Assembly: GCA_030430155.1 (NCBI GenBank)
Contig: JAUIFV010000013.1
Coordinates: 1-48,388, forward strand
DNA length: 48,388 nt
From: Gammaproteobacteria bacterium
Lineage (GTDB): Bacteria; Pseudomonadota; Gammaproteobacteria; Xanthomonadales; SZUA-5
Direction: 5' to 3'
Shown: piece after piece, positions 1 through 48,388 of the stretch
Layout of the letters: each line of letters opens with the position of its first letter
How positions within the stretch are numbered: the first letter of the stretch is position 1
Made by a program: the position numbers and the translations under genes
Notes under the pieces: model-generated
Databases searched by the model: none
Seen by the model: only the letters and a program-made list of their open reading frames with translations
Told to the model about the DNA's origin: nothing

Positions 1-118
1 CCCTGATACGTCGTTGCTCGTCGCAGCCATAGGCAAAGCTATGCCTTGCTCCTCGCGCCTAGTCTCAGACCAAAATCCATCTGAACGTGTTCAACTTAAT
101 TTGGGGACACCACACTAG
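1..118 (-). repeat. Dispersed repeat with CTAGTGTGGTG end, cut by the window edge
   Basis: Read on the minus strand, this block starts with CTAGTGTGGTG at 118. It continues with GTTGAACACGTT, then CTGAGAC-AGGCG, a short central palindrome around the word catagc/gctatg, and a segment rich in CGACGA and CAACG. The same words occur in the same order at 11250-11415 on the plus strand, so the two are copies of one dispersed non-coding element. The far end of this copy lies outside the window. No open frame of its own was recognised. A MITE-like or palindromic intergenic element is likely. Confidence 0.7.
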
Positions 119-172
119 CTGGCCCTTGGCGCCGTTGATCGCGCGCGTGCGTGGCGCGCGTCGCCAGCGATG

Positions 173-991
173 CTACTGACGCACCTTCACCGAAATATCG
201 ACGCCGCCACGGCGAGCGGGGTTGAGCTGAACGCCATAGGATTCACTTCTACCGCAGCCACGCACCGTCCAGGTCTCTTCGGCGTAGCGAACATTGCCGG
301 CACCATCATGTTCGACCTCATCGACGGCCATGTGTACGCGTTCGATGGGGCAGTTGAAGCTGGACTCAAAGGCCAGCGCGACGTGGAAATAGACGTCCTG
401 GCGCAGCTGATGGTCGGCGGTGGTTTTGCCGCTGAACTGCGGTGCTGAGCGCGGGCGTTCGTCGGACCGCTCAGTGCCCGGACCGGCTGGGCGAACATCG
501 GTGGCCGGCTGCAGTCGCCATTGCGCGCTCCACCACCCCGGCCGGATCTCGCCGAGTTCCAGTCGCCCCTGCTCGACGTGCAGGTAGGTCTGCAGCCAGC
601 GATTGCGCAAGCGCACGAACTCGGCGCCCTGGACCGGCTCAATGATCCACATCGCGCTCCACCAGCCCGGCTGGATCTCGCCCATTTCCAAATGCCGTCG
701 CTCGGCGTGCAGATACTGCCAGCTGTCGCGATTGCGTAGCCGCACGTAGGCATCGGCGCCGGGCACTGGATCGATCCACCAGCGGGCGCTGCGCCATTCG
801 GGTTGGAATTCGCCGGAGCTGATGCCGCCGCCCTCGACGTGTAGCGCCTGGTTGGGTTTCCAGCGATTGAGGATGTGCAGCGAATCGTCGGCCAGGACCG
901 CGGAGCTGGCCAGGAGCATGCAGAGCATGCAGGCCCAGGACAGCGCAGTCGGTGTGGTCATTCCCATTGCGGTTCGCGATGCGTAAGTCAT
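173..991 (-). CDS. Secreted triple-repeat protein, beta-trefoil-like (unknown function)
   Basis: The 272-residue product starts with a signal peptide (hydrophobic stretch at about 17-35, cleavage near AVLA-DD). Three imperfect repeats of about 40 residues follow at 38-76, 82-120 and 124-162. Each has the pattern L-R-N-R-W, then YLHVE, a short turn, G-E-I-x-P-G-W-W-S-A-x-W and E-P. Three such units would make one beta-trefoil, as in ricin-B or fascin-type domains; this is an inference from the periodicity. A C-terminal region (195-272) has two cysteines, C214 and C246, that could form a disulfide. The ATG at 991 is preferred to the GTG at 997 because GGGAG lies at good spacing before it. The family was not recognised. 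Export to the periplasm or outside and a carbohydrate- or surface-binding role are plausible only. Confidence 0.7.
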   Translation of the reverse strand: MTYASRTAMGMTTPTALSWACMLCMLLASSAVLADDSLHILNRWKPNQALHVEGGGISSGEFQPEWRSARWWIDPVPGADAYVRLRNRDSWQYLHAERRHLEMGEIQPGWWSAMWIIEPVQGAEFVRLRNRWLQTYLHVEQGRLELGEIRPGWWSAQWRLQPATDVRPAGPGTERSDERPRSAPQFSGKTTADHQLRQDVYFHVALAFESSFNCPIERVHMAVDEVEHDGAGNVRYAEETWTVRGCGRSESYGVQLNPARRGGVDISVKVRQ

Positions 992-1073
992 CGGCACTCT
1001 CCCGCTGTCATCTGGACCCTAGGCCCAATGTTCTTGGCCCTGGGCGTTTTGCTCCGGATCGTCGCATCAGGGG

Positions 1074-1100
1074 CATCGCTTGCAAGCAAGCTCCTACAGG
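1074..1100 (-). repeat. REP-like motif (GTAGGAGCTTGCTTGC type)
   Basis: Read on the minus strand this gives GTAGGAGCTTGCTTGCAAG, a variant of the GTAGGAGCG(A/T)GCTTGC motif seen again at 16243, 16445 and 24240-24345. No REP-associated transposase is present in the window. Confidence 0.5.
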
Positions 1101-1128
1101 TGAGCGGCGAGTCACGGCGTTCCACCGC

Positions 1129-1156
1129 TGGGCCCTGGGCCCTTTGCCCTGGGCCC
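1129..1156 (-). repeat. Four-heptad GGGCCCA array
   Basis: Four adjacent 7-bp units with no spacer. In minus-strand reading they are GGGCCCA, GGGCAAA, GGGCCCA and GGGCCCA. The second unit departs from consensus, as in most arrays of this family in the window. Confidence 0.85.
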
Positions 1157-1217
1157 TCGCATCAGAGGGGCATCGCCTGCAGGCCAAAAGAGCGGCTCCG
1201 CCGAACCATTCCGCCAC

Positions 1218-1245
1218 TGGGCCCTGGGCCCTGATCCCTGGGCCC
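1218..1245 (-). repeat. Four-heptad GGGCCCA array
   Basis: Minus-strand units are GGGCCCA, GGGATCA, GGGCCCA and GGGCCCA. It lies in the same orientation as the array at 1129-1156 and shares its design of a degenerate second heptad. The flanking sequences differ between the two. Confidence 0.85.
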
Positions 1246-1287
1246 TGCAAGCAAAGCGGGCGGCAACCGCCGCCCGCTTGGCTAGCC

Positions 1288-4200
1288 CTACTGACAAATC
1301 GCCTTAGGCTCGGTCGGACCAACCACCACGAAGCGCTGAATCATCTTGGTCTGGGTCACGCCGTCCACGGTGTAGGTGAACTCGGCGTTCTCGCCGTCGA
1401 TGAAGCGCAGGCTGCCGTTGCCGATCTCCGGCACCGGGAAGGTGGTCGCGGCCATGCCGTTGATGTCGACGATGGAGGTGCCGGACTGCGGCCGCTGCAT
1501 GGGACCGGCAAAGCTGCCGTCTTCCTGACGCCGCCAGGGGGTGCCGCTGATCCACTGGTCTCGTCCGCCCTCGCCGTAGGTGTACCAGAGGATGAAGATC
1601 ACATCGCCCTGGTGGGACACGGTCAGACCCCAACCGGACTCGGAGCTGTTCCACCACAGATCGGAGTAGTTGGTGGCCCCGGCGCGGGATTCGGTGGTGC
1701 CGACGCAGGTCGGTGCCGGATCGGCAAAGGTGAAGCGCTGCAGCTGTTTGCTTTGCATGGCGTCGAAGCCGCCGGCATTCAAGGTGTAGTTCAGGGTCAA
1801 GCCGCCGTTGCCGTCGAAGACCATCTCGCCGGTGCCGATCTCGGTAATCGCGGTTTGCGCGACCATCCCGTTGATCATCTGGAAGGGGGTGCCGGCGGTG
1901 CGGTAGATCGGCCCGGAGAAGGTGCCCGCGGACTGTTCGGTGGCCTGCACGAACAGCCACATCGGCAGGCCGTCGGCGGCGTAGGTGTACCAGGTGCCGA
2001 AGGCGTTGTTGCCCTGGTGCAGCACGTTGTAGCCCCAGCCGCCTTCGGCGGCGTTGAAGTACACGTAGCTGTAGTTGACCGTGCCCGCCGGCGGTGTGCC
2101 GGTGCCGTCCAGCGCGGTGGTCCACACGCTGCGTCCAAAGGTGGCCGCGGCCAGGGTGTTGGTATTGCCATTGGCCGCCAGCCAGATCACCGGGGCGTTG
2201 GGGATGCCGTTACCCATCCGCGCCCAGCCGCCACCGCCGCTGGTGCTGATGTACACGCCCACATCGGTGCCGACGTAGACCTCATCGGGCATCCCGGGGC
2301 GCAGCACCACCGCGTTGGCCGGGGAATCGGGCAGGTTGTCGCTGACGTTGCTCCAGCTCGATCCGCCGTCGGTGCTCTTGAACACGTGTCCGGGGGCATC
2401 GGGGGTGGCGGAGTTGAAGCCGGAATAGGTCACGTAGACGATGTTGGGGTCGGTGGGATGCACCGCCACGTGAGTGGCATAGCGACCGGGCAAGGGCGCG
2501 GCGTTGACCGCGGTGGGCATACCGCTGTTGACCCGGGCCACGGTGCCGTCCGAACCGACCACGTAGATCACGCTGGCGTCGCTGGGCGCTACCGCGATGC
2601 CGGTGATCGCCGAGCCCTCGCCTGTGGTGATGGCGCCGGTGAAGGGGGTGAAGTTGGCGCTGGCGTCGGTTGTCCGGTAGAGCCGGTTGGTGCCGCCGTA
2701 GATGGTCTGCGGGTTGCTGGGATCGAGCACGAAGGGGGCGATGAACTGCACCGGATCGCCTTCGGGCTTGAACAGATCGACGAAGGTGGCGCCGCCGTCG
2801 GTGGACTTGGCGATGGCCAGCTGGGTGGTGGAGGTGTAGACGATCTGCGGATTGTTCGGATCGATGGCGGTAAAGCCGCCGTCACCGCCGAAGACCTCGT
2901 TCCAGGTGGTGGAGTCGGTGCGGCGCAGGGTGCCGTTGTCCTGGTTGCCGGTGATCATCACGTTGGCATCGGTGGGGTGCAGCGACAGGTGATAGGGCTG
3001 CAGGGTGCCCAGGGTCTGGTTGATCGAGGTCCAGGTGGCGCCGGCATCGACCGAGCGCCACACGCCGCCGTCGTTGCCGTTGTAGACCACGCCCTGCTGG
3101 GTGGGGTCATAGGTGACCATGTGGTGATCGACGTGCAGGTTCTTCGGCGTGGCGGCGCCGTCGGTGGAGCGGTAGGCGCCGATGCCGGCGAAGATCACGT
3201 CCATCGGATCGAAGGGGTTGACCGCGATCTCGTTGTCGTAACTGCACTGCGATTCGCAGTAGGAGAAGGCGTTGCCCTGCGCGTTGGGGTCGGACGGCTT
3301 GGGGGTAATCCGCGGCTGACCGAACGTAGCGCCACCGTCGGTGCTGCTCTGGATGAAGATGTCCTCACCCTGATAGCCGCCCAGATAGACGTGCGAGCCG
3401 GACTTGGACAGGCCGATTTCCATCGAGTTGATGGCAGGACCGTTCAGCGCCGCGCCCACCAGGCTCCAGCTCTGGCCGCCGTCGGTGGACTTGTACAAGC
3501 CGTTGCCGTCGGCGTCGCTGATCGAGGAGTGGTACATGGTGTTGAAGTCGTCGGCCACCACGTCCAGATCAAAACAGCGGCTGGCGCGGATCTGGGTGAA
3601 GGTGGCGCCGCCGTCGGTGGAGCGATACACGCCGGTGCCGGCGTTGGCGGGCGGGATCTCTTGGGCGCGCGAACCGAAGTTGCCGTCGGTGGTGCACACC
3701 ACCAGCACGTCGGCGTTGGACGGATCGACCTTGATCCCGGCAAAGGCGGCGCGATTGAAGGTGTCGGCGCCGAGCACGCTCCAGCTGGCGCCGGCATCGC
3801 CGCTCTTGAGCAGACCGACGCTGTAGTAGGAGCCGTTGCCCTCGCCGGTGCCGGCGTAGACCACCTGCGGGTTGCTGGCCGCCACCGCCACCGCGCCTAT
3901 CGCCAGCGAGGGCTGGTTATCGGTCAGCGGGGTCCAGCTGCCGCCGGAATCATCGCTGCGCCACACGCCGCCGGTGGCCACGCCCAGGTAGATGCGATTG
4001 GCATTGGAGGGATCGATGGCGAAGGCGCGGACCCGGCCGCTTTGTCGGCCCCAGGCGGTCTGGGTGGTGTCAAAGCCGAGCGGGCCGACCGCGGTCCACT
4101 GGCTGTTGGCGCCGGCCTTGGGCACCGCCAGGGGCACCTTTTGCGCCTGCGCCCAGGCCTTGGCCCGCGCGCCGCGCGGAATTTCGTTGGCCGGATAGGC

Positions 4201-4389
4201 GCGCTGGCTGTAGAACCACTCGGCCCTGGCGCTGGGATTGTCCTTGGTACCGGCCGAACGCGGCTTGATGGCGCTGACGCCGTCAGCAGGACGCTCGCTC
4301 AGCTGCGCGCAGCCGGCGAGCAGCACGCTGGTGATCAATGCAGGTAGCGCCAGGCGGTTGAGCCGGGTTCCGAATCTTGTGGTTGGCAT
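1288..4389 (-). CDS. Asp-box (BNR/sortilin-type) beta-propeller lipoprotein with two C-terminal ESGWG-type repeats
   Basis: The 1033-residue product has a lipoprotein signal peptide: basic N-terminus, hydrophobic stretch 12-25 and lipobox LAGC with C27. It is therefore probably an outer-membrane or surface lipoprotein. The body carries about eleven Asp-box-like motifs (forms such as YRSTDGGATF, YKSTDGGQSW, WRSVDAGATW), typical of sialidase/VPS10-type beta-propellers. Two homologous repeats of about 120 residues end the protein (771-890 and 906-1025). Each opens with NYS-x-(V/L)-(Y/W)-x-N and (S/G)GWG, then HQG and WYTY. The longest frame would begin at 4641, but the ATG at 4389 follows a strong AGGAGG and opens directly onto the signal peptide. 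It is divergent from the CadC-like regulator at 4622. No glycosidase catalytic set was identified, so a binding or scaffold role is as likely as an enzyme. Confidence 0.85.
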   Translation of the reverse strand: MPTTRFGTRLNRLALPALITSVLLAGCAQLSERPADGVSAIKPRSAGTKDNPSARAEWFYSQRAYPANEIPRGARAKAWAQAQKVPLAVPKAGANSQWTAVGPLGFDTTQTAWGRQSGRVRAFAIDPSNANRIYLGVATGGVWRSDDSGGSWTPLTDNQPSLAIGAVAVAASNPQVVYAGTGEGNGSYYSVGLLKSGDAGASWSVLGADTFNRAAFAGIKVDPSNADVLVVCTTDGNFGSRAQEIPPANAGTGVYRSTDGGATFTQIRASRCFDLDVVADDFNTMYHSSISDADGNGLYKSTDGGQSWSLVGAALNGPAINSMEIGLSKSGSHVYLGGYQGEDIFIQSSTDGGATFGQPRITPKPSDPNAQGNAFSYCESQCSYDNEIAVNPFDPMDVIFAGIGAYRSTDGAATPKNLHVDHHMVTYDPTQQGVVYNGNDGGVWRSVDAGATWTSINQTLGTLQPYHLSLHPTDANVMITGNQDNGTLRRTDSTTWNEVFGGDGGFTAIDPNNPQIVYTSTTQLAIAKSTDGGATFVDLFKPEGDPVQFIAPFVLDPSNPQTIYGGTNRLYRTTDASANFTPFTGAITTGEGSAITGIAVAPSDASVIYVVGSDGTVARVNSGMPTAVNAAPLPGRYATHVAVHPTDPNIVYVTYSGFNSATPDAPGHVFKSTDGGSSWSNVSDNLPDSPANAVVLRPGMPDEVYVGTDVGVYISTSGGGGWARMGNGIPNAPVIWLAANGNTNTLAAATFGRSVWTTALDGTGTPPAGTVNYSYVYFNAAEGGWGYNVLHQGNNAFGTWYTYAADGLPMWLFVQATEQSAGTFSGPIYRTAGTPFQMINGMVAQTAITEIGTGEMVFDGNGGLTLNYTLNAGGFDAMQSKQLQRFTFADPAPTCVGTTESRAGATNYSDLWWNSSESGWGLTVSHQGDVIFILWYTYGEGGRDQWISGTPWRRQEDGSFAGPMQRPQSGTSIVDINGMAATTFPVPEIGNGSLRFIDGENAEFTYTVDGVTQTKMIQRFVVVGPTEPKAICQ

Positions 4390-4621
4390 GGCCGATCTCC
4401 TCCTGTGGAGCGGCAAATTCTCCAAATTCGCTCCATTACAGGCCTGATCAAACCCTGATTTAGTGCTGATGACGCGCTTGGCACACGCTGTAGCGCAGGA
4501 CCTGTAACGCACTGTTCCATTTGTGATGGTTTGTCTGCACCCGTATTGCCCGAGGTCTGGCTGAGTACAATTCTTCCAAGGCGGGCGTTGCGGGGCCGCC
4601 GACGTGTACAGGAAGCATGGG
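4390..4621. other. Divergent intergenic region (Asp-box lipoprotein / CadC-like regulator)
   Basis: A 232-bp spacer between two divergently transcribed genes that must hold both promoters. The ribosome binding site of the lipoprotein gene (AGGAGG, minus strand) is at about 4396-4402. AGGAAG for the regulator is at 4610-4615. No convincing operator palindrome was found by eye. Confidence 0.5.
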
Positions 4622-6784
4622 GTGAGTGCCACGGAAAGCACGCCAGCAGATCATTTTCGGTTCGGCCAATGGCAGTTTGACGCTGCGACCGGTGACCTGT
4701 CCGACGGCGCCGTCTGTTCGCGCTTGGAACCCCAGGTTGCCAAGCTACTCACCTATTTTCTCACTCACCAGAATGTGCTGAGCAGCCGCGACGATTTGAT
4801 CGCGGCGGTGTGGGATGGCCGCATCGTTTCCGACGACGCGATCAATCGCTGCATCTCCATCCTGCGCCACACGCTGACGCCGGGCCAGAAAAACGCCTAC
4901 ATCGAGACGGTAGTGCGCAGGGGCTTCATCAGCCATTTTCCCGCCCCGGACCCCGATCCACAGGGGAATCCGGAGCCGGAACCGGCTGCCGACCGCACCG
5001 AGCCGGTCAGCCATGTGCCCTGGCATGTCCGCAAGGGCATCGCCGCGGCTCTGGCCATGCTGGGGCTGCTCTTCGTATTGGGCTATGCGTGGTTCGGAGA
5101 TCGCCCTGCGCTGCAGCCAGCAAGTGGCAGCCCGCCAGCGCAGACGGATGCGCCAGTGGTCGCAGTGCTGCCATTTGCCCACTCGGATTTCGCCGGCGAC
5201 GGCGCGTTCTTCGCCAACGGGGTGCACGATGATCTGCTGACCCAGCTGGCGCAGATCGAGTCGATTCGGGTGATCTCCAGAACCTCAATGCTCGAGTACC
5301 GGGACACCGATCGCAGCATTGCCGAAATCGGTCAGGACCTTGGCGCCGATGCGATCCTGGAAGGCAGCGTACAGCGTGTCGGCGACCAGTTCCGGATCAA
5401 TGTGCAGCTGATCGATGTGCAATCTGATACCCATCTATGGGCCGACCGCTACGACAGGGAGCTGCTGCCGGCGCAGATTTTCCAAGTGCAAACGGAGATT
5501 GCCAGCGCCATTGGCAAAGCCCTGCAGGTGACCCTGAGCGCCGAGGATTCCGGCCAGCTGGCGGCGTTGCCGACCGCCAATATGGCGGCATATCGGGCCT
5601 ACCACGAGGCGATGACCGCTCGCGACAGGGTCAGCGTCAACGCGCCCGAGTATCTTTCCGGTCTGGAACGGGCGGTGAGCTTGGACCCCGAATTCACCCG
5701 CGCCTGGGTGCATCTGGTCGGCCATCTTTGCTATCAGAATTTCTCCAGTCACGACCCTCAGTCCATTGCCCGCATTGAGGAGATCCTGGAGCTGATCCGG
5801 ACCCAGGCGCCCGATTCGGCCGACCTGTGGACGGCGCAGGCCTATTACACCTACTACGTACTAAGGGACTACGAACAGGCTTATGACCTGGTCAAGCGCG
5901 CTCACCTCATGCGGCCCAGCGATGAGCGCGTCGTCGAGCTGCGCTCATACATCGAGCGCCGTCTGGGCAACTTCCAGGCGCGGGTGGATTCGATACGCTT
6001 GTTGCGCAAGTTGGATCCCAGAAATCCGCTGTGGACGACGGTGCTGGCGATCAATCTAGGCCTGACTCATCAATACGCCGAGGCTCTGGCGACGCTGCGT
6101 GACTCCCGATTCGTGGATCGGCAGCAGAGTGTCCTGGCCAGCATGCTGCAAGTGCAAGAGCATGGTGACTTCGAGCGCTGGCGCGCCGAGTTGGATGCGC
6201 TGCACAGCGAGTACGGGGCTGCTTCGGTCACCGCGATGTGGTCGTCGCGCATCGCCTCGCGCGATTATGCAGGCGCGCTGGAGCTGCTGGACGGTCTGGG
6301 TTCGCTCAGCGGCTCGATCGATTTCCCAAGCGCCCCATTGAACGTCGAGATCATGCCACTGATCACTCAATGGCTGCTGGCTGACGGCGATCGCCTCCAA
6401 GCAGAGCTGGAACTGGCGCAGACCAGGCAGGATCGGGTCCTGAGCGGTGAGGATGATCCGCCGGACTATCAGCCCAATCTGGTACTGGCTTATGTCAGTG
6501 CCGCTACTGGCGATGTCGATCAAACCAGGCGACAGCTGCGGCTCTGGCGACGCGAGGTGATTACCGACAAGGCCGAGTACGCGCTGACCAGGCACTACGC
6601 CTGTCGGGCGTTGGGCATGGCCGCGGCCATGCCCGAGACGGTCCAGTGTTTGCGATCAGCACTGACCGAGCCCAGTCTGGCGACGCCGTTCATTGAGCCG
6701 CACTTGCCCTTCTACGAGGGCGTCCGAGGCGAGAAAGATTTTGCTGCTCTGCTGACCGAGACCGCCAGCAAGGATGCTGAATAG
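4622..6784 (+). CDS. CadC-like membrane transcriptional regulator with TolB/FlgO-like and TPR-type domains
   Basis: About 720 residues. The N-terminal 100 residues form an OmpR/CadC-type winged helix, with the usual ending (ISILRHTL, then an R-x-G-F turn near VVRRGF). A proline-rich linker leads to one transmembrane helix at about 138-158 (AALAMLGLLFVLGYAWF). The C-terminal side would be periplasmic. It begins with a domain at about 177-285 resembling the TolB N-terminal/FlgO fold (VAVLPF, then DAILEGSVQRVGDQFRI), followed by about 400 helical residues consistent with TPRs. The GTG at 4622, seven bases after AGGAAG, is preferred to an in-frame GTG at 4604. One-component regulators of this type sense an envelope signal and bind DNA directly. 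The hydrogenase gene 69 bp downstream and the divergent lipoprotein gene are natural candidate targets, by position only. Confidence 0.82.
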   Translation: MSATESTPADHFRFGQWQFDAATGDLSDGAVCSRLEPQVAKLLTYFLTHQNVLSSRDDLIAAVWDGRIVSDDAINRCISILRHTLTPGQKNAYIETVVRRGFISHFPAPDPDPQGNPEPEPAADRTEPVSHVPWHVRKGIAAALAMLGLLFVLGYAWFGDRPALQPASGSPPAQTDAPVVAVLPFAHSDFAGDGAFFANGVHDDLLTQLAQIESIRVISRTSMLEYRDTDRSIAEIGQDLGADAILEGSVQRVGDQFRINVQLIDVQSDTHLWADRYDRELLPAQIFQVQTEIASAIGKALQVTLSAEDSGQLAALPTANMAAYRAYHEAMTARDRVSVNAPEYLSGLERAVSLDPEFTRAWVHLVGHLCYQNFSSHDPQSIARIEEILELIRTQAPDSADLWTAQAYYTYYVLRDYEQAYDLVKRAHLMRPSDERVVELRSYIERRLGNFQARVDSIRLLRKLDPRNPLWTTVLAINLGLTHQYAEALATLRDSRFVDRQQSVLASMLQVQEHGDFERWRAELDALHSEYGAASVTAMWSSRIASRDYAGALELLDGLGSLSGSIDFPSAPLNVEIMPLITQWLLADGDRLQAELELAQTRQDRVLSGEDDPPDYQPNLVLAYVSAATGDVDQTRRQLRLWRREVITDKAEYALTRHYACRALGMAAAMPETVQCLRSALTEPSLATPFIEPHLPFYEGVRGEKDFAALLTETASKDAE

Positions 6785-6807
6785 CTGCGGCATTGCAGGC
6801 TCGGGCG

Positions 6808-6813
6808 TAGAAT
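6808..6813 (+). promoter_or_regulatory. Possible -10 box for the hydrogenase gene
   Basis: TAGAAT, preceded by GGGCG, lies 40 bp before the chosen ATG at 6854. No good -35 is seen at 16-18 bp, so the gene may instead be read through from the regulator upstream. Confidence 0.3.
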
Positions 6814-6853
6814 GGCGATGCCTCTCCCGGCTAGGCACCGGAGCGCCAGATTG

Positions 6854-8932
6854 ATGATCAGGCTGACTGTCAACGGCAACGAGGTCGAGGTCGAAGCAGG
6901 CCAGACGCTGCTTCAGGCCGCCAAGGCCGCGGGCGTGGATCTGCCCACGCTGTGCCATCATCCGCGATTTCCCGGTCGGGCCACCTGCAGGCTGTGCCTG
7001 GTCGAGGTGCAGGGTCAGCAGGGGCCGAAGGCGGCCTGTATTACCCCGGCGCAGGCGGGGGATGTAGTCGACACCGACACGCCCGAACTGTGTGAGTTTC
7101 GCGCAGCCGACGCCGCATGGTTACTGTCTCGTCATCCCGATGACTGCATGCGCTGCGAGGTCAGCGGCTCCTGCCGGCTGCAGACCCTGGTCCGGACCCA
7201 TCAGTGGCAGGACCGCTGGACCAAGCTGCCCAGGGGCTCGCAGCAGCACCCCGAGCACCGCCTCAGCGATCACACCTCGCCCAGCATTCAGACCGACTAT
7301 TCCAAATGCATCGAATGCGGGCTGTGTGTCGACGCTTGCGGCGATGCGTTGCAGCAGCACGTGATCGGCTTCGCCGAGCGCGGCGAGGGACGGATTCCGG
7401 TGACCGCCTTCGATCGACCGCTGGCACAGACCGACTGCATTTCCTGCGGTCAATGCACCTGGGTCTGCCCGGTAGGCGCGCTGATCGAAGTGCCGCACTG
7501 GCACGAGGTTCTGGACGTGCTTGATAGCCAGCGCAGGATCACCGTGGTCCAGGTCGCGCCGGCCACGCGTATCGCCATTGGCGAGGAGTTCGCCATGCGA
7601 CCGGGCACGATCAGCACTGGTCGTTTGATCAACGCACTGCGCGCGCTGGGCTTCGATTACGTCTTCGACACAAACTTCGCCGCCGATCTGACCGTGATGG
7701 AGGAGGCCACCGAGCTGCTGCATCGCTTCCAGGCCAACCGCGAACTGCCGCTGTTCACCTCCTGCTGCCCAGGCTGGATCCACTGGGTGGAGCTGCACCG
7801 GCCGGACCTGCTGGCCCACCTGAGCACCACCAAGTCGCCGCAGCAGATGCACGGCGCGCTGGCCAAGCGCGGCAGCTTCGCGCGATCGCTGGGTGCCGAG
7901 TATGCCGATGGTCGCCGCGAGCCCTATGTGGTCAGCGTGATGCCGTGCACGGCGAAGAAGGACGAGGCCGAGCGACCCGGCAATGCCGGCGACATCGACC
8001 GGGTGATCACCACTCGCGAACTGGCTCGAATGATCCGGTCCCGAGGTATCGCCTTCAATGCGCTGTCCGAGGACGGCGCATTCGACAACCCATTGGGCGC
8101 CAGCTCTGGGGCGGCGCAGATCTTCGGCGCCTCGGGTGGGGTGATGGAGGCCATTGCCCGCGCCGCTGCGCACCTGCTCGGTGTGGAAGACGCCCAGCCG
8201 CTGGATTGGCAGGCCTTCCGCGGCGTCAATGAAGCGGTCAAGTCCGCCGAGATCCCCGGCCTGGGCCGGGTGGCGGTCTGCAACGGCATCGCCGCCGCCC
8301 AGCAGTTGCTGAAATCGGACCACTGGCGAGACGAGTTTGTGGCCATTGAAGTGATGGCCTGTGTGGGCGGCTGCCTGGGCGGCGGCGGCGAGCCCAAGTC
8401 GACCGACCCGCAGGTGCTGCAAAAGCGCATGCGCGCCGTCTACGACATCGACCGCAACAACCCCCGGCGGCGCTCGTTTGAGAATCCAGAGGTTCAGGCG
8501 CTGTATGAGCAGGAGTTGGACCGGCCAAACTCACCTAAGGCGCATGCGCTGCTGCACACCAGCTATGCCATGCGCCGCTCCAAACGACTGATGCTGATGC
8601 GTTTTCTGGACTGCGTGGACCGCCGCGATGGCGCCGGCGCGGCCGCGCTGATGGATCCCCAGGCAATCTGGGCAACGGCATCGCCCTTCGGCGAAGTGCA
8701 CGGCGCCGCGGCCATCGCCGAACTCATCAATCAGCGGTTGCCGCCACGCGGCTTTGGGCCAGCCTATGTGCGGCACCGTATGCGCTGCGCCTCCGATCCG
8801 GACGATCTGGGCGTGATCTCGGTCAATGGCGAGCACTGTCATTTCGATGTCGATCTGGGAACGCTGCAGGAATCCGATGGTTCCAGAACCGTGATCCGGC
8901 GGCTGGAGCGGCACGTGGAGCAACCTGCGTGA
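6854..8932 (+). CDS. [FeFe]-hydrogenase, modular (M3-type), with an extra C-terminal NTF2/SnoaL-like domain
   Basis: The 692-residue product would catalyse reversible proton reduction to H2. N-terminal electron-relay modules come in order: [2Fe-2S] cysteines C34, C45, C48, C62; a His-Cys3 [4Fe-4S] motif (H94, C98, C101, C107); and two ferredoxin-type clusters (C152/155/158/162 and C195/198/201/205). The H-cluster domain has all three signatures: TSCCPGW (C305 ligand, C304 proton relay), MPCTAKKDE (C365, K368) and EVMACVGGCLGGGGEP (C503, C507). Counterparts of the clostridial proton path (E284, E287, S324) are kept. A small-subunit-type tail (about 526-572) ends in KAHALLHTSY. Residues 576-692 are an added NTF2/SnoaL-like domain. 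No signal peptide is seen, so it is probably cytoplasmic. ATG 6854 is preferred to 6812 because it starts directly on the [2Fe-2S] domain. No hydE, hydF or hydG is in the window. NuoG is excluded by the H-cluster motifs. Confidence 0.93.
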   Translation: MIRLTVNGNEVEVEAGQTLLQAAKAAGVDLPTLCHHPRFPGRATCRLCLVEVQGQQGPKAACITPAQAGDVVDTDTPELCEFRAADAAWLLSRHPDDCMRCEVSGSCRLQTLVRTHQWQDRWTKLPRGSQQHPEHRLSDHTSPSIQTDYSKCIECGLCVDACGDALQQHVIGFAERGEGRIPVTAFDRPLAQTDCISCGQCTWVCPVGALIEVPHWHEVLDVLDSQRRITVVQVAPATRIAIGEEFAMRPGTISTGRLINALRALGFDYVFDTNFAADLTVMEEATELLHRFQANRELPLFTSCCPGWIHWVELHRPDLLAHLSTTKSPQQMHGALAKRGSFARSLGAEYADGRREPYVVSVMPCTAKKDEAERPGNAGDIDRVITTRELARMIRSRGIAFNALSEDGAFDNPLGASSGAAQIFGASGGVMEAIARAAAHLLGVEDAQPLDWQAFRGVNEAVKSAEIPGLGRVAVCNGIAAAQQLLKSDHWRDEFVAIEVMACVGGCLGGGGEPKSTDPQVLQKRMRAVYDIDRNNPRRRSFENPEVQALYEQELDRPNSPKAHALLHTSYAMRRSKRLMLMRFLDCVDRRDGAGAAALMDPQAIWATASPFGEVHGAAAIAELINQRLPPRGFGPAYVRHRMRCASDPDDLGVISVNGEHCHFDVDLGTLQESDGSRTVIRRLERHVEQPA

Positions 8933-8981
8933 GCGGGTCCGGCGGTTATTGCCGCGAGCTTGCTCCCACTGTGCAAACGAA

Positions 8982-9806
8982 TTAGTCGGCCTGCTCCACA
9001 GTGTGAACGGTCACTACCCCATCGGCGTCGTACGCATAGATCGTGTCCACCGTGCCGTTCCCGTCCAGGTCCAACTCGGTGCGCTCGAGCTTGAACGGGC
9101 CAAAGTGCTGGGTCTGGATGGCGATCCGTGATTTTGGGTGCAGATACTTGATGGTCCTGGGGATGCCGTCGACGTAGTCGGTTCTCAGATCCTTGATGGC
9201 GTCGCCGGTGGTGTCGGTGAAGGTCATCGTGGGACTGCCCTGGCGAATGGTCGTCGCGGTCTCGAAGCTGCCGTTGAAGTCGTCGTCGGCTTCCGAGGAA
9301 GTGAGCACGCCTTTGCGATCAAAGTGCCAAACCAGATCAATGCTGCCGTCGAAGTTTCGGTCCTGCTCCGATCGGGTAAGGAGCGAATTTTCGAAATGCC
9401 AAAACTCGTCGAGCTCGCCGTCTCCGTTGTGGTCGATGCCGTTGTAGAACGCCGGTGGGCGGTTCAAGTAGGCGTGCCCCATGGCGACGCCTATGCCACA
9501 CAGAAAACCGATCAACCAGACGCCCAGCTTGTTGGTCTTTGGTTTGCTGATCAGGGTTCCCGGCTGCGGATCCGGCTCGGCTTCTGATGCCACTTCGGTG
9601 GCATTCCAATCATCGATAACTGCCCGTGCCCGTTCGTAGTCCTCATCGTTGACTACCACCCGCACCAAGCCATGGGCCTGGATCTCGCCGATCCCGCCCT
9701 GCAAGTACTCGCCGTCCACCCGCGACGGCACAGCGGCCTGCTCAAGCAGGTTCTTGATCAGGTTGGCTTCTACGGAATTGGCAGCCTCGTATACGGACCT
9801 GGACAT
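8982..9806 (-). CDS. DUF2007 membrane protein with EF-hand-like Asp-rich repeats
   Basis: About 274 residues. The N-terminal segment (4-70: VYEAANSVEANLIKNLLEQA, then V-x-V-x-(N/D)-E-D-Y-E-R-A) matches the DUF2007 'putative signal transducing protein' fold. A charged linker and one transmembrane helix (94-114) follow. The outer part (120-274) contains at least five Asp-rich loops, such as DHNGDGELDEF, DRNFDGSID and DLDGNGTVD, which resemble EF-hand or dockerin-type calcium loops. The frame is open to 9923, but the ATG at 9806 starts cleanly on the DUF2007 domain and has a weak AGGAAG before it. The gene converges on the hydrogenase gene and is divergent from the GGDEF gene. The ligand and role are unknown; calcium binding is an inference from the loops. 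Confidence 0.7.
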   Translation of the reverse strand: MSRSVYEAANSVEANLIKNLLEQAAVPSRVDGEYLQGGIGEIQAHGLVRVVVNDEDYERARAVIDDWNATEVASEAEPDPQPGTLISKPKTNKLGVWLIGFLCGIGVAMGHAYLNRPPAFYNGIDHNGDGELDEFWHFENSLLTRSEQDRNFDGSIDLVWHFDRKGVLTSSEADDDFNGSFETATTIRQGSPTMTFTDTTGDAIKDLRTDYVDGIPRTIKYLHPKSRIAIQTQHFGPFKLERTELDLDGNGTVDTIYAYDADGVVTVHTVEQAD

Positions 9807-10175
9807 GGACTTCCTAGTGGTGGCATTGGCGCGGCGCATACTTAGCACGCGCACCGGCAACAGGACAGACGTACAGCCCATCCCGTACCGTCCGTCGGCC
9901 GGCGGGCAGCCGGCGGCAGTCATCGGATTGGTGCAGGCGCATCCGGCCAGTATGTGGTTGCACGGCGAGTATCGAGTTCGTTCCAGATGGGTGCGCCGAA
10001 CTCCATGCAGCCCAGCCGCCTCGCGGGTACCGACGTGGCGATGATCCAGACCGATCTGTTGGTCCCGGTGGACGCGGAACTGTGCCCCGGAAGCGGACCG
10101 CTATCGTTGGAGAGGCGAACGCGGAGGGCAATTCCAGCTAAGCTGCTAGCCCACTCCGCATGGGATCGTTGCGGC
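9807..10175. other. Intergenic region upstream of the diguanylate cyclase
   Basis: A 369-bp stretch between the divergent DUF2007 and GGDEF genes. The GGDEF frame is open back to 9954, and part of this stretch could encode an N-terminal extension if an earlier start is used. No repeat array, RNA or terminator was recognised. Confidence 0.4.
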
Positions 10176-11243
10176 ATGCAGGAACTCGATCTGCGCCAAC
10201 GCTTCACCCGCCGCCTGGCCATGGGTGTGTTCCTGGTCGGTGCGGCGGGGTCGGCGCTCCTCGGTGTACTGCATCGCACCGAAGACGAGCCCTATGCGAT
10301 CAGTCTGCTGATGCCCTGGGTGATGTTCGCGGCTACCGTCGTGGCGCTGCTGGCGGTCTACCTGTTACCGACTCGCACCCGGTTCATCGTCCTCCTGTTC
10401 ATCGTCGCGATGATCGGCCTGTTGACCCTGTCGGTGGCGGTTTTCCTGCCGCTGGCCAATGCGCCCGGCGGACCGGCGCTGACCAGCATACTTCCACCAA
10501 CCCTGCCCGGGCTGATCTCCATCAATCTGATTGCCATCGTATTCCTGCCGCCGCGATTGGCGCTGCGCGTGGGCGGAGTCAGCTGGCTGCTGGTAGGTCT
10601 GCCGGTGCTGATCCATCTGCTCCTCAATCCCGCCGAGCTGGCCACCGCGCGGGGCCAGGAGATGATGCTGCAGATCGGTCCAACGATGCTGCTGATCCTG
10701 GGATTGATACCCTACCAGCAGGAGGTGGCACGACGGTTGAGCGATTTACGCCGCAATGAGCTGCTCGCGCGGACCTTGGCCGATCGCGACCCGCTCACCG
10801 ATCTGTACAACCGCCGCGCTTTCGAGAACCTGCTGATCGATCGGCTGGCCGAGGCGCGCAGCGGCATGCAGCTGATCCTGTTTGATATTGATTACTTCAA
10901 GCGCATCAATGACAGCCACGGCCACAGCGTCGGCGATCAGGTGCTGGTAGCGGTCGCCACCCGCGCGGCGACAGTGCTCAGTCGAGGCGATCATCTGGCA
11001 CGCTGGGGCGGCGAGGAGTTCGCGGTGCTGGCCAGATACACACCAGAGCAGCCTCTGGCGCTGGCAGAGCAGATGCGGGCCGCGATCGCCAACCAGCGTT
11101 TTGAGAATGTCGGTACGGTCAGCGCCTCCTTCGGAGTCACCGCGGTACACGCCGCGGATGACCCGCAATCGGCCTTCGAACGCGCCGACCAAGCCCTCTA
11201 CCGGGCCAAGGAGAATGGGCGCAACCGAGTCGAGTTGGGCTGA
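10176..11243 (+). CDS. Membrane-bound GGDEF diguanylate cyclase
   Basis: About 355 residues. Six predicted transmembrane helices (roughly residues 15-185) form an N-terminal membrane sensor without a recognised name. A canonical GGDEF domain follows: DPLTDLYNRRAFE, FDIDYFKRINDSHGH with the metal-binding aspartates, and the active-site loop RWGGEEFAVL. It should make cyclic di-GMP from two GTP at the inner face of the membrane. The inhibitory I-site is not intact: the position five residues before GGEEF has D, but the expected R three residues earlier is S (SRGD). Product inhibition through the usual site is therefore doubtful. The ATG at 10176 (MQELDLRQRF) is chosen because it lies shortly before the first helix; earlier in-frame starts back to 9954 cannot be excluded, and no strong ribosome binding site decides it. 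Confidence 0.87.
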   Translation: MQELDLRQRFTRRLAMGVFLVGAAGSALLGVLHRTEDEPYAISLLMPWVMFAATVVALLAVYLLPTRTRFIVLLFIVAMIGLLTLSVAVFLPLANAPGGPALTSILPPTLPGLISINLIAIVFLPPRLALRVGGVSWLLVGLPVLIHLLLNPAELATARGQEMMLQIGPTMLLILGLIPYQQEVARRLSDLRRNELLARTLADRDPLTDLYNRRAFENLLIDRLAEARSGMQLILFDIDYFKRINDSHGHSVGDQVLVAVATRAATVLSRGDHLARWGGEEFAVLARYTPEQPLALAEQMRAAIANQRFENVGTVSASFGVTAVHAADDPQSAFERADQALYRAKENGRNRVELG

Positions 11244-11249
11244 GTTCAC

Positions 11250-11415
11250 CTAGTGTGGTGAATCGCAATCACGTTGAACACGTTACGAAGGACAATTCCT
11301 GAGACAAGGCGAGAGGAGGAGTCATAGCAGGGCTATGGCGACGACGAACAACGCCGCATTCAGGGAAATGGCTCGCTAGCGCGGTGAGATTGACATGTGC
11401 GGTTCACCACACTTG
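11250..11415 (+). repeat. MITE-like dispersed repeat, complete copy
   Basis: A 166-bp element bounded by 13-bp imperfect inverted ends: CTAGTGTGGTGAA at 11250-11262, and TTCACCACACTTG at 11403-11415, whose complement matches 12 of 13. Internal words (GTTGAACACGTT, CTGAGACAAGGCG, CATAGC...GCTATGG, CGACGA, CATTCAGGG) match the copy at 1-118 in the same order. No transposase gene is nearby. It fills the convergent gap between the GGDEF and LytTR genes. Confidence 0.75.
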
Positions 11416-11418
11416 CGG

Positions 11419-12225
11419 CTATGAGCCCGCGCGCAACGCGTTGCGAAAGCGCGCTCTGTAGGTACGCCCGACCGGTAGCCAGATCTCGCCGACGCGGGCC
11501 TGGCTGGCGGTATGCGCGGTGAGCTGATCGAGGTTGATCAGGTAGCGCCGGTGGATTTGCAGGAAGGGCGGGCTGGGCAGCTGTTCGGCGACCTGTTTGA
11601 GCGGATTGCGCATGCGTAGCTGACGCTCGGCGAGGATCACGTTGACGTAGTCACCGTCGGCCGCGACATAGTGTATGTCCGCGTGTTCAACGTCTTCGCT
11701 GCGCGATCCCAACTGCACCTGCAGTCGCCCGGCGTGGCTTGCCGGCAATGCTGTCGCGGGCGCCCGCTCCGCGCCGGTAGGCTGCTGAGCTCGACTCGCC
11801 GAGGCCAGCCAAATCAGCAGCAGCACCGTCGCCACTGGCGCAATCGAGGACAGGTTGCTGGCCAGATCCGGCAGGTCGAAGAAGCCCGGCTCATGGACGA
11901 CCGTCGGGAAGTAGTGGGGGAATATCAGCCCGTGCCATAGCGCCTGCCTGAGCAGGGCCACGGCGCTCAGGCTCAGCACTGCCGTAATGCACAACCAGGC
12001 CCAGCGCCGAGCGCGAAACTGGGGTAGCAGGACCAGTATTGCCAGATAGCTGACTGCCAGCTTCAGAGGCAGGTCGAGGACGATGACCTGCAAATGGACC
12101 AGATTGCCCTGAAGTACGCCAGCCAATAGTGACCGATAGCCCATATAGGCCAGCCAGAACAGGACGTGCACCTGCCAGCGCAGGTGCAGTGGTCGAGGCT
12201 GGCTGTGCTGCTGTTCGTCGATCAT
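11419..12225 (-). CDS. Membrane-anchored LytTR-family transcriptional regulator
   Basis: The 268-residue product has four predicted transmembrane helices in the first 145 residues (about 18-38, 45-66, 74-92, 120-141), then a short linker. A LytTR DNA-binding domain occupies about 167-265. Its typical elements are the ADIHYVAADGDYVNV strand, LKQVAEQLPSPPFLQIHRRY, LINLDQL, and the ending LPVGRTYRARF. There is no receiver domain and no histidine kinase next to it, so it is best seen as a one-component membrane regulator. It is divergent from the TolB-like propeller gene at 12407, with 181 bp between, which makes that gene a possible target. The start at 12225 is the first ATG of the frame. Confidence 0.85.
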   Translation of the reverse strand: MIDEQQHSQPRPLHLRWQVHVLFWLAYMGYRSLLAGVLQGNLVHLQVIVLDLPLKLAVSYLAILVLLPQFRARRWAWLCITAVLSLSAVALLRQALWHGLIFPHYFPTVVHEPGFFDLPDLASNLSSIAPVATVLLLIWLASASRAQQPTGAERAPATALPASHAGRLQVQLGSRSEDVEHADIHYVAADGDYVNVILAERQLRMRNPLKQVAEQLPSPPFLQIHRRYLINLDQLTAHTASQARVGEIWLPVGRTYRARFRNALRAGS

Positions 12226-12406
12226 CGCGGGTCGTTGGTCGTTGATCGCGGCATTGGTCCTTCGCCTGCGCCGCAGCCCATCTTAGTTTGCTACACCACA
12301 CCGGTTCGGCGCGCCGGCCTTGCACACTGGCAGGCCATTCGCAGCAGCAGGGTACCGACCCACCGAACCAACGTCTGCAGGCTGACGCCAAACGCGCAAG
12401 GGGTGA
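12226..12406. other. Divergent promoter region (LytTR regulator / TolB-like protein)
   Basis: A 181-bp spacer between divergent genes. AAGGGGTGA just before 12407 serves as ribosome binding site for the plus-strand gene. A LytTR regulator would need paired direct repeats here; none was certain by eye. Confidence 0.35.
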
Positions 12407-13426
12407 ATGATGAACACGAATTGCAATGCGGCCAGCAAGGCCAAAGCTGGGTGCCGTCGCATCGCGGTGCTGATCGCTGTGCTGGTGCCCGGTTTGGGTT
12501 GCTGGGCTGGGGAGGGCGCGCCGGGCAGTCCGTTCGCAGCGGTTTCCGATCCCAGCGGCTGCCGGATTGAGCGGATAACCGTCGCCGAGCACGAGCAATA
12601 CCAGGTGCAGGGAGCTTCAGCGAGCGGCGAACTGCTGCTGATGACAACCAGGCGCGCGGGCGCCGAGGAGGACGATCAGGTTCTACAGGTCAGCGAGATG
12701 GACTTGAGCACCGGTGCGCAAAGGGAGCTGCCGACCACCCTCACCAACTCGGGACCGTACTCGCCAGACGGGCGCTACAACGTAATCGCGCAGGTCAGCG
12801 ACGACGGCAAGACCGACATCTACGAGTATGAGCGCACCAGCGCGACACTGCGTCCCATCGCCGCCCATCCGGCGTGGGACTGGCTGCCGAGCTATTCACC
12901 GGACGGACGAATGATCGTCTTCAACTCCTATCGCGTCGATGGGCAGTCCGATGTGCACCTGTATGATCGATCCAGTGGAGAACTGCGCCGCCTCACCGTA
13001 GACCCCGGCTACGACGCCCACGCCCAATTTTCCAGCGACGGGCAGCGCATTGTTTTTCACCGCCAGCAGGGCTCCCTATCCGACGGCGGCGCGATCTTCA
13101 ATTTGTACGTTCATGACCTGAGTAGCGGCCAGGAGCGGCAGCTCACCGACGGCGCGCACGAATCCAGCTACCCGGCCTGGGCGCCGGACGGTCGCCATCT
13201 GGTCTACAGCTCCGATGCCGACGGCAAACCGGGCAAGCACAATCTCTACATACTGAATCCGAAGGGCGAAACCGTGGGCCGATTGACCGAAGGTGATTGG
13301 AAAGACAGCTACGCCTATTGGACTCAGGACGGCCGACACATCTACTTCAATTCCGATCGCGAAGGCGTTGGGAAGATTTATCGAATACCGATGAACGGCT
13401 TGGCCTGTGTACGGTTGGATGATTGA
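12407..13426 (+). CDS. Exported TolB-like beta-propeller protein
   Basis: 339 residues, with an N-terminal signal sequence (basic start, hydrophobic core about 19-33). At least five WD40-like/TolB repeats are marked by YSPDGRYNV, YSPDGRMIVF, FSSDGQRIVF, WAPDGRHLVY and WTQDGRHIYF, each followed by a strand with D-I-Y or N-L-Y. This repeat is shared with TolB and with the propeller domain of DPP-IV/tricorn-type peptidases. There is no peptidase domain and no TolB N-terminal domain, and no Tol-Pal genes are adjacent. It is therefore a periplasmic or secreted propeller of unknown partner rather than TolB itself. Two ATGs overlap at 12407 and 12410; either could be used. It is paired head to head with the membrane LytTR regulator gene. 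Confidence 0.8.
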   Translation: MMNTNCNAASKAKAGCRRIAVLIAVLVPGLGCWAGEGAPGSPFAAVSDPSGCRIERITVAEHEQYQVQGASASGELLLMTTRRAGAEEDDQVLQVSEMDLSTGAQRELPTTLTNSGPYSPDGRYNVIAQVSDDGKTDIYEYERTSATLRPIAAHPAWDWLPSYSPDGRMIVFNSYRVDGQSDVHLYDRSSGELRRLTVDPGYDAHAQFSSDGQRIVFHRQQGSLSDGGAIFNLYVHDLSSGQERQLTDGAHESSYPAWAPDGRHLVYSSDADGKPGKHNLYILNPKGETVGRLTEGDWKDSYAYWTQDGRHIYFNSDREGVGKIYRIPMNGLACVRLDD

Positions 13427-13659
13427 GTCGCGGGCGACCGAGCGCCGGGCTGGGGCGCGCTTCGGTGCCCGGCGCGGCCAGGCAGATGTCGCACCGCGAC
13501 GGCATGCCGAAAGCGCTGCTGGTCTGGCGACGGTGACTCCGTAGACGGCGCTGATGCGCGCGGGTGCCTTCAGTCGGTCAGTACGCAGAAACCTTCGGAT
13601 ATTCAAACGGATGCTATGCTCGCTTGAGGTTGGCTGGGCACAGTGCAAAGGAGCATGCG
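13427..13659. other. Intergenic region upstream of lemA
   Basis: This gap holds a perfect 9-bp inverted repeat (GCGCCGGGC at 13442-13450, GCCCGGCGC at 13467-13475) just after the TolB-like stop. It has no T-tract, so a Rho-independent terminator is not proven. AAAGGAG at 13648-13653 is the ribosome binding site of lemA. Confidence 0.45.
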
Positions 13660-14244
13660 ATGGGTTTTTGGATACTGCTGGCGGTGCTGGTGGCAGCGGC
13701 GCTTTATGCGGTTGGCATCTACAACGGCTTGGTCAAGGCGCGCAATGGATACAAGAACGCCTTTGCCCAGATCGACGTGCAACTGACCCGTCGCTATGAC
13801 CTGATTCCCAATCTGGTCGAGATCGCCAAGGGCTACATGGCGCATGAAAGGGAAACCCTGGAGGCGGTGATTGCGGCGCGCAATTCGGCGCAAACCGGGC
13901 TATCGGCGGCCAAGGCCAATCCGGGCGATGCGCAGGCCATGCAGCAGCTGGCCGGTGCGGAGAATGCGTTGACCCAGACTCTGGGCAAGCTGTTTGCGCT
14001 GGCCGAGGCCTATCCGGATCTGAAGGCCAATCAGAACATGATGCAGCTTAGCGAGGAGCTGACCTCGACCGAGAACAAGGTCGCCTTCGCCCGGCAGGCC
14101 TACAACGATTCGGTGATGGGATACAACAATGCGCGCGAGGTCTTCCCCAGCTCCGTCGTCGCCGGCATGTTCAACTTCGCCGCCGCCGAGTCGCTGCAGA
14201 TCGAGGGCTACGAAAAGCGCGAAGCGGTCAAGGTTTCGTTCTAA
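13660..14244 (+). CDS. lemA: LemA family membrane protein
   Basis: The 194-residue product has one N-terminal transmembrane helix (about 3-21) followed by the LemA helical domain. Family hallmarks are YNGLVKARN, the DVQLTRRYDLIPNLVEIAKGY segment, a long helical hairpin, and the ending YN-x-x-R-E-x-FPSS-V-V-A-G-M-F-x-F. An upstream in-frame start (13564) gives a non-helical extension without a ribosome binding site. The ATG at 13660 follows AAAGGAG and gives the family length. LemA proteins commonly sit next to an M48/HtpX-type protease gene, as here, with 12 bp between. The exact function is unsettled; membrane or envelope quality control with the neighbour is the usual view. Confidence 0.93.
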   Translation: MGFWILLAVLVAAALYAVGIYNGLVKARNGYKNAFAQIDVQLTRRYDLIPNLVEIAKGYMAHERETLEAVIAARNSAQTGLSAAKANPGDAQAMQQLAGAENALTQTLGKLFALAEAYPDLKANQNMMQLSEELTSTENKVAFARQAYNDSVMGYNNAREVFPSSVVAGMFNFAAAESLQIEGYEKREAVKVSF

Positions 14245-14256
14245 CTCGCTTCGATA

Positions 14257-16224
14257 GTGAACTTCTTCGCCCATCAGGAAGTCGCGCGCAAGCAGACGCG
14301 GCGCATGGTCGTGCTGTTCACGCTGGCGGTGGTGTGCATTGTTGCGGCAGTCAATCTGGCCGTGCTGCTGGCATTGGGGATCGGCCTGGAGGACGCCAGC
14401 GCGATCACCGAAGTCAGCTGGCAAGCGGTGCTGGCAATCAGCATCGTGGTGGTGCTGCTGATCGGACTGGCGACGCTGTACCGCATCGCCAGCCTGCGCT
14501 CCGGCGGCACTGCGGTAGCTCGGCAGCTGGGCGCCACCGAAGTGCCCCTGGACAGCAATCAGTTCGACTATCGACGTCTGCGCAACGTGGTGGAGGAAAT
14601 CGCCATCGCCTCCGGGGTGCCGGTGCCGGCGATCTTCGTGCTCGAGGACGAATCGGCGATCAACGCCTTTGCCGCTGGCTACACGCCTTCCGATGCGGCG
14701 GTGGCTGTGACCCGCGGCTGTCTGGACAAGCTCACCCGTGACGAGCTGCAGGGTGTAATTGCGCACGAATTCAGTCACGTCCTCAACGGCGACATGCGGC
14801 TGAATATCCGCCTGATGGGCGTCGCTTTCGGCATCCTCGCCATCGCCATCATTGGGCGCAAGATCGCCCATGTGTCTTCGCACTCGCGCAGTCGCGACAG
14901 CGGCGGCGTGGTGATGTTCGGCGTGGCGCTGATCGTGATTGGTTCGGTCGGGGTGTTCTTCGCCCGGCTGATCAAGGCCTCGGTGTCGCGGCAGCGGGAG
15001 TTCCTTGCCGACGCCTCGGCGGTGCAGTTCACTCGCCAGACCGACGGCATCGCCGGGGCGCTGAAGAAGATCGGCGCGCTGGGCGCTGGCTCCAAGCTGG
15101 ACAGCGCCGACGGCGAAGAAGTGGCCCACATGCTGTTCGGCGATGGCGTCGGCTATTCGGCGCTGTTCGCCACCCACCCGCCGCTGGTCGACCGGATCAA
15201 GCGATTGCAGCCGCAGTTCGAGCCTGAGCAGCTGGAGCAGATCGCCGCCGCCTGGGAGCATCCGGTACGGATCGGCAAGCGCGAGCAGGGCAACGCCTCG
15301 GTGGCCGGCTTTGCACCGGCGGGCGGTGTCGCTACGGGAACCGAGTCATCGGCGCACGGTGCCTTACCCGAGGACGCCGAGGAGTTCAGCCTGTCTGCCG
15401 AGCAGGTGGTCAATCAGGTCGGTCACCCGGATACCGGCGATTTTGTCGCCGCCGCGGCGCTGTCCATGACCATTCCGCCGCTGCTGGACCAGGCTGCTCA
15501 CAGCCGCGATGGTGCGCTGGCTGTGGTCTGCGCACTGGCGCTGAACGCCGGGGCGCAGGTGCGTTCGCAGCAGCTCGCGGCAATTGTCCGAGCGTTCGAT
15601 GCGGGAACCGCGGAGTTGACCGAGGAGTTGGCGACGTATTGTGCACAGCTGCATCCGATGCAGCGGCTGCCGCTGGCCGCGCTGAGCTTTCCCGCTCTGC
15701 GCAGCCGCCCGCGCGATCAGCTCAAGGCGCTGGTCGACCTGCTTGACCAGCTGAGCAAGGCCGATGGCAAGGTCACTCTGGCTGAATACTGCTTGGCCAA
15801 GCTGCTGGCGATCCAGGTGCTCGACGCGCTGGACCCGGCGACAAGGCGGACCAGCGCCGGGTTGAAGACGCCGCAGGTGGAGCGCGAACTGCGCGATCTG
15901 TACGCCATCCTGGCCCACCACGGTCACGGCGACGCCGAACGCGCCCGGCGCGCCTACGCGCTGGGACTGCACGAGGCGCTGCCGGCGGCGCGACCGGACT
16001 ACTCGCCGCCCGCCGATTGGCAAGCGGCGCTGGATGGGGCGCTGCTCAAGCTCGATCGACTCTGCCCGGCGGGCAAGGAGTTGGTAGTGCGCGGCCTGAC
16101 CCTGGTAATCAGCGCCGACGGCCGGGTGCGGGTGAGCGAAGCCGAACTGCTGCGCACCGTCTGCGCCGCGCTGCACTGCCCGCTGCCGCCGGTATTGGAA
16201 TCGACGGCGGGCGGAGCAGGCTAG
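14257..16224 (+). CDS. M48 (HtpX-like) membrane metalloprotease with C-terminal TerB-like extension
   Basis: The 655-residue product starts with GTG (MNFFAHQE, the usual N-terminus in LemA-linked members). Two transmembrane helices (about 17-42 and 54-75) precede the M48 domain. The zinc motif is HEFSH (H170, E171, H174), and the third ligand is E248 in REFLADASAV. Further membrane segments lie at about 188-206 and 218-237. The protease unit ends near residue 320 (THPPLVDRIKRLQP). A tail of more than 300 residues follows, twice as long as HtpX itself. It contains helical TerB-like stretches (LSKADGKVTLAEYCLAKLLA and VISADGRVRVSEAELLRTVC). It forms an operon with lemA. A role in degrading damaged membrane proteins is inferred from the family. 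The role of the tail is unknown. Confidence 0.88.
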   Translation: MNFFAHQEVARKQTRRMVVLFTLAVVCIVAAVNLAVLLALGIGLEDASAITEVSWQAVLAISIVVVLLIGLATLYRIASLRSGGTAVARQLGATEVPLDSNQFDYRRLRNVVEEIAIASGVPVPAIFVLEDESAINAFAAGYTPSDAAVAVTRGCLDKLTRDELQGVIAHEFSHVLNGDMRLNIRLMGVAFGILAIAIIGRKIAHVSSHSRSRDSGGVVMFGVALIVIGSVGVFFARLIKASVSRQREFLADASAVQFTRQTDGIAGALKKIGALGAGSKLDSADGEEVAHMLFGDGVGYSALFATHPPLVDRIKRLQPQFEPEQLEQIAAAWEHPVRIGKREQGNASVAGFAPAGGVATGTESSAHGALPEDAEEFSLSAEQVVNQVGHPDTGDFVAAAALSMTIPPLLDQAAHSRDGALAVVCALALNAGAQVRSQQLAAIVRAFDAGTAELTEELATYCAQLHPMQRLPLAALSFPALRSRPRDQLKALVDLLDQLSKADGKVTLAEYCLAKLLAIQVLDALDPATRRTSAGLKTPQVERELRDLYAILAHHGHGDAERARRAYALGLHEALPAARPDYSPPADWQAALDGALLKLDRLCPAGKELVVRGLTLVISADGRVRVSEAELLRTVCAALHCPLPPVLESTAGGAG

Positions 16225-16242
16225 GGCGCTCTGTCTCTACTC

Positions 16243-16395
16243 GTGTAGGAGCGAGCTTGCTCGCGATTGATGACCATCGGCGTGCGCCAAACTCTGTATC
16301 AAGGGGCGGGTTCGATCGCGTGCAAGCACGCGCCTACCGGGATTCCGGCTGCTCGAAAGGCACTGGATCCCGGCTCAAGGCCGGGATGACGGGCG
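16243..16395 (+). repeat. 153-bp direct repeat, copy 1 (REP pair plus ATCCCGG hairpin)
   Basis: The block opens with GTAGGAGCGAGCTTGCTCGC and later carries the inverted partner CGCGTGCAAGCACGCGCCTAC, so it is a BIME-like pair. It then has CGGGATTCCGGCTGC, and a hairpin-forming ATCCCGGCTCAAGGCCGGGAT. It is nearly identical to 16445-16596, with a few substitutions and one 1-bp difference. Confidence 0.85.
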
Positions 16396-16444
16396 TTGAT
16401 GTACGCGAGTCCGCTTGGAGCAATGCGGCAGTCGGTCCGCATTT

Positions 16445-16596
16445 GTGTAGGAGCGAGCTTGCTCGCGATCGTTGACCATCGGCGTGCGCCAACTCTGCAT
16501 CAAGGAGCGGGTTTGATCGCGTGCAAGCACGCTCCTACCGGGATTCCGGCTGCTCGAAAGGCACTGGATCCCGGCTCAAGGCCGGGATGACGGGCG
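16445..16596 (+). repeat. 152-bp direct repeat, copy 2
   Basis: Second copy of the block at 16243-16395, in the same orientation, about 50 bp after it. The two REP arms pair better here (GTAGGAGCGAGC and GCACGCTCCTAC). A tandem duplication or two insertions of one element would explain the layout. Confidence 0.85.
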
Positions 16597-16823
16597 ATCG
16601 CAGGTCGCAACGCAGCGCCATTCCCGCGGTCCGGAGTGCTCCTGCGCCTTGCCGGTCGGATCTGCTGTGGAGTGTCCTGAGTATTTGGCGCCCCAGCCAC
16701 CGACAAAAAATCTCGCGAAAATCCGCCCCAGGTCCGGGCCAGCGGTCCTCCGCATGCGCTAAACTGCGCCTATCCCCCACAACCCAGGGCGGCATCTATC
16801 AAAGGTGCGGCCGGTGAGCACTC

Positions 16824-20063
<3,240 letters not shown>

Positions 20064-20147
20064 CCTGATTCACATCGATGCGGCCTTGGGCGCCGCACAT
20101 GAACACCGCGGGACCGCAGCGCCGGTCGCCGCCAAGGAGATCTATCA

Positions 20148-20627
20148 ATGAAGAGAGCACCGCTGACGGTCAAGGGCGCACAGGCGCTGCGCGCGGAACT
20201 GGAGAACCTCAAATCCGTGGTGCGCCCGCGCATCATCGAGGCCATCGCCGAAGCGCGCGAGCACGGCGACCTGAAGGAAAACGCCGAATACCACGCCGCC
20301 CGTGAGCAGCAGGGATTCACCGAAGGCCGCATCAACGAGTTGGAGAACACTCTGGCCAGCGCCGAGATCATCGACGTGCGCAAGCTCAACCCGGGTTCGC
20401 GCATCGTTTTCGGCGCCACGGTTGAATTGCTGGACGTGGATAGCGAGAAGAGCGTGACCTATCAGATCGTTGGTGATCTGGAAGCCGACATCAAGCAGGG
20501 CCGCATCTCGATCAGCTCGCCTGTCGGCCGTGCGCTGATCGGCAAGAACGAAGGCGACGAGGTGGACATCGTGGCGCCGGGTGGGACCAAGACTTACGAG
20601 ATCACCGCGGTCAGTTACGAAGTGTAG
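20148..20627 (+). CDS. greA: Transcript cleavage factor GreA
   Basis: 159 residues, one more than E. coli GreA. GreA enters the RNA polymerase secondary channel and stimulates cleavage of backtracked RNA. The N-terminal coiled coil carries the acidic tip motif [17 protein letters not shown], with the D and E residues used in catalysis. The C-terminal FKBP-like domain contains [19 protein letters not shown] and [17 protein letters not shown] before the ATG is a strong ribosome binding site. It lies 84 bp after carB in the same direction, probably in one transcription unit. Confidence 0.98.
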
Positions 20628-20658
20628 GGTCGTGGCGCCGGTTCGTAAGGTGGCTGAA

Positions 20659-20686
20659 GGGCCCAGGGCTCAGGGCTCAGGGCCCA
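20659..20686 (+). repeat. Four-heptad GGGCCCA/GGGCTCA array
   Basis: Units are GGGCCCA, GGGCTCA, GGGCTCA and GGGCCCA, without spacers. It lies between greA and the rpfE-like gene. Confidence 0.85.
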
Positions 20687-20747
20687 GCTGCGTGCAGCAG
20701 ATCCGGGTGACTGATTCATCAGTAGGCCCATCAGATCGGCCGCATTG

Positions 20748-21632
20748 ATGGCGGCGCAGGTCACTTGGCTGCTGCCGGGGCTGCGTGCGGTGCTCAGCAG
20801 CACCGATGGCGAGCGCTGGCGGCGCTGGCTGGGGCGGGCAGAGCGGCTGGATGATTCGGCCTTTGGCGCGCGGCAGGCGTTGGCCGACGCGTTGGGCGTC
20901 GCACCCGAGCAGCTGCCCTGGGCACGCGCCTGCGCGGCGCAGGAGCTAGATCCGGAAGCGGCCCATGAGGTGCTGGCGATTGCTGACCCGCTGCAGACTC
21001 GTGTGGAGATGTTTGATTTGCGCGTGCTGGGCGTCGGTGCGGGGCAGCTGTCGGCAGACCAGGCCGCTGGCCTGCTCGAGGCGATCAACGGCTATCTCGC
21101 CGACGAGGGGCTGCAGCTGATTGCCAGCGCCGAGCGTTGGTACCTTTGCGGCGAGGCTGAGCGCTGGCCGGATGCCGGTTGCCTGCCCAGCGACAGCCTG
21201 CTGGGTAGCAGTCTGGCGGCCTATCTGCCCGACTCGCTGCCCTGGCAGCGGCTGCTCAACGAGCTGCAGGTCTATTTCAAGCAGCACCAGCTGCTGCAGC
21301 AGCTCAAGCAGCGCGGCAGCGGCAGCGTTGATAGTCTGTGGTTCTGGGGCGGCGCATCGGCTGCCCCGCGATCGGTGGCCTGCAGCTGGATGGAGGTAGA
21401 GGAAGCGGATTTTCGCGCGCTCGGCGAGCACCTGGGCCTGCACGACGGCGAACGCGTCGCGGGCGACGGTGTCGTTGAAGGCGCCAGCGCCAATGCCGAG
21501 GGCATCGGCACCGCGCTGCGCCGCGGCAGGCTGCGCTTGCACTTCGCCAGCGGTGAGCGTTTTGCGCTGCAACCGCGGGATCGCTGGCGGTTCTGGGTCA
21601 AGCCGGCCAGCGCGGATAGCCTGCAGTCATGA
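20748..21632 (+). CDS. rpfE: RpfE-type conserved protein (phosphoglycerate-mutase-related family)
   Basis: About 294 residues. The sequence resembles the RpfE-type/COG4255 proteins of Xanthomonadales and beta-proteobacteria, with the LPW-(A/Q)-R pattern, DP-x-x-L-Q-x-x-V-E, a central WY-L-x-G-E block, and LPWQRLLNELQVYFKQH followed by an SLWFWGG segment. In Xanthomonas, rpfE lies beside recJ in the region of the rpf cluster, and the same order is kept here. The biochemical function is not established, and the PGM-like label comes from family annotation rather than catalytic residues that I could identify. TTG at 20745 precedes ATG 20748; ATG is preferred. Its stop overlaps the recJ start by four bases (ATGA), indicating translational coupling. 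Confidence 0.75.
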   Translation: MAAQVTWLLPGLRAVLSSTDGERWRRWLGRAERLDDSAFGARQALADALGVAPEQLPWARACAAQELDPEAAHEVLAIADPLQTRVEMFDLRVLGVGAGQLSADQAAGLLEAINGYLADEGLQLIASAERWYLCGEAERWPDAGCLPSDSLLGSSLAAYLPDSLPWQRLLNELQVYFKQHQLLQQLKQRGSGSVDSLWFWGGASAAPRSVACSWMEVEEADFRALGEHLGLHDGERVAGDGVVEGASANAEGIGTALRRGRLRLHFASGERFALQPRDRWRFWVKPASADSLQS

Positions 21633-23374
21633 GCGCCAACCGCCGCCGCGTAGCGCAGGCCAGCCAGACCGGCCCAACCCGGATCAGTCAGCGCCCGCTG
21701 GCTGCAGACCGCGGCTTCGGCGACATCCATCCGGTGCTGGCGCGGGTCTATCGCGGGCGGGGATTGAGCTCGTCAGCCGAGGTGGACCATCGCCTGGCCG
21801 GTCTTCTGACCCCGGATCGGCTCGGCGGCATAGCCGCTGCGGCGCAGCGGGTGGCTGCGGCGGTGCGCGACGATGAGCGCATCGTGGTGGTCGGCGATTT
21901 TGACGCCGACGGTGCCACCGGCACCGCGCTGGCGGTCTGGGCCCTGCGCCAGATGGGCGCACAGCGGGTCGAGTATCACGTTCCGCATCGCTTCAACGAC
22001 GGCTACGGTCTGTCGACCGGGCTGGCGCAACGTCTGGCCAGAGGCGGCACGGGGATCTTGATCACCGTCGATCACGGCGTGGCCTGCAACGCCGGCGTGG
22101 AGGCGGCGATGGCCGGCGGGCTGGAGGTGATCGTCACCGATCACCATCTGCCCGGTGAGCGGCTGCCGGACGCTTTCGCGATGGTCAACCCCAATCTGCC
22201 CGGCGATGACTTTCCCTCCAAGGCGCTGGCCGGCGTTGGCGTGGTGTTCTATCTGCTTGCCGCGGTCAAACGCCAGCTGGAAGCCGATGGGCACTTCGGC
22301 AATGGTCGCAAGGCGCCCAATCTGGCCGACGGCCTGGATCTGGTCGCGCTGGGCACCGTCGCCGATCTGGTGCCGCTGGATCTCAACAACCGGATACTGG
22401 TGCGCGCCGGTCTGGAGCGGATGCGCCGCAGTCGCTGTAGACCCGGGTTGACCGCGCTGCTGAAAGTGTCGGGCCGTGAGCCGAGTCGGATCAGCGCCGG
22501 CGATCTGGGTTTCGCCTTGGGACCGCGTTTGAATGCGGCCGGTCGATTGGAGGACATGGCAATCGGCATCCGCTGCCTGCTTGCCGACGACGAACAGACT
22601 GCCGAGGTGTTGGCCCGCGAACTGGACCGACTCAACGCCGAGCGCCGCGCGGTGCAGACGGAGATGGAGAACGAGGCCGAGAATGTGGTCGCCGTGTTGG
22701 TCGAGAAAATGGGCGGCAATCTGCCGCCGGGACTGCTGGTGGCCGATCCCGGCTGGCACGCCGGGGTGGTTGGTCTGGTCGCCTCAAGAATGGTCGAACG
22801 CTTCGCCCGCCCGGTACTGGCGCTGGCCCCGGTGGACGGCGTCTGGCGCGGTTCCGGGCGCTCGGTGCCGGGCTTTCATCTGCGCGATGCGCTGGTCGAG
22901 GTCGACCGCCGCGTGCCGGGTTTGATGCAGCGCTTCGGCGGCCACGCCATGGCCGCCGGCTTCACCATGGAAGGCGCCGGCATCGCCGAACTGGGGGTGA
23001 CCTTCGCGGAAGTCTGCGCGCACAGTCTGGGCGAGCAGCCGGCCACCCCCGAGGTGCAAACCGACGGCCCGATCTCCAGCACCGAGCTGAGTCTGGATCT
23101 GGCCGAGGCCCTGGCCGCAGCCGGTCCCTTCGGCCAGGGCTTCCCCGAACCGCTGTTCGACAACGAGTTCCACATCCTCGGCCAGAAGCTGATCAAGGAC
23201 CAGCACCTGCGCCTGACCCTGCGCCACCTCGACGGCGGCCCCAGCCTTACCGGCTGGTGGTTCCGCCACGGCGACACCCTGAAGGGGGATCGGGTGCGGC
23301 TGTGCTATCAGCTGGAGGTGGATGAGTGGCAGGGGGTGTTGCGGCCGAGGCTGTTGATTCGGGCGCAGGGATAA
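21629..23374 (+). CDS. recJ: Single-stranded-DNA-specific 5'-3' exonuclease RecJ
   Basis: The 581-residue product (E. coli 577) degrades ssDNA 5' to 3' in recombination and mismatch repair. DHH-phosphoesterase motifs are visible: VVVGDFDADGATGTAL (motif I), TVDHGV, and VTDHHLPG (the DHH motif). The DHHA1 part has RSVPGFHLRDAL and FGGHAMAAGF. A C-terminal OB-fold region ends the protein. It is coupled to the upstream gene through ATGA. Heptad arrays and a convergent ompW gene follow its stop. Confidence 0.97.
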   Translation: MSANRRRVAQASQTGPTRISQRPLAADRGFGDIHPVLARVYRGRGLSSSAEVDHRLAGLLTPDRLGGIAAAAQRVAAAVRDDERIVVVGDFDADGATGTALAVWALRQMGAQRVEYHVPHRFNDGYGLSTGLAQRLARGGTGILITVDHGVACNAGVEAAMAGGLEVIVTDHHLPGERLPDAFAMVNPNLPGDDFPSKALAGVGVVFYLLAAVKRQLEADGHFGNGRKAPNLADGLDLVALGTVADLVPLDLNNRILVRAGLERMRRSRCRPGLTALLKVSGREPSRISAGDLGFALGPRLNAAGRLEDMAIGIRCLLADDEQTAEVLARELDRLNAERRAVQTEMENEAENVVAVLVEKMGGNLPPGLLVADPGWHAGVVGLVASRMVERFARPVLALAPVDGVWRGSGRSVPGFHLRDALVEVDRRVPGLMQRFGGHAMAAGFTMEGAGIAELGVTFAEVCAHSLGEQPATPEVQTDGPISSTELSLDLAEALAAAGPFGQGFPEPLFDNEFHILGQKLIKDQHLRLTLRHLDGGPSLTGWWFRHGDTLKGDRVRLCYQLEVDEWQGVLRPRLLIRAQG

Positions 23375-23380
23375 GAGCGA

Positions 23381-23408
23381 GGGCCCAGGGAAGAGGGCCC
23401 AGGGCCCA
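23381..23408 (+). repeat. Four-heptad GGGCCCA array
   Basis: Units are GGGCCCA, GGGAAGA, GGGCCCA and GGGCCCA. Inverted, less regular copies of TGGGCCC follow at 23427-23433 and 23451-23457, so the convergent recJ/ompW gap could fold into a long hairpin and serve both genes as a terminator. Confidence 0.8.
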
Positions 23409-23463
23409 GTATGGGCGCCGGCTTTCTGGGCCCTTTCTTTGCTTTACCTCTGGGCCCTAGCCC

Positions 23464-24060
23464 CTAGAACCGATACATCGCATACGCCCCGTACGCCAAC
23501 GGATCGACATTCACCTCGCCGATGTCGGCTCCGTCCAGCTTGACGTCGGTGTCGATGTCCATCCAGCGCACGTCCACACCCAGCGACCAGCGATCGTTGA
23601 CGCGGAAGTCGATGCCGGCGTGGGCGGCCAGGCCGAAGGAGTCGTCGAGCTCGATATCGCTACCGGCAATGGGACCGTGGGTGTCTTCATCGTAGATGAA
23701 GGTGTAATTGAAACCGGCGCCCAGATAGGGCGAGACCGAGCCTTCGGGGTTGAAGTGATATTGCAGCGTGAAGGTCGGCGGCAGGTGGGTCAGGCTGGCG
23801 ATGCGGGTGCCATCCACATCCACGTCGTGCTCAAAGGGCACCGCGGCGAGGATCTCCAAGCCCCAGTTCGGCGTCCACAGATACTCCAGCATGATCGACG
23901 GCCGGGCGTTGTTGCTGACATCTACATCCAGCGTGCCGGCCAGGGTGCCGTTGTTGCTCTTCGGGTCGACATTGTGAGCGCCGAGCTTGACCGTCCAGTC
24001 ACCGGCATGAACCGTACCCGCACAGACACAAACAAGCGTCGCCAACAGTAAGCGTTTCAT
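23464..24060 (-). CDS. ompW: OmpW family outer-membrane protein
   Basis: 198 residues, with a cleavable signal peptide (MKRLLLATLVCVCAGTVHA). An eight-stranded small beta-barrel follows. Typical features are W-x-V-K-x-G at the start of the mature protein, the PPTFTLQYHFNPEG-S-V-SPYLGAGFNYT block, the DDSFGLAAHAGID segment, SLGVDVRW, and a C-terminal strand ending in Y-R-F. The terminal F suits BAM-dependent insertion. The family forms channels for small hydrophobic compounds and is often tied to oxygen or stress control in other gammaproteobacteria. GAGGAAA precedes the ATG. It is slightly shorter than E. coli OmpW (212). Confidence 0.93.
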   Translation of the reverse strand: MKRLLLATLVCVCAGTVHAGDWTVKLGAHNVDPKSNNGTLAGTLDVDVSNNARPSIMLEYLWTPNWGLEILAAVPFEHDVDVDGTRIASLTHLPPTFTLQYHFNPEGSVSPYLGAGFNYTFIYDEDTHGPIAGSDIELDDSFGLAAHAGIDFRVNDRWSLGVDVRWMDIDTDVKLDGADIGEVNVDPLAYGAYAMYRF

Positions 24061-24239
24061 CGTATTTCCTCATTGACTATAAGGGGTTGGAAGATCTATT
24101 GACGTAATCTTCACTCATGCTGCGGTGCACCAGTTGACCCATATCAAGCGCGAGTGACGGGCGTGCGCGGGGCGGGGTTGGAGTTCAGCTGCGGTTGGGC
24201 TGAGCAGGGTGTGCCAACTCGCTCGGAGAGTGGGAATTG

Positions 24240-24345
24240 CGATCGCGTGCAAGCACGCTCCTACACAAGCCCGAGGAACTGGCTGACATCTTGCTGGTTG
24301 TTCCTGCTGCGCCTTTGGTAGGAGCGTGCTTGCACGCGATGGCCT
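24240..24345. repeat. REP-like inverted pair (BIME-like)
   Basis: CGCGTGCAAGCACGCTCCTAC (24244-24264) is faced by GTAGGAGCGTGCTTGCACGC (24320-24339), about 55 bp apart. The arms are exact complements over about 20 bp, so a long stem is possible. Confidence 0.8.
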
Positions 24346-24444
24346 GATGGATTGGCACGAACGCGGTTCGGCCTCGGCCCTACTAGCTAGGAATCTCGAT
24401 CGCCAGCAGGGCTGGCTCCCACTAGGAAAGGGAGGCATCCTGCC

Positions 24445-24493
24445 TCAGCCCTCAGCCCTCAGCCCTCAGCCCTCAGCCCTCAGCCCTCAGCCC
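24445..24493 (+). repeat. Seven tandem TCAGCCC heptads
   Basis: Seven exact copies of the 7-bp unit (49 bp), directly before the -10 box of prfB. The same unit occurs four times at 35540-35567. Its complement, GGGCTGA, is close to the GGGCCCA and GGGCTCA heptads elsewhere. Confidence 0.97.
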
Positions 24494-24495
24494 TG

Positions 24496-24501
24496 TATAC
24501 T
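24496..24501 (+). promoter_or_regulatory. Likely -10 box of prfB
   Basis: TATACT matches the sigma-70 -10 consensus at five of six bases and lies 30 bp before the prfB ATG. The -35 position (17 bp upstream) falls inside the TCAGCCC array and has no TTGACA-like sequence. Confidence 0.5.
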
Positions 24502-24530
24502 GCGCGGCTTTTCGCTACACGCTGACCACC

Positions 24531-25629
24531 ATGGAAGACCTCAACGAAATCAAAGCCCAAATTGCCGATCTCGGCGAGCGCGGGGATGCGCTCAGGAGGT
24601 TTCTTTGACTACGACGTCAAGAAGGAGCGTCTAGAAGAGGTCAGCCGCGAACTGGAAGACCCCGACGTCTGGAACGACGCCGCACGAGCGCAGGAGCTGG
24701 GCAAGGAGCGGGCGCGTCTGGAGCAGGTGGTGACCCAGTTGGGCAACCTGCGTGGCGAGCTCAGCGATGCCGCAGAGATGCTGGAACTGGCGGCTGAAGA
24801 GAAAGATGAATCGACGCTGCAGTCCATCGCCTCCGACGTCACCGCGCTGCAGAAAGTGATCGAGGCGCTGGAGTTCCAGCGCATGTTCTCCGGCAAGCTC
24901 GACGCCAATCCCTGCTTCGTCGACATCCAGGCCGGTGCCGGCGGTACCGAGGCCCAGGATTGGGCGTCGATGCTGTATCGGATGTACTTGCGCTGGTGCG
25001 AGAACCGGGGCTTTGCGGTCGAGGTACTGGAGGAGAGCGACGGCGAAGTGGCCGGGATCAAGAGCGCCAGCCTGCGCGTCGAGGGCGAATATGCCTTCGG
25101 CTGGCTGCGCACCGAGACCGGGGTGCACCGGCTGGTGCGCAAGTCGCCTTTCGATTCGGACGCCCGTCGGCATACCTCCTTCGCCTCGGTTTTCGTGTCA
25201 CCGGAGGTCGATGACGACATCGAGGTGGAGATCAATCCGGCCGATCTGAAGGTCGACGTCTACCGCGCCAGCGGCGCCGGCGGCCAGCACGTCAACCGCA
25301 CCGAGTCGGCGGTGCGCATCACCCACGGTCCCAGCGGCATCGTGGTGGCATGCCAGAACGACCGCTCCCAGCACAAGAACCGCGCCACCGCGATGAAGCA
25401 GCTCAAGGCCAAGCTCTACGAGATGGAGCTGAACAAGCGCAAATCCGAGCAGCAGAAGCTGGAAGACTCCAAGTCCGACATCGGCTGGGGCAGCCAGATC
25501 CGCTCCTATGTGCTTGATCAATCAAGAATCAAGGACTTGCGCACCGGCGTCGAACGCGGCGACACGCAGGCGGTGTTGGATGGGGATATTGATGATTTTG
25601 TTGAGGCGAGTTTGAAGGCGGGGCTGTAA
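24531..25629 (+). CDS. prfB: Peptide chain release factor 2 (programmed +1 frameshift)
   Basis: RF2 releases the peptide at UGA and UAA codons. The zero frame starts at ATG 24531 and reads 25 codons to an in-frame TGA (24606-24608). The ribosome must slip +1 on CTT to continue at GAC (24607), giving 365 residues, the same length as E. coli RF2. The slip site has every classical element: AGGAGG (24594-24599), three bases, CTT and TGA followed by C. The body shows the RF2 anticodon-like tripeptide SPF (in RKSPFDSD) and the catalytic GGQ ([16 protein letters not shown]). Starting the gene within the +1 frame, for example at 24562, would miss the N-terminus. Confidence 0.97.
24594..24609 (+). promoter_or_regulatory. 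Programmed +1 frameshift site of prfB
   Basis: AGGAGG, TTT, CTT, TGA, C. The internal Shine-Dalgarno stands three bases before the slippery CTT. When RF2 is scarce, the TGA is decoded slowly and the ribosome slips, so RF2 controls its own level. Confidence 0.95.
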
Positions 25630-25655
25630 GGGCGGATTCCGGAAGTTCATGGATG

Positions 25656-25759
25656 GTTTTACGTGATTACGTTTTACGTTTTACGTAAGAGAAAAGCGAC
25701 GGACTTCGAGCACTGCTCTTGCTTCTACGTAAAACGTAAAACGTAACCACGTAAAACGT
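25656..25759. repeat. TTTTACG heptad inverted element, copy A
   Basis: TTTTACG units at 25657-25663, 25672-25678 and 25679-25685 face CGTAAAA units at 25728-25734, 25735-25741 and 25750-25756, around a core of about 42 bp. It lies in the convergent gap between prfB and the EamA gene. The element at 32599-32697 is a homologous copy in inverse orientation, core included (GAGCACT, AGAGAAA-AGC). Confidence 0.9.
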
Positions 25760-25786
25760 CTCCGAACTGGCTACTGGTACTGCTCC

Positions 25787-26731
25787 TTACAAAGCCACCT
25801 CCTGCGCCCCAGGCATCCTTCGCTTCCGGGTCAGCAGCGGATGCCCAATCACCGCCAAGAGCAGTATCCCGACTCCCAGATAGAAGGTCAGGCTCAGTTC
25901 GTGCTGTTCGCCGAGCAGCAGCATGGCCAGGATGATGGCGTAGATGGGTTCCAGGTTGACCGCCAGTTGGGCGCTGAAGGCGCTGATGTGGCGTAGGGCG
26001 ATCAGCGACAGGGCGAAGGGGAACAGGGTGCAGCCCAGGGACAGGACCAGCAGCAGGACGATGTCCTGATTGCCGGGAATGGCCAGCAGGGCGCCGGCCT
26101 GGGAGGGAAAGATCCAGGGCATCAGCGGAGCGAGCAGGGTCAGGCACAGGGTGCCGGCGCCGAGTTCCAGCGCGGTCACCGCCAGCGGGTCACCTTGATG
26201 CACATAGCGCTTGTTCATGGCGCCGAAGATGGCGACAAAGAAGGCCGACAGCACGCCCACGGCGAAGCCGACGTGCATGCTGGGGTCTACGCCGCCGACT
26301 ACCAGCGCGACACCGGGGATTACCGCAATGCCCAGCGCCAGTTCGCTACCGGCCAGCGCGCGGCGCGCGATCAGCGGCTCGATCACCGCCAGAAAGACCG
26401 GCCCGAAGGCCATCGCGGTGACCGCCACCGAGGCGTTTGAGAGCTTGATCGCGCCGTAGAAGGTCAGCCAGTGCAGTGACACCATCGCGCCGATGATGGC
26501 GTAGATGCCGATCTGCCGTGGCGGAATCCGCGCCAGAGAGCGCCAGACCTTGGGCAGCAGGGCCAGCACCACCGCCACGATCAGCATTCGCCACCACACC
26601 AGCGGCAGCGAGGGCAGCGTGATCAGCTTGCCCAGGATGGCGGTAAAACCCCACAGCAGCACGCAGAAGTGGATCTGCAGATAGGCCTTGGCGGTGCTGT
26701 GCGGATCGGAAGCCGCGCCGGGAGCGCTCAT
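25787..26731 (-). CDS. EamA/DMT-family membrane transporter
   Basis: 314 residues with ten predicted transmembrane helices in two EamA halves: the first from [13 protein letters not shown], the second from [37 protein letters not shown] at about 262-278 is the usual EamA end motif. Drug/metabolite transporters of this type export small metabolites; the substrate cannot be told from sequence. The frame is open upstream to 26776. The ATG at 26731 overlaps the selO stop by four bases (ATGA), so the two genes are translationally coupled. A homologous TTTTACG inverted element lies after its stop. Confidence 0.9.
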
Positions 26732-28284
26732 GAACTGCAGGACAGCATGGAGCAGCCGGGGCGATGGCGCGCCCATTCGGGACGCAGCGCGGCATAGCCC
26801 TGGCTTTCGGGTTGTTCGCTGTAGGGATCGTCCAGCACCGCCACCAGATCATGCAGCGGCTGCAGATCACCACGCTCGGCGGCGTCGATGGCCTGTTGCG
26901 CCAGCCAGTTGCGCGGCACGTAAAGCGGGTTGAACTCACCCATGCGCTGGCGGCGTTCGCCATCGGTCATCCCCTCGGTTGCTATCCGTTGACCGTAGTC
27001 GGCGAGCCAGCGATTGAACTCGTCAGCGTGGCGCATCAGGCTGAGCTCGGAATAACTGATCTCGGCAAAGCGCTCGGCACGCAGCTCATCTATCGCCAGC
27101 GCGCCCAGGCGGCGGAAGAACAGGGTGAAATCGAGTTCGGTGCGTTGCAGCAACGACAGCAGCGTGCTGTAAAGGCTGATGTCTTCCAGATTGCCTAGTC
27201 CCAGCTTGCCCGCGCTCATGCGCAAGTACTCGGCGTTGAAGCGCTCAGCGTAGCGCTGCAGCCCGTCGCGCAGCGGTTCATGGTCCTCCAGCAGCGGTGC
27301 GATGGCGCCGGCCAGGCAGGACAGATTCCAGTGCGCGATCTGCGGCTGGCGGCCGAAGCAGTAGCGGCGACCCTCGGCGTCGGTGGTATTGGGCGTCCAG
27401 GCCGGATCATAGTCCTCGACCCAGCCGTAGGGGCCGTAGTCGATGGTCAAGCCGAGAATGGACATGTTGTCGGTATTCATCACCCCATGCACGAAGCCGA
27501 CCCGCATCCAATGCGCCATCAACGTGGCCGTTCGTTCGCAGATGGTGTTGAACCACTGCACCATCTGTACAGCGGGTTCACTCGCCGTGAGCTCGGGAAA
27601 ATCGCGGGCGATACAGAAGCGCACCATTTGCGCCAGCAGCTCGGTCTCGCCGCGGCTGGCCGGCAGCTCGAAACTGCCGAAGCGCAGAAAGCTGGGCGCT
27701 ACCCGACAAACGATGGCGCCCGGTTCTGGCCTGGGATCGCCGCTGTAGAGGATGTCCCGAACCACCTCCTCGCCGCTGCCGACCAGGGTCAGCGCGCGGG
27801 TAGTGGGGACGCCCAAGCGGTGCATCGCCTCGCTGCAGATGAATTCGCGCAGGCTGGAACGCAGCACCGCGCGGCCGTCGGCGCTGCGTGAATAGGGCGT
27901 CGGCCCGGCGCCCTTGAGCTGCAGTTCCCAGCGTTCACCGTGCTCATTGACCAACTCGCCCAGGCTGATTGCGCGCCCGTCGCCCAGTTGACCCGCCCAG
28001 TGCCCGAATTGATGGCCGCCGTAATTGTTGGCAAAGGGCTGCATGCCGGGCAGCAGCCCGTTGCCGCTGAATGCATCGAGGAAGGACTGCGATGCGACCG
28101 CCGACTCATCGAATCCAAGCCGGGCCGCCAGCGCGGGCGCATGGGCAAGCAGCCTCGGCGCCGCCACCGGCGTCGGCTGCACCGCGCTCCAGGCGGCGCC
28201 ATGCACCTGACGCACCCGGTTGCGCGGGTCGGGGTCGCCGGGCAGTTCGGCAATCAGGCGGTTATCGAAGTTCAACTTGGTCAT
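26728..28284 (-). CDS. selO: SelO/YdiU family protein adenylyltransferase
   Basis: The 518-residue product has the pseudokinase-like fold that transfers AMP to protein hydroxyls in E. coli SelO. Conserved blocks are [83 protein letters not shown] and NLSCLAGA. The C-terminus ends in LSCSS, the usual bacterial version with Cys where eukaryotic SelO has selenocysteine. The family is linked to oxidative stress and redox control. It is in an operon with the EamA transporter (4-bp overlap) and divergent from rplU. Confidence 0.96.
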
Positions 28285-28336
28285 ATTCGTCTGGTTTGGG
28301 GCGTTGGCTGGCTTCGCAATGGCGGCGCGGTGACCA

Positions 28337-28364
28337 GGGCACAGGATCCAGGGCCCAGGGCCCA
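28337..28364 (+). repeat. Four-heptad GGGCCCA array (left arm of a hairpin)
   Basis: Units are GGGCACA, GGATCCA, GGGCCCA and GGGCCCA. The array at 28388-28415 is in inverse orientation 23 bp away, so the two could pair as a long stem. Confidence 0.85.
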
Positions 28365-28387
28365 GCTATGTCAGAGCGCCGCTCCTC

Positions 28388-28415
28388 TGGGCCCTAAGCC
28401 CTGGGCCCTGGTCCC
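28388..28415 (-). repeat. Four-heptad GGGCCCA array (right arm of a hairpin)
   Basis: Minus-strand units are GGGACCA, GGGCCCA, GGGCTTA and GGGCCCA. The variant units sit at positions 1 and 3 instead of the usual position 2. Confidence 0.85.
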
Positions 28416-28635
28416 TCAAACACCAAGCCAGCGACTTCCCGCTCCCAATCATGTACCATCCGCGCCGCGCAGGCAGTGTGCTCAAACCTATACACACGCC
28501 GCGGTCGCCATCATTCGCTGGTGTCCCTGGGGTCCAGGGTCGCCACAGATGGCTGTTTCCACGCGCGTATTGACCGGGATGGGTTTTTGGCCCATACTCC
28601 CGGGTCTTTTCGCGCCAGCTTAGAAGACTCGAAAA

Positions 28636-28947
28636 ATGTACGCAGTATTTGCCACCGGTGGCAAGCAATACCGGGCCGCTCCAGGGGATGTAATCAAGGT
28701 TGAGAAGCTCGATGCCGAAGCCGGCTCGACGATCGCCCTCGATCAGGTTTTGATGGTTTCCGATGGTGACAAGGTGCAGGTTGGCGCGCCCATCGTCGAA
28801 GGCGCCGCTGTGAACGCGCTGGTGCGCAGTCACGGTCGCGGCGAGAAGATTTTGGTGGTCAAGTTCCGCCGTCGTAAGCACCATCGCAAGCAGATGGGTC
28901 ATCGGCAGAGCTACACCGAGCTCGAAATCACCGATATCAAGGCCTAA
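28636..28947 (+). CDS. rplU: 50S ribosomal protein L21
   Basis: The 103-residue product has the normal length and the L21 pattern: [14 protein letters not shown] at the start, [12 protein letters not shown], and the basic [15 protein letters not shown] loop that contacts 23S rRNA. It is followed after 14 bp by rpmA with AAAGGAG, the standard rplU-rpmA-obg order. Confidence 0.98.
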
Positions 28948-28961
28948 AGGAGCGATTCGTC

Positions 28962-29234
28962 ATGGCACATAAGAAGGCAGCGGGTTCAACTCGCAACGGT
29001 CGCGATTCCAATCCGAAGTATTTGGGCGTCAAGCGCTACGGCGGTGAGTCGGTGCTGGCCGGCAACATCCTGGTGCGTCAGCGCGGCACCCAGTTCCACC
29101 CCGGCACCAACGTCGGTCTGGGTCGCGATCACACCCTGTTCGCGCTGGTCGATGGTCAGGTTGAGTTCCGCAAGGGCGGCAAGCACAACCGGCGCATGGT
29201 CAGCGTGGTTCCGGCGGGCGACGCGCAAGACTGA
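28962..29234 (+). CDS. rpmA: 50S ribosomal protein L27
   Basis: 90 residues. The start [16 protein letters not shown] is the L27 N-terminal tail that reaches the peptidyl-transferase centre. [10 protein letters not shown] and IRQRGT-type ([11 protein letters not shown]) blocks follow. There is no N-terminal extension of the Firmicutes type, so no Prp-protease cleavage is expected. A Rho-independent terminator follows 28 bp after the stop. Confidence 0.98.
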
Positions 29235-29261
29235 TTGCGCAGCGCAAGCTGAAAGTTGTTA

Positions 29262-29296
29262 GAGAAGCCCCGCCTGAGCGCGGGGCTTCTTTTTTG
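29262..29296 (+). terminator. Rho-independent terminator after rpmA
   Basis: AGAAGCCCCGC and GCGGGGCTTCT form an 11-bp stem with a short loop, followed by a run of T. It separates rplU-rpmA from obg, which must have its own promoter or rely on read-through. Confidence 0.92.
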
Positions 29297-29318
29297 TGTT
29301 CCATCCGACCTCTGGTAA

Positions 29319-30467
<1,149 letters not shown>

Positions 30468-30471
30468 CAAC

Positions 30472-30499
30472 AAAAAACCGGCCAAAAGGCCGGTTTTTC
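30472..30499. terminator. Bidirectional Rho-independent terminator (obgE / rpsT)
   Basis: AAAAAACCGGCC and GGCCGGTTTTT flank a 4-base loop. A-tract and T-tract on either side allow termination of both the plus-strand obgE and the minus-strand rpsT. Confidence 0.92.
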
Positions 30500-30543
30500 G
30501 TTGAACGACGTGCGCTCGGCAACGCCGAGCCGGAAGAACGTTC

Positions 30544-30810
30544 TTAGGCAGCCATCGCCTTGATGTGGGCGCTCAGGCGGCTCTTGTGCCGAGCGGCCTT
30601 GTTCTTGGCGATGGTGCCGCGCGCGGAGATGCGATCGAGGATCGGCACGGCGGTCTTGTAGGCTTCCTGCGCAGCGGCCTTGTCGCCCGCTTCAATTGCC
30701 TTGATGACGTTCTTGATCGCGGTGCGGACCATGCTGCGCACGCTCATGTTGTGGGCGCGACGCTTGACAGCCTGCTTGGCGCGCTTCTTTGCGGAAATGA
30801 TGTTGGCCAC
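30544..30810 (-). CDS. rpsT: 30S ribosomal protein S20
   Basis: The 88-residue product has the typical length and composition: three basic helices, [12 protein letters not shown] at the start, [19 protein letters not shown], and [20 protein letters not shown] near the end. The start codon is GTG at 30810, preceded by GGAG; non-ATG starts are also known for rpsT elsewhere. It is transcribed divergently from murJ. Confidence 0.97.
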
Positions 30811-30989
30811 GAAAAACTCCGGTTGAAATCGTGCGAGCTAAAAAGACCGCGCAGTATGGGCATGATTCCTCGTCCGGTCAAGTATCGCAGCTGAGGCGGG
30901 TAGCGGCCCGGCAAAACATCGCAATGCCCGACCAATGCCATCGACGAGCCGAGTAGACTCGCCGACCGTAGCCCGAGTCCGTCCCGCGC

Positions 30990-32561
30990 ATGAAACTGAT
31001 CCGCTCAACCGCCATCGTCAGCAGCATGACCCTGCTCTCGCGGGTGCTGGGTTTTGTCCGCGATGCGGTGGTCGCGCAGCGCTTTGGCGCCTCGGCGGCC
31101 ACGGACGCCTTCTTCGTCGCTTTTCGAATCCCCAATTTCCTTCGTCGGCTATTTGCTGAAGGCTCGTTCTCGCTGGCTTTCGTACCGGTGCTGGCCGAGT
31201 ACAAGGCGCGCGGCGACGAGCAGGCATTGCGCGAGCTCAATGACCGAGTCGCCGGGACCTTGGGTGCAATCCTGCTGGTGGTTACCGCGATCGGGGTGCT
31301 GGCCGCGCCGGCGCTGGTCGCGGTGTTTGCGCCCGGCTATCTGGACCGGCCCGAGCAGTTCGCCATGACGGCGGACATGCTGCGCATCACCTTCCCCTAC
31401 ATCCTGCTGATTTCTTTGGCGGGATTTGCTGGCGGCATCCTCAATAGCTACGGCCGTTTTGCGATGCCGGCACTGTCGCCGGTGCTGCTCAATCTGGCCT
31501 TGATTGGTTTCGCCGTGCTCGGCGCGAGCTACTTTCAGCCGCCGATACAGGCTCTGGCCTGGGGTGTGCTCTGCGGCGGTGTGCTGCAGCTGGGCATGCA
31601 GCTGCCGGCGCTGGCGCGCATGGGTCTGCTGCCAAGGCCACGCTGGGGCTGGGCGCACGAGGGCGTGCGCAAGATCCTGCGGCTGATGATTCCGACCCTG
31701 TTCGGCGCGTCCGTGGCGCAGGTCAATTTGCTGGTTGACACCCTGATCGCCTCCTTCCTGATCGCCGGCAGCGTCAGCTGGCTGTACTACGCCGAACGGC
31801 TGCTTGAGTTTCCACTGGGCGTTTTCGGCGTGGCCCTGTCGACGGTGATCCTGCCCAGCTTGTCGGCCCACTACAGCCAGTCGCAAAGCCAGGCCTTCTC
31901 GGCGGCGCTGGATTGGGCGATGCGGGTGGGCTGCTTCATTGCCCTGCCGGCAACAGCGGCGCTGGCGATTCTGGCTGAGCCGCTTATGTGGACGCTGTTC
32001 GGCTACAACCAGTTTGCCGCCTCCGACGTCCGCATGGCAGGCCTGGCCCTGGCCGCGCTGGCTTTGGGGCTGCCAGCATTCATCCTGATCAAGGTGGTCG
32101 CGCCCGGCTTCTATTCGCGCCAGGACACCAAGACGCCGGTCAAGGCCGGCATCACCGCGATGGTGGCCAACGTGGTCTTCAACGCGATCATCGTCGGCGC
32201 AATGGTGCTCAACGACTACCCGGCACCGCACGCGGGCATGGCCCTGGCCAGCGCACTGGCCGGCTGGCTGAACTTCGCTCTGCTGTTCCGCTGGCTGCGC
32301 GCCAGCGGCGCCTTTGAGCCGCAGTCGCGCTGGGGTCGCTACGGTCTGCAGCTGGCAGTGTCCGGCACACTGCTCGCGATCTGGCTGTGGTGGGCCTCGC
32401 GCAATCTATTCGAGTTCGCCGGCCAGAGCGCGCTGGAGCGGGTCGGCGGCATCGCCGCACTGATTGGTGTGGGTGGCGTGATCTATGTGGGTGCGCTGTT
32501 GGTTTGTGGGGTGCGGCCGCGGGATTTGTTGGATAAGCCGGTACCAGTAGCTAAGAGCTAA
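30990..32561 (+). CDS. murJ: Lipid II flippase MurJ
   Basis: 523 residues with about 14 transmembrane helices. The N-terminus SMTLLSRVLGFVRDAVVAQRFG is the MurJ/MviN signature, and basic residues line the predicted central cavity (FRIPNFLRRLFAEGSF). It flips lipid II across the inner membrane for peptidoglycan synthesis. In many relatives murJ is followed by ribF-ileS; here it is followed instead by repeat DNA and a convergent ackA. Confidence 0.97.
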   Translation: MKLIRSTAIVSSMTLLSRVLGFVRDAVVAQRFGASAATDAFFVAFRIPNFLRRLFAEGSFSLAFVPVLAEYKARGDEQALRELNDRVAGTLGAILLVVTAIGVLAAPALVAVFAPGYLDRPEQFAMTADMLRITFPYILLISLAGFAGGILNSYGRFAMPALSPVLLNLALIGFAVLGASYFQPPIQALAWGVLCGGVLQLGMQLPALARMGLLPRPRWGWAHEGVRKILRLMIPTLFGASVAQVNLLVDTLIASFLIAGSVSWLYYAERLLEFPLGVFGVALSTVILPSLSAHYSQSQSQAFSAALDWAMRVGCFIALPATAALAILAEPLMWTLFGYNQFAASDVRMAGLALAALALGLPAFILIKVVAPGFYSRQDTKTPVKAGITAMVANVVFNAIIVGAMVLNDYPAPHAGMALASALAGWLNFALLFRWLRASGAFEPQSRWGRYGLQLAVSGTLLAIWLWWASRNLFEFAGQSALERVGGIAALIGVGGVIYVGALLVCGVRPRDLLDKPVPVAKS

Positions 32562-32588
32562 GTTCCAGTAGCCAGTTCCAGTGGCCAG
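32541..32588. repeat. CCAGTAGCCAG-family repeat
   Basis: The words CCAGTAG, CCAGTT and CCAGTGG alternate at 6-7 bp spacing at and beyond the murJ stop. Related stretches occur at 25763-25783, 33966-33990, 35469-35496 and 40456-40473. Confidence 0.6.
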
Positions 32589-32598
32589 GATTAAGGGC

Positions 32599-32697
32599 GT
32601 TTTACGTTTTACGTTTTACGTAGAAGCGAGAGCAGTGAGTGCTCGGAGTCCATTGCTTTTTCTCTTGTCGTAAAACGTAAAACGTAATCTCGTAAAA
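32599..32697. repeat. TTTTACG heptad inverted element, copy B
   Basis: Three TTTTACG units (32600-32620) face CGTAAAA units (32669-32675, 32676-32682, 32691-32697). The complement of this element matches 25656-25759 through the arms and the core. Like copy A, it sits between two convergent genes (murJ and ackA). Confidence 0.9.
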
Positions 32698-32723
32698 CCA
32701 TCCGCGAACTAACGGAACTCGTT

Positions 32724-33911
32724 CTACCACCCCAACACCCCCGCCGCCTCATCCGCCATCTGCTGCTCCTCATCCGTTGCCAGCCTATAGACGCGGACGC
32801 GGGAATCATCCGCGTGCAAGCGATCGGCGCCGTCGGCGTTGGCGCTGGCGTTGAGGCGGATGCCCAGCCAGCTCAGGCGCTCGCAGATCTGTGCCCGCAC
32901 TGGCGCTGCGTTTTCGCCGACACCAGCGGTGTAGACCAGGGCGTCGAGTCCGCCCAACACCGTCGTCATCGACGCCACGGCTTTGGCGATGGCCAGGCAG
33001 TACTGGGCTACGGCAAGTCGGGAAGCGTCGTCATCCTTGGCCAGCAGATCACGCATGTCGCCGTCGCCGTCGGACCAGCCGGCCAGACCGCCCTGCTTGC
33101 TGACCAGCTGCTCGACCTCGTCGATGCCGCCGGGCCGATCGCGGGTCAGCGCGATCAGCAGGCCGGGATCCAGGTCGCCGCTGCGAGTGGCCATGGGAAT
33201 GCCACCCAGCGGCGAGTAGCCGAAGCTGCAGTCGACGCTGCGACCGTCGCGCAGCGCGCACAGACTGGCGCCGCTGCCCAGATGGGCGACCACGACCCGG
33301 CTTGCGGCCGGATCGATTTGCGCCAAGCGGCGGGCGATGTAGGCGTAGGACAGCCCGTGAAAGCCGTAGCGGCGATAGCCCTGCTCATGGATGCGGCTAG
33401 GCAGCGGGTAGCGATAGGCCAGCGGACCCCAGTGGGCGTGGGCGGCGGTATCGAAGCAGGCCACCTGCGGAATCTCCGGAGCCATCTCCATCAGCCGCTT
33501 GAGCGCGCCGACGTTGTGCGGCTGATGCAGCGGCGCCAGCGGGGTCAGCGCCGCCAGCCGCTCGACCACCTCGTCGTTGACCACGACCGCGCCATCAAAT
33601 TCGCCGCCACTGTGCACCACCCGGTGCACCGCAGCGACGATGCGCACCCGACGTTCGCCTATCCACTCGAAGATCCGCTCCAGCGCCTCGGCCTGCGTCA
33701 TCGAGCGGTGCAGATCCAAGGCCTGGCGCTCATCACCGACGCGCACCTTGAAGCGCGCCTGATCGCTCAGATCCTCGATCTGCCCACGAGCGATGCGCTC
33801 GCATTGCGGCGCACTGAACAAGCCGAACTTAAGACTCGACGAGCCCGCATTGATCGCCAACAGCACCGGCAGGCGCGCGTCGTTGTCAGTCGCCTCCGAG
33901 TTGTTCCGCAT
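32724..33911 (-). CDS. ackA: Acetate kinase
   Basis: The 395-residue product (E. coli 400) interconverts acetyl phosphate + ADP and acetate + ATP. Signatures are LAINAGSSSLKFGLF near the start, YRRYGFHGLSYAYIARRL (equivalent of the RYGFHGTSH block), VVAHLGSGASLCA, FGYSPLGGIPMATRSGDLDPG, and DALVYTAGVGENA. The ATG at 33911 is preferred over a GTG at 33920, which overlaps the GGAGG ribosome binding site. It lies 88 bp downstream of the phosphotransacetylase gene in the same direction, so the two form an acetyl-CoA to acetate module. In place of TSH it reads LSY, a family variation that could shift substrate preference toward other acyl phosphates. Confidence 0.93.
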   Translation of the reverse strand: MRNNSEATDNDARLPVLLAINAGSSSLKFGLFSAPQCERIARGQIEDLSDQARFKVRVGDERQALDLHRSMTQAEALERIFEWIGERRVRIVAAVHRVVHSGGEFDGAVVVNDEVVERLAALTPLAPLHQPHNVGALKRLMEMAPEIPQVACFDTAAHAHWGPLAYRYPLPSRIHEQGYRRYGFHGLSYAYIARRLAQIDPAASRVVVAHLGSGASLCALRDGRSVDCSFGYSPLGGIPMATRSGDLDPGLLIALTRDRPGGIDEVEQLVSKQGGLAGWSDGDGDMRDLLAKDDDASRLAVAQYCLAIAKAVASMTTVLGGLDALVYTAGVGENAAPVRAQICERLSWLGIRLNASANADGADRLHADDSRVRVYRLATDEEQQMADEAAGVLGW

Positions 33912-33999
33912 GGATTCCACCTCCGTGGCCGATGATGACCGGTCTGCAATGCTCTTTGCCGCTTTCCTGGCTACTGGAACTGGCTGCTGGCACTAGGCC

Positions 34000-35397
34000 C
34001 TAATGATCCTCATCCCCTTTGTCCTTACGCATATTGCAACCCACCACCGCCAGCGCTACCGAGGCCATCCGGGTGCGCAGGCTGTCGGCGCGCGAGGTCA
34101 GGATCAACGGCACCCGCGCGCCCAGCACCAGACCGGCGGCATCGTCGTCGGCCATGAAGGTCATCTGCTTGATCAGGATGTTGCCGGCTTCCAGGTCCGG
34201 CACCAGCAGGATGTCCGGCTGACCGGCGACGCGGTCGGGCAGACCCTTGATCCGTGCCGCTTCCGGATCGATCGCGTTGTCGAAGGCCAGCGGACCATCG
34301 AGCACGCCGCCCTTGATTTGCCGCCGATCGGCCATCTTGCACAGCGCGGCGGCGTCCAGGGTGGCCTGCATGTGCAGATTGACCTTCTCCACCGCAGCCA
34401 GAATGGCGACCTTCGGTTCGGCGATGCCCAGGCCGTGGGCGAAGTCGATGGCGTTCTGGCAGATGTCGACCTTGGTCGCCAGGTCCGGTGCGACGTTGAT
34501 CGCGCAGTCGGTGACCATCAGCGGCTTGGGATAGTCGGGCGAGGAGACCAGATAGATGTGGCTCATCCGCCGATCGGTGCGCAGCCCGGCCTCGCGGGCG
34601 ATCACCGCGCGCAGGAACTCATCGGTGTGCAGACTGCCCTTCATCAGGGTGGCGACCTCGCCATCCTTGGCCAGCGCCGCACTACGCTCAGCCGAGGCGT
34701 GCGAGTGCGGGGTGTCGATCAGCTGCAGGCCGCTGATATCCAGTTCCGCAGCGTCAGCGATGCGCTTGATGCGCTCGGCCGGGCCGACCAACACCGGTCG
34801 CATCAGGTCTTCTTTGGCCGCGTCCAGTGCACCCTGCAGCACCACGGCGCTGCAGGGGTGGACCAGCGCCACCGGCAGCGTGGGGTAGGACTTGGCGGCG
34901 CGGATCAGCCGGTCGTAGCCGGCGCGGTCGCGAAATTCGATATCCGGCAGTTCCTGCGCCTGATGGGATATCGCACGGTCTGGTGCAATCACCAGCGCGC
35001 TGCCTTCGGCGACGCTGACATTGTCCTGATTGCGGCAGCTGCAGCGCATCAGTACGCGCCTATCAGCCTGCTTCTCGGCGACCTCTACCTTGACCTCAAT
35101 GCGGTCATCGGGACGGACCGGCGCGAGGAACTTCAGATCCTGCGACACATACTCGGTCCCCGGCCCTGGAAGGCGGGTGCCGATCAGCGTGGAAATCAGC
35201 GCCCCCAGCCACATGCCGTGCCCGACCACGCCCTCAAAGCGGGTTTCCGCGGCATAGGCCGGATTGAGATGAGCCGGATTGATGTCACCCGACATCACCG
35301 CGTAGAGCTTGATGTCGCGCGGGGTCAGCATGCGCACCAGCGAGGCACTATCGCCCACCGCCAGCTGCTCATAGGTCCGATTCTCCAATAGCGCCAT
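34000..35397 (-). CDS. Bifunctional MaoC-like hydratase / phosphate acyltransferase
   Basis: About 465 residues with two domains. Residues 5-135 form a MaoC-type hot-dog domain (DIKLYAVMSGDINPAHLN and GHGMWLGALIS, holding the D and H catalytic pair of (R)-hydratases). Residues 155-465 form a phosphate acetyl/butyryltransferase domain (PVALVHPCSAVVLQGALDAA, MKGSLHTDEFLRAV, MTDCAINVAPDL-type block, GPLAFDNAI, VAGQPDILLVPDLEAGN). Such fusions are annotated as enoyl-CoA hydratase/phosphate acetyltransferase and are usually paired with an acetate/butyrate kinase, as here. It would make acyl phosphate from acyl-CoA for ackA. The ATG at 35397 is preferred over a GTG at 35406, which directly abuts the AGGAGA. 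Confidence 0.9.
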   Translation of the reverse strand: MALLENRTYEQLAVGDSASLVRMLTPRDIKLYAVMSGDINPAHLNPAYAAETRFEGVVGHGMWLGALISTLIGTRLPGPGTEYVSQDLKFLAPVRPDDRIEVKVEVAEKQADRRVLMRCSCRNQDNVSVAEGSALVIAPDRAISHQAQELPDIEFRDRAGYDRLIRAAKSYPTLPVALVHPCSAVVLQGALDAAKEDLMRPVLVGPAERIKRIADAAELDISGLQLIDTPHSHASAERSAALAKDGEVATLMKGSLHTDEFLRAVIAREAGLRTDRRMSHIYLVSSPDYPKPLMVTDCAINVAPDLATKVDICQNAIDFAHGLGIAEPKVAILAAVEKVNLHMQATLDAAALCKMADRRQIKGGVLDGPLAFDNAIDPEAARIKGLPDRVAGQPDILLVPDLEAGNILIKQMTFMADDDAAGLVLGARVPLILTSRADSLRTRMASVALAVVGCNMRKDKGDEDH

Positions 35398-35468
35398 CGG
35401 CTGCACTCTCCTGCTGTCAGTAGCGGCACAGGATAGCGGGAGGGGATGAAGGGAATAAAACGAGGGCG

Positions 35469-35496
35469 AGTTCCAGTAGCCAGTTCCAGTAGCCAG
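35469..35496. repeat. Tandem AGTTCCAGTAGCC repeat
   Basis: Two full copies of a 13-bp unit (7+6 bp: CCAGTAG and CCAGTT). It is the most regular example of the CCAGTAGCCAG family in this window. Confidence 0.75.
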
Positions 35497-35539
35497 AAGA
35501 GCGTCGGGTCAACGGCGCTGCCTGCGCCCTAAGCTCTTC

Positions 35540-35567
35540 TCAGCCCTCAGCCCTCAGCCCTCAGCCC
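35540..35567 (+). repeat. Four tandem TCAGCCC heptads
   Basis: Four exact units lying between the stop of the MFS-acyltransferase gene and the start of the MaoC-phosphotransacetylase gene. They are the same unit as the seven-copy array at 24445-24493. Confidence 0.95.
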
Positions 35568-35574
35568 TAAACGA

Positions 35575-37461
35575 TCAGGCCAGATCGCCCCGCATCGCGC
35601 GCACCTTCGCCTCCAGCGTCTCAGCATCGGCCTGCTCGGGCGCAATCGGCTGGTCGGCGATCAGGCCGATGCGAGACCACAGCTTGCGCGGCCACATCCG
35701 ACCGCCGCTGCGGTGGTAACGGCTGAACAGCGAGCCCCACAGGCCGGTCAGCGCCAGCGGAACCACCGGGACCGGGTCGCGTTCGAGGATTCTCTCCACG
35801 CCGGGGCGGAAGCCGGCGATTTCGCCGTCGGCGGTTAGCGCGCCTTCGGGGAAGATGCACACCACATTGCCTGCGCGCAGCTCCAGCGAGACCTGCTCGA
35901 AGGCCTCTTCCATCAGCTTGGGGTCTTCCTTGTAGCCGGCGATGGGGATGGCCCGGGCGGTCTTGAACAAGAAGCTCAGCACCGGCAGCTGGAAGATTTT
36001 GTAGTACATGACGAAGCGCACCGGGCGTCGAATGCAGCCGCCGACGATCAGCGCGTCCACGTAGCTCACGTGGTTACAAACCAGCAGCACCGGGCCTTCT
36101 TCGGGAATCTGATCCAGACCCTTGGGGCGCACCCGATACAGCGCGTTGATCAGCAGCCAGGACAAAAAGCGCAGCAGGAATTCCGGGACCAGCGAGTAGA
36201 TGTAGAAAGCCACCACCGCGTTGAGGATGGCCACGATCAGCAGCAGCACCGGGATGCTGGTGCCAAAGACGCTGGTCAGGGCGATGGAAAACAGCGCCGC
36301 GGCGACCATGAAGGCGGCGTTGAGCACATTGTTGGCAGCAATGATCCGCGAGCGTATGGCCGCGGCGCTCTGCTGCTGGATCATCGCGAACAGCGGCACG
36401 ATGAAGAAGCCGCCGAATACCGCCATGCCGAACAAATCGAACAGCAGCCGTCCGGTCCCTGGCGCGGCCAGGAATGCGGCTACGCCGATTTCATCGCCCA
36501 ACGGCGCCAGCGGCGTGGCGAAATACAGATCGATGCCGAAAACGGTCATGCCGATCGAGCCGAAGGGCACCAGTCCGATCTCCACCCGATGTCCGCTCAT
36601 CCGCTCGCACAGCAGCGAGCCAACGCCGGTGCCGATGGAGAACACGGTCAACAGCAGGGTCAGCACCGCCGAACTGCCGCCCAGCACGGTTTCGGTGTAG
36701 TAGGGCAGCTGGGTGAAATAGATCGAGCCGTAGAACCAGAACCAGCTCACCCCCAAACAGCTCAGGAACACGGTGCGATGCCGGGTCAGCTCGCGGAGGA
36801 TGTCCCAGGTCGCGGTTGCCAGGTTGTAGTTGACCTTGAGTAGCGGGTCGGGCGCAGGCGCCTTGGGCATCTGCCAGGCCGCAATCATCCCCGCCACAGC
36901 GACGGCGATGACGATCCCATACACCGCCCAGGCGCCGTAGCCTTTCCACTCGATCAGGCTGCCGCCGATGATGGTGCCGATCAGAATGGCCAGGAAGGTG
37001 GCCATCTCGATCATGCCGTTGCCGCCCACCAGCTCGCGGTCATCCAAGTACTGCGGCAGCACGCCGAACTTGATCGGTCCGAAGATAGAGCTCTGGGTGC
37101 CCATCAGGAACAGCATCAAGATGAGCAGGGTGATGTTGCCGGTGACAAAGCCGATGCCGCCGATCAGCATGATCATCAGCTCCAAGGCCTTGACCCAGCG
37201 GGTCATCTGGGCCTTGTCGAGCTTGTCGGCCAGCTGTCCCGCGGTGGCGCTGAACAGGAAGAAGGGCAGGATGAACAGGGCGGCGGCGACCTGCACCAGT
37301 ACCTGCCCCTGTTCCTGTGTCACGGATGTGGTGACGAAGGTGACCAGGATGATCAGCGCTTGCTTGTAGATGTTGTCATTCAGCGCTCCGAAGGTCTGGG
37401 TCAGGAACAGCGGCAGGAAGCGGCGTTCGCGAAGCAGGGCGTATTGGCTGCTGCTGGACAT
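35575..37461 (-). CDS. MFS transporter fused to a PlsC-type acyltransferase (lysophospholipid recycling)
   Basis: The 628-residue product has two parts. Residues 1-430 are a 12-helix MFS/LplT-like lysophospholipid transporter (FLTQTFGALNDNIYKQAL, then LFSATAGQLADKLDKAQ). Residues 440-628 are a PlsC/LPLAT acyltransferase, with catalytic NHVSYVD (H464, D469) and FPEGALT (537-543). Compared with E. coli, where LplT is separate and Aas is acyltransferase plus acyl-ACP synthetase, here transporter and acyltransferase are joined and no AMP-forming ligase domain follows. It probably flips lysophospholipid inward and reacylates it with acyl-CoA or acyl-ACP. The frame is open to 37767, but the ATG at 37461 (MSSSSQYALL) starts directly before the first helix. 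Confidence 0.9.
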   Translation of the reverse strand: MSSSSQYALLRERRFLPLFLTQTFGALNDNIYKQALIILVTFVTTSVTQEQGQVLVQVAAALFILPFFLFSATAGQLADKLDKAQMTRWVKALELMIMLIGGIGFVTGNITLLILMLFLMGTQSSIFGPIKFGVLPQYLDDRELVGGNGMIEMATFLAILIGTIIGGSLIEWKGYGAWAVYGIVIAVAVAGMIAAWQMPKAPAPDPLLKVNYNLATATWDILRELTRHRTVFLSCLGVSWFWFYGSIYFTQLPYYTETVLGGSSAVLTLLLTVFSIGTGVGSLLCERMSGHRVEIGLVPFGSIGMTVFGIDLYFATPLAPLGDEIGVAAFLAAPGTGRLLFDLFGMAVFGGFFIVPLFAMIQQQSAAAIRSRIIAANNVLNAAFMVAAALFSIALTSVFGTSIPVLLLIVAILNAVVAFYIYSLVPEFLLRFLSWLLINALYRVRPKGLDQIPEEGPVLLVCNHVSYVDALIVGGCIRRPVRFVMYYKIFQLPVLSFLFKTARAIPIAGYKEDPKLMEEAFEQVSLELRAGNVVCIFPEGALTADGEIAGFRPGVERILERDPVPVVPLALTGLWGSLFSRYHRSGGRMWPRKLWSRIGLIADQPIAPEQADAETLEAKVRAMRGDLA

Positions 37462-37582
37462 GGGCGCGGTCTTGGATCGAAGTTCCGCGCAGACTAGCAG
37501 AGCGGTGGGGCCGCGCGACCGACGGCGTGGCATCGGCGCTGGTGGCGAGTCCGGCGGGGGCGTGGGGTGATACTTTCGGGGA

Positions 37583-37610
37583 GGGCCCAGGGTCGAGGGC
37601 CCAGGGCCCA
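37583..37610 (+). repeat. Four-heptad GGGCCCA array
   Basis: Units are GGGCCCA, GGGTCGA, GGGCCCA and GGGCCCA. It lies in the divergent gap 60 bp before ispH. Confidence 0.87.
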
Positions 37611-37669
37611 GGCGACTTTTCCGAATCAGCTCGCTTGCCCCGTCGCGCGCCATCACCGACCATTGCGAC

Positions 37670-38626
37670 ATGAAAATTCTTCTTGCCAACCCGCGCGGCT
37701 TTTGCGCGGGCGTTGACCGGGCGATCGACATCGTCGAGCGTGCCCTGGATCTGTTCGGCGCGCCCATCTATGTGCGTCATGAAGTGGTGCACAATCGCTT
37801 TGTAGTCAATCGCTTGCGCGAGCGCGGGGCGATCTTTGTCGACGAGTTGTGCGACGTACCTGATGACGCCACGGTGATCTTCAGCGCCCACGGGGTCTCT
37901 CAGGCGGTGCGCAAGGAGGCCGCCGGACGCGGTCTGAAGGTTTTCGACGCCACCTGCCCGCTGGTCACCAAGGTGCATATGGAAGTGATCCGCCACGCCC
38001 GCGCCGAACGCGATGTAGTGCTGATCGGCCACGCCGGGCACCCGGAGGTGGAAGGCACACTTGGGCAATGGGACAAGCAGCTGGCCAAGGGTGAGATCCA
38101 TCTGGTGGAGACCGTCGATGACGTCGCCACGCTGCCGGTCAAGCGCCCCGACCGACTCGCCTACACCACCCAGACCACCCTCAGCGTGGACGACACCAAG
38201 GCCATCATCGAAGCCCTGCGGGCGCGCTTTCCGCTGATTCAGGGGCCGCGTCACGATGACATCTGCTACGCCACCCAGAATCGTCAGGACGCCGTGCGCA
38301 CGCTGGCCGAGCAGGCCGAGCTGGTGCTGGTGGTGGGCTCGGCCAACAGCTCCAACTCCAATCGCCTGCGGGAATTGGCCGAAAAGCGCGGCAGCGCCGC
38401 CTATCTGATCGACGGTCCGGAAGACATCCGTGAGCAGTGGTTGGATGGGGTCCGCAGCGTCGGCGTCACCGCCGGTGCGTCGGCGCCCGAATCGCTGGTG
38501 CAGGCGGTGGTAGAGCGCCTCAGAAGCGCTGGCGGCGGGGCGGTGGAGAATCTCGAAGGGGCCAAGGAGAATATGGTCTTTGCCTTGCCCAAGGCGTTGC
38601 GGGTGGTGGTGGAAACGACAAGCTGA
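37670..38626 (+). CDS. ispH: 4-hydroxy-3-methylbut-2-enyl diphosphate reductase
   Basis: The 318-residue product is the last enzyme of the MEP isoprenoid pathway, making IPP and DMAPP with a [4Fe-4S] cluster. Cluster cysteines are seen in NPRGFCAGV (C12), DATCPLVTK and [11 protein letters not shown]. Substrate residues appear in RHEVVHN, HPE in [10 protein letters not shown], and TQTTLS. The length matches E. coli IspH (316). A five-heptad GGGCCCA array starts 12 bp after its stop. Confidence 0.98.
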
Positions 38627-38637
38627 GGGCGGAGAAG

Positions 38638-38672
38638 GGGCCCAGGATTCAGGGCCCAGGGCCCAGGGCCCA
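38638..38672 (+). repeat. Five-heptad GGGCCCA array
   Basis: Units are GGGCCCA, GGATTCA, GGGCCCA, GGGCCCA and GGGCCCA; once more only the second unit is degenerate. Confidence 0.88.
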
Positions 38673-38971
38673 CACCGATAGATTGGCCGTATGTCGTGGA
38701 ATGCGCGGGGATAACGGTACGCGGTTTCTCAGAACTGCGATGGCAGAGAACCTCGCAGCCTGAACGCGGCGGGCACGCTTCGCTTTGCCCACCCTACGGT
38801 TCGCTTGCGGGACCACGGGGAACGCTCTTCGTAGGTTGTACAAAGCGCAGCGTGCACGACATGAGCGCAAGGGCAGGGCATCGGGCAAGTGGGTTCGAAG
38901 CCTGAACCTCATGGCTTGGCAAAACGCTTGCGATGCAGCTTGCCCACGATTACGCTACGCAGTTCCCCTGT
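38673..38971. other. Gene-free stretch between ispH and tRNA-Thr with palindromic repeats
   Basis: Two palindromic intergenic repeats are visible: GGGCACGCTTCGCTTTGCCC near 38771-38790, and TTGTACAAAGCGCAGCGTGCA near 38836-38856, both of types scattered in gammaproteobacterial genomes. Short open frames here have no ribosome binding sites and match no family that I know. The tRNA promoter must lie in the last 60 bp. Confidence 0.5.
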
Positions 38972-39047
<76 letters not shown>

Positions 39048-39120
39048 GTTCCGACTCCTTCAATCCGGTTCACTGCACCGGACTCCCGCAGCGACTGTCA
39101 CATCTGATCCCGGTATCGGC

Positions 39121-40209
39121 ATGAGCGAAGCCAGCGATCGTCAGTTCATGCAGAGTGCCCTGGAACTGGCCGCACTCGGCCGCTTCACCACGCGCCCCAA
39201 TCCAATGGTCGGCTGCGTGCTGGTGCAGGGCGGCGTTGTCGTTGGCGAAGGCTGGCATCGCCGAGCCGGCGAGCCGCATGCGGAAGTGCACGCCTTGCGC
39301 GAGGCCGGCACGAATGCGCGCGGCGCCACTGCCTTTGTGACTCTGGAGCCCTGCGCCCATCACGGCCGTACGCCGCCCTGCGCCGATGCGCTGGTCAAGG
39401 CTGGTGTGGCTCGGGTAGTGGCGGCCATGGTCGATCCCGATCCACGGGTGGCCGGGCAGGGGCTGCAGCGGCTGCGTCAGGCCGGAATCGAGGTCAGCAG
39501 CGGCGTGCTGGAAGCCCAGGCGCGGGAGCTGAACTGCGGATTCCTATCTAGAATTGAGCGCGGCCGGCCCTGGCTGCGGATGAAGATCGCGATGAGCCTG
39601 GACGGCAAGGTGGCGCTGGCCGACGGCTCCTCGCAGTGGATCACCGGGCCGGCGGCGCGCGAGCATGGACATCAGTGGCGAGCGCGGGCCGGGGTGATCC
39701 TGACCGGCGTGGGTACGGTGATTGCCGATGATCCGCAGCTGACAGTGCGAATCGACCAGGGTCGCGGAGCGACCGTTCCGCTGATTGTGGACAGTCAGGG
39801 GCGCTGTCCCAGCGACGCCCGGATCTTTTCCCTGCACCCGCAGGTTTGGCTGGCCGGTCCAGCTGTCGCGTCTGCAGCGCAGTATCCAGCCAACGCCAGG
39901 CAACTGGATGTCGCGAAACAAACGTCGGGCAGGGTCGATCTGGCCGCGCTGCTGAAGATACTTGCCGACGAGCACATCAACGAGGTCCATGTGGAGGCCG
40001 GGCCGCGCCTGAACGCAGCCCTGCTCAGCGCCGACCTGGTCGACGAGTTGCTGCTCTACCAGGCCGGCAAGTTCCTGGGCAACCAGGCTCTAAGCGCTGT
40101 ACCGATTGATTCCCCGGTGCAGATTCCAGGCAGCGATTGGGAGTCAGTCGAAGTCCAGCTCATGGCAGGCGAATGCTTCAGCCGCTGGCGAAGGCGGTCG
40201 CGGGGTTAG
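39121..40209 (+). CDS. ribD: Bifunctional riboflavin deaminase/reductase RibD
   Basis: 362 residues (E. coli 367). The N-terminal deaminase domain has the zinc motif HAEVHAL and PCAHHGRTPPC. The C-terminal reductase domain (from about 145) starts with RPWLRMKIAMSLDGK and includes GVGTVIADDPQLTVR and the VEAGPRLNAALL segment. It catalyses the second and third steps of riboflavin synthesis. The other rib genes, normally next to it, are not here. The stop codon TAG at 40207-40209 is the first three bases of the MITE that follows, so the last residues may have been altered by that insertion. Confidence 0.96.
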   Translation: MSEASDRQFMQSALELAALGRFTTRPNPMVGCVLVQGGVVVGEGWHRRAGEPHAEVHALREAGTNARGATAFVTLEPCAHHGRTPPCADALVKAGVARVVAAMVDPDPRVAGQGLQRLRQAGIEVSSGVLEAQARELNCGFLSRIERGRPWLRMKIAMSLDGKVALADGSSQWITGPAAREHGHQWRARAGVILTGVGTVIADDPQLTVRIDQGRGATVPLIVDSQGRCPSDARIFSLHPQVWLAGPAVASAAQYPANARQLDVAKQTSGRVDLAALLKILADEHINEVHVEAGPRLNAALLSADLVDELLLYQAGKFLGNQALSAVPIDSPVQIPGSDWESVEVQLMAGECFSRWRRRSRG

Positions 40210-40428
40210 CCCGCATTTCTCATACCTCTCCTTCTGCGGCCCTTTCTCTTCAGGGTTGGCGCGCTGTGGCGCGGCGTGCTCCCTCCAGCCCGCTTGACGT
40301 AGAGTCCCGCCGCGTCGCGGCTCACACGCTTGCGCGGTCTTCCAGTCCGCGCGCCGCACCACAGCACCCATTTCTTTACAACGGCGGGCGGCGGCCTCGC
40401 TACGGACAGTTATGAGAAATCCGGGCTA
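40207..40428. mobile_element. 222-bp MITE with 17-bp terminal inverted repeats
   Basis: Left end TAGCCCGCATTTCTCAT (40207-40223). Right end ATGAGAAATCCGGGCTA (40412-40428). The complement of the right end matches the left at 16 of 17 bases. There is no transposase frame inside, so it is non-autonomous. Its left tip provides the ribD stop codon. No target-site duplication could be assigned with certainty. Confidence 0.8.
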
Positions 40429-40482
40429 GGGGCTACGGTCGCTCGCCTTTGCTCTTCTGGCTACTGGTACTCCGATGCCCTA

Positions 40483-40511
40483 TTGCTGCACTGCGCAAAC
40501 TCTGTTAGCTT
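40483..40511 (+). promoter_or_regulatory. Possible promoter of the leu operon
   Basis: TTGCTG (40483-40488), a 17-bp spacer, and TAGCTT (40506-40511). If used, transcription would begin at about 40518, directly at the ATG of the longer leader peptide (40519), implying a leaderless message. Confidence 0.4.
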
Positions 40512-40518
40512 CGGTCCC

Positions 40519-40659
40519 ATGAATCGTCGCAACCGACCCGTCGCCAAAGTTCGCATCGCCTCCGCAGGCGCAGGCGAGCGTTTGCCGTCGATGCTGCTGT
40601 CGGCCTCGATTATTGCCGCGCTCCTTCTCCTCCTTCTTCGCATCGGGGGCGTAGGTTAG
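40519..40659 (+). CDS. leuL: Leucine-operon leader peptide
   Basis: A 46-residue frame contains six consecutive leucine codons (CTC CTT CTC CTC CTT CTT) in AALLLLLLRIGG, then stops 31 bases before a terminator hairpin that precedes leuA. This is the design of leu attenuation: with scarce charged tRNA-Leu the ribosome stalls and the terminator does not form. Two isoleucine codons stand just before (SASIIAA). A shorter version from the ATG at 40591 (22 residues) is nearer the size of E. coli LeuL and is an alternative. Neither start has a clear ribosome binding site. Confidence 0.85.
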   Translation: MNRRNRPVAKVRIASAGAGERLPSMLLSASIIAALLLLLLRIGGVG

Positions 40660-40690
40660 CGAGCGTGTAGGCAGTAAGGACACGAATCGA

Positions 40691-40726
40691 AAACCCCGCC
40701 CCCGGCAACGAGGGCGGGGTTTTTTT
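40691..40726 (+). terminator. Attenuator terminator of the leu operon
   Basis: AAACCCCGCCC pairs with GGGCGGGGTTT, a stem of 8 GC pairs plus A-T pairs, followed by seven T. It lies between the leader peptide stop (40659) and the leuA start (40769). Confidence 0.92.
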
Positions 40727-40768
40727 ATGCACCAAATCCATCATCCAAGGCTGTAAAGGGACGCAACG

Positions 40769-42382
40769 ATGAGCACGCAGGGCGACAAACAGGATCGGAT
40801 CATCATCTTTGACACCTCGCTGCGCGACGGCGAGCAGGCGCCGGGCTTCGGCATGAGCACCAGCCAGAAGATTCGCCTGGCGCACGCCCTGGCGGCGCTC
40901 AAGGTGGACGTGATGGAAGCCGGCTTCCCGGCAGCCAGCCCGGGTGATTTTGAGGCGGTCAAGACCATCGCCAGCGAGGTCAAGGGGCCGACCATCGCGG
41001 CCCTGGCGCGCTGCAACGGCGGTGATCTGGCGGCTGCGGCCCGAGCCCTGGAAGGCGCAGCGAATAGGCGCATTCACACCTTTATCGCCACCAGCCCGAT
41101 CCATCGCGAGTTTAAGCTGAAGATGAACCGCGATCAGGTGATCGAAGCCGCGGTCAAAGGCGTCAAAACGGCCAAACTGCTGTGCAACGACGTCGAGTTC
41201 AGCGCCGAGGACGCTTTCCGCACCGAGCCGGAGTACTTGATAGAGGTGTTCAGCGCGGTGATTGAGGCCGGCGCCACCACCATCAACGTGCCGGACACGG
41301 TGGGCTACGCGACCCCGCAGGAGATCAAGGCGCTGTTTGCCCGGCTGCGGCGGGAGATCAAGGGTGTTGACAAGGTGGTGCTGTCTGCGCATTGCCACGA
41401 TGACCTGGGCATGGCGGTGGCCAACTCGCTGGCCGCGGTGGAGGCCGGGGCGCGGCAGGTGGAGTGCACCATCAACGGGGTCGGCGAGCGCGCCGGCAAC
41501 GCAGCGCTGGAAGAGGTGGTGATGGCGGTGCGCACCCGGCAAGAGAAATACCGGCTGCACTGCGGCGTGGAGGCGACCCGGCTGTACGGCACCTCGCGTC
41601 TGTTCGCCAGCCTGACCGGTCAGGCGGTGCCTCGCAACAAGGCAGTGGTGGGTGAGAACGCTTTTGCTCACGAGTCGGGGATTCATCAGCACGGCATGCT
41701 GGCCAAGCGTGAAACCTACGAAATCATGCTGCCCGAGGACGTCGGCTTCCCGCGTTCCAATCTGGTGCTGGGTAAGCACAGCGGTCGGCACGCTCTGCGC
41801 GAGCGTCTGAAGCGCATCGGCTTTACCCCGGAAGAGGCGGAGATGGACCGCATCTTCAGCGCCTTCAAGCGTTTGGCCGATCGCAAGCAGGAGGTTTACG
41901 ACAGCGATCTGGAAGCACTGGCCCTGGGTCATGACCCGGAAGCGCAGCGCCCGTGGACCCTGAACGGCCTGCAGATCCACAGCGCCACCGGCGTCGATGC
42001 GGTGCCGATCGCCTCGGTTGCCTTGGAGCATGAGGATGGCCACACCGTGCGCGAGGCGGCGGTGGGCGATGGCCCGGTGGATGCGGCCTTCTGCGCCATC
42101 GCGCGGGTGGTGGGAATCAGCGGCAGCGTGGTCGACTACCAGGTGCGCAGCGTCTCTGCCGGTACCGATGCCCAGGGTCAGGCCGATGTGCGGGTCAAGG
42201 CCAACGGCGAGAGCTTCCACGGCCGCGGGGTCAGCACCGACATCATCGAGGCCAGCGCGCTGGCCTATCTGGACGCGATGAATCGCGCCGCCCGACGCTT
42301 TGCCCGAGTCGACGCCGAGGAGACCGTCGAGGACGAGGCGGAAGCGGTAGACGCGCGCGACAACGTGTCCGCGGTGGCCTGA
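40769..42382 (+). CDS. leuA: 2-isopropylmalate synthase
   Basis: The 537-residue product is the first committed enzyme of leucine synthesis, joining acetyl-CoA and 2-oxoisovalerate. The TIM-barrel part begins with [19 protein letters not shown] and includes [20 protein letters not shown] with its metal-binding His-x-His. [17 protein letters not shown] and [11 protein letters not shown]-type sequences follow. The C-terminal LeuA dimer domain (about 395-515) is the leucine feedback site. It is first in the leuACDB operon under the leader/attenuator. Confidence 0.97.
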
Positions 42383-42396
42383 GCAAGGAGGCGTTT

Positions 42397-43836
42397 ATGA
42401 GTACTGCAGAACCAATAGTGAGCGCCGCGCCGCAAACCCTGTTCGACAAGCTGTGGGCGCTGCACGAAGTGGAGCCCGAGGCGGTTGACCGGCCGGCGCT
42501 GATCTACATCGATCTGCACCTGATCCATGAGGTGACCAGTCCGCAGGCCTTCGCCGAACTGAGCCGTCGCGGCTTGAGCGTGCGCCGGCCGGATCGCACC
42601 TACGGCACCATCGATCACTCCACGCCGACTACGCCGGTGGCCGAGGACGGCAGCCGGAACTGGGTCAGCAGCGACGCCGAGCATCAGGTGGCTACCCTGC
42701 GCAGCAACTGCAAGGCCTGGGGCATCGCGCTGGAGGACTGGGATTCGCAGCGCCGCGGCATCGTCCACGTGATGGGCCCCGAACTGGGTCTGACCCGGCC
42801 AGGGATGACCATCGTTTGTGGCGATTCGCACACCAGCACCCACGGCGCCTTCGGCGCCATCGCCTTCGGCATCGGCACCACCGAAGTCGGCCACGTGCTG
42901 GCCACCCAGTGTTTGATGCAGCGAAAGCCCAAGACCATGGCCATCGAAATCGACGGCCCGCTGGCGCCCGGCGTGGACGCCAAGGACGTGGTGCTGCACG
43001 TGATTGGCCAGATTGGCGTCGGTGGCGGTCGTGGTCACGCCATCGAGTTCTGCGGCAGCACGGTGCGGGCGATGTCGATGGAACAGCGCATGACCCTGTG
43101 CAATATGTCCATCGAGGCCGGCGCGCGCTGCGGGCTGGTGGCGCCGGACCAGACCACCTTCGATTATCTGCAGGGCCGTCGCTACGCGCCCAGCGGCGAG
43201 GCTTGGGAGCAGGCCCAGCGCCACTGGCGTGCACTGGTCAGCGATGCCGATGCCGTTTATGACAGTCACGTCCGCATCAACGCCCGCGATATCGCGCCGA
43301 CCTTGAGCTGGGGCGTGCACCCCGGTCAGGTCATGGCGGTGGATGCGCACACGCCCGCCAGTCCGGATGCCGATCAGCGTCGCGGCCTGCGCTACATGGG
43401 ATTCGGCGCCGGCGATGCGGCCATTGGTCGGCCGGTGCAGGTGGTCTTTGTCGGCTCCTGCACCAACGGCAGGCTGTCGGATCTGCGTCAGGTGGCCAGC
43501 CTGCTGCGCGGTCGGCGGGTGCATCCCTCGGTGCGCATGCTGGTGGTGCCCGGTTCGGCCCAGGTCAAGCGCGACGCCGAAGCCGAAGGCCTGGATCGCA
43601 TCTTCATCGAAGCCGGAGCGCAGTGGCGCGAGCCGGGCTGCTCGATGTGCATCGCCATGAACGGCGACCTGGTGGCGCCGGGAGAGCTGGCGGTGAGCAC
43701 CAGCAATCGCAACTTCGAGGGTCGGCAGGGGCCGGGTTCGCGAACTATTCTGGCCAGCCCGCTGACCGCTGCGGCCTGCGCCATCGCCGGTCGGATCACC
43801 GATCCGCGAGATTATCTGCAGGAGGCCGCGGCATGA
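42397..43836 (+). CDS. leuC: 3-isopropylmalate dehydratase large subunit
   Basis: 479 residues (E. coli 466). With LeuD it isomerises 2- to 3-isopropylmalate using a [4Fe-4S] cluster. Motifs are TLFDKLWALHEV at the start, VCGDSHTSTHGAFGAIAFGIGT, VFVGSCTNGRLSDLR and EPGCSMCIAMNGD, which together hold the three cluster cysteines. NRNFEGRQGPGSRTILASP is the family ending. The start is 15 bases after the leuA stop with AAGGAGG; the stop overlaps leuD (ATGA). Confidence 0.97.
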   Translation: MSTAEPIVSAAPQTLFDKLWALHEVEPEAVDRPALIYIDLHLIHEVTSPQAFAELSRRGLSVRRPDRTYGTIDHSTPTTPVAEDGSRNWVSSDAEHQVATLRSNCKAWGIALEDWDSQRRGIVHVMGPELGLTRPGMTIVCGDSHTSTHGAFGAIAFGIGTTEVGHVLATQCLMQRKPKTMAIEIDGPLAPGVDAKDVVLHVIGQIGVGGGRGHAIEFCGSTVRAMSMEQRMTLCNMSIEAGARCGLVAPDQTTFDYLQGRRYAPSGEAWEQAQRHWRALVSDADAVYDSHVRINARDIAPTLSWGVHPGQVMAVDAHTPASPDADQRRGLRYMGFGAGDAAIGRPVQVVFVGSCTNGRLSDLRQVASLLRGRRVHPSVRMLVVPGSAQVKRDAEAEGLDRIFIEAGAQWREPGCSMCIAMNGDLVAPGELAVSTSNRNFEGRQGPGSRTILASPLTAAACAIAGRITDPRDYLQEAAA

Positions 43837-44420
43837 GGACCCCGTTTAGTCGCTTGGTTTCCAAGACTATGGTCATCGATCAGTCCGACATCGATACCGA
43901 TCAGATCATTCCGGCGCGCTTTCTGACCACCACCCAGCGTGAAGGACTGGGCAAGCATTGTTTCGCCGACTGGCGCTATCAGGCTGACGGCAGTCCCAAT
44001 CCGGAGTTTGTGTTCAATCACGATGATGCCGCCGGTGCGGCCATTCTGGTCGCCGGCGCCAATTTCGGCTGCGGTTCCTCGCGTGAGCACGCGCCTTGGG
44101 CGCTGCTGGACGCCGGCATCCGCGCTGTTCTGGCGCCCAGTATCGCCGACATTTTTCGCAACAACGCGTTGAAGAACGGCTTGCTGGCGCTGCCGGTGGA
44201 TGAATCGCTGTACCAGCGCTTGCTGCAGCGCCGTGGCCACGCCGTGGAAATCGATCTGCAGCGCCAGGGCATCGTTCTGGACGACGGCACCGTTGCGCTG
44301 TTTGAACTGGAGCCCTTCCTGCGCCGCTGTTTGATGGAAGGCTCCGATGACTTTGATTTTCTGCTGGCCAGACTGCCAGCGATCGCCAACTTTGAAGGAG
44401 AACGTGCATGGACGCCGTAA
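43833..44420 (+). CDS. leuD: 3-isopropylmalate dehydratase small subunit
   Basis: 195 residues (E. coli 201). The swivelling subunit of isopropylmalate isomerase has SDIDTDQIIPARFL and GANFGCGSSREHAPWAL, plus SIADIFRNNALKNGLL. The start overlaps the leuC stop by four bases. Its end overlaps the leuB start by 13 bases, so the whole operon is tightly coupled. Confidence 0.97.
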   Translation: MRTPFSRLVSKTMVIDQSDIDTDQIIPARFLTTTQREGLGKHCFADWRYQADGSPNPEFVFNHDDAAGAAILVAGANFGCGSSREHAPWALLDAGIRAVLAPSIADIFRNNALKNGLLALPVDESLYQRLLQRRGHAVEIDLQRQGIVLDDGTVALFELEPFLRRCLMEGSDDFDFLLARLPAIANFEGERAWTP

Positions 44421-45490
44421 TCGCAATCTTGCCCGGGGACGGCATCGGACCGGAGGTTGCCGCCGCAGGGCGGCAGGTGCTGGAAGCGGTCGCCGAGCAG
44501 TACGGCCACTGCTTCACGCTGACTCAGCACGCCATTGGCGGTGCCGCCATCGACGCCTTCGGCGATCCGCTGCCGGCCGGTACCGAGGCCGCCTGCATCG
44601 CCGCTGACGCGGTGCTGCTGGGTGCGGTTGGCGGGCCGAAGTGGTCTGATCCCAATGCCAAGGTGCGTCCCGAGCAGGGTCTGCTGCGGCTGCGCGCTGC
44701 GCTGGGTGTCTACGCCAACCTGCGCCCGGTCAAGCCGCATCCGCAGATGGTCGATGCCGCGCCGCTGAAGGCCGAGCGCTTGGCTGGTGTCGATCTGATG
44801 TTCGTCCGCGAGTTGACCGGCGGCAGCTACTTCGGACGCAAGGGTCGCGACGCCGAAGGCGCATTCGATGAATGCCGCTACAGCGAGGCGGAGGTCGAGC
44901 GGGTTACCGAGGTTGCCGCCAAGATCGCCCGCCAGCGGCAGGGCCGAATCACCCAGGTGGACAAAGCCAACGTGCTGGAAACCTCCAGGCTGTGGCGCAG
45001 CACCGTGTCCAAGCATCTGGCTGCGAAGCACCCGGACATCAACCTGCAGCACCAGCTGGTCGACTCGATGGCCATGCATCTGCTAACCCAGCCGGCCAGC
45101 TTCGACGTGATTCTGACCGAGAATTTGTTCGGTGACATCTTGACCGACGAGGCGGCGGTGCTGGCCGGGTCCATCGGGCTGTTGCCCTCGGCATCGGTCG
45201 GCGGTGAGCGCGGCGGGCTATACGAGCCCATCCACGGCTCGGCGCCCGATATCGCTGGCACCGGTATGGCCAATCCCTACGGCACGATCGCCTCGGTGGC
45301 GATGTTGCTCCGTCACGGCCTGGATCTGAGCGCCGAGGCGGACACGGTGGAATGGGCCATCGATCAGTGCCTGAGCGCTGGCGTGGGCACCTGCGACGTG
45401 TTCGGCGGCAAGGGCGTCAGCACCCAGCAGGCCACGGCGGCGGTACTCGCCGTGCTCGCCGGTGCGGCGCGTCAACGAGTTGCCGCCTGA
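44408..45490 (+). CDS. leuB: 3-isopropylmalate dehydrogenase
   Basis: The 360-residue product oxidises and decarboxylates 3-isopropylmalate to the keto acid that leads to leucine. Seen are ILPGDGIGPEV at the start, VGGPKWSDPNAKVRPEQGLLRLR, the catalytic YSEAEVERV and TQVDKANVLETSRLWR (Lys), and the NAD-side HGSAPDIAGTGMANP. It is last in leuACDB. A hairpin without a T-tract is found at 45580-45619. Confidence 0.97.
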   Translation: MDAVIAILPGDGIGPEVAAAGRQVLEAVAEQYGHCFTLTQHAIGGAAIDAFGDPLPAGTEAACIAADAVLLGAVGGPKWSDPNAKVRPEQGLLRLRAALGVYANLRPVKPHPQMVDAAPLKAERLAGVDLMFVRELTGGSYFGRKGRDAEGAFDECRYSEAEVERVTEVAAKIARQRQGRITQVDKANVLETSRLWRSTVSKHLAAKHPDINLQHQLVDSMAMHLLTQPASFDVILTENLFGDILTDEAAVLAGSIGLLPSASVGGERGGLYEPIHGSAPDIAGTGMANPYGTIASVAMLLRHGLDLSAEADTVEWAIDQCLSAGVGTCDVFGGKGVSTQQATAAVLAVLAGAARQRVAA

Positions 45491-45579
45491 TCCGTTAGGT
45501 AGCGGCATACGCTCCCCCGTCTCGCGCGTGGCTGCACCTCCCCAGCAGTCGCGCGCGGGGCGCTTTGCCTGTGCAGTCT

Positions 45580-45619
45580 CTGCCGCGAGCTTCGATGGGC
45601 TCGTTGCAAGCTGCGGCAG
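45580..45619 (+). terminator. Possible stem-loop after leuB
   Basis: CTGCCGCGAGCTT and AAGCTGCGGCAG form a 12-bp stem with one bulged base around a 15-base loop. No T-tract follows, so it may be a Rho-dependent end, a transcript-stabilising hairpin or a REP remnant. Confidence 0.4.
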
Positions 45620-45651
45620 CGCTGTATCACCCATTAAAGCGGACTACGCCC

Positions 45652-46164
45652 ATGTCTCCCATCACCATCCGCCACTGCGAGCCGGATGATGCCGACGCCG
45701 TCCGGCGCATCTACGCCGAAAGCGAAGGCTACGGCAATACTCTGCAGCTGCCCTTCCCGCCGCTGCATCTGTGGCAGCAGCGGCTGCAGCAGTCGGCAGT
45801 CGGTGTGCATCGACTTGTTGCCGAGCGAGGTGGCGAGCTGATCGGCGAGCTGTCCTTGGCGGTCTGCCAACACCCGCGGCGGCGGCACGTGGCCGAGATC
45901 GGCATGGGCGTCGCCGCTGCGGCGCGCAGGACCGGCGTCGGCCAGGCGTTATTGGGCGCCGCGATTGAACTGAGCGATCAATGGCTGCAGGTGCGGCGTG
46001 TGGAGATCAGCGCATTCGTGGAAAACGCCGCGGCTATCGCGCTGTATCGAAAGATGGGCTTTGTCGAAGAGGGGCGGGCCCGCGACTACGCGTTTCGCGA
46101 CGGGCGCTATTGCGATGTGCTGTTGATGGCGCGGGTTTCTCCAGGCGCCGTCGAGGCGGCCTGA
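45652..46164 (+). CDS. GNAT N-acetyltransferase, YhhY/AaaT-like
   Basis: 170 residues. The N-terminal ITIRHCEPDDADAVRRIYAE and the block GYGNTLQLPFPPLHLWQQRL resemble E. coli YhhY/AaaT, which acetylates L-phenylalanine and L-methionine. Acetyl-CoA binding is shown by VAEIGMGVAAAARRTGVGQALL (R/Q-x-x-G-x-G/A pattern). The ending FVENAAAIALYRKMGFVEEGRAR is classic GNAT. The frame is open back to 45565, but the ATG at 45652 gives the conserved start. The substrate assignment is by resemblance only. Confidence 0.85.
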   Translation: MSPITIRHCEPDDADAVRRIYAESEGYGNTLQLPFPPLHLWQQRLQQSAVGVHRLVAERGGELIGELSLAVCQHPRRRHVAEIGMGVAAAARRTGVGQALLGAAIELSDQWLQVRRVEISAFVENAAAIALYRKMGFVEEGRARDYAFRDGRYCDVLLMARVSPGAVEAA

Positions 46165-46196
46165 CTCCAATCGCCGCCGAGCGGTCTGCGCAGGGA

Positions 46197-46314
46197 AGGG
46201 CGTTGGAGGGTCGTCGTGGTGCGGACCGCGGAGCGGAGAGCGACGAAGGCGTACTGTAGTACGTCGAGTCAGGCGGAGTGAGCAGGCCGTGCCACGGCGG
46301 CCCTCCGGCGCCCT
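46197..46314. repeat. 118-bp imperfect palindromic element
   Basis: Left arm 46197-46224 and right arm 46286-46314 are complementary at most positions (AGGGCG..GGAGGG on one side, CCCTCC..CGCCCT on the other). In the middle lies the smaller palindrome GTACTGTAGTAC, flanked by GGAGCGGAGAGCG and GGCGGAGTGAGC. It fills the convergent gap between the GNAT gene and the protease gene. The plan resembles the repeats at 1-118 and 11250-11415, but the sequence differs. Confidence 0.7.
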
Positions 46315-46315
46315 C

Positions 46316-47458
46316 CTACTGGACTGGCGGTCGCTGCACCAGCGTCACCGACAGCGTCAGCGGCACGCCGGCGCGCAGTGCGGAGACTTGCACGGTGCTT
46401 CCCGGCGCCGTGCCGGCCTGCAGCTCGTTCAGCTGAGGCACGCCGTAAAGGTCGGTTTCGGCGAAGCGCAGGATCAGATCGCCCGGTCGCAGGCCGGCCT
46501 GTTCCGCGGGGCCGCCGGCATAAACCCTGGCCACCTGCAGCACCGGGCGCACCTCGCCGGACAGGGTGTTGCGCAGTTCCAGCGGAATCACCTCCACGCC
46601 CAGCCAGCCGCGGGTGACGAAGCCCTGGCGGATCACCTCATCGAGCACCTGTCGGGCGGTCTGGTAGGGGATCGCAAAGCCGATGCCTTCGGCGCCCAGG
46701 GCCAGATCGTCGTAGTGCGCCGTGTTGATGCCGATCAAGCGACCCTCCACATCGACCAGAGCGCCGCCGGAGTTGCCGAAATTGATCGCGGCATCGGTCT
46801 GGATCAGGTTTTCATAGGTCGACAGGTTGAGGCCGTGCCGGCCGGTGGCGCTGATAATTCCCATCGTCACCGTCTGGCCGATGCCGAATGGGTTGCCGAT
46901 GGCCAGCACCACATCGCCGATATGCACCTGGGTCTCTTCGCTGAAGCTGATCGCAGGCAGGTTGGTACCCTCGATCTTCAGCACCGCCAGGTCGGTATCC
47001 GGATCGCTGCCGACGATCTCGGCGCGGATCACCCGGCCGTCCCAGAGCACCGCCTGGATCTCTACCGCGGCGCTGATTACGTGGTGATTGGTCAGCATGT
47101 AGCCGTCAGGCGTCACGATGACCGCCGAGCCCAGGCTTTGCTCCACTCGATGGCGCGGCCGACCGGCCGGGCTGATGCCCATGATCCGCCCAGCCAGCGG
47201 GTTGCCGCGCAGATTGCTGGCCGGTTCGGTGACCAGTTTGTTGGCGTAGATGTTGACCACCGCCGGCCCGGCCAAGGCCACCGCGTCGGAGTAGGAAGTC
47301 ACCGTGGGCGCAGCCGGGCGCGACCGTCCGCCAGCGTCGCTATACAGCGTGCTACGCACCACCATGAGTACGAAAGCCAGCGCCAGACCCACCGTTACCC
47401 AGCGCAAAAGGAAGTTCAAAGTGGCTTGAAAGCGGCCATGGGTTGGGTCTGTCGGCAT
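46316..47458 (-). CDS. degS: Membrane-anchored HtrA-type serine protease (DegS/AlgW-like)
   Basis: 380 residues. One N-terminal transmembrane helix (about 16-36) anchors a periplasmic trypsin-like domain with triad H126 (MLTNHHVI), D156 (DPDTDLAVLKI) and S230 (NFGNSGGALVD). A single PDZ domain follows (about 275-375, GWLGVEVIPL to LRPGDLILRF). One PDZ and a membrane anchor indicate the DegS/AlgW class, which cleaves the anti-sigma factor RseA/MucA when it senses unfolded porin tails, rather than the two-PDZ DegP/DegQ. Starts at 47509 or 47524 would add a hydrophilic extension; ATG 47458 is chosen from the anchor position and lacks a clear ribosome binding site. It is divergent from petA. Confidence 0.9.
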   Translation of the reverse strand: MPTDPTHGRFQATLNFLLRWVTVGLALAFVLMVVRSTLYSDAGGRSRPAAPTVTSYSDAVALAGPAVVNIYANKLVTEPASNLRGNPLAGRIMGISPAGRPRHRVEQSLGSAVIVTPDGYMLTNHHVISAAVEIQAVLWDGRVIRAEIVGSDPDTDLAVLKIEGTNLPAISFSEETQVHIGDVVLAIGNPFGIGQTVTMGIISATGRHGLNLSTYENLIQTDAAINFGNSGGALVDVEGRLIGINTAHYDDLALGAEGIGFAIPYQTARQVLDEVIRQGFVTRGWLGVEVIPLELRNTLSGEVRPVLQVARVYAGGPAEQAGLRPGDLILRFAETDLYGVPQLNELQAGTAPGSTVQVSALRAGVPLTLSVTLVQRPPVQ

Positions 47459-47489
47459 CAAGGCGAGGGTAAATCGATGTGGCCGTCGA

Positions 47490-47519
47490 TTGTCCGGGGA
47501 CGGAGCCATCCTGTAAACT
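47490..47519 (+). promoter_or_regulatory. Likely promoter of the petABC operon
   Basis: TTGTCC (47490-47495), an 18-bp spacer, and TAAACT (47514-47519). It lies 60 bp before the petA ATG, in the divergent spacer with degS. Confidence 0.5.
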
Positions 47520-47578
47520 CGCATGCTTGGCAGGGGGGAGCCTTGTCGATCAACTCATTGAATGAACCGGAGTGGTAA

Positions 47579-48181
47579 ATGGCCGAGCAGCCAGCCGATC
47601 CCGGCCGTCGTCGTTTCCTGACCGCAACCACCGCAGTGGTTGGTGGCGTCGGGGTAGCGTTCGCGGCAGTCCCTTTTGTCAGCGCCTGGAAGCCCAGCGC
47701 CCGTGCCATCGCGGCCGGCGCCGCGGTCACCGTTGATATCTCCAAACTGGAAGCCGGAGCGCAGCAGCTTGCGACCTGGCGCAAGCGGCCGATCTTCATC
47801 ATCCGCCGTACGCCGACCCTGCTGGAGGCCTTGCCTGGAGAGGATGGTCGACTGAAGGATCCGGGCAGCGAGGTCGTGGACCAGCAGCCCGATTACGCTC
47901 GCAACGGCTATCGTTCGATCAAACCGGACGTGCTGGTGCTGGTCGGTTCCTGCACCCATTTGGGATGTGCGCCCAAGTTCCACCCCGAAGTTCAGCCCGA
48001 GCCATGGGACGACAACTGGCAGGGCGGTTTCTTCTGCCCCTGTCACAACTCCAAGTTCGATATGGCAGGCCGGGTCTATGAAGGCTCGCCGGCACCGACC
48101 AATCTGGTTGTGCCCCCGTATCGCTTCGCTGACGACAGCACCTTGGTCATCGGCGAAGACCCAGAGCAGGAGGCAGCCTGA
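47579..48181 (+). CDS. petA: Ubiquinol-cytochrome c reductase, Rieske iron-sulfur subunit
   Basis: The 200-residue product has an uncleaved twin-arginine signal (RRRFL) with a membrane helix at about 16-36, which keeps the periplasmic head attached. The Rieske [2Fe-2S] ligands are C125 and H127 in SCTHLGC, and C153 and H156 in CPCHNSKFD; the disulfide pair would be C130 and C155. It accepts electrons from ubiquinol at the Qo site of the bc1 complex and passes them to cytochrome c1. Its stop overlaps the start of petB by one base. Confidence 0.97.
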   Translation: MAEQPADPGRRRFLTATTAVVGGVGVAFAAVPFVSAWKPSARAIAAGAAVTVDISKLEAGAQQLATWRKRPIFIIRRTPTLLEALPGEDGRLKDPGSEVVDQQPDYARNGYRSIKPDVLVLVGSCTHLGCAPKFHPEVQPEPWDDNWQGGFFCPCHNSKFDMAGRVYEGSPAPTNLVVPPYRFADDSTLVIGEDPEQEAA

Positions 48182-48388
48182 TGGCCGGACAGCGCACCAG
48201 TACCGCAACAGGTTTGCTCGGCTGGCTCGACCAGCGCATGCCGGTGGTCGATTTCTGGAATAAGCACGTCGGCCAGTACTACGCGCCGAAGAACTTCAAC
48301 GTCTGGTACTACTTCGGTTCGCTGGCGCTGCTGATGCTGGTCAACCAGATCGTTACCGGCATCTGGCTGACCATGCACTACAAGCCCT
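48181..48388 (+). CDS. petB: Cytochrome b (bc1 complex), N-terminal part, cut by the window end
   Basis: Only the first 69 codons are present. They read WLDQRMPVVDFWNKHVGQYY, then NFNVWYYFGSLALLMLVNQIVTG and TMHYKP, the usual start of proteobacterial cytochrome b with its first transmembrane helix. The haem-binding histidines lie beyond the window. The ATG overlaps the TGA of petA. Confidence 0.95.
   Translation, partial: MAGQRTSTATGLLGWLDQRMPVVDFWNKHVGQYYAPKNFNVWYYFGSLALLMLVNQIVTGIWLTMHYKP

Follow-up and report, generated by a model that had tools for sequence, protein, structure and literature searches.

The gene at positions 6854 to 8932 of the window (the whole stretch of 48,388 nucleotides analysed here, from a gammaproteobacterium) belongs to a real and selected clade of proteins, which have the complete active-site residues of [FeFe]-hydrogenases and an additional domain; the known maturation machinery is missing from the carrier genomes searched. 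The active-site residues are those by which anaerobes make hydrogen rapidly, here in a mostly aerobic bacterium. By the accepted view, the H-cluster is assembled with HydE, HydF and HydG, and the clade presents fixed active-site residues in dozens of genomes without them. Either the cofactor is made or substituted in a new way, or the architecture of the hydrogenase active site was selected for a different reaction.

The features of the gene are collected in Table 1. An in-frame ATG is present upstream at 6812, yet homology begins only at 6854. The Pfam domains of the product were arranged in the order Fer2_4 (E=1e-19), NADH-G_4Fe-4S_3, two Fer4, Fe_hyd_lg_C (E=6e-79) and Fe_hyd_SSU (E=1e-18). 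The protein scored 427.4 bits against TIGR02512, the model for '[FeFe] hydrogenase, group A' (cut-off 405.95), and 265 bits against PF02906 (cut-off 22); with 644 bits it stayed below the cut-off of 765 for NF040763, the group A6 HydA. Among solved structures, the best match was HydA1 of Thermoanaerobacter kivui (8a6t, E=7e-146), followed by HydA1 of A. woodii and CpI. The AlphaFold model (pLDDT 82.6) superimposed with a TM score of 0.89 (by target) on 8a6t and of 0.86-0.88 on CpI.

Table 1. Features of the hydrogenase-like gene in the window. Residue numbers refer to the window protein.
Feature	Positions	Strand	Basis
Whole gene (692 aa), coding for an M3-type [FeFe]-hydrogenase homologue that ends in an NTF2-like domain	6854..8932	+	Pfam, TIGR02512, family of 68 relatives, dN/dS ~0.13
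N-terminal NuoG-like Fe-S modules, residues 1-212	6854..7489	+	Pfam; ligands kept in every member covering the region
[2Fe-2S] module ligands C34, C45, C48, C62	within 6854..7489	+	
His-ligated [4Fe-4S] ligands H94, C98, C101, C107	within 6854..7489	+	
Two [4Fe-4S] clusters: C152, C155, C158, C162; C195, C198, C201, C205	within 6854..7489	+	
H-domain, residues 213-515	7490..8398	+	PF02906 E=6e-79; counts over 68 relatives; fold match to CpI and 8a6t
H-cluster cysteines C305, C365, C503, C507	within 7490..8398	+	
Proton path C304, E284, S324, E287	within 7490..8398	+	
[2Fe] pocket residues A235, P329, Q330, M363, K368, F424, M501	within 7490..8398	+	
Iron hydrogenase small-subunit (SSU) domain, about residues 516-576	8399..8581	+	PF02256 E=1.1e-18, residues 520-572
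C-terminal NTF2/SnoaL-like domain, residues 577-692	8582..8929	+	SnoaL_2, AlphaFold, Foldseek

Alignment to CpI confirmed the assignments of the earlier note on this DNA: C304 corresponds to the proton-relay C299, the four H-cluster cysteines (C305/C365/C503/C507) to C300/355/499/503, and E284/E287/S324 to E279/E282/S319. The CpI numbers follow a sequence that matches the PDB alignment at the sites used. All ligands of the four N-terminal FeS modules that the note had placed on the CpI (M3) plan were found. Its label of a complete [FeFe]-hydrogenase is justified for an intact sequence of this plan; activity is not implied, as no tested carrier has maturases. The CpI plan itself stood, but the fused NTF2/SnoaL-like domain had been overlooked. 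The description of the genome was also sound: it is related to Lysobacterales (Xanthomonadales-like in the note), and a Rieske-type N-terminus encoded at 47579-48181 agrees with the bc1 complex mentioned there.

The family was collected by scanning a single genome of each species, which yielded 66 relatives at 63-81% identity; with the own copy and that of a related genome, 68 proteins were aligned. The motifs TSCCP, MPCxxK and MACxGGC with the four H-cluster cysteines occurred in 68/68 members, and C299, E279, E282, M353, K358 and F417 (CpI numbers) were likewise invariant, with near-invariance of S319 (67/68) and Q325 (66/68). By the criterion used, just 12 positions set the clade apart from canonical HydA, and these include neither H-cluster ligands nor any of the pocket residues listed. 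Compared to the same-genus orthologue, dN/dS was ~0.13 for the whole gene and 0.09 for the H-domain, a sign of strong purifying selection.

Residues 577-692 extend past the C-terminal end of CpI and HydA1. A profile search detected SnoaL_2 in 46/52 clade members, and a C-terminal tail was present in 63/63 full-length relatives, less conserved than the H-domain and constrained (dN/dS ~0.2 against the same-genus orthologue). Modelled alone, the segment reached an AlphaFold pLDDT of 92, and the predicted structure has the alpha+beta cone fold of the NTF2/SnoaL-like superfamily; Foldseek matched it to ketosteroid-isomerase/SnoaL-like and other NTF2-like folds.

Over the whole set, relatives within the clade had 62-81% identity to the window protein, followed by a gap down to 45% (Thermotogota). 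The clade was confined to Pseudomonadota and spread over alpha-, beta- and gamma-proteobacteria and Mariprofundus; the carriers include members of Thiomicrorhabdus, Hydrogenovibrio, Gallionella, Nitrosomonas, Janthinobacterium, Pseudoduganella, Thioclava, Alloyangia, Hyphomonas and Brevundimonas. A phylogenetic tree placed it as a monophyletic group on a long stem (support 100), with the HydA of Thermotogota as its sister (99). The window protein paired with the same-genus copy (support 100) and then with a copy of the same order (99). The gene is part of a clade spread widely over Pseudomonadota, with a vertical signal within the order, and the taxonomic surprise voiced in the note does not persist as an isolated case. 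Its expectation of rarity was borne out, with 3/61 genomes in the order sample; in the phylum sample the gene was present in 3/397 genomes, own genome counted. A plasmid-borne family was ruled out by the absence of clade members among 72,556 plasmid records.

HymA and HymB, partners of the NuoE/NuoF type, flank HydA in canonical controls. Adjacent genes for NuoE-like or NuoF-like partners were absent in the clade, except for one locus where they are complex I genes: in the alphaproteobacterial MAG REEB509 (L076:7182-9407) the clade gene sits within the operon for complex I, with nuoD on one side and nuoE-nuoF-nuoG-nuoH-nuoI on the other. No other of the roughly 65 loci had this placement, and the single case gives only a hint at the partner. 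No family recurred among the 103 nearest-neighbour proteins, which ruled out a conserved operon partner or a new maturase next door. The gene just upstream of the hydrogenase gene in the window, on the same strand (4604-6784), codes for a CadC-like winged-helix protein (Trans_reg_C) of 726 aa; it was not kept beside the hydrogenase gene in other carriers.

The window holds no hydE, hydF or hydG, as the earlier note had stated, and it had proposed that the maturases are encoded elsewhere or that the enzyme is orphaned. The genome search it asked for decided for the orphan: profile searches for HydG (TIGR03955) and for the dimer domain of HydF (PF18128) found neither in the window's genome (96.6% complete). 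Both were likewise missing in the same-genus genome G001, in G042 (one contig, 99% complete), in 46 further carrier genomes and in two carriers from the independent phylum sample. The same searches were positive in T. maritima, in 3/4 Thermotogota and in the genome G340 with a Shewanella-type enzyme. The HydA-bearing Kosmotogaceae MAG UBA9910 (Thermotogota; L094, genome G110) had no HydF or HydG match, which may be due to the incompleteness of the MAG. HydE was searched directly in the window's genome (G000), G001, G042 and Hydrogenovibrio halophilus; the sole HydE-like match in the own genome was BioB. HydF-like matches comprised GTPase domains only, none above the cut-off. Maturases elsewhere in the own genome were thus ruled out within the reach of homology, a measure that a wholly unrelated maturation pathway would escape.

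For H. halophilus DSM 15072, a scaffold of 2,356,686 bases was read through, so that the genome was almost entirely scanned. Its ten radical-SAM proteins (MoaA, HemW, RimO, BioB, HemN, MiaB, LipA, RlmN, EpmB and QueE) all passed the curated models of named housekeeping enzymes. Tblastn with HydE, HydF and HydG of G340 and HypB-F of E. coli K-12 retrieved only BioB and generic GTPases, and the control MutS was found. The Hyp system was thereby rejected as a source of CN and CO in this organism, and the large-subunit motif of [NiFe] hydrogenases was not found. In G042, 11/13 radical-SAM matches belonged to named families; the other two had no match at the strict cut-off (L162:1057-1953 and L164:886-2295, no NCBIfam match at E<=1e-25). 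Because every radical-SAM protein of H. halophilus was assigned, these two are unlikely to be general maturases.

We give about an even chance to the reading of the clade as a conserved Fe-S oxidoreductase, proton-coupled and built on a hydrogenase scaffold, which would work without the cofactor made by HydEFG. Should the classical cofactor be missing, the conserved pocket and proton path would point to a redox reaction coupled to protons, with a different occupant of the pocket. The protein would then most likely be a stand-alone soluble oxidoreductase or a sensor. Electrons would pass along the chain of four N-terminal Fe-S centres and reach the [4Fe-4S] half of the H-cluster site, while the protons would take the path C304-E284-S324-E287 to the active-site pocket. 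The pocket would keep the [2Fe]-binding residues for an occupant other than the diiron unit with CN, CO and azadithiolate made by HydEFG. The NTF2-like domain may serve in dimerisation or in the binding of a small ligand, and the electron partner would be a generic carrier, possibly ferredoxin or, on a weak hint, the NADH module of complex I. In CpI, the pocket residues recognise CN, CO and the azadithiolate amine. Their conservation as in true hydrogenases counts against this reading and is hard to explain if a diiron cofactor is never present in the pocket.

By another reading, the protein would be an [FeFe]-hydrogenase that truly converts H2 and obtains its [2Fe] sub-cluster by a route independent of HydEFG. 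Judged from sequence, that reading is possible, if doubtful. H-cluster, pocket and proton-path residues are essentially invariant over the 68 members; and a synthetic [2Fe] complex enters apo-HydA in vitro without any maturase (review PMC7460606), thus maturases are needed for making the cofactor and not for inserting it. PMC4967309 lists Entamoeba among eukaryotes that have hydrogenases and no maturases. Were the classical cofactor made in the clade, it would have to come from a new pathway. However, H. halophilus lacks HydEFG, HypB-F and a spare radical-SAM enzyme, so neither known biological source of Fe-bound CN and CO was found there, and no conserved neighbour offers itself as a candidate new maturase. 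The wider proposition, that true [FeFe]-hydrogenases are widespread in mostly aerobic Pseudomonadota, with the H-cluster or a functional analogue made without HydEFG, Hyp or a recognised radical-SAM enzyme, we would regard as unlikely.

Improbable is a non-catalytic role like that of the eukaryotic Nar1/NARFL, in which a hydrogenase relic would serve as Fe-S scaffold or assembly factor. The absence of maturases from the carriers would suit it, and Nar1 is a precedent of a hydrogenase-derived protein without H-cluster (PMC4967309). But the proton path and the [2Fe] pocket, needless for a scaffold, are essentially invariant, and all four electron-relay modules are intact. Recently acquired or contaminating DNA of an anaerobe, or a decaying gene, can be dismissed as extremely unlikely: the rarity in the order speaks for it, but the GC3 of 0.805 is like that of neighbouring genes, the protein groups with its same-genus and same-order orthologues, the MAG has a contamination of just 0.25%, and the gene is under purifying selection.

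Sequence-based annotation will credit many aerobes with an H2 metabolism they may not have. The carriers include culturable hosts, and both outcomes, a new origin of the cofactor or a different reaction, are directly testable.

Rhodospirillum rubrum is the precedent among proteobacteria: like the window gene, its orphan HydA is a proteobacterial homologue in a genome reported to be without maturases, and it was judged to be probably inactive or to have a different role (PMC4967309, which also describes other alphaproteobacteria with maturases). Thus the idea of a HydA without maturases is not new. The available part of that source contains no description of the broad clade. In the searchable literature, which covers few subscription journals, nothing was found on the breadth of the clade, its fused domain or a radical-SAM audit. 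A link of [FeFe]-hydrogenase and SnoaL yielded one cycloaddition paper, unrelated as judged from title and abstract, and no relevant one in the same literature. The complete Pseudomonadota genome G464 codes for two other M3-type HydA outside the clade (L102:5693-9532 and L103:8313-10175, ~40-41% identity to the window protein), one of them following a HymA-HymB fusion gene; HydF and HydG had no match in this genome, maybe a situation like that of R. rubrum. Nar1/NARFL is described by a loss of pocket residues and a role in Fe-S assembly; the clade keeps the pocket residues, which counts against a place in that group. NTF2/SnoaL/ketosteroid-isomerase-like domains have the same fold as residues 577-692; the similarity is weak and we assign no catalytic role to it.

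The best match in sequence and fold is HydA1 of the electron-bifurcating HydABC (T. kivui 8a6t, Acetobacterium woodii 7q4v; NF040763), with ~42% identity in the fold alignment and the M3 module order, H-domain and SSU in common. Unlike HydABC, the window gene has no HydB or HydC genes nearby, and its genome is without maturases. The NTF2/SnoaL-like domain is an addition relative to both HydABC-type HydA and CpI. Clostridium has HydEFG. With CpI, the monomeric group A enzyme of Clostridium pasteurianum, the identity in the fold alignment is ~35%, and the catalytic, pocket and Fe-S ligand residues all align except S232, which is an alanine in the window protein as in many HydABC.
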